64,000 nt of DNA from Caenorhabditis elegans. Taxonomy: Eukaryota; Nematoda; Chromadorea; Rhabditida; Rhabditidae. The translations under genes and the position numbers were made by a program. This document shows, piece by piece, positions 1 to 64,000 of this stretch. The stretch lies in assembly GCF_000002985.6 (NCBI RefSeq), contig NC_003279.8, forward strand, positions 10,540,001 to 10,604,000. The letters run 5' to 3'. The notes below the pieces were generated by a model. The model had not been told where the DNA came from. It saw only the letters and a program-made list of their open reading frames with translations, and searched no databases. Each line of letters begins with the position of its first letter. The stretch's first letter is position 1.

Positions 1-3000
1 GAACCATGTGGCCTTAACTGACAAATTGTATTCTAGAATTTTGAATTTTTGAAAAAAATTGTGGATAATTACTGTCAAATTTTAGAAAGCAATTCGTATT
101 TCAATTTATAAATTTTTCTGATATTTTTTTTGAAAGTTTTCCTTATTTTTTAAATTTTTTAAAAACCGATCTGGAAAACTGTAAATGTGATTTTTTTTTA
201 ATTTATTAATTTTAATTTTTTGTGACTTATTTGTGGTAAAAATTTTTTTCGATAACAAAAAATCTGGAACTTTTTCAGTCAAAATGTAACTCAATCTTTT
301 CATATTTTCAGTGTACACATTTTGGGATTTTTTTGAAAACATATGGAATGTTTTCGAGTTTTTTAAACCTGGAAAAATTGTTTCTTTTTTGAAATTTTTT
401 TAACTGCTTGGATATAATTGGGGATTCGAAAATGTGCAAATTTCTTTATTTCAAGTTATCAATCGATTTTTCATTAAAAAAAACATCCAAATTTTCAGAC
501 AAAATCTGATATAAACTTATATAATTCTAGACCACCTTGAGAAAGCTAAGTCACTTTCATTCTCTAAATATTTTCCATCTACCCTCTCCAAAAAAAAAGA
601 GTGCTGCATCCGTAATGTAAAAGCACACACACACAACAACTTCTTCTCGTGCTTCTCCATCTATTTTCTCGCGCCGAAACGACAACGACAAACTAGCCAC
701 TTTTCCATCATTTTTCTCCTCTTTTTTGTATTTTTTTTTCAAAAAAGAAGATTCTTGTTCCCATTGTGTGCTTAACTTGAAGCCCATAGGCAAAAGTATG
801 TTTAGATGAGAAGATAATTCAATTTTTAATTGAAAATTCCTTTTGTCTCTCTTGGAAAAGTTTTTAATGGAAATTGAAGTTTTTAATTGTTTTCCTGATC
901 TATCATCTTTACTTTTCCCAGCATTCTTTTCACATTTTTTTCCTCGTTTCAAAAATTCTTACTCCCACCAGTCTTGTGACTTTCGCAATGATTTTTTCAA
1001 AGGCTATTAATTTCTGAAAAAGCCAAAACCACGGATTTTTTTTCGCTCTTCTCTTTATTGGAAAATGCCCTTTTTGTTTCTAACTAGTTCAATTAAATCT
1101 CGCGAAATAATCAGGAAACTTCTTGTTAAAAAATTTTAAAAAAGGCATCTAAAATACTGCTAGAAACGTTTTTTTTTCCCCTGAAAAACTGTTGAAAAAA
1201 TTCGTCACAAGACAATTGTAGGCCAGTTTGAATTTCAACAACAATGCATTTTTGAATAAATATAACATTTTTAAATATATTTCTGCATTATTAAAAAAAC
1301 CATCAAATTTTCTAGATGCAGTTTAGAATTCTCCAGCTCTCCTCTGAAGGCGATAAAATTTTACTTATATATATTTTCAGAATTATTCTACGGCTTTATT
1401 AAATTTTTTGAATTCGCACTCAAAAAAGTCGCCAACTAATCAGCGATAGGGCATGGGCAATATCACTGATTGGTCTACACTGTGATAACAGTGCCGTTAT
1501 CAAGTTCAAAAACCAGTAAAACCATAAGATCATCAAATATTAAGAAAATTCATTTAAAATTGTTTGTTAAAGTTTCACCTGCTCTTGCTCATTCCCACAT
1601 TCTCGCTGTTCTTTGTACCATAATTCATCTGCTCATTCTCCACTTTCCGCTCTCATAATTTCCCTTTTCCTAGAGACTTCTTTCTAATCTAAAAACGTCC
1701 AAAACCCGTTCAACTGCATAAAATTAAACGGGTTTTCCGCTTGAGAGCCTCTCACTCACAGAAAGAGCCCTTCTCCTTCTGAAAAAAACACCAGATTGAC
1801 ATCTCTTTTCGTCGCCATTTCTTATGCAAATTGAAGCTGAGAGAGAGAGCCTTTCCGCGCATTTCCGAATTCCTTTTTGTGTGATTAGTCGTCTTCTTTT
1901 TGTCTCTGAAACATGCACTTTTTCTCATTTTCTCAAGGATAAGGTTGCGTTGAAACATTGGAACATTTAAAATTTATAAACCGATTTTTCTTGACGGTTG
2001 TTTGCGGATAAAAATAGAGATAGGCTAGCTTATGCCTTTTATACAGAACCTACCTGCCAGCGAAAATCTGCAACTCGTCTGAACAGGCGTGTTTGATGGA
2101 AATTTGGAAAAGGATCTCGAAAATTAGTTTTTGCGATTTTCCTATGTTGTTCAGAAAAAGGCAATTTGCAAGGAATTTTTGGTCGGAGAAAATGTTCAGA
2201 ACTTTTTCAAAACATTATTTTAACTTCTAAAATGATTACAAATAATGAAAAACATGTTAGAAACATTAACTTTCTAGAAAAGTCTTGATGCTGACCATGG
2301 GAAAGTTTCTGAATTTTTGCTGCTAACAATTAGGTTCCACCGTTTTTCAACACTGGTTTTGAAATGAAAAATGCCCTGCTTGTAAGTCCACTGGCTCTTT
2401 TAGACAGTTTTTCAGTTACTTATATACAAAAAACGGGTAAAATCTGAAAAATAACTTTGTGATCTTTGAAGCCACAAGAGAGCCTAGATTCTCACACCTT
2501 TTGCTCGAATCTCTTACTTTGAAAGAAAAATGATCAGTCACAAGAATACAAAACTAGATTTGATAAATACTTTTGCAGTTTTTTTACTTTTTCATAACTT
2601 TAATTTCAACAAAGTTATAAGCTGTCAAAGTACAAAACTCGTGGTGAATAGCATTGTGCAGAACTAGTTAGATTTGTTGGGATATTTTTCTTTTTATAAA
2701 AAAAAACATTTTTAATTGGTTATTCCCCCCATATCCAGTCCCCTGGCGCACAATTTTTGCCGTTCGATGATTTATGTGGAGGTGATCCCCCTTCTTTTTT
2801 TGCCTCTTTGTTTCCATCCGTTTGCCTCTTTTTCTCCATTTCGTTTATATTTATTTTCACCTCTTCCTCCATCTTTTTCTCTCCTATTTCACCTCCCGTT
2901 TTGAATCCCATTCCTCTCTTTTTCTCGTCACATCGTCAATGTTTCCGGTCGATTGACAGACACACTGAAATTCCAACTTTTTTGCTTTTTTTTTCGATCG

Positions 3001-3025
3001 ATTGATTTCTAGATCATTTTCAGAG
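1..3025. other. AT-rich intergenic DNA upstream of snx-27
   Basis: No convincing coding exon was found on either strand. The region is dominated by A and T runs, with a short CA tract near 627-639 and pyrimidine-rich stretches near 1570-1680 and 2790-2930. The open frames here are low-complexity and lack splice context. It probably carries the promoter of snx-27. A TTTTCAG trans-splice-like acceptor ends at 3023, just before the start codon. Confidence 0.6.
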
Positions 3026-6000
3026 ATGATGCAATCATATGACTATGATTCGGATGACTCACAAACAACATCAGATGAACATATTAATTCAAGACATTGT
3101 GAGTTTATTTAATACATAATACTCCCAACTAGAACTGCACAACACATCTGTTCTCCAACTCTTTAGTGCAGATCTCCGTTGTTTGGAACATTTCTCCAAC
3201 TTTCTAGAATGGTTGAATATTCCTTTTGTATTGTATTGTATATGCACCTTTAACGCTAGAAAAACAATTTTGATGAACTTTTCGCAGGAAGACATTTCTT
3301 TGATTTTTTTGTTGGAATATTTGAATTTGAATGCATTAAATTTAATATGTGGAGAAGAACAAAAATTTCAGCATCTCGATCAGACACAGCCTCATCATCA
3401 TCTTCATTCACTCCTCAAATAATATTTAATCCGAGACCACATGTCGTAAAAGTAGTGAAATCAGAAACGGGATTCGGTTTCAATGTTAAAGGACAAGTGA
3501 GCGAAGGAGGACAATTGAGAAGTTTAAATGGACAACTCTATGCACCATTACAACATGTGAGTGCAGTGCTTCGACGGGGTGCAGCTGATCAGGCGGGTCT
3601 TCGGAAGGGTGATCGGATATTGGAAGTGAATGGGCTGAATGTGGAAGGATCAACACATCGAAAAGTTGTCGATTTGATTAAAAATGGTGGTGATGAGTTG
3701 ACGATGATTGTGATTTCTGTGGAAGATCCTGACATGGATCGGTTTGATTATGGAGAAGAGAGTTCAATGGCATATGGACATGATTACTCGGAGAATCGAT
3801 CTTTACCAGTGACAATACCATCATATAATACAGTACAAGATTCGTTGGAAAGGTATACGGTAAGTCTACGATAATCCAGTTTTCAAACATTAAAACTAAA
3901 CTTGAACATTTAGGAAAATGTTATATTGAATTAAAAAATAACGTTAGCTCTTGTTGAAAGTTTTTTGAAATACCTGAAAATTTTTGACAAATTAACATTT
4001 GCCGAAAAAAAAACTTTACAAGCTCTTTATTAGATGAATATTATTTTCAGTTCTCCAAAATAATTTTAGAAGCATATTTGTTAATCAGGTATGTTTTTTT
4101 TTTTTGAAATAAAAATAATGTTCTTGATACCTTTCTGAAAAATTGGCAAATTATTTTCAAAACTAATTTGAAAAAAAATCTTTAAAATTATGAGGAAACA
4201 ATCTCAAGTCAGACAACAATTTCTCAAAAATTAAAATTTTAGAAATTTCACAATGTTTTTATACTAGTAGCCCAGGTCATTTTTAGCGCACATTTCCGCC
4301 CCCCACCACCTGAGCCTTGTGAATTTTTATTGTACCAACTCTCATCACTTCCAGGTGTTCAACATCCACATGGCTGGTCGTCAACTTGGTTCGCGTCGAT
4401 ACTCAGAGTTTGTGGAACTACACTTGGCACTGAAGAAACATTTTTACGACTATTGTTTCCCTCAGTTGCCTGGTAAATGGCCATTCAAACTATCGGAACA
4501 ACAGCTGGATTCACGAAGAAGAGGATTGGAACAATATCTCGAAAAGATTTGCACAATTCGAGTGATCGCTGAGTCGGAATTGGTACAAAAGTTTTTAATG
4601 GAGTGTGATCCAATGTGTGAAGTGGAAATTCGTTTGATGCTTCCTGATGGATCTCCAATTACAATCCGGACAAGAAGAAGTATTACATCATCATTGTTCT
4701 TCACATCAGCACAAAGAAGACTGAAAATGAGTAGAGAAGGAGCAGCAGCTTGTTCTATTTTTGAGCTTTTGGATAACTCTTTTGGTAGGTGGGAAACGTA
4801 TCATGGGAAAATGAAACAACTTTAAGATCTATTTTTGATTTTTACAAGAGACAAACTTTGATCTATTTTATAAAGATCCTGAAATTGGTCAAGGATTTAT
4901 TAAACCTTGAAACTCCTTCAATTCAAAGCAAACATTTATAAAACTTTGTCGAAAGCTTTAAAATTGCATAAACGAACGCAATTATAGGAGAAATGAAGCC
5001 TAAAGTTTGCCAAAAAATTGAAAAGGCATCTGAAAAACGTCAAATACAATTTCAATTTGCATTGTTTACAGAACGAAAAGTGAGTGAAAGTGAAAGTGTC
5101 CATGAGCTGTACACACATAATTATTCATCTGCATCATCCTCTTGCCTCCTTCTCCGAAAATTCATCTTCGATATTGATCGAGAACGAGCACTGTGCAAAC
5201 GAGACATGGTCTTCAAACAATTCTGTTTTGTGCAAGCAATTGCGGATTTACACAGCGGAAAAGTGGTGACATCAAGGAAAAGCTATCAGTTGAGAGCAAT
5301 ACAAAATGAGGAGAATATGGATGAGTTGTTGGAGATGGCACGGGAACTTGAAGGTTACAATCAGGTCACTTTTCCGCCAAGTGTGTGTATTTTGAGGAAA
5401 CGAAGACAAACTGTCATTATGGTTGTGAGGTTTGCAAATCTGTTGCTCAAGTGTCCAGAAGATGTAAGTTAAACTGAAAGAAAACAAATACCAAAAACCT
5501 TTTACAGGGAAACTCGATGGAAATCGATTGGAGTCGAATCAAAGACTTTCGAGTTTGTGATGAAGCCACCGCATTCTCATTTGAGTACATTAGAGATGAA
5601 GTTGGAGATAGTGAGCAAGAGCAAACGGAGCCACGGAAAACAAAATATGTTCGATTGGAAACTGGATTTGTGAGTTTTTTTTTTTGTTGAACTTAAATTT
5701 GAATTATTATTAAACCAGCTGTTTGATGCTGTCTCAAAATCAGCGCCAAGTTTTTCAAAAAAATTTGTAAAATGAAGTGGCAAAAAATTCTGAATTTACC
5801 TTTTTCAAAAATTGTTTGGACTAACTTTTTTATTATAATTTTAACCAGCAAAAGGTGATACGGTCGATCGGCGGCTAGATTAGACAGAAATCAAATCTTC
5901 ACAGTTTTCTTGTTTTCTAGAATTTTTTGATTTTCCGAATCAACTGTATTAACAATTCAATTAATTTCCAAGTTTCATAAAACTAATTTTCAGGCTGAGT

Positions 6001-6185
6001 ACATGGCAGAATGCTTTGCGGAAATTCAATTCGAACGGCAAGCTGGATCTGATTGGAAAAGAGATCAAAATCGTGTTGCTGCAACTCCAGAACCACTTCC
6101 AGAAACTATAGAACCACAACCAACTACTCATAAAATTCAATTCGAAAAACGCATTCTGGAACAACATCGAGATTGTATTGACTAA
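3026..6185 (+). CDS. snx-27: Sorting nexin 27 (PDZ, PX and FERM-like)
   Basis: Sorting nexin that couples PDZ-ligand cargo to retromer for recycling from endosomes to the plasma membrane. Exons: 3026-3098, 3372-3859, 4355-4784, 4988-5463, 5508-5669, 5994-6185, about 606 aa. All junctions are GT-AG and keep frame. Exon 2 carries a PDZ domain with GFGFNVKG-type carboxylate loop and a following helix ([10 protein letters not shown]). The end of exon 2 and exon 3 carry the PX domain, with the phosphoinositide-binding RRYSEF and PGKWPF / SLSEQQ-like segments conserved with vertebrate SNX27. Exons 3-6 form the FERM-like region. An acceptor (TTTTCAG) ends 2 nt before the ATG, consistent with SL1 trans-splicing. 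An AATAAA lies at 6417-6422. Two ATGs in tandem (3026 and 3029) leave the start uncertain by one residue. Family assignment is firm; the exact length is inferred. Confidence 0.93.
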
Positions 6186-7130
6186 TCTTTTATAAATTTC
6201 TAGTAACAATTATTAACTGCCTAGATAAATTCAGTTATTTAATTATTTCCATCCCTTCTCAAAAAAAACAAATTCGTGTCCATTCAAAACTAGGTACTTT
6301 TTCTTGAAATTCTCATATTTATGTAAATATTTTTTCTGTTCTTTGTTGCCAATCAAAAAACACTTTGTAAAAAACAAAATGAGCCTTTATTGAAACTGAT
6401 AAAATTGGGTTTAATTAATAAATTTGTACATTTTATTCTATTTCATGTGTTTTGTTGATTTCAGATTTGAAGTTTTGCGGAAAGTCTAGCAGAAATTAAA
6501 TACGTATTGGAGTGAGGAAACTTTGCAAAACGTTTATTTTGTGTTTTTTTGTTATTTGTTCTAATTTGATGAAACTTTTTTAGCGTACTTTTCTGCACCC
6601 CATTTTCTACTTTCCAAGCGCTATTCTAACTGACAAGTATAAGTAACCTCCGCGGTATTTTCTAATGTAGGTAGCTTCTCTTCTATTTTCCCCTCTATCT
6701 ATATATCTATTCATCTTCTGTCATATTTCGTGCTTGTTTAACTGCAAATGGAGTCTTTCAGCTCATTTACTTAAACTCTCCTGTCTCACTGATTTCAGCT
6801 CTGACTGCGCTTAAAACGAAGTGGGCGGAGTATGAAGTGTTGTCTGGGAGAAAAGAGAAAAGGATAGAAAGATAGAAAGAGTAATAGAATCGCAACAATC
6901 ATACTTCTTACTGCTTCTTTCTTTTGATAATCTGCTCAAAAAATTTAATTCCAGTGCGAAAAGATTCCAATACTTTTAATTGCTCTTTGTATGTATTTTT
7001 AGATTATATTTATTATTAATTAATGAAACAAAATCCAAAGTATATTGAAAAAAAAAACATTTGATTTGAAATTTGTTGCATAAAAACGACATCCAAAAAT
7101 TGTATTTCTCACAAAATGTACAAAATGTAC
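6186..7130. other. Intergenic: snx-27 3' UTR and spacer
   Basis: This holds the snx-27 3' UTR with a poly(A) signal at 6417-6422, then AT-rich DNA with a purine-rich patch at about 6840-6890. No exon or RNA gene was recognised. Confidence 0.5.
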
Positions 7131-7590
7131 CTCGAGCCTGCCTACATAAATCTCATGCATTTTTCATGCCTGTCTAATGCCTACCTACGTACCTACTTCA
7201 TGCTTGCCTGCGTCTTTAATTTATATCTATTTTTCTACCTTTTCCTGACCCCACCTCATACCTGCTAGTCTACATGCATACCTACCTGTCTTGATACCTG
7301 TATAATGTTTCTATATCACTTACGTAAGTGTTGGCCTCCTGCTAACCTGTCTCAATGTCTGCCACCTACGTGCCTCATTATGCCTGACTGTCTCATAACA
7401 TGTCTACTCCCGTGCCTACATCAAGCCTGTCTCATGGTTTCCTACATGCTTACCTATCTACTTCATGTCTTCTTTTATGCCTGCTTTCGAGCCCACCTCA
7501 TACCTGTATGCCTAAGTGCCAGCCTAATACCTACATACATACTTACCTCTATCATGCCTACCTGCCTTATGCCTACCTACGTTTGACACA
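7130..7590. repeat. Degenerate CCTGCCTAC-type minisatellite
   Basis: About 460 bp in which short words such as CCTGCCT, CCTACCT, CATGCCTG and CTTATGCC recur irregularly on the + strand. It gives long but meaningless open frames rich in Cys, Leu, Pro and Tyr. The same word family appears at 42660-42820, 45040-45190 and 55620-55975, the last on the opposite strand. It lies just upstream of the ankyrin-repeat gene. Confidence 0.7.
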
Positions 7591-7769
7591 GTTTTTACAG
7601 ATATGCCTCAGAACTATGGAAACGCAATATTATTAGCTAAACGCCGTGCACGGAATGAGCTACACGGAATGACTAATTCCATATTTGATCATTGGAATGA
7701 GAAATCTAAAATTTCAGATTACGGGCAAAAAAAGAACTGGCACACAATGGTCGAGTAACAAGATCTCGA

Positions 7770-9876
7770 ATGGTACGAGTTGCTCACAATTACGATCAGG
7801 TTTTATGTATGTTGGGAATTTATTTTTAGATAGTATTAACTCAATCCTTTTGTTTGACAGTAACAAATTATGCATGACCATTCCTACCTCAAAGACACGA
7901 AAATCTCCTTAAAATAAAATATTTTAGACTGAAACCACTGTTGTGACAAAATATGTAGCTGACCCGAACAAACAAGGTGAGGACAGATTGATGCGAGCTT
8001 GTAAAGTGGATAATCCATTTGAAATCATAAAACTTCTTAATGGTATGTTTAGTATAATTGAACTTAAATTCTCATTTTCTCACATTCAGAAGGAGCCAAT
8101 CCCAACGCGACTGATCACGCAAAAAATACTTGCTCGAGTACGGCAGTACTGAATATGCAACCGGAAAATGTCAGAATTCTGTTAGAGTAAGTGAGATGTA
8201 GATCAACAAAAATTGATGGAGTGTTGCAAACTTTCAAAATATTTATTTCTGAGTGAAATCTATTTTTCCCTATACATCATTTTTCTGAAATTATTTTCAG
8301 TCTTTTTTATATAGAGTTCTGAGTTTATAAACAAAATCTTCAGAGTCGGAGCCAACCCTGAAGCAATTTGTCTTTCAAATGGAAATCGACTAATCCATGA
8401 TATTCTAATAATGATGATCGGAAAAGATAATAAAATAATTGATTTCCAAAGTGATCGAGAAACGATTTTGAAGATGTTCCGTCTTGCAATGGATATTGGA
8501 GTTCGGATGGATTTGATCAATAAAAAAGTGAAAACTGGTTGTGATCTGTTGAATATTCTTCTGAGAAATGATATGAAATGTAAAGAAGTGAGCTGTTTTT
8601 TCAATGATAAATGTATAATATATTAGTGAATTTCAGATCGAAGAGATGAGATTTATTATCAGAAATCACAGGAAGAAATTAAAATTGAGGTGATATTGTT
8701 TTCTTTTTTTTTCATATTGTGGCTGTTAACTTTAAATTTTTTAATTTTCAGACAGGACAGCTGAATACAATAGGGTCTGATAAACCGGTTAGTTTTGTGA
8801 AATTTGCGAGGATTTTTTTCAACGCTTATTTTTATTTTCAGAGCATTCACTTGGCAGAAGAGGTTGAAGAAATGCAGATGTTGGAAGTCACTGAAAGCGA
8901 TTCATGGAAGACACAGGAAAATCCAATTATCAATGTACGTAAGTCACACGATGTTTTCCTGAGTGGGTCTCGCCACGATCTTTGTTATAGCGATCGCTAC
9001 ACATTCCATATTCCACAAAATAGTTCACTAGATTTGAAAAATTTATGAAGTTTCAAATATTACCCAGATGCGAAATTTTGCGAATATTTTCGCTGATTAT
9101 GTTCTAAATAAGTTTTTGAATAAAGAAATAAATTTTTATCGAAAAGCTATGAAAAACCAACGAAAGTTTGGAACTACAGTACTCTTTGAAGGCACATATA
9201 TTTTTGTTTTGAAAAAAAATTGTCGTCTCAATACCAGGTACCGTATTTTTGAACCAGCAATCGCTGAATTTCGCGCCTGGGTAGTTCAAAACTGGCAAGA
9301 CTGCAGATAAAAACAAAACTCGAATGTTGAACCTGGATATTTTTAGAGATCTTCAAACGAAGATCAGCATGGCAAAGAAAAAGAGCAAAATCACCTGATT
9401 TGTGAACAAGAAACCGTGAGTAGACTGATATTAATTCAGAACCTAAAAATAAGAGCTAGGATTTTCAGAACATTTATGAAGAAACTTCGAAAGCGAATAT
9501 TTTGAATTTGGAAATGAAACGAACAAGATTTGAAGATGTGAATATTCCACAAAGATTCGAACCAAATATAAAAATTGCAGATTTATCGAGAATTGGAAAC
9601 CAGAAATGAAGTATGTCGAATGCGAGAAAATTTTGGAAGACACGACGGTCCTGGACTCATTATTCCATGTGATACGTCATATAACTTTCCTTATTCTTTA
9701 ATTGGAATGGTTCGTTTTTCATATTTAATGTAAATAATACAATTCTAAATCTTTTTCAGCTTTATCTTCCAGTTTCAACTCCACACAGCGCCTCAGATCG
9801 GGAGAGAAAAAGAAAGTGGTTTTGGCGCGGGAGCGCGTTTGCTGCAGACGTCGCACGAATTGGAATTAATGTGTAG
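7770..9876 (+). CDS. Ankyrin-repeat protein, function unknown
   Basis: Exons that join in frame: 7770-7799, 7928-8042, 8090-8186, 8344-8579, 8637-8689, 8752-8787, 8842-8934, 9347-9415, 9469-9537, 9581-9709, 9760-9876, about 347 aa. Exons 2-4 contain ankyrin-like helices (GEDRLMRACKVDNP..IIKLLNEGANPN, later RILLEVGANPEA). The rest is charged with Glu/Lys-rich and coiled-coil-like stretches. The 5' end is not settled. An ATG at 7603 opens a frame (MPQNYGNAILLAKRRARNEL) that looks genuine, but no GT donor was found to join it to the frame that leads into exon 2. The start given (7770) follows a TTTCAG acceptor ending at 7717. The last exon overlaps a 23-bp dispersed repeat, so the C-terminus is also doubtful. 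The acceptor at 9580 gives a 43-nt intron. Confidence 0.6.
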
Positions 9877-11978
9877 CAAAACAGTAAAATATCGCGTTTT
9901 TGCTGGATTTTAGGGATTTTAAAGCAATTTTCAACATGCGGGACCGCCCAGAGACTGTTTGCGATGCGATTTACTTCATTTTAATATAAATTTTTCCCCA
10001 AATAAGCTCGAAATGAGCTCTGAATTTCGGCAAATCTGAAAATTTTTTTTGATGACCAAAAACAGAATTTTGCAAACAAAAATTGATTTTAGAGCAATTT
10101 ATTGCATAAATATTCAATTTTAGAATTTTTGCTAATAGTTTGAATCGTTTTAAAGAGTTTTAGTCATTAATTTGACTGATAACACAGAAAAATGATTTTT
10201 CTTTACAACGAAATCGATAAAAAAGGAAAGCAACATTTATCAAGGGAAATCTTGCAAAATTGGTTAAAAACCTTTTATGAAATCGAAGATTTCACTAGAA
10301 TAAAGCTACAAATCGATCAAAATCACTAAAAATAAAATAGTTCTGATCAAATTTCAATGTCCCAATCTACCAATGGATCTATGCCACGCCAAATTTCTTA
10401 TGTAAGTGTTGCTCTCCAATTTTCCTTAAAAAATGGCTCAAATACTCACATAAATGATCAAATTAACATTTATTACAAGTTTCGTGTTATATTTTCTTTT
10501 CCTTAATAAGGAACCATCAGATTCTTCCTACCCTCTGCAGCTCTAGATACCTCAACTTCGACAACTCCTATCTACTCGGAGAGGTGAGATACCAAAAAGT
10601 GATCAACTGAGACCTTGTAGAGCACATCAAAAACTATGATATTCAATTTAACCTACGTTTTTATCTTTCAAGATGGGGGAGTTAGACGTACATTTGTATT
10701 GCATACTTTTTGTTATTATACTGGCTGCTCTAACTCCCTCATCTTAAGAGATAAACACATGATTTTAATTAATTAGTATAGTTTTTGATATGTTCTGCAA
10801 TTTCTTAGTTAATCACTTTTTGATATCTTGCCTCTCTGAGGAGATAGGAGTTGTCGAAGTTACAGTATTTATAGCTATGCGCATATGAAGAATCATATGG
10901 ATTCTCATCATGCTATACTACTTATCATCTGCTTTTTGTGGGAAACAATGATTCAAAAATGTTTTTTCAAATGATCAAACAAGTTGTGATTTGATCTGAA
11001 CATTTAGTGTTGGTTTAGTGAAGATCAGCTGCCAACTAAACAGTTTCCGTTGATTTGTGCATTTTTGAACAATTTCAAGACTTGAAACCGTGTTATTTCT
11101 ATCAAGCTGACGTTTAAAAATTGGAATCAAACATATTAATGCTTGAAAAAATTTGTTTCGCGTAGAAATTTTGTCATAGAGTTAACTTGTTCTAGTCGGT
11201 TCGAAAATCAATGAAAAAGCAGCCAAATCTTGAATTTGTTCAATAAAATGTTTTTTAAAACTTTTTTAAAGCAATAATAATCCCAATATTTAATTATTTT
11301 TTCCAAATTTCATCTTGAAAACTCGAATAATCGCGAAATTTCGTCTGAAACTCATTTAATACCGTAAAAGTGTGCAAGCGCGCTCCGTTGGACTTTCCAA
11401 TTCTCAATTTTCTTAACTCTCCCGATTTGAGGCGCTGTGCTCCACCAATCTTAACGAATTTTCAATCGAATTATTGAGCTCAAGAGCTCTCATCAGGAAC
11501 TTCATAGATTTTATGTAATTTTTGATTTTCTGTTCCCTAATTTTATGATTATTATCCGAATTAAACTTTAAAAACATCAAAATCATTTGAAATTTCTTGT
11601 TTCCCTCCTTTTTTTTATTTGATAAATTTTCTGCGCAAGTGCGCTCCATTGAGAATACAAATGCTCTCTTTGGAATTAACGATTTTTAGTTTATATTTGT
11701 TGAGTGTTCGAGATTCTTTTATTGTTTTAATGGTTTGATTCCAGTTTAAAATGTTTCTTAATTTTATTTATTCCTAAAACAATCTATTCATGTAATATAA
11801 CTCAATTTTAAAGACGATTTTCGAGAGAGAACAACGTTATAACTGTTTTTCTTAATTTATTTTCATTAAACCGCTGTATTCAACTTCTTTTATTGTTCAA
11901 TACAATCCTGAATACCTAAAATTTGTTAGATGATTTCAAATAATAAACAAAATTCGCTAAAATTCAAGTAATTTGCAG
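9877..11978. other. Intergenic region with inverted repeat
   Basis: AT-rich spacer between the ankyrin gene and the EMC8/9 gene. It contains the imperfect palindrome listed separately, and a 23-bp word at 11421-11443 that is the near-exact reverse complement of 9782-9804. Two related words, GCAAGCGCGCTCCGTTG (11374-11390) and GCAAGTGCGCTCCATTG (11634-11650), are also present. No convincing gene. Confidence 0.5.
10508..10905. repeat. Imperfect palindrome, MITE-like
   Basis: Two arms of roughly 190 bp are reverse complements with scattered mismatches. The best-matched stretch pairs CGACAACTCCTATCT (10559-10573) with AGATAGGAGTTGTCG (10842-10856), and TCAAAAACTATGAT with its partner near 10777-10790. 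The matched segment continues inward through a GGGGGAGTTAGA / TCTAACTCCCTC pair to a short loop near 10700-10715. The shape fits a non-autonomous foldback or MITE element. No coding capacity and no clear target-site duplication could be fixed by eye. Confidence 0.65.
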
Positions 11979-12925
11979 ATGAAGCATCAAGTCGAAACAC
12001 AGGCTCTCCCCTACTCGACAATCATCCTTCACTGCCTGAAATACCCGGCAAAGGGTGTTTTTGGACTGCTGATTGGAAACAAGAAAGGAGACAAAGTCAC
12101 GGTACAATTTTATTTGTTTAATTCATTAAATGCGAACATTTTAAATTAGTTGATCGTCATGTCGGTACGCTTATTTTCTCCAAAGACAGTCGTCTTTAAT
12201 ACCAATTATCGATATATTAGAATTGCTAAGCTGAAAGCAAGAAAAAATAATTACGCTCTCCACCTCAAAATGATGAACAGTTGCTGAAGAGAGCATAAAA
12301 AATACTTTTCTACGTTTTGAGAAGAGTTATGCGATACTAGATTTCTGAGTCAGGGAAATGTTTTAATTTAATGAATTTGCCATCCTATCTGATAATTTAT
12401 TTTCCAGGTAACAAGTTGTGTTCCTCTTTGCCATGAATCCACTCCACTCGCACCTCCTCTGGAACTTGCCACAGCCCTCGTCCATGGAAAGTTTGGTGCC
12501 TCCCTCGTCGGCGTCTATTTCTCAAATGCAACTCCATCGGACACTTCTCTCAACGTTTATGCCACTCGACTCGCCGACAGAATATCTTCTGTTACCTCTT
12601 CGGCAGCGATTCTCGTACAAGTGATGAACGAAAGACTGGTGTCAGATTGTGAACAAGACCGCCTCGTGGCATATGAAAAAGATGGAGATAGTTGGAAAGA
12701 AACGAAGTAGGAAAAAACATTTGATGTTATATATTCATTTAGTATATTCATTTCAGAACGATTTTCCAAGGTTCCAACTTCTTGCGTGGCCTTCAAGCTG
12801 TTATTCAGAAGAAGTTGTACCGAGAGCTTTCCGATTTCGAAAACCATTTGGACAATCCCGAGTTCGACTTCTATAACACAAATCTGAGCAACAAACTCGT
12901 GCAAGTGGCGGAATTCAGAGCTTAA
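11979..12925 (+). CDS. ER membrane complex subunit 8/9 homologue
   Basis: Member of the EMC8/EMC9 (UPF0172, MPN-like) family, a cytosolic subunit of the ER membrane complex that inserts tail-anchored and multi-pass proteins. Exons: 11979-12101, 12408-12706, 12757-12925, 196 aa. Family marks: the N-terminal LPYSTIILHCLKYPAKGVFGLL segment, the exon 2 start VTSCVPLCHESTPLAPPLE, the AARL-like middle (YATRLADRISSV), and the C-terminal L.DFENHLDNPEFDF segment. The catalytic JAMM histidines of active MPN proteases are absent, as expected for this family. An ATTTGCAG acceptor ends directly before the ATG, consistent with trans-splicing. It converges on ndk-1, with 268 bp between the two stop codons. 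Confidence 0.88.
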
Positions 12926-13193
12926 AAGCTGAAATTATTATCCTAATTCGTGTTTTCATAACTTATTGCAGTCATCTGAATATATTATATGTTTAATCCC
13001 CTTCCGTTTTCGGGTTGAATAAAAGATTTGATGACAGCTGAGTCGTGTAGGATTGGTTGCCATGAAAACGCATTAGAGAATGCGCAGGAATAGATGTCAA
13101 CAAAAACGATGTTTTAGGTGGGAAGCAATACTTTATCAACATTCAGCAGAGATACGAAAACGGTGAAAACACCGGGAGACATAAGCAATCAGT

Positions 13194-13794
13194 TTATTCG
13201 TAGACCCATGAGTTGATGAATGGGCTGGCGTAGTCGTTGATCTCCTCCTGCTTGAACCAGTGAGCAATCTCGCGGTTGGCAGAGTCAACGGCATCGGATC
13301 CGTGGCAGATATTGCGTCCGGTTTGGATGCAGAAGTCTCCGCGGATGGTTCCTGGGGCGGAAGCGAGTGGGTTGGTAGCTCCGAGCATGGAACGTCCTTG
13401 CTTGACGACGTCAAGTCCTTGCCAGACCATGGCGACGACTGGTCCAGAGCTCATGTACTCGATGAGGGATGGGAAGAATGGTTTGTCCTTGAGGTCTTGG
13501 TAGTGAACCTAAAAATAATAATTTAACTGGTTGGGCCTAAAATTTTGTAATTTCGTGAAAACGTACCTCAAGATGGGCCTTGGAGGCGGTCATCTGCTTG
13601 AGAGCAACAAGCTTGTATCCGCGCTCTTCAAAACGAGCGATGATCTTTCCGACGAGACCACTGAAATTTAAAAAATTAGGATTTTGAAAATCCTAAAATC
13701 CATTGAGGATGCTAGAATAAGTTTCTTCAAAGATAACTAACCGGTGGACTCCATCAGGCTTGATGGCGATGAAGGTTCTCTCAGTGTTGCTCAT
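13194..13794 (-). CDS. ndk-1: Nucleoside diphosphate kinase
   Basis: Group I NDPK (Nm23 family), transferring the gamma phosphate between nucleoside di- and triphosphates; it normally forms hexamers. Exons on the minus strand: 13794-13742, 13660-13567, 13508-13194, 153 aa. The phosphohistidine motif ([14 protein letters not shown]) is intact in exon 3, and so are the N-terminal [12 protein letters not shown] and the C-terminal WVYE. The start chosen, MSNTERT, gives the usual family length. An in-frame ATG lies 87 nt upstream (13881) and would add 29 residues beginning MGAGGLFFSLAFVAVACAV, which looks like a signal peptide; see findings. It diverges from the CERT-like gene. Confidence 0.95.
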
Positions 13795-13881
13795 TTTCGG
13801 ACAATCCAACTTGGAACAGGTGTCAACAGCACAGGCGACAGCGACGAACGCAAGTGAAAAGAATAACCCGCCGGCGCCCAT

Positions 13882-14636
13882 TCAATCAACTCCGACACAA
13901 ATGAAACGAGTGTAACCGTACTTCAGCACGTGGCGAGACCCGACCTCGCAGCATTCTTGGCTTTGTGCCAGAATTGCAATGGAGCGCCTTTACTGACCAC
14001 TGTTTTCGACCAATTTTTTTGGACACCAATTGAACCTTTTGCGAGAATTATGTTCTGTCAAACTGGTTTTCTTCATATGAAATTTCATCGGGATTATTGA
14101 ACAAAAATCGGAATTTAACGTCACCTGTAACGTCAAAACACATTGAGAAGTGAATCGCTGCATTTGATATCTGAAAAAACGCGTGTGACATAAATAGTTT
14201 ATTACACTTTGTCTCAAGTTCTATGACTTATGTCTGCTTTTCGTGTCTCCATGCAACAAGCACAAACGCTCTGCATATTCCCATTAAACTATTGTGCCTC
14301 GTTACGCGTCGAACTTTATTTCATGCTTGATGACCTGGCTCCGCAAATTTCTTTTTTCGTTTCAGACACTACTTCACAAAACTATTTGCAGTACAAGGAA
14401 ACCGGTTCTCCCATATTCGCCACCTTCGACGCCCTATGTTTAGAATCGACTAAATGTAAGGTTGTCTATACTCTTTCTTTTCTGCCATCGACTACCATTT
14501 AACTGTTTGCCTACCAAACCGTGAGCTTTGTTTGCAGAACAAAGTGAGAGCAAAACTGTATCGAAACGGGGAAAGTCTCTCGGAAAGAGAGCCTCTGTCT
14601 TATCATTTATCACCTGCTGATTCGCGAACGAAGCCG
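13882..14636. promoter_or_regulatory. Divergent promoter region, ndk-1 / CERT-like gene
   Basis: About 750 bp between two divergent starts. It contains a fragment of the dispersed GGGTCTCGCCACG repeat on the minus strand (about 13930-13980). A TTTGCAG acceptor ends at 14537. The frame from 14538 to the CERT-like ATG is open, so an upstream exon and a longer N-terminus are possible. No promoter element was identified with confidence. Confidence 0.4.
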
Positions 14637-17631
14637 ATGGAGAGCGAAGTGTGAGTTTTGTAGATATTTTAAATTACAGAAATTGTTTCAATGATAAATT
14701 CTAATATAATTTATCTCATTCCAGTGTCCTTCCCACGAATGGGGTGATGAAAAAATGGACAAACTACGTGAATGGATGGCAAGATCGATACTTTGAAATC
14801 ACAGAGGGAAATCTTGTTTATTATCTGTCAAAAGCCGAAAAATCCCACGGATGCAGAGGAAGCATATTTCTCAAAAGTGCAATAATAGCTGTGAGCTTTT
14901 ATTGATTTCTCAGAAAGTTCTTGTATATTTAAAAATTTAGGCCCACGAATTTGATGAAAACGAATTCTCAATATCTATGGGCGAAAACGTTGTCTGGTAT
15001 TTGAAAGCAGAGAATTCACAGTCAAAACTTCTATGGATGCGATCAGTTGTCCGGGAAACAGTGAGTGTTTTCTGAATCTGAATTTGGTATTTTTAAAACA
15101 TAATTTTTTCAAAAAATTACTTCCCCAGCGATTCTCTCGGAGTAATTACGAGATAAAAAGTTGTATATTCTTCGTTTAAATATGCTCCGATCATAGTTCA
15201 AACACCTCTCTTATGTTCCTTTTTACATCAAAAACACCATTGTTGATCTTTACCTGATTTTGTCATCCCGTGTAAATATATAGTACGGACGGTGGCACAC
15301 AAAAGTCAATTGAAAGTTCGGGAATAGTACGAGGCTATAAAATATAAAAAATCGTTCACTTCGAAATTCTACTTTTAGAATCAGAGAAATCAAGTTAAAA
15401 CTTCAATGGGAAAATCAATAATTTTCAGGTACAAAACGATTCGGATTATAGCTCGACTAGCACTAAAAGTCATTCCCGTAATCCATCGGTTTCCTCAGTT
15501 CTTGCTACTAATAATCAAAAATCTGATGATAATGAATCAACGAAGCTTTTTGCCACGAAACTCTCCGAACTCGAAGCATACCGAACTATGTGCAAGGATC
15601 AGATGACATCAATCGAAAGACTTCTGGAACAAGGTGGAGCCAGTTGTATTGTCCCACAAGCCACGATTCTATCAGTAAAAGCAACACATTTAGCATTGAT
15701 TGTTAATATTAATCATATCGTGGATCTCGTCAAGACTTCTAAAGTAACAATTTGCTGATAGTTTGAGAATTAAATCAAATAATTTTCAGGTGGTAATACC
15801 AAACATTCCATCTTCTTCTTCATCCACTCCACCACCATTTCGGGAACCTTTATGTGCAACTAGAAGTGTTTCTTCTTCTGTTCTTCGTCGTGAATCTATT
15901 GTTGAACAAGAATACATGTCTGACGATAATTCAACAATGACAACTTCTACGATTATTGCAAGACCTGATATTGATGTGGTGAGTTTTTTGTTAATATGTA
16001 AATTTAATTTCGAGAAAAGAAAATCCAAAAAAGTTTTAAAATCCTAATTCTTATCTATAAGATTATGTTAAATCAATTTTTCAGTAAAAAAATAACTCTC
16101 AGATAAGTTTTAGAATGTTCTAAAAATGCTCTATACTTGCTTCAAAGTCATTTTGCTCCCCGATCAGTGTAACGAAAGCTTGGCACTGTTATTGAGCATT
16201 TTTCAGAACTTACTGCAAAATTTAAAGTTTAAAGAAATTATTTTCTAAATACATTTTTTATATCAATTTCGGATCAAAAATTTATGAATCTATCGCAAAA
16301 AATACGCCAGACAATTTCTAAAATTTACAATTCTTGCAAATTTGCATATTTCTCATTCAGACAAGTGATTGTGATGAGTTCTTTGACGCCGACGAGTTTG
16401 ATGTGGACTCGAAAAATGGAGATACCGTTGAAAAAAGACAAGAAGAGGTGGAAGACAAGAAAAATGGAAATATAGTTGTTCCAGAGGAAGAGAAAAAGAA
16501 GACTAGCTTCAGAATTGTAAGCTCATATTACAAGGATGCAAAATTTTGCGATTTTTAGCGCCTTTTTTATTAAATGCGAGAAGTGTACGCGCCTTTTAAT
16601 TTTAATATAAGTTTTAAATAAATACATCTATAAATAAAAAATTAATTAAAATAAAATTCGCAGAAACGAGAGTTTTTGCCAAACTTTCCATATTTCTCTA
16701 CTAAAACATGTGCTATTGCAGGAAGGAAACCCAGTTACTGGTCACTATGACGACCTCCTCGTGAGCCAAGAACACTCTCTTTACACCACAATCGATAAGC
16801 TCGCTCTAGAACAGCTCAAGTAAGTTTATCGTTTTAAAAATCATTTTCAAATTCTCAATATTTCTAGATATGCTCTTGCCGGTGCTGAGGATAATGTATG
16901 GAGTCTGTTCGCTGAAGACGGTCCAATGAGAATGTATACAAGACAAATTGAAGATGAAGGAGGTGTTCCTGTTGATCCATTAAAGGCGATACATGCAGTT
17001 GATGGTGTCACTGCACTGGAATTCATGCATTATTTCTATGATGCACGGTATAAAATGCAATGGGACCATACGCTGGAAGCGATGAGCGTTGTTGAGCACA
17101 TTTCACCGGATTCTGTGGTTCTACATCAGAAACATAAAACAGTTTGGCCTGCTGCACCGAGAGAATCATTATTCGTTTCACACATTCGACGAGTTGATGA
17201 GCACAAGAGGGATGGAGCACATGATTTGTATATTGTGTGCAATAGAGATATTCAAAGAGCCGATGTTCCGGTAGGTTTTTGAATTTAAAAAACATTAAAT
17301 CAATTGTAACTGAAACTTTCAGCTTGGATCCTCATCTTCTGTGAGAGTTGGACTAACGGTATCAATGATCTGTGAGACTACAGTGAAGGATCCACATATT
17401 GATCGAAAATTAACGAGAGATGATGTTAAATGCAATATTATTTATGTTTCGCAAGGTAATACCATAGTTTTCTTTTTTTTTAATTTTTAAATTTAATTTT
17501 CAGTTCACCCCGGCGGATGGGTACCAACTGCAGCTCTTCGTCACGTCTACAAAAAAGAATATCCGAAATTTTTGAGAACTTTCACCGAATTCGTCAAAAA
17601 GAATGTGAAGGGAAAGCCTGTCAGCATTTAA
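14637..17631 (+). CDS. CERT-like ceramide transfer protein (PH, FFAT, START)
   Basis: Homologue of CERT/COL4A3BP, which carries ceramide from ER to Golgi. Exons: 14637-14650, 14725-14890, 14941-15060, 15429-15743, 15790-15978, 16361-16516, 16722-16819, 16868-17270, 17323-17455, 17504-17631, 573 aa, close to vertebrate CERT. A PH domain occupies about residues 8-100 (MKKWTNYVNGWQDRYFEI). A Ser/Thr-rich segment and coiled-coil follow. Exon 6 encodes EFFDADE, a near-ideal FFAT motif for binding ER-resident VAP, at about residues 274-280. The START domain fills exons 8-10 (EFMHYFYDARYKMQWD, PRESLFVSHIRR, CNIIYVSQVHPGGWVP). The first coding exon is only 14 nt. The frame stays open upstream to the acceptor at 14537, so a longer N-terminal form is possible. 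Confidence 0.9.
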
Positions 17632-18366
17632 AATGTACTAATAAACTTCTGATGTGCCATTTCATGTGTATTCCGTTCCCGATGGTCCTTTTTTTCTGAA
17701 AATTCTGTAACTTATAATGTACAATAGTCGTTTTTCGTGTATTAGCTACTTGGTTGTGAACTGAACTAACTGATTGATAAAGCATCTAGGAATTTTTCCC
17801 ATATGTGTAATAATTTTCACAATGAAATTTTAAAGTTTATTCAAAATTTGGTTAGACATTTCGAATGTAATGGTTCATCTCCACATGTTGTTTTTTAACC
17901 AAAGTTAGGATATCCTCGAAACGACTGAAATATTATTTCAAAAAATTGTACATGAGCCTTTAAGACTCACAATTTGCGAAATTATTGTGTTTTCCAAAAA
18001 AAACGGAAAAAAATTATTTATTGTCCAGATACAAACTTTTGCTCCAGAAATACGGTACAAGGTCTTGGCACGGCAAGATTTTATTAAATTCAAGGGGTAG
18101 TACTGTAGTTTTAAACTTTAGTTTGTGTAAGATTTTTATTAATTTTTCATATTTAGTGTTTTCGAAAAAAACTTTTTTTTAATTGTTAAAATGTTAAAAA
18201 ATTTCAAATGTAATAAAAACTTATATATTTTGAAAATCGTGAGAAAAGTTATGAAAAGTCCGCTGCAACGAGAGTATGAATTACAGTACTCTTTTTTCCT
18301 TAGTTTAATTTTTTAATTTCAGTATGCTTCGGTGTTTTCTCTCTTGAATTGAATATTGATCTTTAA
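17632..18366. other. Intergenic spacer
   Basis: 3' UTR of the CERT-like gene followed by AT-rich DNA. A weak copy of the dispersed repeat (TCTTGGCACGGCAAGATTTT near 18062, followed by a GTACTGTAG word) lies at about 18040-18120. No gene recognised. Confidence 0.45.
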
Positions 18367-19789
18367 ATGCGGGCTCTTCAACGATACACATCAATTGGGC
18401 TGGTAACTTTTGTAGTTGGAGTGATATTAATAGAAGAGCTTCATCTTGGAAAAGGATACATTTATCTTGCCAATCAGTATGATCATGAAGTTATCAGAAA
18501 TATTTCAGTGATAAGAAAAGGTTTTAAAATCGCGAAAATCTATTTATCCAATAATTAAAATTTTCCAGATAAAATTGAAAATATTGGAATAGTGGTGGTC
18601 CTGAATAGTTTTGAAGATGAAGAAAAATATCAAATGGCACTGGACACTGTCAGATGTTATGGAAGACATTTCGAGTACGATGTTCATATTTTTCATGGGA
18701 AAAATGAGAAGAAAATATCTGAAAAGTGTCAGCAGGCTGATGTGAGCTTGAAACAACCAGGTCTATTGAGGATTAAGTAACATTTTCAGTTCATGTTCCG
18801 CCGTCATTGCATTCTTTCTCTGAAAATGTCTTCAATTTCCAATACGTGGCTTCTTTTTCTTGATGGTGACATGGGTGTAATCAATCCGAATCACTTGATT
18901 GAAGAATATATTCCTAAAGATCAGAATGTAGGTTATTTGCTATAAATTCTCTGAAAAATATATTTTATTTTTTCTTTGTTTTCAGGTTCAAATTGTATTC
19001 TACAATCGAATTATGAATCACGAAGTGATGGCTGGATCCTATTTGGTTCGAAATTCTCATTGGTCTCGTCAATTCTTGATGTACTGGGCGACTTTTGAAA
19101 GTCAACTTCCAAAATCTTTTCATGGATCTGATAATGGGGCGATCCATGTAAGCTTTAGTCTCAAATGAGAAAAAGATTAACAATTTTACCATATTTTTCA
19201 GAGCGTAATTCTACGTCAAGGGCCTCTCGAATTGAAGAATAAAATTGATTCTTGTGAAAATAATTTCTGGAAAGTGGCGAAAGATTACGAGAGCTTATCG
19301 ACTTACGAAGTTTGTGCACATCAATTGATAAAAGCTAATAGAATACCAGAAATTATGATATTAGAGAAGGTTTTTTTAAATTTCTTTATATTTTCTTCAG
19401 TTAAAAACTATACTTTTAGGGTCGATTTTCCTGGGCTCGAGATGGTTGGCTCACTAACTCTGTTTGGTCAGAGACTGACTTTATATTTCATGGTTGGCAG
19501 AAAAAGTAAAAATTTCGAATTTCAATACAATTTCATATTTTACTTGATAATAAAATATTTCAGGCGTAAAGACAAGCTAACTTTTGCCATGTGGCACTCG
19601 CCTCTGATCTACGACAGTCCATGGAACCTGACAAGATGTTCAAAAGGCGTTGCTTATTTGAATTGGAGATACAAGGATTCTTTTATTGGAAGCATTATTG
19701 ATGTTGATCGGAACATTTTGAGCACAATTGAGAATCAAAAGGATTCTTACAGCAAACAAGCGAAGATTGTATCGAAGCTTCAACGATAA
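18367..19789 (+). CDS. DUF273 family, predicted Golgi glycosyltransferase
   Basis: Member of the nematode-expanded DUF273 family, regarded as glycosyltransferase-like. Exons: 18367-18520, 18569-18741, 18790-18927, 18986-19147, 19202-19369, 19420-19505, 19564-19789, 368 aa. A hydrophobic segment at residues 9-24 (IGLVTFVVGVILIEEL) predicts a type II signal anchor. The putative nucleotide-sugar/metal site is the acidic FLDGDMGV in exon 3. Other conserved pieces are AGSYLVRNSHWSRQFLMYW, SDNGAIH and MWHSPLIYDSPW. All junctions keep phase. The substrate is unknown, and no obvious pathway partner lies next to it. Confidence 0.85.
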
Positions 19790-22700
19790 CACGATTTATT
19801 ACACTTGTACACTTTATTTTGCAGATTTATTCACTTTGATTATTCTTACTTGCCATATCTTAGATACGCGTTCAAAATTTTCAATTGGCATTATCCTAAC
19901 CGTTTTTGTGATCTTTATGAGATTATCTACTTACAAAATACTTTGAATATCATGTTAAATAGTTTTAGTAGGAATTTATTTCGAAACAATAAATATTTTT
20001 CCTTTTTTTCTACTACTCCCACAGGGCTTTTCATTTGACATTTGTGTCTTGATAAAATTAAACGACGAAGGGTCGCCCCCGGTCGGCTCTAGATTTATAA
20101 ACTCAGGATTAACTTTTAAAAGTTGAGTAAAATTGATTTCAAACTTAAAATATACAAAACGAACATAATTTTTCTATTTTATTAATTGAATTTGCTGAAA
20201 AGCGAGGAAGTATCGCAGAGAACGCAGAGAACATTGTGTGAAATTGCGTGAAATTCGTTGCGCAATACGCAATATTGCAAACGGCGCGCAAAATCTTGAA
20301 AACAGTTTTTTTCTTTAATTTTCGCAGAAACTTTTCTTCTTTTTTGTTTTAATTACAGTTTCCTCCATGTAAGAATCTGAAATCCCTGAATTGAACTCTA
20401 ATTTCGTATCAGAATTCACTATTTTCGAACGTATAGCGCGGCGCGTTCACAAGTTGAGTGTCATTTCGATCTTTCCACTCCTGTCAGCAATTGTTCTTTG
20501 TGACGGAATCAAACTTCACGTGATTAGATATAAAAAATTTAGCGAAAAATACATTTGCTATCATAGAAATACGAAAAAAGTGATGTCACATGGAGAACGG
20601 CATTTCTAAAATTTATCATTTCGGTTTCGATAGTTTTCTGAATTTCGGGAGCATTTTTCACTTTTCCATCTGACTCAGCTTCTTCCTTGTTTAGTGGTTT
20701 TATATGAATAACATGCTTTTATACGAGATAAGAGAGAAACGAGAGACCACAGAGCAGCTGTCTATTCTCAGTGAAATGACGTGTTTTGTGAGAGAAACTC
20801 CCCGTCACTTCCAGAGTTAGAAGAGTTAGACGATGATCTCATCTAGCAAAGTGTATTTTCACGATTTTCGTGTCTCTGATATTCAAAAAATGTATCATTT
20901 TCCTCAAAATACATGGAATTTTATCTATAAATTAAGTTCATCACAACTTTCAGAGTTTAATTTTCTGCGTATCTTCGTCTCGATTGTATCTCCTAATCGG
21001 TGTCGCAACCAGACACCTCCCAGATTCTCTTTTTTCGAAAGACAGGAAATGTGCGCAAGAAAAGAAACTACTGTCTCTGTAATAATGTGTCTGCTCCATA
21101 TACTATTACCTCACTATTTCCTCTTTTCTTTCTCTCTTTTTCCGAACGATCACTGTCGACAGTCAGCTAGTTGCGGTCGATTCGTCCAAGACGTGTGCGG
21201 GCCTGCGTGGGCCTGAGTGCCGGGCTGTGAAAAACTTTTCATCCACTTTTTTTGCTCTACATGAGAAAGCTATGCATTTCACTTGGTGAAATTTTTAAGC
21301 TTTGCATAATGCTCAATGTTCCTTTCCCACCTACAATTCCAAATAACAAGATAACGAGCTCGTTTCAAGCTTTCTTTCATTTTCTAGATCCTGTAACCCT
21401 CATTTTTGCTCTATGTATCTCGTCTCAATTCCCGCAGCCACATTGATCAGATTGCACTTTCCGTGCGTGTTTCATCTCCGCCACTCAAAACAGGTTTCTT
21501 TTTATGGGCTTTACGTGTTTCTGAATGTCGTAACAAAGAAAATTGTACTTTCGAACATATATACAAAGTACTTGTTGTCTAGTACTTCTACTTTTGGTTA
21601 GGTTCCAAAAACTAGGTGCTGTTTTCAGTCTGCTGCCTCTTCCTCTCTTTGTTGGGTCATCTGATATGATAAGTTGATGGTCATTTATAGTGGTAAACAA
21701 GAACCACCTGTTTTTCATCAATATTTAAAGAAGGAGTATCGTCAATGGGGAAATTGTTTTAAAATGTAGTATTTGTACTCAAACTTCCAATTATTGCAAA
21801 AGAAAAACGGAAAAAATCCGTTAACATTAAGCATTTTGCCGTTGAAATCGACGAAAGTGGCTGAATTTGAATTTCGCGCTCAAATGAATCCTAGGCCACC
21901 ACGCAACTTCTAGGCCATATTCGTTAACAGAATATTGATTTAAATGTAATTTTTTCGAACTTTAATTCGCTTTTCTTTCTCAAAAATTGAAATATTGATT
22001 TCTTGTATGAAATATACGTTTGTATTGAATGGGACTGTCGGGGGGAAATGTCACCTGCTCAATTGTATTATTTTCCCACACTGTGCCGATCGATAAACAA
22101 CGCGCTGCCGATCAGTGTGAGCTATTCTGCAAGAGCGTCCATTAGGATGTTCCATTTTCTCCCCTCTACATCATTTCATTTGTCTTTTTTTCTCTCAATG
22201 CGACAATTTTTATATTTCACTATTTGCCCACTCTTTCTTATTCTTTTCTTACCCCACTGCGGTCTCTGGCATCATCAAAGCATCGATTGTATTTCTTCTT
22301 TTCAAAAATCAGAATTTTTTAGTAAAGTTCAAATATTCCTTATATTGATTCGTATAGTATGTGTTATCAGTTCAGTTTTATATTTTGTTTACTGATAAAC
22401 GTAAACTTATCGTTTAAAATTCTAAATTTAGTATTCGAAATCTTTTTATTTCATTAATCGATAACAAACTGAATTTCAGCTGTCTCATTGAACTTTTTAA
22501 TCAGGAACTCACAGAATAAAGATCATTGTTATTTATCTCGTTATCTCTATTAATCACGTAACTTCTCACTCCACCTGCGTCTATTTCTCTTCTTATTGTC
22601 TCTAATTCTCTCAACCTCTCATATCTTTCCCCAAGTGTGCCCGTGCCAAGACGAGTTTCTCACTGGCTGGTGCCTTTCATTCGGTTGTCTAACCGTCTAC

Positions 22701-22969
22701 GTTTCGCATCTTGAGTACACTATCTTCCAGCCTGTTGTCGTCTCTCCTCCGAAGTATCGATCGATTCTCGGTCCACGCTCTCGTTGACAGGGCGGTCGTG
22801 AATCGCAATCTTTCACATGTTTCGAAAATTGCTATATATCTTTATAAATATTTCGAAACAATAGAAAGAAAGAAACAGTATGCTTGGGAAAACTGGTGGC
22901 TTATCTTTTTCAAATCGTTAAAATTGCATTTAAAAACTTAATTTTACGACTATACTCGCATATTTTCAG
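19790..22969. other. Long intergenic region upstream of ubc-25
   Basis: About 3.2 kb without a supported exon. It starts with the 3' UTR of the DUF273 gene (AATAAA near 19987), then has AT-rich DNA alternating with pyrimidine-rich and mildly GC-richer islands (about 20220-20300, 21150-21230, 22570-22800). Open frames here are short and low-complexity. It may contain the ubc-25 promoter. A TATTTTCAG acceptor ends at 22969, followed by a 20-nt leader. Confidence 0.5.
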
Positions 22970-22989
22970 GTAGCGAAAATCAGAAGAGG

Positions 22990-24353
22990 ATGGCGTGTCT
23001 TCGAAAACTAAAAGAAGACATTCAGGTTCTGGAAAAACTATTTCCGAAAAATCACAATCGCTTTCAGGTATATTGAACGTTCTTATCAGTTTTCTAGTTT
23101 TAAATTTCAGATACTGTCTGCCTCGGTTGATGAGCTATCGATGAAATTCATTAATGCTGAAAACAAGGGAATTATTGTGACAGCTAACATTCAAGAGAAT
23201 TATCCACGTCAACCGCCAATCTGGTTTTCCGAATCTGATGACGTTCCAGTCATCGGAATGTCTCTTCAACGGCTCACCGAAACTGAAGAGTCGACGAACA
23301 TTTTGCACCAAGTTCATCGATTGGTATCCGATCTCTGCTCTTTCTACAACCTCCAAATGCCATGTGAATTACCTCAAATTGCTCCACCTGTCAGGGATGA
23401 TATCGATGAAGGTCGTGGAAGTGATATTAGTGATACCACATCTGAGGTAATTTAGTTTTAATTCAGTTTTTCGTTTTTAACATCAAAAACAATTTTCAGC
23501 CAATCGACGACGACATGGCTGGAGATGGAGAAGTTGACGATGATGATGAAGAGGAAGAAGACGATGAAGATGCGGACGGTGACATCGAAATAGTAGAGAT
23601 GGCTGAAGAAGATCCAACATCTCAACACGATGTTGGAGTTTCGAAAGAAGGTCTCGATATGCTCGACAAAGTTTCAAAAATTAATAGACAGCAGCATTTG
23701 GATGGGAAAGTTCAAGGTTCAATCACAGCTACAGATCGTTTGATGAAAGAGATTCGCGATATTCACCGAAGTGAGCACTTTAAAAATGGAATTTATACGT
23801 TTGAACTGGAAAAGGAAGAGAATTTATATCAATGGTGGATCAAGTTGCACAAAGTTGATGAGGATTCACCATTGTTCGAAGACATGAAAAAGTTGAAGAA
23901 GGATCATAACCAGGATCATTTGTTGTTCAGCTTCACGTTCAATGAGAAGTTCCCTTGTGATCCACCGTTCGTCAGAGTTGTTGCTCCACATGTGAGTCTC
24001 TAACTTTGAATATTTTTATTGAAACTTATATTATCCTATTTAGATCAATCAAGGATTCGTATTGGGTGGCGGCGCAATATGCATGGAACTTCTAACAAAA
24101 CAAGGATGGTCATCAGCTTACTCTATTGAGAGTTGCATTCTTCAAATTGCTGCTACCTTGGTAAAAGGCCGTGCTCGAATTTCGTTTGACGCAAAGGTAA
24201 TTTGAAAATTTAATGTTTTTAAATGAAAACTCTAATCTTATATTTCAGCACACATCGACGTATTCAATGGCTCGTGCTCAGCAATCATTCAAGTCCCTCC
24301 AGCAAATTCATGCGAAATCTGGATGGTACACACCTCCAAAAACAGAAGGATAA
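22990..24353 (+). CDS. ubc-25: E2 ubiquitin-conjugating enzyme, UBE2Q type
   Basis: Homologue of UBE2Q1/2. Exons: 22990-23067, 23111-23446, 23500-23991, 24044-24196, 24249-24353, 387 aa. The N-terminal half resembles an RWD/UEV-like domain ([20 protein letters not shown]). It is followed by a strongly acidic linker in exon 3 with runs of Asp and Glu. The C-terminal half is the UBC fold ([22 protein letters not shown]). The catalytic cysteine is in [14 protein letters not shown] at the start of exon 4, the family's distinctive context. The protein ends [12 protein letters not shown], also typical of UBE2Q. The acceptor ending at 22969 suggests trans-splicing. Confidence 0.94.
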
Positions 24354-25197
24354 CTCCCAATTCAAAGATCTTCATGTCATCCAGTACTTTTTTATGTTCC
24401 ACACCCTCCTCTCACTTTTTCGCTCTCCACTTGGTATTTTTTCTTCACAGTGACGATTTTTTTTTCAATGGTTTTTTAAAATCGGAAACGTTTACCTTTT
24501 TCAAACTTTCATTCCGCGGGTACATCTCTTCTCTCGTTTTATATTCATTTTCTAGACATTTACATCATCCATTCTTCACCCGCTTCCTCATCCCTCAACT
24601 ACAACCACCCCCCATCCCCTTCCAATTAATACCTCCATTCTTAAATAGAACTAAACATGTGTAAATCATCTGAAATTTCGAGTTTCACGCGATGGAGTGT
24701 TCACAAACCCAACATGTTCCAAGAAACGAACGCATTCCCCTCATTTCGTTTTTTTGTATAGTTTTTAGCTTCCTTTCTCCTATACCAAAAACTGTCCAGA
24801 CGTCTGAACTAAGACCACTCGTAATCTTTTTTTACAATGTAAACCTCATTTTTGGTCTTCCTCACGATGTATATTTCCTGAAAATGAAGTGTCTGTTCCT
24901 ATGAACATGTGTGGATTGGCTTTTTTGGTGTTTATTTGGAAACGGTTTTAGTCTCGGCTAAAGCCAATTGTCCAAAAGTGAGCTGTTTTGAAACTCGCGT
25001 TTTATCAGGAAAAATGAAATTCACTTATTTAAAATTTTTAAAAACAATTATTTATAATAGAAAGCGTTTTTAAGGTTGTTTTATTATTCGAAGACTAAAA
25101 ATTTCAATTCCAATGCTCTCAGCTGTCTCGGCTCTCTTTCTCTTTGATTCCAATACATGGGCGTGGCCGGCACTCACGTCCAACTTGGAAGCGAGCG
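24354..25197. other. ubc-25 3' UTR and spacer
   Basis: Pyrimidine-rich 3' UTR-like DNA, then AT-rich sequence up to the U3 snoRNA promoter. No gene recognised. Confidence 0.45.
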
Positions 25198-25227
25198 GAA
25201 CCCGTGATGTGTCGGCCGCCGCGCTCT
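25198..25227 (+). promoter_or_regulatory. Candidate proximal sequence element of the U3 gene
   Basis: A GC-rich block with GGAACCCGTGATGTG followed by TCGGCCGCCGC ends about 30 bp before the predicted 5' end of the U3 snoRNA. That is the place where nematode snRNA-type promoters carry their proximal sequence element. The call rests on position and composition; the exact consensus was not checked. Confidence 0.45.
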
Positions 25228-25257
25228 GTCACCTCGAAGACCAGCGCTGCTTTCATC

Positions 25258-25444
25258 GAGACCATACTATACAGAATCATTTCTGCAGTATGTATCTCGT
25301 AATTCCCATCAAATTGGTAGAGATGCCAACTGCGATGAAAGGGAGACGGGCAGGTCGCGAGCGTGAAGCAGTCCTCTAATGACTTGATGACCGCACGGAG
25401 CCAATGAATTTTGGAGCCGTAGTGGCCTGCTCTTCTGAGCAGTT
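25258..25444 (+). ncRNA. U3 small nucleolar RNA
   Basis: U3 guides early 18S rRNA processing as part of the SSU processome. The 5' part (25259-25297) matches the U3 A'/A box region, including AGACCATACTATACAG and ATCATTTCTGCAGTATGT, and can fold into a 5' hairpin. Box B is GAGCGTGAAG at 25359-25368. Box C is TTGATGACCG at 25384-25393. Box D is CTGA at 25435-25438, inside a terminal hairpin CTGCTC-TTCT-GAGCAG. The order A, B, C, D, the spacing and the total length of about 187 nt fit U3. The exact ends are estimated. It has its own upstream promoter-like block and lies in a 2-kb gap with no protein gene, so it is not intron-encoded. Confidence 0.85.
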
Positions 25445-26349
25445 ATAAATGTGTCACAAATTAGAATAATATACTAAATCACAAAACAAAAACTTGGATA
25501 ATAAACATGAATTGAAGAGTTTCTATATAATTGTTCCGAACTTCGTCATTGGTGCCGCGGGGATTCTCACTATCAGGACAACTGTTTTATTTTCACTGTT
25601 TCCACATTCTGTTGCATTTTTTTGCAAAGATTTGTTCATGAACGTTCATTTCTCTCGATTTTATCGGGTGCGGATATAAAAATGTTGACAAATAATTATT
25701 AATTAACTGGTTATTTTTGTAAATACAACAAAAAAACATGAGAACCATTCAATTCAAAGAACTTACATTTCCCGACACTTTGATTATTTTCCTATAGAGC
25801 TTTTTAAAAGCTTTTAGCGTTAAATATAGCTAGACGAAAAATCTATTAGTAAGCGAGTCTCATATTCATTTTCCCTCTTTGATACGTTATTGGAAATCTC
25901 ACGTGTTGAATAGTTTCATATTCCCAAATTACTTTTGATTCCAACTATTTAATATTCATCATAAAACTTTCTTTAAAAATTTCATTTCGAAATTCTGCCT
26001 TTCGCGCCAACACGAGAGACGCAGACACCGCGACGCGCACGCCGCGAATTGTCAGCATCTCACTGCAACCTGTTACTTCCTATTTTCAGCTTGTTTTTGT
26101 GTTTTTCTAAAACGTTTATTTTAAAAATTGATTTCAGAAATTACAGTAGTAAAAGGTTTTTAAAGGCGCTTTCTTTTAATCGCTTACTGGGTCTCGACGC
26201 GATGATGACTTCGCAATCTCATTGGCGCCCTTTCGCTCTCTTCTTCTTAACTTTTTCATTCTTACTCGCGACGACTATCCCACCTCTTCCATTTTTTTGT
26301 GCTTCAATATGTCCAATGTTGCTTCGAATATAATTTATTTACATTTCAG
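25445..26349. other. Spacer upstream of pas-5
   Basis: AT-rich DNA with a GC-richer patch at about 26008-26046 made of GAGACGCAGACACCGCGACGC-like words, a composition common in promoters of broadly expressed C. elegans genes. An ACATTTCAG acceptor ends at 26349, 6 nt before the pas-5 start. No exon found. Confidence 0.4.
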
Positions 26350-26355
26350 CCAGTC

Positions 26356-27198
26356 ATGTTCCTCACTCGCAGCGAGTACGATCGTGGAGTCAACACTTTT
26401 TCTCCAGAAGGGCGTTTGTTCCAAGTGGAATACGCTATTGAGGCCGTCAAACTCGGATCTACAAGCATTGGAATCAAGACGAGCGAAGGTGTTCTTCTCG
26501 CTGCTGAGAAAAGATCGACATCGAAGCTGATGGTCAATGACGCGATCGAGAAAATCAGCAAGGTCGACCAACATATTGGTTAGTTCTGTGAACTGTTTAT
26601 CATCTTAATTTATAAGAATTGTTTCAGGCGTCACATTCGCAGGTTTGATTGCCGACTCGCGCACTCTGGTCGAACGGGCACAGATCGAGGCTCAAAATTT
26701 CTGGTTCACTTATAACCGCAAAATTCGCGTGGAAGACGTCACTCAGTCGGTCGCCAATCTAGCTCTTCAGTTTGGAGACGACGACGTCAAAGCATCAATG
26801 TCTCGTCCATTTGGTGTAGCAATGCTGTTCGCTGGTGTAGACCAAGAAGGAGCCAAACTGTTCCATCTCGATCCATCTGGAACTTTCATCGATTGTAAGG
26901 CTAAATCGATCGGTGCAGCTAGCGATGGAGCTGAGCAGAATCTCAAGGAGCAATATCATGATGTAATTTCGTCAAATATGGTTATACAGGAAAATGTATT
27001 TTATTTCAGGCTCTGACTATCAAGGAAGGACTCAAGATGGCATTGGCCATTCTCAAGCAGGTGATGGAAGAGAAACTGAACTCCGCCAATGTCGAAGTCG
27101 TTGTTATCAAACCAACAGTTGACGCGAAGGGGCGTCCAATCGGAGAATTCACAAGAGTGTCGAACGAAGAGCTCGATCAAGTTATCACATCGCTTTGA
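26356..27198 (+). CDS. pas-5: 20S proteasome subunit alpha 5
   Basis: Alpha-ring subunit of the 20S proteasome. Exons: 26356-26578, 26628-26962, 27010-27198, 248 aa, the usual length. The alpha-subunit signature [20 protein letters not shown] is at residues 8-27. It continues with [14 protein letters not shown], the [14 protein letters not shown] segment, and the central [16 protein letters not shown]. The N-terminus is the closed-gate type, with no threonine nucleophile, as in all alpha subunits. Trans-splicing is likely at 26349. A poly(A) signal AATAAA lies at 27278-27283. Confidence 0.97.
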
Positions 27199-27933
27199 AG
27201 AAATTATTCTTTCCTGGTTTTTTGTCTCTTGTTTCTTATGGTGTAAAGTAACTTTATTTGCGATGTTCAGCTATTTCAATAAATTATTTGTCGTTCTTTT
27301 ATACATTTTTGAAAGCGCCACACATTCAATACGTCCGCACCCTTATAAATGATCATATCTAATATTCCCAACCAGGAGTTACAGTATTCAAAAAAATTTA
27401 TATTAGAACCGAGCTCGGCGACGAGCGAAATCATTCTAAAAAGAAAACTGATTAAATGTAGAAGTATATACACCGATTTTCTGATTTTGACATCACCGGA
27501 CTCGAATATTTTAATTGGTGTTGAAATTAATCAATAATTTCTCTGTTTTTTATTTAGAAATATCATGATTTGGAGGTTTTCCCTCCACTTTCAACAAAAT
27601 TAATGATAATTCTGGTGTCGATTTACGAGAAAAGTTAAAGGCGCATGGCTGCTGCCGCCTTGAGGGTCTCGTGACGAAACACATTTTCTGTTGTTGAGAG
27701 GCGAAACATTCAGTGTTCCTAAAATTTTTTCACTGTTTTTCCTTTTCCTTGTTGAAAATGTGATCGATTTTTTCAAAATTTGATTAATTTATATTCAAAA
27801 ATGTGAATCCGTTCAATTCTGTTGCACTAAAACCACCGATTTTCAAAATTGTACATTTTCAGACCTCAGTTTTAATATAATTTATTTTTTCAGTCTTTAA
27901 AACGTAACCGCACGCGATCCTTAATTCACCAAG
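27199..27933. other. Spacer upstream of rla-0
   Basis: Contains the pas-5 3' end, then a copy of the dispersed repeat (AAAGGCGCATGGCTGCTGCC and GGGTCTCGTGACGAAAC) at about 27637-27685. The rla-0 promoter should lie in the rest. No TATA-like element was assigned. Confidence 0.4.
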
Positions 27934-28963
27934 ATGGTTAGGGAAGACAGATCTACTTGGAAGGCTAACTACTTCACCAAGCTTGTCGAGCTTTTCGAGG
28001 AATACCCAAAATGCCTTCTCGTCGGCGTTGACAACGTTGGATCCAAGCAAATGCAAGAGATTCGTCAAGCCATGAGAGGTTACTATTTTTAATATTCTCA
28101 ATTCCTTTAAATCGTAATTTTCAGGACATGCTGAGATCCTTATGGGAAAGAACACCATGATCCGTAAGGCTCTTCGTGGACACCTCGGAAAGAATCCATC
28201 CCTTGAGAAGTTGTTGCCACACATCGTCGAGAACGTCGGATTCGTTTTCACCAAGGAAGATCTCGGAGAAATCCGCTCCAAGCTTTTGGAAAACCGTAAA
28301 GGAGCCCCAGCCAAGGCTGGTGCCATCGCTCCATGCGACGTCAAGCTTCCACCACAGAACACTGGAATGGGACCAGAAAAGACCTCTTTCTTCCAGGCTC
28401 TTCAGATCCCAACCAAGATCGCCAGAGGTACCATCGAAATCTTGAACGACGTTAGTTTTCATTTTTAATAGTATATTGTAATGTTTTCATTTTAGGTCCA
28501 TCTCATCAAGGAAGGAGATAAGGTCGGAGCTTCCGAATCTGCTCTTCTCAACATGTTGGGAGTTACTCCGTTCTCATATGGATTGGTCGTTCGCCAAGTT
28601 TACGATGATGGAACCCTCTACACTCCAGAAGTTTTGGACATGACCACCGAGGAGCTCCGCAAGCGTTTCCTTTCTGGAGTTCGCAATGTCGCTTCCGTCT
28701 CGTTGGCCGTCAACTACCCAACTCTCGCTTCCGTCGCCCACTCTTTGGCCAACGGACTTCAAAACATGTTGGGAGTTGCTGCCGTCACCGATGTCTCCTT
28801 CAAGGAGGCCGAGACCATCAAGGCCTTCATTGCCGACCCAAGCAAGTTCGCTGCTGCTGCTCCAGCTGCCGCCGCTGCCCCAGCTGCTGCTGCTCCAGCC
28901 GCCAAGAAGGAAGAGCCAAAGGAGGAATCCGACGACGACATGGGATTCGGTCTCTTCGACTAA
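27934..28963 (+). CDS. rla-0: 60S acidic ribosomal protein P0
   Basis: P0 (uL10) anchors the P1/P2 stalk at the GTPase-associated centre of the large ribosomal subunit. Exons: 27934-28078, 28125-28450, 28496-28963, 312 aa. The N-terminal rRNA-binding part is in exons 1-2 ([28 protein letters not shown]). The C-terminus has the Ala-rich hinge and the conserved [11 protein letters not shown] tail recognised by elongation factors. Codon use is strongly biased (CTC, GTC, AAG, CCA), typical of a highly expressed worm gene. It is the first of four closely spaced same-strand genes; tct-1 starts 170 bp after its stop. Confidence 0.97.
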
Positions 28964-29133
28964 ATCCACAAGTTGTTCTGAATTTGTTGTTAATGAAATG
29001 TTATCTCCAAAAAAAGCGTTTTTAATTACTTTTCTTTGTGGTGTTATCGAACACTTAACTATATCTCTATTTTTTTGTTTCTTGTTTGAATTTTTAATCT
29101 CGTAATTTCAGTTACTGGCCCCATCCTTCAAAA

Positions 29134-29934
29134 ATGCTGATCTACAAGGATATTTTCACCGGTAAGATTTCTTTTTCTGAAGAAGTTTTCCACACTCCTT
29201 AAGCTAGTTTGACTGTGATTGTGCATTTTAGATCGCTTCATGAGTTCGCTGCGTTTTGCTGTGAATTCATTGTTGCCCTAATTTGTATAGTCATGGGTGT
29301 CAAATTGGCGAGTTACGTGTGGTAAATGGATGACGATCAAATTTTGTTCTGTGAACTTTGCCGTAGATGTGATGCTGTTTGTTTATAGATTGATAATGAT
29401 TGTCGAACAATTTCAGATGATGAGCTCTCGTCCGACTCCTTCCCAATGAAGTTGGTTGATGATCTTGTTTACGAATTCAAGGGAAAGCACGTTGTCCGCA
29501 AGGAAGGAGAGATCGTTTTGGCTGGATCCAACCCATCTGCTGAGGAAGGAGCCGAGGATGATGGATCTGACGAGCACGTCGAGCGTGGTATCGATATTGT
29601 CCTTAACCACAAGCTCGTTGAGATGAACTGCTACGAGGATGCCAGTATGTTCAAGGCATACATCAAGAAATTCATGAAGAACGTCATCGACCACATGGAG
29701 AAGAACAACCGTGATAAGGCTGATGTCGATGCCTTCAAGAAGAAGATTCAAGGATGGGTTGTCAGCCTTCTCGCCAAGGATCGCTTCAAGAACCTCGCCT
29801 TCTTCATTGGAGAGAGAGCCGCTGAGGGAGCTGAGAACGGTCAAGTCGCCATCATCGAGTACAGAGATGTTGATGGAACCGAAGTTCCAACCCTTATGCT
29901 TGTCAAGGAAGCCATCATCGAGGAGAAGTGCTAA
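29134..29934 (+). CDS. tct-1: Translationally controlled tumour protein
   Basis: TCTP family, a conserved cytosolic protein linked to growth control, calcium and microtubule binding. Exons: 29134-29161, 29417-29934, 181 aa, slightly longer than vertebrate TCTP. Conserved pieces: MLIYKDIFTDDELSSDSF, the flexible acidic loop after AGSNPSAEE, GIDIVLNHKLVE, FFIGE and the C-terminal EEKC. Codon use is biased as in rla-0. A GTAATTTCAG acceptor ends at 29111, 22 nt before the ATG and about 150 bp after the rla-0 stop, fitting SL2-type trans-splicing in an operon. A divergent paralogue lies at 39419-40701. Confidence 0.97.
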
Positions 29935-30082
29935 ACTTCACTGTTAAATCATTTAATGTTTTCAATGAACTATATATACTCCCCTATCACATATCGATTG
30001 CAACAAAAACATAAATTATTGTCTCTAGTACCTTGGTTAGAATGGTTTGGAACAAAAAATGTAATTTTGTAACTTGAGTTTC

Positions 30083-31904
30083 ATGGAAAGTTCCAAATTC
30101 GATGAAGTTGTCTCGAAGTATCGGAGGATCTTGAATAGTCGTAGCATCGAATACTTTGCTTCGTCGTCTTGGGATTTGCTTGAAGATGAATGGAGAGAGT
30201 ACCTGAATCTAGAATCGGTTAGAACAAAAATGTATCTAATCTAAAATTATATTCAGCTTGAAGACGTCATAGTCTTCGTAAATTCATCGGATAATCTTGT
30301 GTCAGCTGATTGCGCCTCTATTCCACATTCTCTGAGAGACTTGAAAGCAAATCTTAAACTTTTCGAATACAATAGGAAATGTGTGGAAAATCCTTCAGAT
30401 CTTTGGCGTCAATGGACAGGAACCACAAGAGATGGGTTAAATGTAGTTATAATCTTGAAATTTTAAAATATAAAATTAACAATTTCAGGCATCTTTCCGT
30501 ACAATATCGTCGGCGAATGGATTGGTAAGGAAGAGGATTAAAGCGAAGAAACAACACGAAATTGATAGAATTGTGGAATTAATCTCACAAATTCAAATAT
30601 TCCAGAAAGATTCGGCAGGTATTCAAAATAATAAACTTTTCGAATCAGTTGTCGAATTTTGCAGATCCCATAGACAGTCTGGTGGATATTGGTGCTGGAA
30701 TTGGACATTTATCACGTATGATCTCAATTCATAATAATATATCGGTTATGGCTGTGGAAGGAAACCAACAGGTGCGTCAAAATCACAAATATTTGAACAT
30801 AAATCCAAAAAAAAACTCGTTTCAGTTCACATTGGCTGCAAACTCGCTCGATGAGAAATTACTTCTGGATTCTGCAAAAATCGGATCTCGCATTGAAAAT
30901 TTCAACGTCAAATCAACACCAATTCGATACACCAATTTTGTAACCGAAGATCTTGCTTTGAAAATCGATGATTTTGCTGTAAACTCTGCAATTTTGGTCG
31001 GTCTCCATTGTTGTGGAGATTTTTCGTCGACAATTCTCAAAGTTTTTCAAAAAAGTGAAAAATCGAAAGCCCTAGTGCTTTTTGGATGTTGTTACCACAA
31101 AGAATTTCAATGCTTTCATTTTTTACGACCAGAAAATAATGAAAATGAACGAGAGATTTCTGAAAATGTAGGTTTTAAAAAATTATTTAAAAAATAATTT
31201 CAGTTAATTTGCAGACGTCTTTTGGAAAGTCAACAGTTTTTCCATTGAGCAAGAAATGGGAAAACGTCGAAATAGACTATTTACTTCGAGAAGCAGCTTG
31301 CCACAACAACGAGAATCTTGAGGAACGATTTCTGAAACAGGTATAAATTAATAATTATTTCTTATCACAAATTTCTATTTTTAGAAGATTGATCTTTCAC
31401 GATATGCTCGATCATATCTGGAAAAATGGATTTGGAAAGTTTCCGAGTTGCCAGAAGATCGGAATATCGGGATGTGTTCGGTAGGCCCGATAGTTTAGAA
31501 ATTTAGCTATTAAATTCAATTTTTCTCATTTCAGGTAAAATGTATTGAGAATCAGACAACGTTTGAAGAATATATTCGAAAAGCTATGGCAAACCGGGGA
31601 AATCATTTACTGGATAAAGTTTTGCAGGTTAATATTAAATATTTTTTTAACATAAATTACTAAACTTCTATCTAATTTCCAGATAATTCCACAATCTGAA
31701 CTATCCGCTCATGTCTCTTCTCTCCGAAGCTCTCAGTTCGATTCGTTTGAAGTTCTCCGATGCATGTTTGCTCCAGCGATTGAGTCAGCAATTATCGACG
31801 ATCGAGTGGAATTGTTAAGGGAAAATGGAATAAATTCTAGAGTTGTTCCACTCTTTGAACCTTCTATTTCACCTAGAAATCTTGCCATCATTGCTTATAA
31901 ATAA
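30083..31904 (+). CDS. METTL25-family methyltransferase-like protein
   Basis: Predicted SAM-dependent methyltransferase of the METTL25/METTL25B family. Exons: 30083-30217, 30257-30442, 30489-30618, 30665-30771, 30826-31167, 31215-31340, 31385-31480, 31535-31627, 31683-31904, 478 aa. Motif I is VDIGAGIGHLSR at the start of exon 4, and the acidic end of strand 2 is MAVEGN. The family-specific VGLHCCGDFSSTIL and LFGCCYHKE are in exon 5. The exon 4/5 intron (54 nt) is in frame without stops, so a retained form is possible. The ATG lies 148 bp after the tct-1 stop; a GTCTCTAG acceptor ends at 30028. The substrate is not evident. Confidence 0.87.
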
Positions 31905-32029
31905 ACATACTTTTGCAAATTTGAGTTTATCCTGTGTGGTGTGTGATTAACATTTTTGGTTTTATAATCCACGATTTTCTGTTTGTTTTTTGTTGTTGCC
32001 AGGTAAAATCTCGGCTAACACATTTCAGT

Positions 32030-35000
32030 ATGCCGCCGAAAGCTTCAAATTCAACGGAAGTTTGGATTAACCCGAAGTTAAGTGTAAAATTCCCATTTGA
32101 ACCATACGAATGTCAGAGGATCTTCATGAAGAACGTTGTCGATGTACTGGATAGAAAACTAGACGCAGCACTTGAAAGTCCCACGGGTACCGGAAAAACG
32201 CTGTCTCTTCTCTGTTCGACGCTCGCATGGGTTCAACGTCAAAAAGAGACGAAGCCGCTGGATTTTGCCACGTGGCAGACGTCAGGAGCCGGTGGAGCAG
32301 AAAAAACTGATGAGAAATTGAAGAGTGCATACGTTCCGACGATATTTTATGCATCAAGAACACATTCACAGTTGGAACAAGTTGTTCATGAATTGAATAG
32401 AACTGAATATAAATGGTATGGGTTTGTGAGAAATTGCGATTATGTCACGGAAAAATAAATTAAAATTTTCGAAATTTTCTCCAATTTAATCATATTCCAC
32501 AGAAAAATAAGAGAAAGTTATTTTTTTTCTATCCAACTAGTTAACTGCAGGTTCTTAACGCTTTATTTTGGCTAATTTAACATTACTTTATGGAAAACCT
32601 TGGCTTTTTCTGAAAAGTTTTGCGATTTTCTGTAATAAATTCCCAATATTTTTTTTAAATATTTCGCTTTTATTTCTCTATTTTAATTTCCAGGGTCAAA
32701 ACCACAATTCTAGGATCCCGTGAACACTTCTGCATCAATCAAAAAGTCAAGAAAATCAAAGAATCCAATCGACAGGCTCATGTTTGTCGTGGATTGGTCT
32801 CGAAGCGAGCATGTCATTATTATAATAAATTTGACGGTACGGCTGAGTCCTGAAATTGCCAGCAAAAAAAATTATTTCCAGCGTGCACCACAGACAAAAT
32901 GACAGAATTTTTGGATAAAGGCGAAGCAATGGATATTGAAGATTTCGTGAAACTTGGAACTCAAAATTCGTAATTTTTCGCATTAAAACCTATCAAAAAC
33001 CATTAAAATAATTTCAGATTATGCCCATATTTCATGTCTCGGCAACGTTCTGAAACTGCTGAACTCATTCTTCTTCCCTACAACTACATTATCGATCCAA
33101 AAATGAGACGAAGATACAAGCTGGACCTGAAAAATTCAATTGTGATCTTCGATGAGGCTCATAATCTAGAATCAATTTGCGAATCCAATGCATCTGCTGA
33201 GCTCACTTCCACGTCAATTGCTCTTTGTATTGAAGAGCTGAAAAAGGTTCTGGCGTTGTTGGTAGATGAAGAAGAGACTGCAAGAAGTGAAGCAGATGCT
33301 GAAACTGGAGCATTCGGAAGTGCAAAAATTGATTTAACAAAGAAATTGATTGAGAATTTGAGAACTGAAGATTTGATGACAGTTTTAGAGAAAATATTTT
33401 CATTGGAAGAAGAAATGGATAAATTATTTGGATCATCTCAATTAAAAGTTAGAATATTTGAAAATAATTCCCTAAATCATTTTTTCTTTTTCAGTCTGTA
33501 CCACCATTGAGTGGAAAAGCAAGTGACGGTGAAATTCTTCTTGAAACTCTTGCAAAAGCTGGATTCGATGCAAATTCTGTTGAACGGCTTGTTGATGTTC
33601 TTCGAGATGCCATTTCTTATCTTTTGTCTAAAAATGAAGAAGTCGCTCTAACCGAAAAAGGAGATGGAATGGAAAAAGTGGCGGATTTCTTGTTGTCCAT
33701 CTATTCGACACACGCTCAAGATGTTGCTGCTGCTGTTGGCGAGGAAACTGTTAAAGTTAGATTTTTTCACCGAAAAAATTAAAAAAAAATCTACGGCTAA
33801 CTGAACACGCACCAGCCCCAAAAATATGTCTCTCGTTAGGAATTTCACGGAAAAATTCAAATTTTGTCAATTAATTTGGCCATTTCGCTGATTTTCAAGC
33901 GTTTTTCGTTTTTCAATGATTTTTATCCAAAATGATATTCCAAAAATATATGTGAAGTTGAAAAGTGAATAAGGTTTCATTCCAATAGTTTGACGAAAAA
34001 ATCATCGTTACAGTAACCCACATCTCGGTTTTTAAAATTTTTCTTCAAGCTTTCAATTTTTTTAAAATTTCGCTTGAGCTCTCAATCGAATTTTGAGTTG
34101 ATTTTAATATTAAATTTAATTTATTTTTAAGAAAAAAATTCGAGAAAAATCGATGCCTCTGAAAATTACTGTAGTTCTTAAAGGCGCATGCCTTTTTTGC
34201 GCGGCCCTGAATCTAAATTATTAATTTTCAGCTAGTTGATCGAGTTGATCCAAAAACTGTGGCTAGAAATTGCAAATTGTATATTCAAAAGGATAAGGAC
34301 AATGAGAAGCTTACAATCAAATATTTCTGTTTCCAAGCTTCAATCTCGATGAGAATGCTCAAAATGCGAGGAGTTCGAAATGTTCTTCTGGCCAGTGGAA
34401 CCCTTTCACCAATACAGGCGTTCACTTATAATATGGGATTGTACGTCTACAGAATTGGTAAATTCAAAAATCGTTCTATTTTTCAGGAATTTCGGTGCAA
34501 TTCTTGAGAATGAGCATGCTCTGAAGCAAGTTCCAGTTTTAACTTCAATTGTGACACGTGGAAAACGAGGAGGACTCGCCGGTTCATTCCAAAATCGAAA
34601 AAATCTGGATTACGTGACAGGTGTAGCAGAAGCATTGTTACGTGTCATGGAAGTTATTCCGCAAGGAATTCTCATTTTCTTCTCATCATATTCTCAAATG
34701 GATGAACTTGTTGCGACGTGGAAAACGACGAAATGGTCGAGTAATTCGAATGAATCGTTTTGGGAAAAAATGGAGAAGACGAAGAGAGTTGTGGTAGAAC
34801 CAAGAGCTAAAGAAGAACTAGCTGCTATTCGTCTGAGATATACACAAGTTCGTAAAGTTTTGAAAATCGTCACGAGGAAAATGAGCAGTGGAATCAAGGC
34901 GGTTGTCGAAAAGATGCCGTTTTTTTAGTGAAAAAACGAAAATCAAAAAATCAAAAAACAAAAGATTTTTCGTTAAAAAATCCAACTTTTTGCCCAAAAA

Positions 35001-37014
35001 AAAACCAATTTAAAAAATTATTATCCAAGCGCGAAATTTTGTTATCTTTGCCCGAAAAATGCGATACCGGGTCTCGCCACGACTACTTTTTAACGAAAAA
35101 AGATGTGCGCCTTTATAGAGTATTAGTACTGTAACTTTAGATTATGTGTAATTTTCATCGTTTTTCATCGTTTTTTCTTAAAAAAATTAAACAAAGCTTA
35201 TAAATTTTTAATCCAAAACCTCAAAAATCGTTTTCAAAAATGAACGCTCACTTGTTCTCGAGGAGTACACAATCAGCGTAAATCGACACTTGATAGTGTT
35301 AGAGGTTCCACTTCCCAATATGAAGTAGTTGTGAAAAATTTTAAAAATATTTACAGGGCGTCTCTGAACAACACGGCGCTGCTCTATTAGCAGTTTGTCG
35401 TGGAAAAGTATCAGAAGGAATCGATTTTTGTGATGCCGAATCAAGAGCCGTCATTATTATTGGAATCCCATATCCACCGATTCATGATGAGAGAGTTGTT
35501 TTGAAGAAAATGTATTTGGACGATCTGATGGGCAGAAAAGACACGGTTTTGTGAAGATATTTTAAAAGTTAAAATAATAAAACTGGGTTTTCAGAAATCT
35601 GAACGTCAATCGTCTCAAGATTGGTATCAAATGGAAGCGTTTAGAGCTGTAAATCAAGCAATCGGCCGAGTTCTTCGTCATAAGGATGATTTTGGAACTG
35701 TTGTTCTGATGGATACACGTTATGCTTCAGCAAAACCTGAAATGTTTCCGAAATGGCTCAGAAATACGATTTCTCGGAGTGACACTGATGGGTGCGCTCT
35801 CAAGACATCACGATTTTTCAAAGAAAGAGGACATTTGATTGAGGTTTTTATTTCAAAAAAAGGCGTTCAATATTAAATCATAAAATTTTAGAATTCGAAG
35901 ACCGAATACATAAAAAAGCAGGCAAAACAGTGCAAATCGTTCCGACAAGTGAAGCAAACAGCTGCATCAGATTCCAAAGATGATATTATTGAAATCACAT
36001 TAGAAGATATGTTCTCGCCTGCAAATATGAAATTGGAAAAGAAAGAAATCACTAAATTACGTCCTCCACAATTGATACCTTCAACTTCTTCAGTTTTCAG
36101 CCTACCAACGGTACGGGCTTCCAAACGTAAAAAGAAGTTATTACACATTTGCCATTTTTGAGCTGAAAAAAAAGTTTCGAAACCGGATACCGTATTTTTG
36201 GCACAAAAATCGTTGGCTTTCTACAGTAATTACATTTGTTTTCACTGAAAATAATATAGATAAAATCTAGATCGGTGATTTAAAATTTTAATACAAAAAG
36301 AATCAGCGGAAATAATGCAAAATAGATTTTGCAAAATCAGAAATCCACTGAAAAAAACACTTCTCCTCGAGGAGTACACGCTCTGATTTTTTACACATGA
36401 TTTTTTTTTCAGAACGAAGATGAGCTGAAAATCAAAAAATGGGAGCAAGAAAACGATATTCAATGCTTATCTTCAATACCCCTTGAATCTAATAAACGAA
36501 AGTTTAAAATTGAAACACCAGGGCCATCGACATCTACGCTGACACAGAAAAGTGAACCACCAAAAAAGAAGAAAATTCTGCTTTTGGTAATTATTTTCAG
36601 CATAAATTTCCACTAACATACAGTGAAATTTCAGACACGAAATACTCTACCTGATGAATATCAAAAAGCAATTGAAATTCCAACTTCTGAACTTTTGAAA
36701 GATGTATGTCAGCTGCCTACCTTATAAAAGTGAAATAATCCAATTATTTCCAGATGTCTGACGACAATAAAAAGCAATTTGCCACCACACTCAGAAGCTA
36801 CAAAGCTGAAAGTATCAGATGGGATGAAGTTTTTCAAAGATTTCGGCCAATTTTTGTTCCGCACAAGGCTGATTTGTTTATTGGTTTGTTAGAATTCAAA
36901 TTTTTATTTCAACAAAAAAATACAATTAATTTTCCAGCTTGCTCCAACGTTCTCCGATCGGAAGACAAAATGAAATATCTGAAAAAGGCGCTTGAATCGA
37001 AGATCCACACATAA
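32030..37014 (+). CDS. rtel-1: RTEL1-family DNA helicase
   Basis: Superfamily 2 Fe-S DEAH helicase that dismantles D-loops and limits meiotic crossovers. Exons: 32030-32415, 32694-32836, 32882-32969, 33018-33447, 33495-33755, 34232-34440, 34487-34847, 35357-35545, 35595-35843, 35892-36110, 36413-36586, 36635-36703, 36754-36883, 36938-37014, 994 aa. Walker A is SPTGTGKT at residues 50-57; the DEAH box follows in exon 4 ([11 protein letters not shown]). Four cysteines for the Fe-S cluster are spread over exons 2-4 (EHFC, AHVC, ACTT, SLCP). Motifs V/VI are SEGIDF and QAIGRVLRH. The basic C-terminus has NLS-like KKKK stretches. Introns 33756-34231 and 34848-35356 carry dispersed-repeat copies. 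The ATG lies 125 bp after the preceding stop, with a CATTTCAG acceptor at 32028. Confidence 0.95.
35040..35135. repeat. Dispersed GGGTCTCGCCACG / GCGCCTTTA repeat copy
   Basis: Inside an rtel-1 intron. It has GGGTCTCGCCACGACT followed about 45 bp later by TGTGCGCCTTTATAGAGTA and a TACTGTAA word. The same two blocks recur, in both orientations, at many places in this window. Confidence 0.65.
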
Positions 37015-39418
37015 TTTTCATTTATTTTTTTTTCTCTCGTAACATTTCCTAACTCTCTAGATCCTTTTACATGTAAAACATTATTGACCGGTGTTTAATT
37101 TTTAAATTTGTTCCCTAAATAAATGCGATCTCATGGTCACTTCCCATCACCCCAAGAAAACCATTTTCATAATTCTCACGTAATCTGCCTCGAAACCACA
37201 TGTAGCTGCTCAGCAGCCACATCTCGATGTTCGATCTTCCTTGATAATTTCAACGACAAATCAGTTATCAACAATTAAATAACCGGTTTTTGGGGCCACG
37301 AGACAATTGTGAATAGATGAGAGAAATGATAGAGGGATGGGCTTTAGATTACAGTTATATGATGAAAAACTTCGTATTTCTCGTTTTGGTTTTCAAATTC
37401 CTGCAGTTTTCATCGTTTCACTTCTAGATTTTTAACGGTTCAAATTTTCTATTTTTGTTAATGAGATTTCTTATTATTACCACAATATTATGCATAATCG
37501 ATGTGCAATCGTGCTCCAACGCCAATTGAAAACACCCCTCCCCTAAACGTTGGGTCTCGTTAGGTATAGGAAGGAAAATCCTGATTTTCTTAAATTTCCG
37601 TAATTTCCGTTTTGTATTTCGTATTTTTCTTCTGTTAAATATAATAATTTTTATGTAAAAATAAGGTAGTCCAAAAAATTGAAAAATCCACGTAGATTAC
37701 ACGAGCTGCGTAAATTGGCATAAAGTCTTGTTAAGACTATTCAAGGTGTTTGGTAGTTTTAATATCTTAAGACTGTATTTATCAATTTAAAACAAAGATC
37801 AGAAATTTTTGTGTGTAAAATTGGAATGATTTGATAATCGATAAAAAAGTGCGTATTATGACCGTTAAATGACGTTTGTATTTAAAATAAACATAAGAAA
37901 AATATTCTGTCTAAAGGCGGTAGGCAGACCGCAGAGTTAATTTGAAGACTTGCCTGTTCAATTTTACCCAAAAAATATAACATCTGAATGAATCCAAAAG
38001 AATGTTTCACATATTTTATCGTATCCTTTTGTTTAACTATTTATCGATTGGCTGATAGAATTTGTGGTAATCATTATATACTAGTACAGTAATCCAATTG
38101 TATCGTTTTTAACATGTTTTCTAGTGTCTAATTTTTATAAAATTAAATACGATAAAAATAACTTTGAACAACATAATTTCCTGTATTAGCTGAATTTTTA
38201 ATCGCCAACATAACATCCAAGAAAGGGGCGGAGACTTGAAAATTAGATGAAACGATTATGTTTCGAATTGTTCGAAATCGTTATTTTGGCTGCACTTTGT
38301 CTGATGCTAGGAAATGAAACATTATGAAATAAGAATAGAACATTTTGATTTACCTAGCACTTACTTGAGAATAGTTCAAAGATGAGGAAGATAACGAGTT
38401 TTAGATTTTTGAAAACAAAAAACTATGGGATCATTACTCATTTGATAGTGAAATTGTTTTTAATCAACTATTCCTTGTTTAAAATTACGATAATGTTTGG
38501 TATAAAATTTGTTTTCAGTAAATTGCCAAACTTTTCATAATGTTCAGATGCAAATTTTTTTCTCGTTAAAGTTCCCTAAAAATATAAAATTAAAATCAAA
38601 ACATAATTAGAATATGCTTAGAATATAAAAAATCTTGGGAATTTTTTTGTTTTAGGTGGACTTCCAAAATTCTGGATAAAATTATAACCTAAATACTTAT
38701 TATAATACAAAATGACCAAATATATCATAAGAAATGACTCCAAAACCTTTTTAGCTTACTGAAAGTATCCAGTGAAAGTTTTGGTAAATTGCAAATTTTT
38801 GAAAATTATGGGTTTCTCAAGAAATTCAGAGCAATATCGAATGTTCCACTTCTAAAGTAGACAAAAAATAAGTGAGAGGTATTAGGTGTAAGTAATATCA
38901 TCTTTTTGACTGAAAATAAAAAATTTCAAAAAAGGTTTTGAAAATTTTTTACTATGCTATTTCAGAATTTCAGCTCTACCTTCAACATCTTACTTAATTT
39001 TTTCCTTTCCTTAATCTAAAAATGTTCCGACACAAATTCTGGATTGTACGTGATAGATTGAAAATGTGTTGGATCTTTTGAATGTCTGCGATTCCATTTT
39101 CCTTTTTTCAATTCAAATTTTCTCGTTTGTTTTTCTTGTTCTAATTCATTTCTAATCTTTCAACGGCAATCAACAATGCTTGATTCATTTCAATTTCTCT
39201 TTTCGTTTATACACCATTGTCTACATTATTTTTTGATCATGATCTATTGATGGATTGGATTTTTATTATTTTTTCTTCCATTAATTATTTTAGTTTCTTG
39301 AAAAAATTTTAAAACTTTCAAATAATTTTAAATTGATTTATGACTATTAACAGTCCGTTTATAATTTTATCTAATGATCTTTGATCTTTTGATCTTCAAA
39401 TCCTGATTCCAGATCAAA
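37015..39418. other. Gene-poor AT-rich interval
   Basis: About 2.4 kb with the rtel-1 3' UTR at its left end and otherwise AT-rich sequence. No exon with splice context, tRNA or palindrome was found. The right end should contain the promoter of the TCTP-like gene; a TTCCAG acceptor ends at 39412, 6 nt before its ATG. Confidence 0.5.
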
Positions 39419-40701
39419 ATGGTCACATTCAAAGATCACATCACAGGAGATATTTTGATGGAAGCTGAAAATGGAGCATTCGAGTTTGCTGAAGAACTTT
39501 TTTTCAAATTCAAAGGAAACTACATCGATGTTAAAGTTTCAAACGGGGAGACCAAAAAAACTGTGGATCTTTTGCAGAAATATCAGATGAAAGTTCGTTT
39601 AATTTTTGAATTCGAATTTTAAAATAAATCGAATTTTTAAATATTTTGAAAAAAAAAGCGGGCCCCGTGCGAATTTGAAATTAGTTTCTGTAAGGAAAGT
39701 TGAGTTAATTTTAAACACAAATTAGAAAAACCAAGTATTTTCTATTCATCACTTTTGGTTGCCTAGGCTCGAGTTAAAAGTTTCAATTTCTCATATAACC
39801 AACGTAGGCAACATAGGCACATACGACTGAACTTGTGCCTTTTGATTTTTTGATTATTGCGAGTTATTTTTGATGTTAGACATAGTTTACTATTTTAATT
39901 CCAGAAATTCGACATGTGGGGCGTCGAAAAGGATATCTTTGATTTCGGACAGAAACTTGGAGAACTAGTGGAAACGAAGATGTATGGGGATAATGCAGAT
40001 TTCACATATATGGTTGATTATATTTTCAACTTGAGAGCATGGTTTAAAGCCAACCGTGAGACAAAAGACATTAAAGTTTATATGGGTGAGTTGTATGATT
40101 TGTTTTTTTATTTTGGAATTCACGGATATATTGAATTGCTGCGAAACCTGAATTGTAGCCTATAAAGATCTCCTCCTATTAATTTTTTCAAAGTTTTTTT
40201 TTCATTAAAGTTGAATGGTAAAGTATGGAAAAATATTTTCTTTCTAAAAAATAGCTTTTATTTTAGTTTAAAATTTTGGAAAAATACTCAAAAATTGTCT
40301 GAAAGTTGAAAACTAGAAGAAAAAATTTCGAATTCGAATTATCAAAGGGAATATTCAACTTTCAGCCGGTTAGCAAAAGAGTTCACAAATTCCCATTAAT
40401 TATTCTCCAATTAAACATAATTTTTTCAGGACCATCATCCACATACATGAGTCATGCCTATGCGAAAAACTTTACACCAGTTTTTGTGAAAGATGAGAAC
40501 GGAATTCCATTCATTTACATATTTAAAGAAACTGTACATGCAGATGGTCTAATTGAAGATCAAATTGCTGGAATGTCATTGAAAGAAAAAGATGAATCAA
40601 AAGTTGAAGATAATGAAGAAGTTGTAGAAGAAGTGAAAGATCAGCCGAAAACCAGTGAACCTGCGAAACAAGAAGCAACGACAGAAGCTGCTGGCCGATG
40701 A
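39419..40701 (+). CDS. Divergent TCTP-like protein
   Basis: Exons: 39419-39592, 39905-40085, 40430-40701, 208 aa. It aligns by eye with the tct-1 product along its length: MVTFKDHITGDILME with MLIYKDIFTDDEL, LFFKFKGNYI with LVYEFKGKHV, the helical hairpin with the tct-1 helices ending in MG / IG, and DENGIPFIYIFKETV with DVDGTEVPTLMLVKEA. Unlike TCTP, it lacks the acidic flexible loop sequence and the terminal EEKC. It carries an extra C-terminal tail of about 40 residues rich in Glu, Lys and Asp. Codon use is unbiased, unlike tct-1, which suggests low or restricted expression. Function is not predictable beyond the fold. Confidence 0.75.
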
Positions 40702-41689
40702 TTTTTCAGTTTCCAAACCGAGTGATGCCAATTTCTAGCCATATCAGTCTGTTTCTTATTATTTTGTGTAGTTGAACACCTAATAAATACAATTCCAAAT
40801 GTTTTGCAATTGTTAGAGTGTGGAATACGGCAAAAATTATGTACTTGTCAAACTTATTCTCAATTTTTTTAAAATAATGAACCGTCCCTTCGCACGCGCA
40901 AAGCGCATGCTCCGATTGGCGTACGCTAAATTGTAGTTAATAAAAGAAGTGCTAATGTAAGATTTTTGTACAGTTACACATTTTCCTGGAGTTTTGCGGA
41001 CTTTCAAAAAAATTCGAAAACTTTTCAGAGCTTCCTAGAAATTTCTAGAACTTGAATTTTTGTCGTTTAAATGACGAATTTCAGGCATATAAATGAACTT
41101 ATTTTTTGTTGGAAGAGCTATTTTTTGCATAACTTTAAAAATTAATATCTGACTTAAAATGAACTTTTTTGAAAATGTTTCTTCGGGGACATGTTCCAAA
41201 TTTTAAGAGCTTTCAGAATTTAATCACAACTTTTTTCTAGGTGCCAGAAACTTCCAGTTCAATCAAAAAAAAAACTGACCATGTATTTCTGAAATTATAT
41301 TTTAAAGAAATTTGGACCTTTTTTGGCTGAAAATCTCGTATAAAAAAATGTTTTAAACATTGTTTGTAAAAAGTACCAGAAAGAATCTTAATGTTAGGGA
41401 AAATAATTAGCCTAAAATAGGTCTAAATTTTGCTCGAAAAGGTGAAAATTTAAAAATCGTCAGCAATTTTTCTTTTGAAAACTGGATTGTTTCTAAGAAT
41501 TTTTTTTAATTTTTTGGCAAAAATTTGGATATTTTCTGAAATACGAGGTACTTTATTTTCAAAATCAATTTTTTTTCGGCTTTTAGACCAAAATATTGAC
41601 TTTTATTTGTACATTCATTTATGGCAAGCAGAATTCAGCAGAAATTAAAAATTTAGAAGAAAAAAAAATTCGAATATGTTAAAACATTT
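40702..41689. other. Convergent 3' region
   Basis: Lies between two convergent stops. AATAAA near 40781 fits the TCTP-like gene. The rest is AT-rich, with a GC-richer CGCACGCGCAAAGCGCATGC patch near 40892. No gene seen. Confidence 0.45.
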
Positions 41690-42608
41690 TTAAAGTTTAT
41701 TGGCAGTGATTGTGAGAACTCCGGATGAGTTGAGATGAGATCTAACAGTTGATGGATCTACATCTTCTGGAAGTTTATAAGTACGATGAACCTCACGATT
41801 GACGATTCCGTACTCGGTTGGACGATTCTGCAATAACTATTTTATTAATAATTGATTGAAAAAAGACTCTGATCTCTATATAGAAATGACAATGAATGAG
41901 GTATAAGAAATTGTGATGCTAATTTGTAAAAAAGGCTTTTCAAAGTTTTCATTCTATGTTTTGGTAAATTGCTGATTTTTTTTCAAACTTGGACGTCTTT
42001 TGGCTGTAAATAAAAACATTCCGAAAAAATGTATTTTTTGTTTTATTTTAGCACCACAGAGTTGGTTTTTGTTATTTTCTCTGCTGGTAATACTCCACTA
42101 ATCTAAGTTCAAAAAATTTTATTTAATTCAAGAAAAATGTTTCAGGAAAAGAAATAAATTGGTCCACTGGAGTTAGTGTGATAAAATCCGATTTTATTTT
42201 TGTTTCACAATAAACTAAAATCCGGAAATTCAGCAAAAATCAGATGTTATTCAAAATTGCAGGATGTTAGAAATCTTTAAGACCTTCTGAAAACTGTAAG
42301 CAATACTTTAAAAGTGGAATAATAAAAGTAGAATTAGCATAAATGCATGGAAATGGCTTTTCCCTGGTGCCCCCTAACCGACTAAAATATACGGCTCCGG
42401 CAGTTCCAAAACTCACATCATGTCGCAAATGAATGATAATTTCGATTCCGTTCACCTTCACATCAATATCATTTGGTCCAAAGAATCCAGCATCAAGTCC
42501 AACTTCGAATTTCTCCGAAGTGTTGGTCACCTTCACGACACCATCGTTATGCTGAAGGGGCCAATCCCAAGAAGCCGCCGAGTCAGTTGTAATTGGAATT
42601 GTGTGCAT
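41690..42608 (-). CDS. hsp-12.1: Small heat shock protein, HSP12 class
   Basis: Very short alpha-crystallin-domain protein of the HSP12 class, in which the N- and C-terminal extensions are minimal and chaperone activity is weak or specialised. Exons on the minus strand: 42608-42417 and 41827-41690, 109 aa. The domain starts almost at once (WDWPLQHNDGVVKVTNTSEKFEVGLDAGFF) and continues NDIDVKVNGIEIIIHLRHD. Exon 2 has the NREVHRTYKLPEDVDPSTV and GVLTITA strands. There is no I-X-I C-terminal tail. The intron is about 590 bp, unusually long for so small a gene. Confidence 0.93.
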
Positions 42609-44066
42609 TCTGAAATGTTGTTTGAATTATTATGTGAAAATGTACATAATTTCAACAACTGCAAGGAAGACTGTCTGCCTACCTACGAGGCGTCTCGTCC
42701 TATTGCGTGGGTACAAGAGGCCTTAGAAATTGTATAGTTAGTTAAACAATCAGCAAGCCCATTTAAAAAAAGATGAAAGATATGGGGTAGGCAGGCAGAC
42801 ACGAGGCAGGCACCTAGACATGAATTTATCCCAGAAAAGTTAGATAAAAATGTTTTACTCCCGTTAAAAAGGAGGAAACTCGTCACGAATTTGATCTAAA
42901 GTTTCAAGTAATTTAAATATTATTAACTTTTGAAATCTTATTGGAACACAAAGTTTTGAAAGCACGTATAAAGTTGTTTTTTAAAGTCACAAAATGTGCA
43001 AAAACTGTGATAATAAAGTTCTCAAGGCAAAGTGAAATGAAAGCAGAAGCTCCTTTCTCTCGAGAAGAACCCGAGAGAAATAGTGTCGGGGTGTAAAGTG
43101 CGATGTGTTCGATGAAAGAAGAGCAGTTTACTACAAAGTGTAATATAATTTGATCTCGAGGAACTCCCGTAGTGATAAAGTGCACAATAACACGAAAGTA
43201 TATTGAAAGTTCGGTTGGATTGGGACATTTGTAGAAATCAGCTGAAAGCTACGGATGACGAACGAATGGAAGTTGGTCAAAAAAGTCAAAAAAAATTCAT
43301 TGGATGGCAATTTTCATCAAATTTTTGATATCCTTTTCAAAAGTTTTTACATAAATGCTTGACTTGAGAGTTAGAATTTTCATATCAATATTGAAAGTTT
43401 GGTAGATTTCCCGCACACGACTGGAGCTCACGGGAGCCATTCTGGACAACCTTGATTTGAGGTTTTTGATAAAACAGTTGTTCATTTTTTTCAATCATAC
43501 TCTGAAGTTCCAGAACACACCGGTATTCCAGAACACGTAGGAAATGACCCTTCTGCTTATTTGTAATTGTCTAATGTCTATTACACGTTGAATAACGTAT
43601 TTCAATAAATAAATAAATAAATAAGTTCAGCCCCTGAATGGGATTTACAATTTTTTTTTGCCAACTTCAATTATCTTTCTCCTTTACAAATATCATTAAA
43701 ATTCTGAAGAGATTATCCAAATATATACTTTGTATGTATTATTCGCGTCATCTTTTCAAAAGTTCTATTTTTGTGTGCAGAGTTATATGTGGTTGCAAGG
43801 TATCATTATAATTAATTACACACCAGAAATCCAAGTGCTCGCACTCGCAATGCTATACTCTGAAAACGGAAAAAATTGTCTACTTTTAAACTTGTTCAGA
43901 GTAAACTAACTGTGTTTGTTAGCTTTCATAGTGATAAGTCTCAATTCTGTGAAAATTGACTTTTCGTGGTTACTTTTACAATTTAATAAGTATCTAGAAA
44001 TATCCAAAAACTAAATCTGAAGACAGATAGTTAAAAAAAATTGATTATGATTCATACTTTTCCAGA
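42609..44066. other. Intergenic region upstream of hsp-12.1
   Basis: Contains a short copy of the degenerate CCTGCCT / AGGCAGGC word family at about 42668-42815, an AAAT microsatellite at 43603-43624, and otherwise AT-rich DNA. No exon supported. Confidence 0.45.
43603..43624. repeat. (AAAT)n microsatellite
   Basis: Five consecutive AAAT-type units. Confidence 0.85.
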
Positions 44067-44533
44067 CTAAAAAGTTTGCTTTAAAAAATCTTTAAATTGC
44101 AAATCTGAAAATTCTGTTAATTTTTTCCAGGGAAGCTTTTCGGGCGAGAGGTAAATCAAAAGATAAAGATATTGGCTACTTGAAATCAAAAAATTCACCT
44201 CTAAATCTGCAAATTTTTTTTCTGAAAAATCAGAGGGGGGGATCCTCTAACCAATTTACCTGTCCAGACTGATTTCACACATCCGGTTCTGCGAATAATT
44301 TTTAAAAATTGGCGTAAATCAGCCATCCTCATATCCCCAAAAAACCGTTCATCGGGATTAACTTTTTTCCCGTTCAAAAGACAAGTTTTGGCAGAACATC
44401 CAAAACTAATTGTCATAAATATATCATCATATGACTCATTTTTGTATGACACAACAACGTTTACTCTTATAATTTCAAAATAACTATTTTTTGCAATATG
44501 CCCAATATCAAAACTGTCAAGTTTTATTTGCAT
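44067..44533 (-). CDS. Small hypothetical protein
   Basis: A 110-aa frame (44533-44201) begins MQIKLDSFDIGHIAKNSYF and has balanced composition, unlike the low-complexity frames nearby. A splice alternative also reads well: donor at 44259 (CAG|GTAAAT) to an acceptor at 44105 (TTTTCAG), adding DLQFKDFLKQTF before a stop at 44067, about 104 aa. No family was recognised and no membrane segment is evident. No trans-splice acceptor was found before the ATG. It lies antisense in the long interval upstream of lst-1. Confidence 0.45.
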
Positions 44534-45635
44534 TCTTCGGTGAAGTATTCATGTTCTATTTGTGTGTGGTCAAAAGAAAACTGCAAAACAAATAGGAAAC
44601 TGTACGAGTCTCATCGCAATTTGATTTCACAAAACGATCATCAAAACCACCAAAAACCGTTTCATTGAATGTGCTTTTTTCGTTCCATTTCCACTTCCTC
44701 CTTTACAAAACTGTTATCCTTTTTTCTGGAATTTTTTTTTTTGGGTTTTAGACACTTTCAGACTTTTAAAGACAAAAAACCTTACTGATATTGAGAAAGT
44801 CAAAAGGAAAATAGATCAAGATAAAAAATTGGTGTCGGACCATGAGATTCATGAAATTTTCTCGAAAATAAACTTTGCTCCAAAATATATGTTAAGCCTC
44901 TTTCATCGCCCTCCTCGTGCCCGTCCGCCTTCTGAAAACTAGATCCATTCGGAAAAACCAATGAAAAACGTTAAGAGATGTTTGCTAATTTTTTTTAAAC
45001 GTTTGATACAAATTGCCAAAAGCTCCCTATAAGGCTTTTATGGTAGGCAGGCACTTATGCCTATCTATGCCTTCTTGCCTGTCTTTTGTTTTCTTCTGTG
45101 TTTGATGTCCACATAGTATTGTATAAATTCACACATTCAGTATTGTATTAATTCTACAGTATGCTCTAGGTAGGTAGGTAGGCATGCGACCTATCTTGGG
45201 ATATTATTCGCGTCTGTTTACCTCTAATTTAGCAGATAATCCGTCGTTTTCGCAAACTTATCACCTTTTCAAATCTCTTTATTTCTCTGTCTCCCTATTC
45301 ATAATAATTACTTGAATCCTTCCTCTTGTTCTCATATTCTCTCATTAGTTTCTCCGTCTCTTCCAAAATGTTGCTTTTACCGCGCGAAAGGGTGTACGTA
45401 GTGACACTTTGTCTCTGTCTCTCGAGGTCACCAATAACACGCTATGGCTCGAGGTGTCCTGTCCGTCCATATGAAGGTGAACATGAGAGAGACAGTGAGA
45501 GGGATAGAGACGTAGAGATATCGATATCAAAGAGTGGAAGAGTATGCAGATACGATGCGCGAGAAAATGAACAAGTAGAGGAAGAAGAAGAACACTGTCC
45601 CTCTCTGTCTTCATCGTTTTCTATGTTTGTCTTGA

Positions 45636-45654
45636 CCTCTCTCTCTCTCTCTCT
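45636..45654. repeat. (CT)n microsatellite
   Basis: Nine to ten consecutive CT units, in a pyrimidine-rich zone upstream of lst-1. Confidence 0.9.
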
Positions 45655-47079
45655 TTATTCTTTTTTCTGCTCACACACAGTCGTGGCAGGGCAGCAGCAA
45701 ATAGAACCATAACGGGTAAGAAGTAGAGAGTGGGCGTCGTGTGTTCTTTTTGATGATTCATCACTGCTGCATCCGACCCGTTATTCGGGACGACCATTGA
45801 CACTTTATCGTTTCATTTACTCCAATTACGTCCTTTTTTTGTCGTGACACTAGTTTCTGAATAGTTTTGTAGCATGTAGTTTATGGGAAAAATATTTGTT
45901 CTTAATTTTTAACTGAATTTTTTTAAAAGAAAAATACCACGAGCCCTGGCCATCTCGGCTCACTTCATAGATTTCAATAAGGTTTTCACTACAAAAATAT
46001 AGCAAAATGAAATATTAATATTTTTGTGGAACTTTCCAAGGATTAAACAAAATATAATTAAGTTATGAGATGTCAAAGTTAAGCAGTAGTCCCCCTCCAT
46101 GCACCAACTTTGGGAGCTCATATCTGGGTTGTGTTTTGATTTATCAAAAAATTACTAACTAACGAAAAGTTTATTATGTTCAATTTTGTACCTGCAAATT
46201 TAACCGAGATATAAGTTAACAAAGTAACAGTACTTGGGTGCACCATGTTTTTGTCGCTCCACTTAAATAGACCTTTCTTGGCTTATTATATAGTTATTAA
46301 AAATGTTTAATTACAAAAATATAGAAAAATAAATTATTATCACAATGTTAGTTTGCAATTTTTAAATTTAGCAAAAAGATAGTCAAGTTGTGAGCTACCA
46401 AAGTCTGAGAATCACAGGCCACCTTCTCTTTTCCGGAGGCGATTTCGGGTGAGAGAGGGTGATTGTGAGTTGCGCCCCCCGTCGAAAGGTTACGCGATAA
46501 CTAATATTTAGTGAGTAAGTAAAATAGTTTAGAAACAAAATATTGGGTGGTTTACTCTAACCTCCCGAATGCCATCTAAATATTTACATACTGATAAAGT
46601 TCAAATAGCACACAGGTTTTTTGTGTACACTTTTTCACTTACTCGAAACATAAGATGTTCGCTATTTATTTAAGATTTTAAGAAGAAGATTACTTCTTAA
46701 CTTATTACTAATAGTAAGCATTCTTCTAGAAAACTAAAATTTTATTTTTCCTCCAGCTTTAAAGTATTCGAATACTTGACCTCAATCTGTCTCTCATGTT
46801 CCTCCATCTGTTCAAATACGTGACAAAAAACTGATAAGAAGGAGAGCTTGCACTTGAAGTTTACACTTTTAATAATCTTTCAATTGTTACTACTGACGGC
46901 ATTCCATTTAGTTAATCGGTTTATTGAATTTTGAGTGTGATTTGATAAAAAGAAAGTTAGTGAGAATTGAATCGCGTTCCTAGTGATAAAGTTTTTGGAA
47001 ACTTTATAGTTTTCGTTGTTTTGTAGTTTTTTCTTTACAATCGAAATTTTATTGTATGGCACCAAAGTAAGCTAAAGGC

Positions 47080-47350
47080 ACACAGGTCCATTCGGATGGG
47101 TCTCGCCACGAAAAAATGTTTTGATAGCCCATTTTTGTGGTGATCGCTGCAGAATTTTCAAAGATTTTTTCGTAGGTTTTCGGTAAAATTTTTTATAAAA
47201 CTTAAATATTTATAAAAATTAGAAAAAACACATAAATTGTGCCAAATGTAAGAAAAACTATTTTGAAAAATCGATGAAAATTCGACGGAAACGAACATTT
47301 TGAATCTACAGTAGTCTCAAGGAGTACTGTAGATTTAAGGCGCAAACCTG
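47080..47350. repeat. Dispersed repeat, long copy
   Basis: Starts with AAAGGCACACAGG and GGGTCTCGCCACGAAAA (47098-47114) and ends with GGAGTACTGTAGATTTAAGGCGC (its halves near 47321 and 47332). This is a fuller copy of the element whose fragments recur through the window. Confidence 0.6.
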
Positions 47351-47924
47351 CTTGTATTTAACATAAATTCAAGACCTGGTACTTTATTTTCGTCGTAAAA
47401 ATTGCAAAATTTCGTACCTAGGTAATATTTTTATTTTTTATTTTTTTAAAACAAAATTTTCATGCAGTTCCGTTTTCAAAACGATAATAAAATCTTCGAA
47501 GTGTCTGAAATGTCGCTTTTTTGTTATCTTAAACCTTTTTTCCGTTTAAATTTAATGTTTCCTTGATAAGTTCCAATTTCCCAAACATCTGAGAATGCTT
47601 AGATATCTTCCCAAAATGTTTTCAAATTGACAAATGGCTGTATTGTTCAATGATTCATCTTGTCATTCTTTTCTCCTAAAGAAGAGGTCTCCATTCATCT
47701 TCTACCTGCCGTTATTGACCACCTACTGTCGTAGTTTTTATCGTTTCATTTAGTCACTCTAATTACTCTCATCTCTTTTCATTTTTCCCCCATTTCGATT
47801 GAAATTAGATTAGTTCCGATTGAAAGTGTTCGGATTTTAGGTTGATGAGGCTTCGATGACAATTTTACATTCCAATTTTAAAACTTCTATATTTTACGAA
47901 CGAAATATTTCCAATTCCGGGACG

Positions 47925-48145
47925 CGTTGAGAGGTATGCGCCTTTAAGAAATACAGTAACCCGCTTGCAAGGAATTTTACACGTTATTTTTTTCTCGCTA
48001 AGATTTTTTTTTTGCCTTATTTTTCAGGTTTTCATGTAATTCTGCTTATTTTTGAAATAGAAAAACTAGAAAAAGCTTAAGAAAATTGCGAAAGGGGAGT
48101 GGGTTACTGTACATCTTAAAGGCGCACACCTTTTTGAGCGGCTTC
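47925..48145. repeat. Dispersed repeat, inverted pair
   Basis: TATGCGCCTTTAAGAAATAC near 47936 is mirrored by GTACATCTTAAAGGCGCACA near 48108, and ACAGTAACCCGC by GGGTTACTGT. The copy therefore has terminal inverted repeats about 190 bp apart, a foldback MITE-like layout. Confidence 0.6.
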
Positions 48146-48150
48146 GATTA

Positions 48151-48414
48151 ATGGGAAACTATTTTCTTTCCCATCTGGGAACGTTTTTCTCAAATTTAAT
48201 TGCTTGCCCAAGCGATTTTGAGGTTTTTTTTCAATTTTCAGACTAATCCAATGTTTTTTCTTTAAAAATAAACTTTTTGTCGATTAAAAACATGTTTTTA
48301 AATGTTTTTAAAGCCCGCGAAATTCAAAAAAGCTCTTGCATTCTTGCTCCATTGCATTTTCCCACGCCTCCCCCAGGCGTGGGAAAATACGTGGGAAAAT
48401 GACAACTTTCCCAC
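48151..48414. promoter_or_regulatory. Cluster of LAG-1 (CSL) binding sites for lst-1
   Basis: Six matches to RTGGGAA within 264 bp: ATGGGAA at 48151-48157, TTCCCAT at 48168-48174, TTCCCAC at 48359-48365, GTGGGAA at 48379-48385 and 48391-48397, and TTCCCAC at 48408-48414. The last four lie within 56 bp. LAG-1 is the CSL factor of the Notch (GLP-1/LIN-12) pathway, and lst-1 is an established direct Notch target, so this block is very likely the Notch-response element that drives lst-1. Confidence 0.85.
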
Positions 48415-48511
48415 GCTTGTTATTTTCGATGAATTGTCCAATTATTCGTCGGTGCCATGTTCTTTCTCATTTCAAAAGAATTATTTGACTATTCAATCTT
48501 CGCGCGAGACA

Positions 48512-50080
48512 ATGTGTTCGACTTTTATTCTTCCTCCAAGAGTGAGTTCACTTTTTTTTTGAAATTAAATATGTATTTTCTCTTTCCGATTGAATTGTTT
48601 CAACGATGATCCCGATTCTCCAACTTTCTCCATTTCTTTTATTACCTTCAGTTTTATAATAATATTATCATTTTTCAGAGAAACAACTGCAACAAAAGCA
48701 GTAGTACCATCGCCTACTCGAAGTCGCAACACGAGGCGCCGAAGCAAGTGAGTTGGAAGTTTTATTTTTCGTTTATATAAACGTGTCGAAACTGACCTAT
48801 TTTTTGTCACGCCGTTCACGTGGCTTTCGTCACTAAATAGAATTTTGCGCTCCAAAAACAGAATTTTGCTCTTTTTTAATTAAAATAAATAATTTTTCAT
48901 TAAATAGACGTAATTAATAAAAATTAATTTCAGCTGCTTCAACTCCGATCTGAAATCAAGCCGCTGATTCCGCTCAATCAACCTTCCAATTTTTGGGAAT
49001 CCAGTCAAGATAGCGGAGTTCTCTCCAGCTTGTCATCTTCTCCCCAACAACGTTCGGGCCTGAGAAGTCAAAAATTGCATTTGACGTATATAGAGAAGAA
49101 CAAGAGAGTTCGTGCAATGATTCCACAACAACAGCATTATCATGCATTTGATCGCCCGACACACTACAATTCTCGAAAAACGTCTGGCCCACCACCACTG
49201 ATGAGAACACCATCTTCCGGATTTTCGTCGGCTTCTTCGTCGGAGAACATGTTTTCTGGATTGACATTGTCAGACAATGAGAACAAAATCCACGAAATCA
49301 TGGATCCATCAGTTGACGTGGATCTTGACATGTTTCTTTTGCCTGATTGTCGATACAAGCAACCAGTGCAACCATCAACCAGCACATCCCGTAACAATGT
49401 GAGCCAGATCAGCGGGTCGAGTCGTCTAAATGGATCCACGAGACATGTCGCACCAATTGTTCCAAAAGTTGCAATGCCGGTGAGTTTAAAATAAATTTTA
49501 AGTGATTTTAAAGAAATCAAATTATAATTTTCAAAATTCAATAAAAATTTACTTTTTTCAGTCGGAGTTATCATATGCCAACGTGAAGCGTTCAAGTGGA
49601 TATGTGGATTATATGCCAACAACTTACAATTCCAACGTGACGTCCAATTCGTCTGCAGCATCGGTTCCAATGTCTCCGGGCACATGGGTTCGGTGTCACT
49701 ATTGCTGGGAGTCGTATGTGAAACTGTGCCAACGAGTTGCAAATCTCGAACCACTCATCTCATGTGATGGCCCATGGAATTGGCATACACTTTATGATAT
49801 GCAAGGACGAGTCACGTATGTTTTTATTTATTCTTTGAAATCTAAAAATTGATATTTTTATCGAAACACGACCTAAAATTTTCTTTTAAAAAATTGTGTT
49901 GGAATTCGTAATTTTTTCGATTTTTAAATATCTAAACTTCGAAAATCTAATAATTTTTTTAAAAAAATCTTCTCAAATTATTATTATTTCAGATGTCCCC
50001 GACTGTGGTTTGCTCAACTCGATCGTGCCGGTTCAGAAATGGTCGAACAAATGGGACACGCTCGAAATGTTCCAGTCTAA
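48512..50080 (+). CDS. lst-1: LST-1, germline stem-cell regulator, Nanos-like zinc finger
   Basis: Works with FBF (PUF) proteins to keep germline stem cells, downstream of GLP-1/Notch. Exons: 48512-48541, 48679-48747, 48934-49479, 49562-49815, 49993-50080, 328 aa. Two KxxL FBF-binding motifs fall where the literature places them: KQLL at residues 32-35 and KLHL at 80-83. This confirms the exon assembly. The central part is disordered and rich in Ser, Pro, Gln and Asn. A single Nanos-like zinc finger spans exons 4-5 (RCHYCWESY, LCQRV, WNWH, TCPRLW). The LAG-1 site cluster ends about 100 bp upstream of the ATG. Confidence 0.95.
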
Positions 50081-50812
50081 GCAATAAAATTGGTTTAAAT
50101 ATCAATTAATTTATATTTTACCACCCCCTTCAAATGTTCTTCTTGTTTTACACTATCATCCAAAAAAATGCGGTTCTCTTCTTGATTCTTTTGTTGACGA
50201 ATACGGGCATTCCGTGTGAGCGTTTTTCTTTTTTATATTAATTCTTTCTGATCCTTATTAGCTCCTGCCACACACACCATTTTATGTTTAACTTACATAT
50301 TACCACCATCCCTGTTTTTTGATCCCCTTCCCTTTTTTAATAAAACATAATCAACTGTGCGAATTATGTGAATTTCAAATCCCATCCAATCTTTCGCTGT
50401 ATATCCATGTGCTCTTTTGTCTCTGGTGGGATCTTGCCCGATAAAATAAAGATGTCAAATATTTACTTTTCGCTATTCTTATTCATTTATTGGCAGGAAT
50501 TTCAGAAATTAAATCTCAAATTGGGATGAGGCACACAGTTGAAGATTTTCGGAATTTTCCACACATTATTCATCGATCACTGGAAACATAATATCATGCG
50601 CGAATAGATTGAACATGCTTCAACAAACTTCTCGAAGGATCGATGCATAGGGGTGCTCCAAGAGGCTTCTCGTGTGTAATATTTGCCGTGATTACACTCA
50701 TCCACATCTCGCGAACTCTCCGCCTTTCCCTCTTTTTCCTGTTTCTTCTCGAAAAATCTTTACTATTCGACACTTTTTGTGAACATTTATTTTTCTACTG
50801 AAACTTCTGAAA
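50081..50812. other. Spacer between lst-1 and set-18
   Basis: lst-1 3' UTR (regulatory in the germline by analogy) with AATAAA-like words near 50445, followed by the set-18 upstream region. No gene seen. Confidence 0.4.
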
Positions 50813-53800
50813 ATGGCTGTAAAAAAGAATAAGAATGTGCCAAAACAGGAGGATCCATTGGTTCAGAAAGACGAAATTTCGTCGATTCATGCTAGAATTA
50901 AGGTGATTTTTTTTGTACTTATTTAATTTCTTAAAAATCAAATTACAGATTTTCGAGACACCGTTCGCCACTCAAGTTCTCAATCCAAAAGTGAGCGAAT
51001 TCTGTGCAAACTGTCTTCGTGGTCCTGCTCCAGGAGAGAAGCTTCTTCGTTGTGGTGGATGTAATTTCTCAATGTATTGTAGTAAAGAGTGTCAGGCAAC
51101 TGCCTGGTTAGTTCATAAACCAGAATGCAAAAGACTGAAAGCTGTGGGTTTCTAACTAAAAATTGGAATTAATATTAAATTTGAGAGCTTCCCAAATCTT
51201 CCACTCACTGAAGTTTTGTTCCTTTCAAAAGTTATCGATCGTATTCAGTTTTTGGAGAAAAATGGAGATAAATTGGGAATTGAGGCAGAGAGGAAATTCT
51301 CGAGTTTGGTTGACCATAAGGTTGATATCAGGTGAGAATAATTGAAAAACTGGTGAATAGGATCTTTCAAGAGTCAAAAATCAACGATTATGTCAATTTA
51401 ATTAGATTTTGTCGCGACTTTTCGTATCTTTTCAGTATAAATTTTTCTAGAGCACGAAAACATACCAATTTACTAAACGCTAACGCGAAACGCGAAATAG
51501 AACAAAAATCAGAATACTTTTAACGAATTTTTCAGCAAAATTGGAATTTTAACTATTTGTTTAGATGGTATTCTTCTAATATTCGATTAAAAAAATAAAT
51601 GTTCTTACTTTTGTTCATGCTTGTTACAAATAAAAGCCAAAATGAATTATGAAAAATCATGAAAATACGAAAAATCGCTAGGAATCTAAAATATTAACTA
51701 ATAGTTAATTGTCCGAGAGGAGTACACGCGCGAGTGCACTGGAGCACTCATTTGCGCGCGAAATTCAAATTAGATTAACGCGGAGGTCGATTTTCAGCTT
51801 TTCGAAGCCATGGAATAGGCGTTTTAAGATATTTGAAAAATATCAAAAACACAATTTTAGAGACGACGAGGAGAAGATGGCTCATTTTGAGAAAATCTTC
51901 GAGAAAATGGGAGCCTTCCGAGGAGAGGAAATGATTGAAAAAGGCGAATTCTTCGATGTATTCTGTAAGGCTACAATCAATTCTCACAGTATTCACACAA
52001 ATGCTGGAAATGAAGTCGGAATGGCTCTTGATTTGGGTGTTTCAAAGTATAATCATTCATGTCGTCCAACATGTTCAATGGTTTTTGATGGATATCGTGT
52101 ATGTCTTCGACCACTGGTTCCAGGTGTTGATGCTGAAAATACTGAAGAAGCATTCATTTCGTATATTGATGTGGGAAGAAGCAAGTATATTCGAAGAAGA
52201 GATTTAAATTCAAGATGGTATTTTAATTGTGAATGTACAAGATGTATGGATCCAGAAGATGATGCATTGACAGCTATTCGATGTGCAAATCCGGCTTGTG
52301 ATGCTCCAATTGTTAGTTTTTTTTTCAAAATCTAAACGCTTTTGCAGGAAATTCAAATGTTCAATTCGATCGGTCGATCTAGTGTTACAATTTTCTGAAA
52401 CGTATACTTAGAGTACTGTAGCTGAACAGTTTCGCTCGTCACGAGACCCGAGCCCTTTGAATTGGCAACAAAACTTGCTCTAGAACTTAATTCATTTTCT
52501 GAAGAATCAAAGCGAAATTCCAGCTAACATCTGAAACTGAAGAACCAATGAACATTGCTTGTGAAAAATGCAAAACGATTGTCGAAGAGGATACTGTAAA
52601 AGCAGCTCAAGAATACATGAAAACCCTTCCAGCATCATTTGATCCAAAGTGTCCAGCAGAAATTGTAAGTTTTCTTTGATTATTATAACAATGTACTGTA
52701 ATCTTTGTAACTTTCTGAAAAGTAAAGGCGCAAGAATTTATTAGGATAGGCCTCGCCACGAAGAACTGTTTATGGTAGCACGCGGTGGGACCCATACATA
52801 TATAGTTTAATAAAGCCTTTGCAATATTTTAATTTTTAAGCAAGTTTTCAAATGATTAGCTTTGGTTTAAATTGAAATATTAATATGTAGAGTTCTGAAT
52901 AAAATAGACAAAACTCTCGGTAAATGATAAATCCCAATTCAGGAAGCTCTTCCAGGCAAGGTTTGTTTATTATATTCAAAGGCGTGTGTTCTCCTCGGAC
53001 ACTCCTTCCCTGCTTTTCCCTACGATTTCTCTCCCCTCCACAATTTCCCCATCTTCCTCTCCGACATTATTATCCATCACTATTTTTCGTTCTCCTCTAC
53101 GCTTCAAATATCCTCGGTTCCCAGAAAGTTTTCGTCGCATCGGTGGTTCAGTGGTAGAATGCTCGCCTGCCACGCGGGCGGCCCGGGTTCGATTCCCGGT
53201 CGATGCAATTCTTTTTCGTTTTTTACCCTAGAGCACATTCATTCCAAAACCCCCCAGCTTCTCATAGGGCTCCAGTAAACTTTTTTAATTTTGACTTTTT
53301 AGCTCAAAGAACTCCTTGCAAAAGCCGAACAAATACTGCATCCATCAAATGTCTACGTGGCAAGACTCAGAACCGCATTATTCCACGTCACAGGAACTCT
53401 TACGATGGATAATCTATCCTCAATGCATACACAAATCTACAACAACTATAAAATGTGTTTCCCGAAAGCAGATCGACACGTTGGATTCCAACTTCTTCAT
53501 ATTGTAAAAGCATTAATTGAAAAAGACGAGAGAGATGAAGCCATGCCATACGCATTTGATGCTATGAATATTTTCGAAGTTTGCTTTGGATTAGACCATC
53601 CATATTACCTTCAAACTCTTGCATTGTGGACTTATTTAGAGAAAAAGGTATTTAAAATTTTTTTAATTAAGAGTTTTTGCATTAAAAATCAAAAAAATTC
53701 AGATTCCAAAATCAACCGAAGAACTCGTTCAACTCACAAATTTCTCCGATAATCGTCCAATTGATATTGTGAGCCTCCTGAAAAGAGCCAACATGCTTCC

Positions 53801-53840
53801 ACCGCCACCGTATGCTGCTGGTACTCCAGGTGTTGCTTAA
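50813..53840 (+). CDS. set-18: SMYD-type MYND/SET lysine methyltransferase
   Basis: SMYD family lysine methyltransferase. Exons: 50813-50902, 50949-51143, 51186-51331, 51861-52311, 52524-52664, 52943-52960, 53303-53647, 53703-53840, about 507 aa. The MYND zinc finger is in exon 2 (FCANCL, LLRCGGC, MYCSKEC, HKPEC). The SET core is in exon 4: KYNHSCRPTC (the NHS.xPN-like motif), FISYIDVG, and the post-SET cysteines CECTRCMD. The C-terminal helices form the SMYD TPR-like domain (FQLLHIVKALIEKDE). Oddities: exon 6 is only 18 nt (EALPGK), exon 3 uses a weak acceptor (AATTTGAG) with a 42-nt intron, and the intron after exon 6 contains a tRNA-Gly gene on the same strand. Confidence 0.9.
53137..53207 (+). 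tRNA. tRNA-Gly(GCC)
   Basis: A 71-nt cloverleaf with acceptor stem GCATCGG / TCGATGC (one imperfect pair), anticodon loop CTGCCAC giving GCC, T-loop GGTTCGATTCC and discriminator A. Internal A and B boxes are present (TGGTTCAGTGG, GGTTCGATTCC). A T-run follows at 53210. It lies inside a set-18 intron in the sense direction. Confidence 0.93.
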
Positions 53841-54473
53841 CCGGTTAAAAATTTTGCTTCATAAAATTTTTAATTTTGTTTTATTTTTTCAATTGTTGGT
53901 AGCCCAACGTTCCTGCTAATTTGTTATACGTTCCTCTGCAATAAATAATTGGTTTTTAAAAAATTCATTTAAAACTTTTAACTTCGACACTTTGAACATC
54001 GAAACGTGAACTTTTCTCTATAAAAATCGAAATAAACAAAGTCTACACTCAAAATAATAAAACTGCGTGGCGTGTACTGCAGAAAACCTAATATTTAGGC
54101 CCCGCCTTTTTTTCGTCCACTCACGGGGAAAAGGCAGAATTCGGGGACCAACCAATATCAGGCCGCCGACATCTCATGGGTTCCGCGCGCCGCTATGTTT
54201 ATCTCGCAGCGGGCGGAGACAGCTTGCCACACCCACAACGAGTTAAACATAGCGGTGCGCGGAACCCATGAGATGTCGGCGGCCTGATATTGGTTGGTCC
54301 CCGAATTTTGCCTTTTCCCCGTGAGTGGACGATAAAAAGGCGGGGCCTAATTATGAGGTTTTCTGCAGTACACGCCACGCAGTTTTATTATTTCGAGTGT
54401 AGTCTCTTATAAAAATTCAGAAATTTTGAATTTCGACTGCTCATTTCGAAATATTTCATATTAAAACCAAAAA
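53841..54473. other. Spacer between set-18 and the tail-anchored gene
   Basis: Consists of the set-18 3' UTR (AATAAATAATT near 53940) and the palindromic MITE listed separately. Confidence 0.5.
54044..54401. mobile_element. Palindromic MITE, Tc1/mariner-like ends
   Basis: Two arms of about 163 bp (54044-54206 and 54239-54401) are near-perfect reverse complements around a 32-bp GC-rich loop. The outer ends are TACACTC and GAGTGTA, so each end is bounded by a TA, as expected of a Tc1/mariner-type insertion. Inside each arm is the same GC-rich block (GGCGTGTACTGCAG, CCGCCGACATCTCATGGG). There is no transposase frame. High arm identity suggests a recent insertion or gene conversion. Confidence 0.85.
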
Positions 54474-55487
54474 ATGTGTAAGTTTTTGGAATTATTTATA
54501 TTCAAAGAAAAATGAATATGTTTCAGCAACGAATGAATTTGAAAGAATAGATAGTCTAGCGAAGATATGTGATGATCATGAGAAAAATCTACGTCGATCA
54601 CTGGAAAATGTTTCTCAGCGGAATACGGTATACACTGTTTGCGCGTAAATTATGGTGCATTCAGTCGGTGTTTCAGCATTTTCAGAGCTAATTTTCAAAG
54701 CTAGTTTTCAAATCGCCTTTAAGTGGTACAGTAGTTTCCCGATGGTGAGACTTACTTGGGTCTCGCCACGAAATAAATTTGTGATAGAACTTTAAACAGC
54801 TACTGTACTTCTTAAAGGCGCACATACCTTTTATTTGTTTTCATTAGAAAGTTTTTGGTTCACCGACAATGCGTGGCGTTTGACACATAAATTCAGTTTG
54901 AAAAATAAACCTGAATTTGTCAAATTCGTAACTATTATTAACAGGAAGTGAGTGAACTCATGAGTCTCCGTCTTCATCAAATCACTCAAAAAATGGGAAA
55001 TCTGAGATCAAAATTTGATTCAGTTCATACTCACAATCAAAAGGTAATTTATTCTTCAACTTCTGAAAAATCACCTGCCAATCTTCAGTTACTCGAAAAA
55101 ATCAAGGAGAAGCTCGACGAAATCGATGCTCAAGAGATGGAAGCAAATCGAGAATATGATGATTTTCGACGGAATGTGACGTTTGCAAAACGGCAACATA
55201 AAAAGAATGGGATTATTCGAGCTTTGGGACACAAAATCTACAATTATGGAATTACGATTTTGATTTTTATTGGATGGTATAAGCCACCAAAGAAACCAGC
55301 GAAATCTGTCAAAAAATGTAGTATTGAATTACCGTAAGTTTACCAAAAAAGTACAATCAATTAATGAATACTTTACAGACGCATTTCTCCATCTCAACAC
55401 ACCATAACTGGGATTTTACCTGAAAAATCGAAATCGATAACAGCGACGGCCCCGAAAATTAGTCCGACAAAGAAAAAACTTTCGTGA
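54474..55487 (+). CDS. Small membrane-anchored protein, unknown
   Basis: Exons: 54474-54477, 54527-54627, 54945-55043, 55089-55333, 55379-55487, 185 aa. The first coding exon is only 4 nt (ATG plus one base); the next exon reads STNEFERIDSLAKICDDHEK. Residues to about 120 are charged and helical, coiled-coil-like (LLEKIKEKLDEIDAQEMEAN). A single hydrophobic segment follows (YGITILIFIGWYK), then a basic, proline-rich tail. This suggests a membrane-tethered adaptor. The intron 55044-55088 (45 nt) is in frame without stops, so it may be retained. No family was recognised. A copy of the dispersed repeat sits in the intron at 54725-54835. Confidence 0.75.
54725..54835. repeat. Dispersed repeat copy in intron
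   Basis: GTACAGTAG word, then GGGTCTCGCCACGAAATAA (54759-54777) and CTACTGTACTTCTTAAAGGC (54801-54820), continuing GCACATACC. The blocks are the same as at 35040 and 59985. Confidence 0.65.
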
Positions 55488-55550
55488 AATTAATTTTATT
55501 TGCTTCAATAAAATAATTTCTTATCATTTTTCAACATTTGTGTGTTCAAA

Positions 55551-58457
55551 ATGATGGTTTCTTGGAAATTGTGTTTAATTCTAACTGGTCTGGTTAATGG
55601 TAAGCACATAATTTACAAAAGAAGCAGGCGGGGGTAGGTATATAGAAAGGCATGTAGGCGGGCGGGAATGGGGTGAAGCAAGCATTGGTGGAAAATATAA
55701 CCTATAGATGTCAGGCATATGTAGGCAGGAATAAGGTAGGCACACAGATAGGCATGAGGCAGTGACGTAGACAGTCATGATGTTGGCACCTAAACTGGCT
55801 AATATTGGTACATGCATGGTGTAGTCAAAAGCTAGAATTAGACTGGCAGGAATAGGGAAGTACGTAGGCAAGCACAAGATAGGCTGGGAAACCTATAGTT
55901 ACCAGCATGAGGCTGGCATGCAGGTATTTAGGCATAGTATAGGCACACTGGTAGGAAAAAGGTATACGGTTTCCGGCTCTATGAAAAAGCACCTCTCAAA
56001 AGGAAGTCAGTCCATTTATCCAAATAAGCCTAAAGGCTACATATATTTTGATTTCAGTATTTCTTACAAAAAGCTTTACTCGAACGTTTTCACAAAAGTT
56101 TGTGAACGTTTCGATATCCGATGATTGCGAGACAACTGAGGAATCAGAACGAATTTTCGGATATCGCACGAATTTCTATTCGGATGACACTGGAAATGTC
56201 TTCTGTTTTCGGAAAAAAGATGGATCAATACGGATGAGTTCCACGTCGCGGTTTTTCGAAGATCCACGATTCATGTGTTCAAAGGGTTCAATGGATTGGT
56301 ATAGAGGAAAGAAAAACGTGGATTTTAAAGGTTTGTATATACATACCGTATTTCCTCTATTAGTTTTGCATCTAAAATCACTCATCGAAAATTAGTTTTG
56401 CACCTCTAATAGTTTTGCACCCCTTCATTTGTTCCCTATTTTCAGGAATTCAAAATTTGCATTATAAAATCGTTTTACAAATCGGGAAAATTCTTACAGA
56501 CTTGGTATAACAAGTCAAAATTGGCAAAATATGAGTACAACTCGGACAGTTTTTGCGTATCAGCCTTAAAATTCGTCCATTTTGGTTCATAAGGTGTTAC
56601 TAAAAATGATGATATTTGCCATAACTGAATGGGAAACATGAGAAAAAACCTGTTTGAAAATTAGTTTTGCACCCTCTATTAGTTTTGCATCAAATTAGGT
56701 GTCCGAAAATTAGTTTTGCACGCCTTACTAATAGAGGATATACGGTATATGCCTGCCTAATCCCGTCTGTACATAAATCTATTCAGATCGTCCCTGCCTA
56801 TTCTGGTCAAGTATTCCTAACTCAACATTCGATATATCGGACAGCTCCAGCTCATCTTACAGTATGAATCGAATATTACCAGATGAATATGAAAACTTTT
56901 GCCGTAACCCGGATAAGAATCCATTAGGACCATGGTGTTACGTTGGAAATGATACTACAGCTCCGTGTTTTCAACCATGTCGTCCTTCAACTGAAACATC
57001 ATCAGATTTTGTATGCTTGAATCGAGATGGCTTCCCGTATACTGATTATGATATGTCTGATATTCTCGATCTTCCACAGTTGATTGGAATATTTAAAGAT
57101 GTTGATTTAATGTATGAGTCGAGATTTGTTCTGCCAAGTTTGCCAGATGGAGTTCAGAGATTATCTACAAAGAGGTAACCTCTAAAATTTATAGTTTATA
57201 GAAGGAAACTTTTCTAAAAGTTTGTTGGATTTTTTCATTGTCGTGCCAAAGTTTTCAACCGGAAATTTATACAGCTGCATAAACAAAGGACACATTGCAA
57301 ACCACTTTGGACCTTGGATAGCTGTTCTCGATCAGACTGCAACCCAATTTCTGGCTGCCGCTGGAAGGAGGTAATCGAGAAAAAAAAAGTTTTTTGAATT
57401 TCAAATAACCAAATACTCTTCTTTCCAGAAAACTTCGAGATCTATGTTTTCCGAGTTTTAATGAACATGAAATATTCACGTATCAACAAGGAATCTTACT
57501 CGATGCAATAATTGAAGATGAACTGACAATATCTGGATGTACATTCTGGAGACGATGCTTCTCATCATGTCAAGATGACTTGGCAACTTGTTGGCTGAAA
57601 TCTCAAAAAGGATATTTTGGGTCAAAAGCTACCAGTGTCAGTGGGAAACAGTGTATTCCATGGACTCAAGCCACGTCGGAAATATTGAGTATGGTCAAAG
57701 TGAATTCCACGTCATCAGGTGTCTATCATATGTACCATCGGCTTCTTTTTGAGGATCCCAGTCAATTTTTCACTGAAAGTAGACTTTTCATGAATACTGA
57801 GTTAGTTTATCTTTTAAGTAGGAGAGCAGAAAACTTTATTTTCAGAGCCTCTTGTATGCTTCTGAACCGGAGAAACTCAGTGGAAGTTAAGAATTCATAC
57901 AAAGAATCACCATTTTTTACGAACGAGAAATTGGTTTCGGAATTTGAAAAATTATTCCAACAAGGTCCTGGATGCTTTGTCAAACAGGTATTGGAAATCA
58001 GTAATTTTTGTGAAACGTGGTGTATAAAGGCGCACAGCTTTATTCATATGGGTCTCGCAGCGCGAAATTTATTTTTCAAAGTGTGTCTTTAAGTTTACTG
58101 TAGGGTGATTTTTTTGTGGAAAAATTACAATCAAAGAGGCTTAAACGAACAATAAAATATATTTTGAAAAATAACAGTTTTCTTCGAATGGGGCTTTTTA
58201 TTTCAAATTGAACAAAAGTCAATAAAAAAATTTCCAATAAATTCAGCCAAAAATTTACGAAGTCCCAATATTAGACGCTTTCAAAATATATCAATTTTCA
58301 GAATAAAACTATCGAATTCCAATCATGCTACACCGAATGTGAATCAGAAAAGAAGCCTACATTGACAAAACCACTCTGTTTTGAGAAAAATCGATATTCG
58401 ATCTGCAAGCCGAAAAGAAGTGGTGATTGGTTGAAGCGAGGAAGAAAAGTTGACTAA
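55551..58457 (+). CDS. Secreted kringle-domain protein
   Basis: Exons: 55551-55599, 56058-56330, 56787-57174, 57275-57370, 57429-57800, 57846-57987, 58302-58457, 491 aa. Residues 1-17 (MMVSWKLCLILTGLVNG) are a signal peptide. A kringle-like domain spans exons 2-3: FMCSKGSMDWYRGKKN, PCLFWSS, then NFCRNPDKNPLGPWCYV and a final cysteine. The C-terminal 200 residues are cysteine-rich with no recognised family (CTFWRRCFSSCQDD, SCYTECES). There is no transmembrane segment or protease triad. The first exon starts only 63 bp after the preceding stop, with no clear trans-splice site. Intron 1 contains the AGGCAGGC-type minisatellite. Confidence 0.78.
55620..55975. repeat. Degenerate AGGCAGG minisatellite in intron
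   Basis: Irregular reiteration of GTAGGCAGG, GGCATGAGGC, GGCATGTAGGC and similar words in intron 1 of the kringle gene. It is the reverse-complement form of the 7130-7590 array. Confidence 0.65.
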
Positions 58458-58709
58458 ATTATTTTCATGAAAATAAATTATTTTCTTGATTTTTGTCCTC
58501 TATTAATGATAATTTTGCGAGAAACAATTAAATTTGAATCCGCGCGCATTTGTTTCACTCTCATGTTCTGCGTCTCTCGTCAATGCACGCTCTATCGCTT
58601 TAGCTTTCACAATGCATTTTCGCTCTACTGTCAACAATTTTTCCCTAAATTTTATATAAATTTTACAAATTTATGAATTTTCTTCGTTTTAAATTATATT
58701 TTTAGAAAT
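58458..58709. other. Spacer before pash-1
   Basis: About 250 bp, AT-rich, with a TTTTTAG acceptor ending at 58705, 4 nt before the pash-1 ATG. That suggests a trans-spliced leader. Confidence 0.4.
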
Positions 58710-61700
58710 ATGGAACAAGAATCTGGCGGAAAAAAGTCCAATGAACAGCTTTTATCTGAACGAGAAGCCATCATGAGGCAACTTGCGATGCTAGGATCAG
58801 GTAGGGGTTTGGAATCGATTTTACAATATTTTAAACGTGAAATTCAATTAAAACTCTTACAGAATTGTTTTAAAATACAAAAAGAAGCCAATGGTTTTAT
58901 CTCTGAATAAAATATGAAATTTCAGGCCCTGAAGATCTAGACGTCGATGATGAAGAAGAGGATGAAGAGGAGGAAGTAGAAAAAATGGAAGAAGGAGTTG
59001 AAGAGACAATGGAAAATGCTTCCGTTGTAAAAGAAACAACACCAGTGAAAGATGAGAATATTGTTGAAGATTCTAATTCATCTGAAGAACTATTTCCATA
59101 TTTGGACTCTCCACCAGAAGATAAAATACAAGAAATTTCGGCTAATGATACCGAAATCGATCAAATTGATAGTCCAATCCGTTTTGAAGGCGTCAAAAGT
59201 GAGTTTTTCAAACAAACCGAATAATCGGAAACTTTTTTTCAGATCCTGCACAGAAAATGGATGTCGATGGAGAAGAAGGAACATCTACTGATGCTCGTCC
59301 AGTTTCAGGAAGTTCTGGAAGCAGTGTCGGTGAACAAATTCGGGCTCCAGTTCCAGTGTTAGATATTTTTGAGACATAAAAAAATATTTTCAATCCTATT
59401 TTTTCAGTTTAAAAACTATCATGGATCGAATCGATTTAGATAAAAGTAATCCACTGCCAGAAGGATGGACAGTTATTTCTCATCAAAGTGGAATGCCAGT
59501 TTATTATGTGAGATTATTTATTTCGATTTAAAACTAATAAATAATATTTATTCAGCACAAGTTCACTCGTGTCGTCACTCACTCGAAACCGTATCTCGTC
59601 GAAGGAATTGTTCGTGATCATGAGATTCCAGTATCCTCAATCCCTTGTCTATACAAAAAGATTATGGATGAGCTGGTACGGTTGAATTACTGATAAAAAT
59701 GAAGGTTTTTTTCTGAAATTATCGAACAAAAAAGAAGTGTAAAAATTTTGTTCAGATTTCATAAAATTCACCCTAATATTACGAAAAATTGCAATGTCTG
59801 AATTATTTCCAAATTTCTATTCAAAATTATAACGAAAAAAATGCATAATAAATAGATAAGTAATATTTTTAATTAATTTTCTCTAGATTTTTAAAACATT
59901 TGCCATAAAACTGAAATTGTTTTTTGCGCCAGTGATTCGAAATCTTTCTTTAAAAACATATTTCTCAGATATGAAGATTTGCGATTGTTGTCCCAAAAAT
60001 ACGGTAGTGGGTCTTAAAGCGACATTTTTGTTAACTCGTAAAGTCGTGCGCCTTTAAAGAGTACTGTAATTCAATTTCTGTGAAATTCTCAGAGTTTTTC
60101 CATTAAAATCAATTCAAATCCAATGATAAAATCACTTAACTTTTAATCAAAACTAGTGAAAATTACGAAAAAACGATAAAATTGATTTGAAATTCATGGA
60201 AAATAAAATATTTATACTTTAAAACAAGTTCTAAAATTTGCAAACTTTCAGCACGAAAACGTGGAAAAACAATCTTCAAAGTGTCCGATGACGTATGAAG
60301 AAAGTCAAAGTATGCTGGAAGTGAGTTCTAATTTCCAGAATTTAATTTTAAAATATATTCCAGAAACTTTTTAATAATAATTGAAATAGTATTATTCACT
60401 ATCGCTGTTCCTGCTATATTCAACTCTTCATCATCTTATAACAGCCAAAAAGTATTCAAACTGATCACTTTTATCGGTTCCGGTCCCTCTGCAAAAAAGT
60501 GGACTGGAAGCATTTAAGTGATAGTGTTTGATCAGTTTATGGCGAAATATTAACAAAAAAATTTTAAGAAAAAAGGGTGTTTGGACAGGTTTCTATTTAG
60601 ATTCCCGTCAAGGAGCTTCGAATGTCACCGGATCGATATCAGAAATATTGCGAAAAGAGGTTCAAATTCAAGCAAATTACGGTTAGTTTATATTTAAAAC
60701 AGTATTTAAAAAAAAGAAATTAAAAATCGAATCGAATAACTATAAAAAATCTCTTTGGAGTTTCTGTGAATTTTCAGTGAAAACTTTACGATTTTAATTC
60801 GTTATAGATTTGATTTAAAAATAAAATGAATTAACTATTTATAACAAAAAAGGAAAAAGAACTTGCGGTGGACTTTTTTGGTCAATAATTCAAACATCTT
60901 CCCAAAAGTGGTAATTATCAAGATTATTACAACCAAAGCCATAAACCAACGTCAACACGGAAATTCTTTTACAGCCATAGGAGAATATGATCAAAAATAT
61001 AATTTTGTCATAGAAAATTGCATTTTTCTACCGTTTTTTATGCAAAAAAAGGAGAATAATTCAAACTTAATTTAAATTTTTAAATTATTTCCAATGAAAA
61101 TCTACATCACAAAAAAAAAGGAAAAAAGAATTTGCGGTGGACGGGATTCGAACCCGCGCTCTGTTACCAGAATAGGATCGGGAGTCCTACGCCTTGACCG
61201 CTCGGCCACCACCGCGCGGATTCTGAAAAATAGTAATTAATTGAAATCTAGAACGCTTGGCGGATATTGATAGATTTACAGTTTATAGTGTTTCTAGTAA
61301 AATAGTGAAGAATAAATATAACTTCAGAGTTAAGAATATAGTTAAAATATATATATATATATATTGTTAATTAAATTGAAATTATTCTTGTTATAGAAAA
61401 AATAAGATTTGGTTCAATGAAATGGTTCTTTTAAAATTAAAATCAAGAATTTCAGTCCCGTTTTCTAAAAAAAACTAAACTACAAAACAGAATAAATATG
61501 ATTAGTTTCATGAACATGAATAACAAATTTAATGTTTTGAAAAAGAAAAATCTGCCTAAAAATTGACAAAATTAAAAATATTTATTACGAATTCTGTTTT
61601 TTTTTCTTTTTATCTAACCAATATTAAATTCAGAAATAGATTAGAGCTTTGAAATATAAAAATTTAAATTAAAAACAAGAATAATTTCAATTTAATTAAC

Positions 61701-63601
61701 AATATATATATATATATATTTTAACTATATTCTTAACTCTGAAGTTATATTTATTCTTCACTATTTTACTAGAAATACTATAAATTACAAATGTATCAAT
61801 ATCCCACAAGCTTTCTAGATTTCAATTAATTGCTATTTTTCAGAATCCGCGCGGTGGTGGCCGAGCGGTCAAGGCGTAGGACTCCCGATCCTATTCTGGT
61901 AACAGAGCGCGGGTTCGAATCCCGTCCACCGCAAATTCTTTTTTCCTTTTTTTTGTGATGTAGATTTTTATTGGAAATAATTTAAAAATTTAAATTAAGT
62001 TTGAATTATCCTCCTTTTTTACATAGAAATCGGTAGAAAAAATAAAATTTCTATTATAAAATTACATTATTGCTCGTCTTCTCCTATGGCTGTAAAAGAA
62101 TTTCCGTGTTGACGTTGGTTTATGGCTTTGGTTGTAATAATCTTGATAATTGCCACTTTTGGGAAGATATTTGAACTATTAACCAAAAACGTCCACCGCA
62201 AGTTCTTTTTCCTTTTTTGTTATAAATAGTTTCCCACTTTTGGGAAGATATTTGAATTATTGACCGAATAATTTTGATAAATGTAGCGGCATATACTTGA
62301 TTTTAAAAGTCATTCACAAAAAAAGGAGAAAAGAATTTGCTGTGGACGAGATTCGAAAAAAAAAAGACGATTCAGAAATTTATTTTCTTAAAGAACTGAA
62401 ATTCTATGGTGCTGTTTGACAACTTTTTAAAAAATATTTTTAAAAAAATCAGATTTGAAGAGAAATTCGAAATGAAATTTGAAAGGCCTTCAGGTTTTGA
62501 AAGAAATGCGGAACGAAATAAAAAAGTTGAGAAATTGAACATCGAAAAACGAAATTTTGCGAGTTAAAAAATCGAAAAAAAAATGTTAAAAATTAACAAT
62601 AAAATTCAATTCTTGATCGGATTTTGTACATGAAGAAAAAAAACATGACAAAATATTTGAAAGTCTTCAAAAAAAGGACCAACAAATTGAGCTGTTATTT
62701 TTTTGAAAAATTGTAAAACTAAAATTATTTGATTTATTTTGAAAATCGAAAAATCGAAATACTTGTAGCGTAAAATCACTCATGCAGTGCTAAAATGCCC
62801 AAATATCGTAGTACAACTTTTGAAAATTCTTTAAAATTTGGTTATTTACAATTAAACATGTGAAATTGCACAGTTTTTCCCACATAATTTTTTAAAAAAA
62901 TTTTGATTTCAATGATTTTGGCGAACTTTCATAAATTTAACTTGAATTTTAAACAATCTGAACCATTTGTTTATGATATTTGATCATTTTAGACTATTAT
63001 GAGTGCATTTAGCATATTAAAATTGTGTTTCAATTCGAAAAATAATATATTTTCAATTTCAGGTGCATCGATACATAAATCCAGCTGAAAAAGAAGGTGT
63101 TGTTCTGAAAAAAAGAATGAATACAATTCTGAAAAAGCGAGGATTCGATGCAGATTATGATCAATTGAAAAAGAATAATAAACCTGGAGATGTACTACTT
63201 TCATCATCAACTGGAGCAATTCTTATTGATTTAACACCATGTCCAACGAATATAAATAAGCGAAGTGGATCTAAAAAACCATATTTATTAAATCCTATGG
63301 TAAAAAATTAAAATTTGTAGTTTCTCAGAAACCTGATTCATTTTCAATTTCCAGGGAAAAACCACTGTCGCTGTATTGAACGAATTTGTGCAGCGACTTG
63401 CAAAAGGGACACTTTTGTATGAAATTGAAGATACTCGTAATATTCATTGCCCGTACAAAGCAACTGCTCTTCTTACAATGAAAATGTGCACACTCCGTGA
63501 AATGGCTGGTCAATGTAAAGAAAGTCTTGTGGTTCTTAGTGAGATTGCAGCGAATGATGAGAACAGTACGACGTATTCACAAGGTCTTCTGCCTGATTTG
63601 A
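58710..63601 (+). CDS. pash-1: PASH-1 (DGCR8/Pasha), partial at right edge
   Basis: Double-stranded RNA-binding partner of Drosha in the Microprocessor, nuclear. Exons seen: 58710-58800, 58926-59198, 59243-59357, 59408-59507, 59556-59675, 60252-60320, 60601-60681, 63063-63299, 63355-63601, then running off the window. The N-terminus has an acidic stretch (DVDDEEEDEEEEVEK). A WW-like segment in exons 4-5 (LPEGWTVISHQSGMPVYY) leads into SSIPCLYKK; the IPC cysteine matches the haem-ligand cysteine of DGCR8. Exon 9 starts the first dsRBD (GKTTVAVLNEFVQRL). The 60682-63062 intron holds the tRNA-bearing inverted repeat. The C-terminal domains lie outside. Confidence 0.93.
59985..60070. repeat. Dispersed repeat copy in pash-1 intron
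   Basis: AAAAATACGGTAGTGGGTCT, then TGCGCCTTTAAAGAGTACTG with a TAATT end. The arrangement matches the other copies in the window. Confidence 0.6.
61133..61215 (-). tRNA. nev-tRNA-Gly(CCC), V-arm type, left copy
   Basis: 83 nt on the minus strand, identical to the copy at 61851-61933. Acceptor stem GCGGTGG / CCACCGC, D-stem GCC / GGC, anticodon stem TAGGA / TCCTA with loop CTCCCGA, giving anticodon CCC. The 15-nt variable region contains a hairpin TCTG-GTAA-CAGA. T-loop TTCGAAT, discriminator A. The long variable arm and A73 are tRNA-Leu-like, but the anticodon is for glycine GGG. A T6 terminator follows (AATTCTTTTTT on the minus strand). Confidence 0.95.
61851..61933 (+). tRNA. nev-tRNA-Gly(CCC), V-arm type, right copy
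   Basis: 83 nt, all stems intact and identical to the left copy in opposite orientation, head to head with the 5' ends facing each other about 635 bp apart. T-rich terminator at 61938-61943. The body has the leucine-type long variable arm and A73 with a CCC anticodon. The family is the nematode-specific V-arm tRNAs, reported in C. elegans to be aminoacylated with leucine. Confidence 0.95.
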
Positions 63602-63778
63602 GTGAGTATTTTATTTACTTGGATAGAAATTTTATTTGGAAAAAAGTAAAATTTTCAAATTATTTGGTCTATTTGAAGTTTTCCTAATAGTTTTAAAAAA
63701 ATTAAATATGCCAGAAGAAAATCCTACTTTTTGAATTTATAAATTAAATTTTTAAATGTTGATATTAAAAGTTAATCA

Positions 63779-64000
63779 CAAAAAAAAAGGAAAAAAAGAA
63801 TTTGCGGTGGACGGGAAGGTGGGTGGGTGGAAAACAGAAAAAAACCGATACATTTACCAAAACCCTCGATAAGTCTTCGGTCAATAATTCAAATATCTTC
63901 CCAAAAGTGGCAATTATTAGAAAAAAACATAACGACCAAAGCCATAAAACAACGACAACACGGAAATTCTTTTACAACCATAGGAGAAGACGAGCAATAA
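63779..64000. repeat. Third, tRNA-less copy of the arm sequence
   Basis: AGGAAAAAAAGAATTTGCGG, continuing TGGACGGG, matches the flank and 3' end of the tRNA at 61118-61145, but the tRNA body is absent and replaced by GGTGGGTGG. Downstream, GGTCAATAATTCAAATATCT and ACACGGAAATTCTTTTACA match the outer arm at 60889-60975. It reaches the window edge. Confidence 0.75.

Follow-up and report, generated by a model that had tools for sequence, protein, structure and literature searches.

Why does an intron of the DGCR8/Pasha gene pash-1 of Caenorhabditis elegans carry, head to head, two identical tRNA genes with the long variable arm of a leucine tRNA and the anticodon of a glycine tRNA? The question touches the puzzle of the nev-tRNAs, which have been published as wrongly charged, matured, exported and conserved, yet whose mistranslation is unseen. 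We analysed the locus within a window of 64,000 nucleotides, together with related sequences elsewhere in the genome.

Two class II tRNA genes with a CCC anticodon

A preliminary description had proposed two identical 83-nt tRNA genes with anticodon CCC, paired stems, a V-arm and A73, and this was borne out. ARAGORN called tRNA-Gly(ccc) for T1 (61133–61215, minus strand) and for T2 (61851–61933, plus strand), and the Rfam model RF00005 scored each at 63.0 bits (cut-off 29, E 2.7e-11). The two genes are identical at 83/83 positions and are of class II with A73. In the pairing analysis, for which seven nev-type bodies were segmented by hand, T1 and T2 showed 7/7 pairs in the acceptor stem, 5/5 in the anticodon stem, 5/5 in the T stem and a V-arm stem of 5 bp; the three D-stem pairs tested were all paired, giving a cloverleaf without mismatches. 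The anticodon loop has 7 nt, with U33 and G37. Putative internal promoter boxes, read against the consensus, lie in T2 at 61858–61869 (A box, TGGCCGAGCGGT) and 61912–61922 (B box, GGTTCGAATCC), both on the plus strand. T runs that are likely Pol III terminators stand directly 3' of T2 (61939–61944, plus strand) and of T1 (61122–61127, minus strand, an A run on the plus strand).

These genes do not match the canonical tRNA-Gly class (class I, about 71 nt, without V-arm), which is represented in the window by the 71-nt tRNA-Gly(gcc) that ARAGORN placed at 53137–53207, the contrast drawn beforehand. Among canonical tRNAs, compared as one example each of nine types that did not include tRNA-Ser, the Gly(CCC) body was closest to Leu(CAG) (53/84), against 44/84 for Ile(AAT) and 38/83 for Gly(GCC). 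A73 is a mark of tRNA-Leu as against tRNA-Ser. With the canonical tRNA-Leu genes (CAG, AAG, TAG) the two genes share class II structure and the long V-arm; the V-arm letters and the anticodon differ. A V-arm with its own stem, an anticodon outside the Leu and Ser sets, an intact cloverleaf and Leu-like features together characterize nev-tRNAs, the nematode-specific V-arm tRNAs of which Hamashima reportedly gave an earlier account in 2012. In all probability T1 and T2 are the nev-tRNA-Gly(CCC) genes already published for C. elegans, as had been suspected, and the tRNA itself was known: the one treated in PMC4300185 has the same anticodon, long V-arm, Leu-like body, A73 and species.

According to the passages of PMC4300185 on its biochemistry, this tRNA is charged in vitro with leucine alone and can be used on ribosomes in a cell-free system; its RNA, detected by RT-PCR, is weakly expressed, CCA-tailed and cytoplasmic. 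The same passages report no Gly-to-Leu peptide, whether in the whole proteome or in a purified reporter whose coding sequence has 12 GGG codons, and the authors leave low-frequency events possible. As to the taxonomic range of nev-tRNAs, PMC4033280 in its relevant part lists 8 nematode species. The proposal that GGG is misread as Leu thus holds for charging and ribosomal use in vitro and not for the proteome or the reporter, so that the recoding claim is weaker than first implied and the initial interpretation is, overall, partly supported.

Palindromes and further copies in two pash-1 introns

The translations of the exons, once joined, match DGCR8 (E 1.2e-16 for the whole match), and a second, weak stretch of that alignment (12.2 bits) crosses the splice of the intron that holds T1 and T2. 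This places the pair, as expected, in a 2381-nt pash-1 intron (intron A, 60682–63062, plus strand), whose GT...AG ends were set by eye and across which the frame is kept. Two exons follow, at 63063–63299 (237 nt) and 63355–63601 (247 nt), with ends likewise set by eye on the plus strand, and intron B then starts at 63602, reaches the end of the window at 64000 and continues to C1:10604913. An intronic position is ordinary for the species: PMC4999229, in the part that deals with such genes, counts 44% of 609 C. elegans tRNA genes as intronic and finds, as a statistical rule, lower Pol III occupancy on them. Like those genes, T1 and T2 lie within an intron of a protein-coding gene; pash-1 differs in having two palindromic pairs across two introns.

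The head-to-head arrangement within an inverted repeat of about 1.4 kb was confirmed. The inner left arm (61112–61392, 281 nt) is 97% complementary to the inner right arm (61674–61954), and the outer left arm (60833–61083, 251 nt) is 86% complementary to the outer right arm (61981–62231). Three relics of tRNA 3' ends accompany them: a short copy at 60865–60873 (minus strand, repeat families D1 and D2) beside the outer left arm, a 3' end with trailer at 62190–62221 (plus strand, family D4) at the outer right arm, and a partial 3' end with trailer at 62318–62357 (minus strand), 93% complementary to 61914–61953 (pair I5). The fold predicted for 60833–62231 has an energy of −855.8 kcal/mol, compared with −252.5 ± 11.9 for 20 dinucleotide shuffles. 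In this predicted hairpin, 536 of the 560 left-arm bases pair across and the sense tRNA is paired over its full 83 bases with its antisense counterpart, in line with the hairpin that had been anticipated. We take the modelled hairpin in the pash-1 pre-mRNA to be a by-product until otherwise demonstrated.

Intron B holds a second palindrome, absent from the preliminary description. It consists of T3, full-length like T1 and T2 and lying 2.2 kb farther downstream (C1:10604134-10604216, minus strand), and T4, a fourth copy without tRNA nucleotides 1–20 (C1:10604407-10604469, plus strand). The three full copies agree at 83/83 positions and T4 at 63/63; each of the three full copies reaches 63 bits, has all its stems complete and is followed by a T run. 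Outside the bodies the copies are mosaic in identity. From −60 to +103, T1 equals T3, whereas T2 differs upstream; from +160 to +240, T2, T3 and T4 agree at 79–80 of 80 positions and T1 differs (65–66/80); from +240 to +320, T1 goes with T2 (78/80) as against T3 with T4 (79/80). This mosaic indicates conversion among the copies and thereby upholds the suggestion that gene conversion keeps them identical.

Relative to the passages of PMC4300185 cited above, the T3/T4 palindrome with its mosaic, the shared upstream element and the anticodon-loop lesions reported below are added here; palindromes and element are undescribed in those passages, and the words 'inverted' and 'pash' are absent from the main text of the paper.

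An upstream element common to the nev-type genes found

Sequence comparison revealed the element TTCAGAATC at −12 to −4 of both genes (T1, 61219–61227, minus strand; T2, 61839–61847, plus strand), and the motif TTCAGAAYC occurs at this position in common among the nev-type genes found in the genome. As an unbiased test, a genome search for TTCAGAAYC followed by 10 nt and an A box, which covers this one fixed spacing, returned 11 matches, all 11 of nev type, against 1 for the reversed control. With up to 2 mismatches there were 41 matches against 15 for the reversed control. Eleven of them are the known nev-type loci, one is a twelfth class II tRNA (L110) carrying the element with one mismatch, and the other 29 are known from their printed letters alone. 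In this genome a single search with the exact pattern returns nev-type genes only, which makes the motif a handle on the family; it is also a candidate promoter.

In 49 other distinct tRNA genes the best match to TTCAGAAYC had at least 3 mismatches, and among them the element was found in 0 of the 24 distinct tRNA-Leu genes. The remainder comprised 15 Lys, 7 Ile, 1 Ala and 1 Gly gene, together with one Leu-like gene whose anticodon is unclear; 25 of the 49 are at least 80 nt long and 24 are shorter. These upstream regions are a convenience sample rather than a random one, and the motif itself separated them from the 8 upstream regions that carry it. For the whole set, tRNAs were merged when their last 30 upstream and first 20 body bases were equal, and those with fewer than 30 upstream bases were excluded. 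A genome-wide RF00005 census covered 63 of 8106 candidates and hence gives no denominator.

The element is kept although the nev-type bodies are only 64–85% alike. Upstream of the Gly and Ile types the sequences can be aligned over about 33 bases if gaps are allowed, and the copies of Arg and Lys type, which lie 2.9 kb from each other, have an identity of 0.69 from −36 to −20, so that their likeness exceeds the element. Given both resemblances, the independent lineages number four at most, and shared ancestry may partly explain the motif. The Arg, Lys and Pro types were found by queries that included upstream sequence, a design that could miss nev-type genes lacking the element. A close parallel is nev-tRNA-Ile(UAU), with a body identical to the Gly type at 62/83 positions and with class II structure, A73 and the upstream element, all as in the Gly(CCC) genes. 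An inverted arrangement is again seen among its four intact copies: two of them (C1:9562353+ / 9563843-) face each other tail to tail at a distance of 1.4 kb, with 154-nt arms that are 96% complementary.

Judged from its position, TTCAGAAYC may be the site at which Pol III starts, providing family-specific initiation. Two other roles were considered and rejected. In reverse complement the motif imperfectly resembles the B box, which suggested pairing of the leader with the T arm; yet in folds of five precursors, each starting at −12, the nine bases stayed unpaired. A reading of TTTTTCAG as a splice acceptor agrees with neither the AAYC part nor the antisense copies. The 14-mer YATTTTTCAGAATC occurs 46 times in the genome (reversed control, 2), 8 of them at nev genes, and many of the other 38 may be splice sites.

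Anticodon loops and possible roles

We favour, at a probability of about 80%, the reading that the pash-1 copies, three of them full and T4 truncated, represent Pol III genes for nev-tRNA-Gly(CCC). The anticodon of a leucine-type class II tRNA would have drifted to CCC, and the copies would have arisen by local inverted duplication and then been homogenised by conversion. TTCAGAAYC, at the presumed Pol III start, would set an initiation particular to the family, and a low tRNA level, aided by intronic placement, would prevent harmful misreading of GGG by the Leu-charged tRNA.

A different emphasis comes from the relatives. Counting against the favoured reading, bodies of the Lys and Pro types are no closer to Leu(CAG) than to tRNA-Ile(AAT): 46/86 with each for the Lys type, and 51/89 with Ile(AAT) and 51/88 with Leu(CAG) for the Pro type. 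The anticodon loop is abnormal in four of the seven distinct nev-type bodies, although the stems are intact. These loop lesions fit a single nematode family of leucylatable, tRNA-shaped molecules, marked by TTCAGAAYC as a private cis-element and kept for a role other than decoding, an idea we put forward tentatively and consider less likely than not. The acceptor, D, V and T arms would then be what is kept, the anticodon loop could vary freely, the anticodons (CCC, UAU, CCU, CUU or none) would be by-products, and the element would give the family its own Pol III start or regulator. Possible roles include a leucine-loaded reserve, a LeuRS sensor and a source of leucine outside the ribosome. If selection does bypass decoding, as the lesions suggest it may, the negative proteomics would be explained.

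The palindromes might instead act on pash-1, either through pairing inside introns A and B or from one to the other, with skipping or circularisation of the two exons, or as a substrate of ADAR, Drosha or Dicer with feedback on the Microprocessor. On the far side of the two exons, intron B has a segment (C1:10603929-10604321) with 96% complementarity to a 393-nt stretch of intron A (61746–62138), which is the arrangement looked for in a circRNA locus. Complementarity of flanking introns promotes back-splicing and skipping in C. elegans, according to the pertinent part of PMC8330042; loss of both exons (484 nt, given bounds set by eye) would shift the frame, and the hairpin of intron A is predicted to be very stable. 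Against this, the predicted fold favours hairpins within each intron, with T1–T2 paired at 83/83 and T4–T3 at 63/63 bases, as compared with 38 pairs between introns A and B. Term searches of the literature, papers under T22A3.5 excluded, yielded no report of Microprocessor binding, editing or siRNAs at this hairpin; pash-1 was not named among the matches listed, including the ADAR papers. We regard such an action as unlikely; the paired copies in two introns nevertheless form a compact natural case for the effects of tRNA palindromes on host splicing and editing.

Functional mistranslation, in which the tRNA would insert Leu at GGG in some tissue or stress, draws on the charging, cell-free use, CCA tail and cytoplasmic location given in those passages of PMC4300185, and on the normal loop of the CCC body. 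The absence of Gly-to-Leu peptides from proteome and reporter in the same source, and the four abnormal loops out of seven, make it quite improbable. We doubt even more strongly that the copies are inert pseudogenes, intact through recent duplication and conversion alone. Conversion may account for identical bodies, and other family members do have broken loops, but all three full copies keep high scores, complete stems and T runs, TTCAGAAYC is retained across diverged bodies, and the RT-PCR part of PMC4300185 describes mature, CCA-bearing tRNA. That a mobile element derived from a tRNA, either a SINE or a palindromic MITE, landed in pash-1 by chance is already disfavoured and barely credible: despite the inverted symmetry and the decayed tRNA 3' ends near the locus, the 279-nt flank is not dispersed as such an element would be, five of its six genome matches lying at pash-1 and the sixth being a weak 75% match on C5 (L089) in which ARAGORN found no tRNA, and what the other nev-type genes have in common is the tRNA body with a few upstream bases (up to about 33 between the Gly and Ile types), the flanks farther out being at background identity.

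Palindromic pairs of tRNA-Gly(CCC) genes in two pash-1 introns

The tRNA genes T1 (61133-61215, minus strand, antisense to pash-1) and T2 (61851-61933, plus strand, sense to pash-1) are real and of a kind already known, very probably the nematode class II nev-tRNA-Gly(CCC). As proposed in the preliminary description, their 83-nt sequences are identical, with anticodon CCC, paired stems, a V-arm with its own 5-bp stem and A at base 73; a T run lies directly 3' of each gene. The ordinary tRNA-Gly(GCC) cited there for comparison was also confirmed (71 nt, 53137-53207, plus strand); it does not carry the upstream element described below. A U3 snoRNA gene is present at 25258-25443 on the plus strand (RF00012, 102.8 bits).

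The host gene is Pasha/DGCR8: its exons, joined and translated, align with DGCR8 chains (E 1.1e-15 and E 1.2e-16), and we take the name pash-1 from this homology. T1 and T2 occupy intron A (60682-63062, ends read by eye), and the DGCR8 alignment has a second, weak segment that crosses the splice of this intron. They are arranged head to head within an inverted repeat that has inner arms of 281 nt (97%) and outer arms of 251 nt (86%), and the stability of its fold exceeds that of 20 shuffles by about 50 standard deviations. Both this repeat and the pre-mRNA hairpin uniting a sense and an antisense tRNA had been anticipated; in the predicted fold all bases of the sense copy (83/83) pair with the antisense copy.

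The next tRNA-bearing intron, intron B (C1:10603602-10604913), holds, just beyond the end of the window (C1:10540001-10604000), an identical third gene, T3 (C1:10604134-10604216, minus strand), and T4 (C1:10604407-10604469, plus strand), a copy without tRNA nucleotides 1-20. Together they form a second palindrome with arms of 366 nt (99%). Two exons (63063-63299 and 63355-63601) separate the introns, and across both of them the first palindrome has a 393-nt arm with 96% complementarity to the second. Remnants of tRNA 3' ends, several in number and decayed, surround this locus. Five of the six genome matches of the flank fall here as well, meaning that the flank is not a dispersed sequence. To the known tRNA kind the analysis adds the two palindromic pairs and the shared upstream element; no description of them was found in the accessible portions of the literature searched, outside which Hamashima 2012 falls.

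History of the copies and possible effect on pash-1

Comparison of the flanks gave a mosaic. T1 equals T3 from -60 to +103; from +160 to +240, T2, T3 and T4 match at 79-80/80 while T1 diverges (65-66/80); and from +240 to +320 the closest pairs are T1/T2 (78/80) and T3/T4 (79/80), with 69-72/80 between the two pairs. Since no single tree fits all three stretches, conversion or template switching among T1-T4 probably took place, and the earlier proposal of gene conversion is supported at that strength.

In the predicted fold from intron A to intron B, within-intron hairpins are favoured. Only 38 pairs form between the introns, so that looping-out of the two exons would be possible, though without an energetic preference for it. 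According to PMC8330042, complementary matches in C. elegans introns promote back-splicing and skipping. In PMC4999229, introns are reported to hold 44% of 609 C. elegans tRNA genes, and these intronic genes have a lower Pol III occupancy, lowest on the host-gene strand. Papers naming T22A3.5 aside, literature term searches found no work on the tRNA-bearing pash-1 intron, and the word pash-1 was absent among the related papers as listed.

The nev-type family and its upstream element

DNA and motif searches of 100,286,401 bases on 7 contigs, which do not amount to a full census, yielded 11 nev-type loci and one further relative, L110. The loci comprise three of Gly(CCC) type and four of Ile(UAU) type, together with a further Ile-type copy whose anticodon loop is shortened; C3 carries an Arg(CCU)-like and a Lys(CUU)-like gene, and C4 a single Pro(UGG)-like gene. 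Two Ile(UAU) genes (L011:4353-4437, plus strand, and 5843-5927, minus strand; C1:9562353 and 9563843) form an inverted pair with arms of 154 nt (96%), and the copy with the shortened loop lies 3.6 kb from it. The class II Arg(CCU) and Lys(CUU) genes, on segments L079 and L087, are 2.9 kb apart (C3:6724126-6727088). Outside the family, we observed an inverted tRNA-Leu(AAG) pair (C2:2860349, plus strand, and 2861561, minus strand) 1.2 kb apart; pairs of this kind may be common across the genome.

Among nine tRNA types compared, one example each and no tRNA-Ser, the Gly and Arg bodies are closest to Leu(CAG); the Ile body is equally close to Leu(CAG) and to a Leu-like variant, the Lys-type body to Leu types and to Ile(AAT), and the Pro-type body to Leu(CAG) and to Ile(AAT). 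L110 (C1:8781120-8781290, minus strand, 46.1 bits) is a class II tRNA with TTCAGAATG at -12. It is possibly a twelfth member; its base 73 is G, unlike the remaining nev-type genes, and it may not belong.

In 11/11 nev-type genes the element TTCAGAAYC occupies precisely positions -12 to -4 relative to the mature 5' end. In ungapped comparison of the Gly, Ile, Arg, Lys and Pro types its identity is 0.89-1.00 over nine bases, against 0.20-0.42 at -100 to -60 and 0.64-0.85 in the tRNA bodies. It was not found in 49 other distinct tRNA genes compared (at least 3 mismatches each). A pattern made of the element, a 10-base spacer and an A box has 11 matches in the genome, all nev-type (reversed pattern, 1). 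A slightly longer pattern with up to 2 mismatches gave 41 matches (reversed control, 15). Of the 12 assessed, 11 are the known nev-type loci and one is L110, a further class II tRNA with one element mismatch. As about 33 upstream bases of the Gly and Ile types align once gaps are allowed, some of the similarity may reflect shared descent. The position of the element fits the Pol III start region, from which we infer a start function. Pairing of the leader with the tRNA was tested by folding and none was seen.

Anticodon loops and decoding

The preliminary description held that GGG could be misread as Leu. Published proteomics gave no support for this: according to PMC4300185, no Gly-to-Leu peptide was detected in the proteome or in a GFP-LacZ protein containing 12 GGG codons, and GGG is decoded by canonical tRNA-Gly(UCC). 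We then compared seven distinct nev-type bodies, L110 included. The acceptor stem, T stem, three D-stem pairs and V stem are complete in 7/7, and the Arg type has one anticodon-stem mismatch (1/7). Only the Gly, Ile and Arg bodies (3/7) have a 7-nt anticodon loop with U33; the Lys type of the L079/L087 pair has A in place of U at position 33, and the loops of the Ile variant, Pro type and L110 measure 5, 11 and 6 nt. Each of these four odd-loop bodies was found a single time and may be a young pseudogene. The loop pattern and the negative proteomics together suggest that the nev-type family may not be maintained by decoding, a hypothesis drawn from small numbers.
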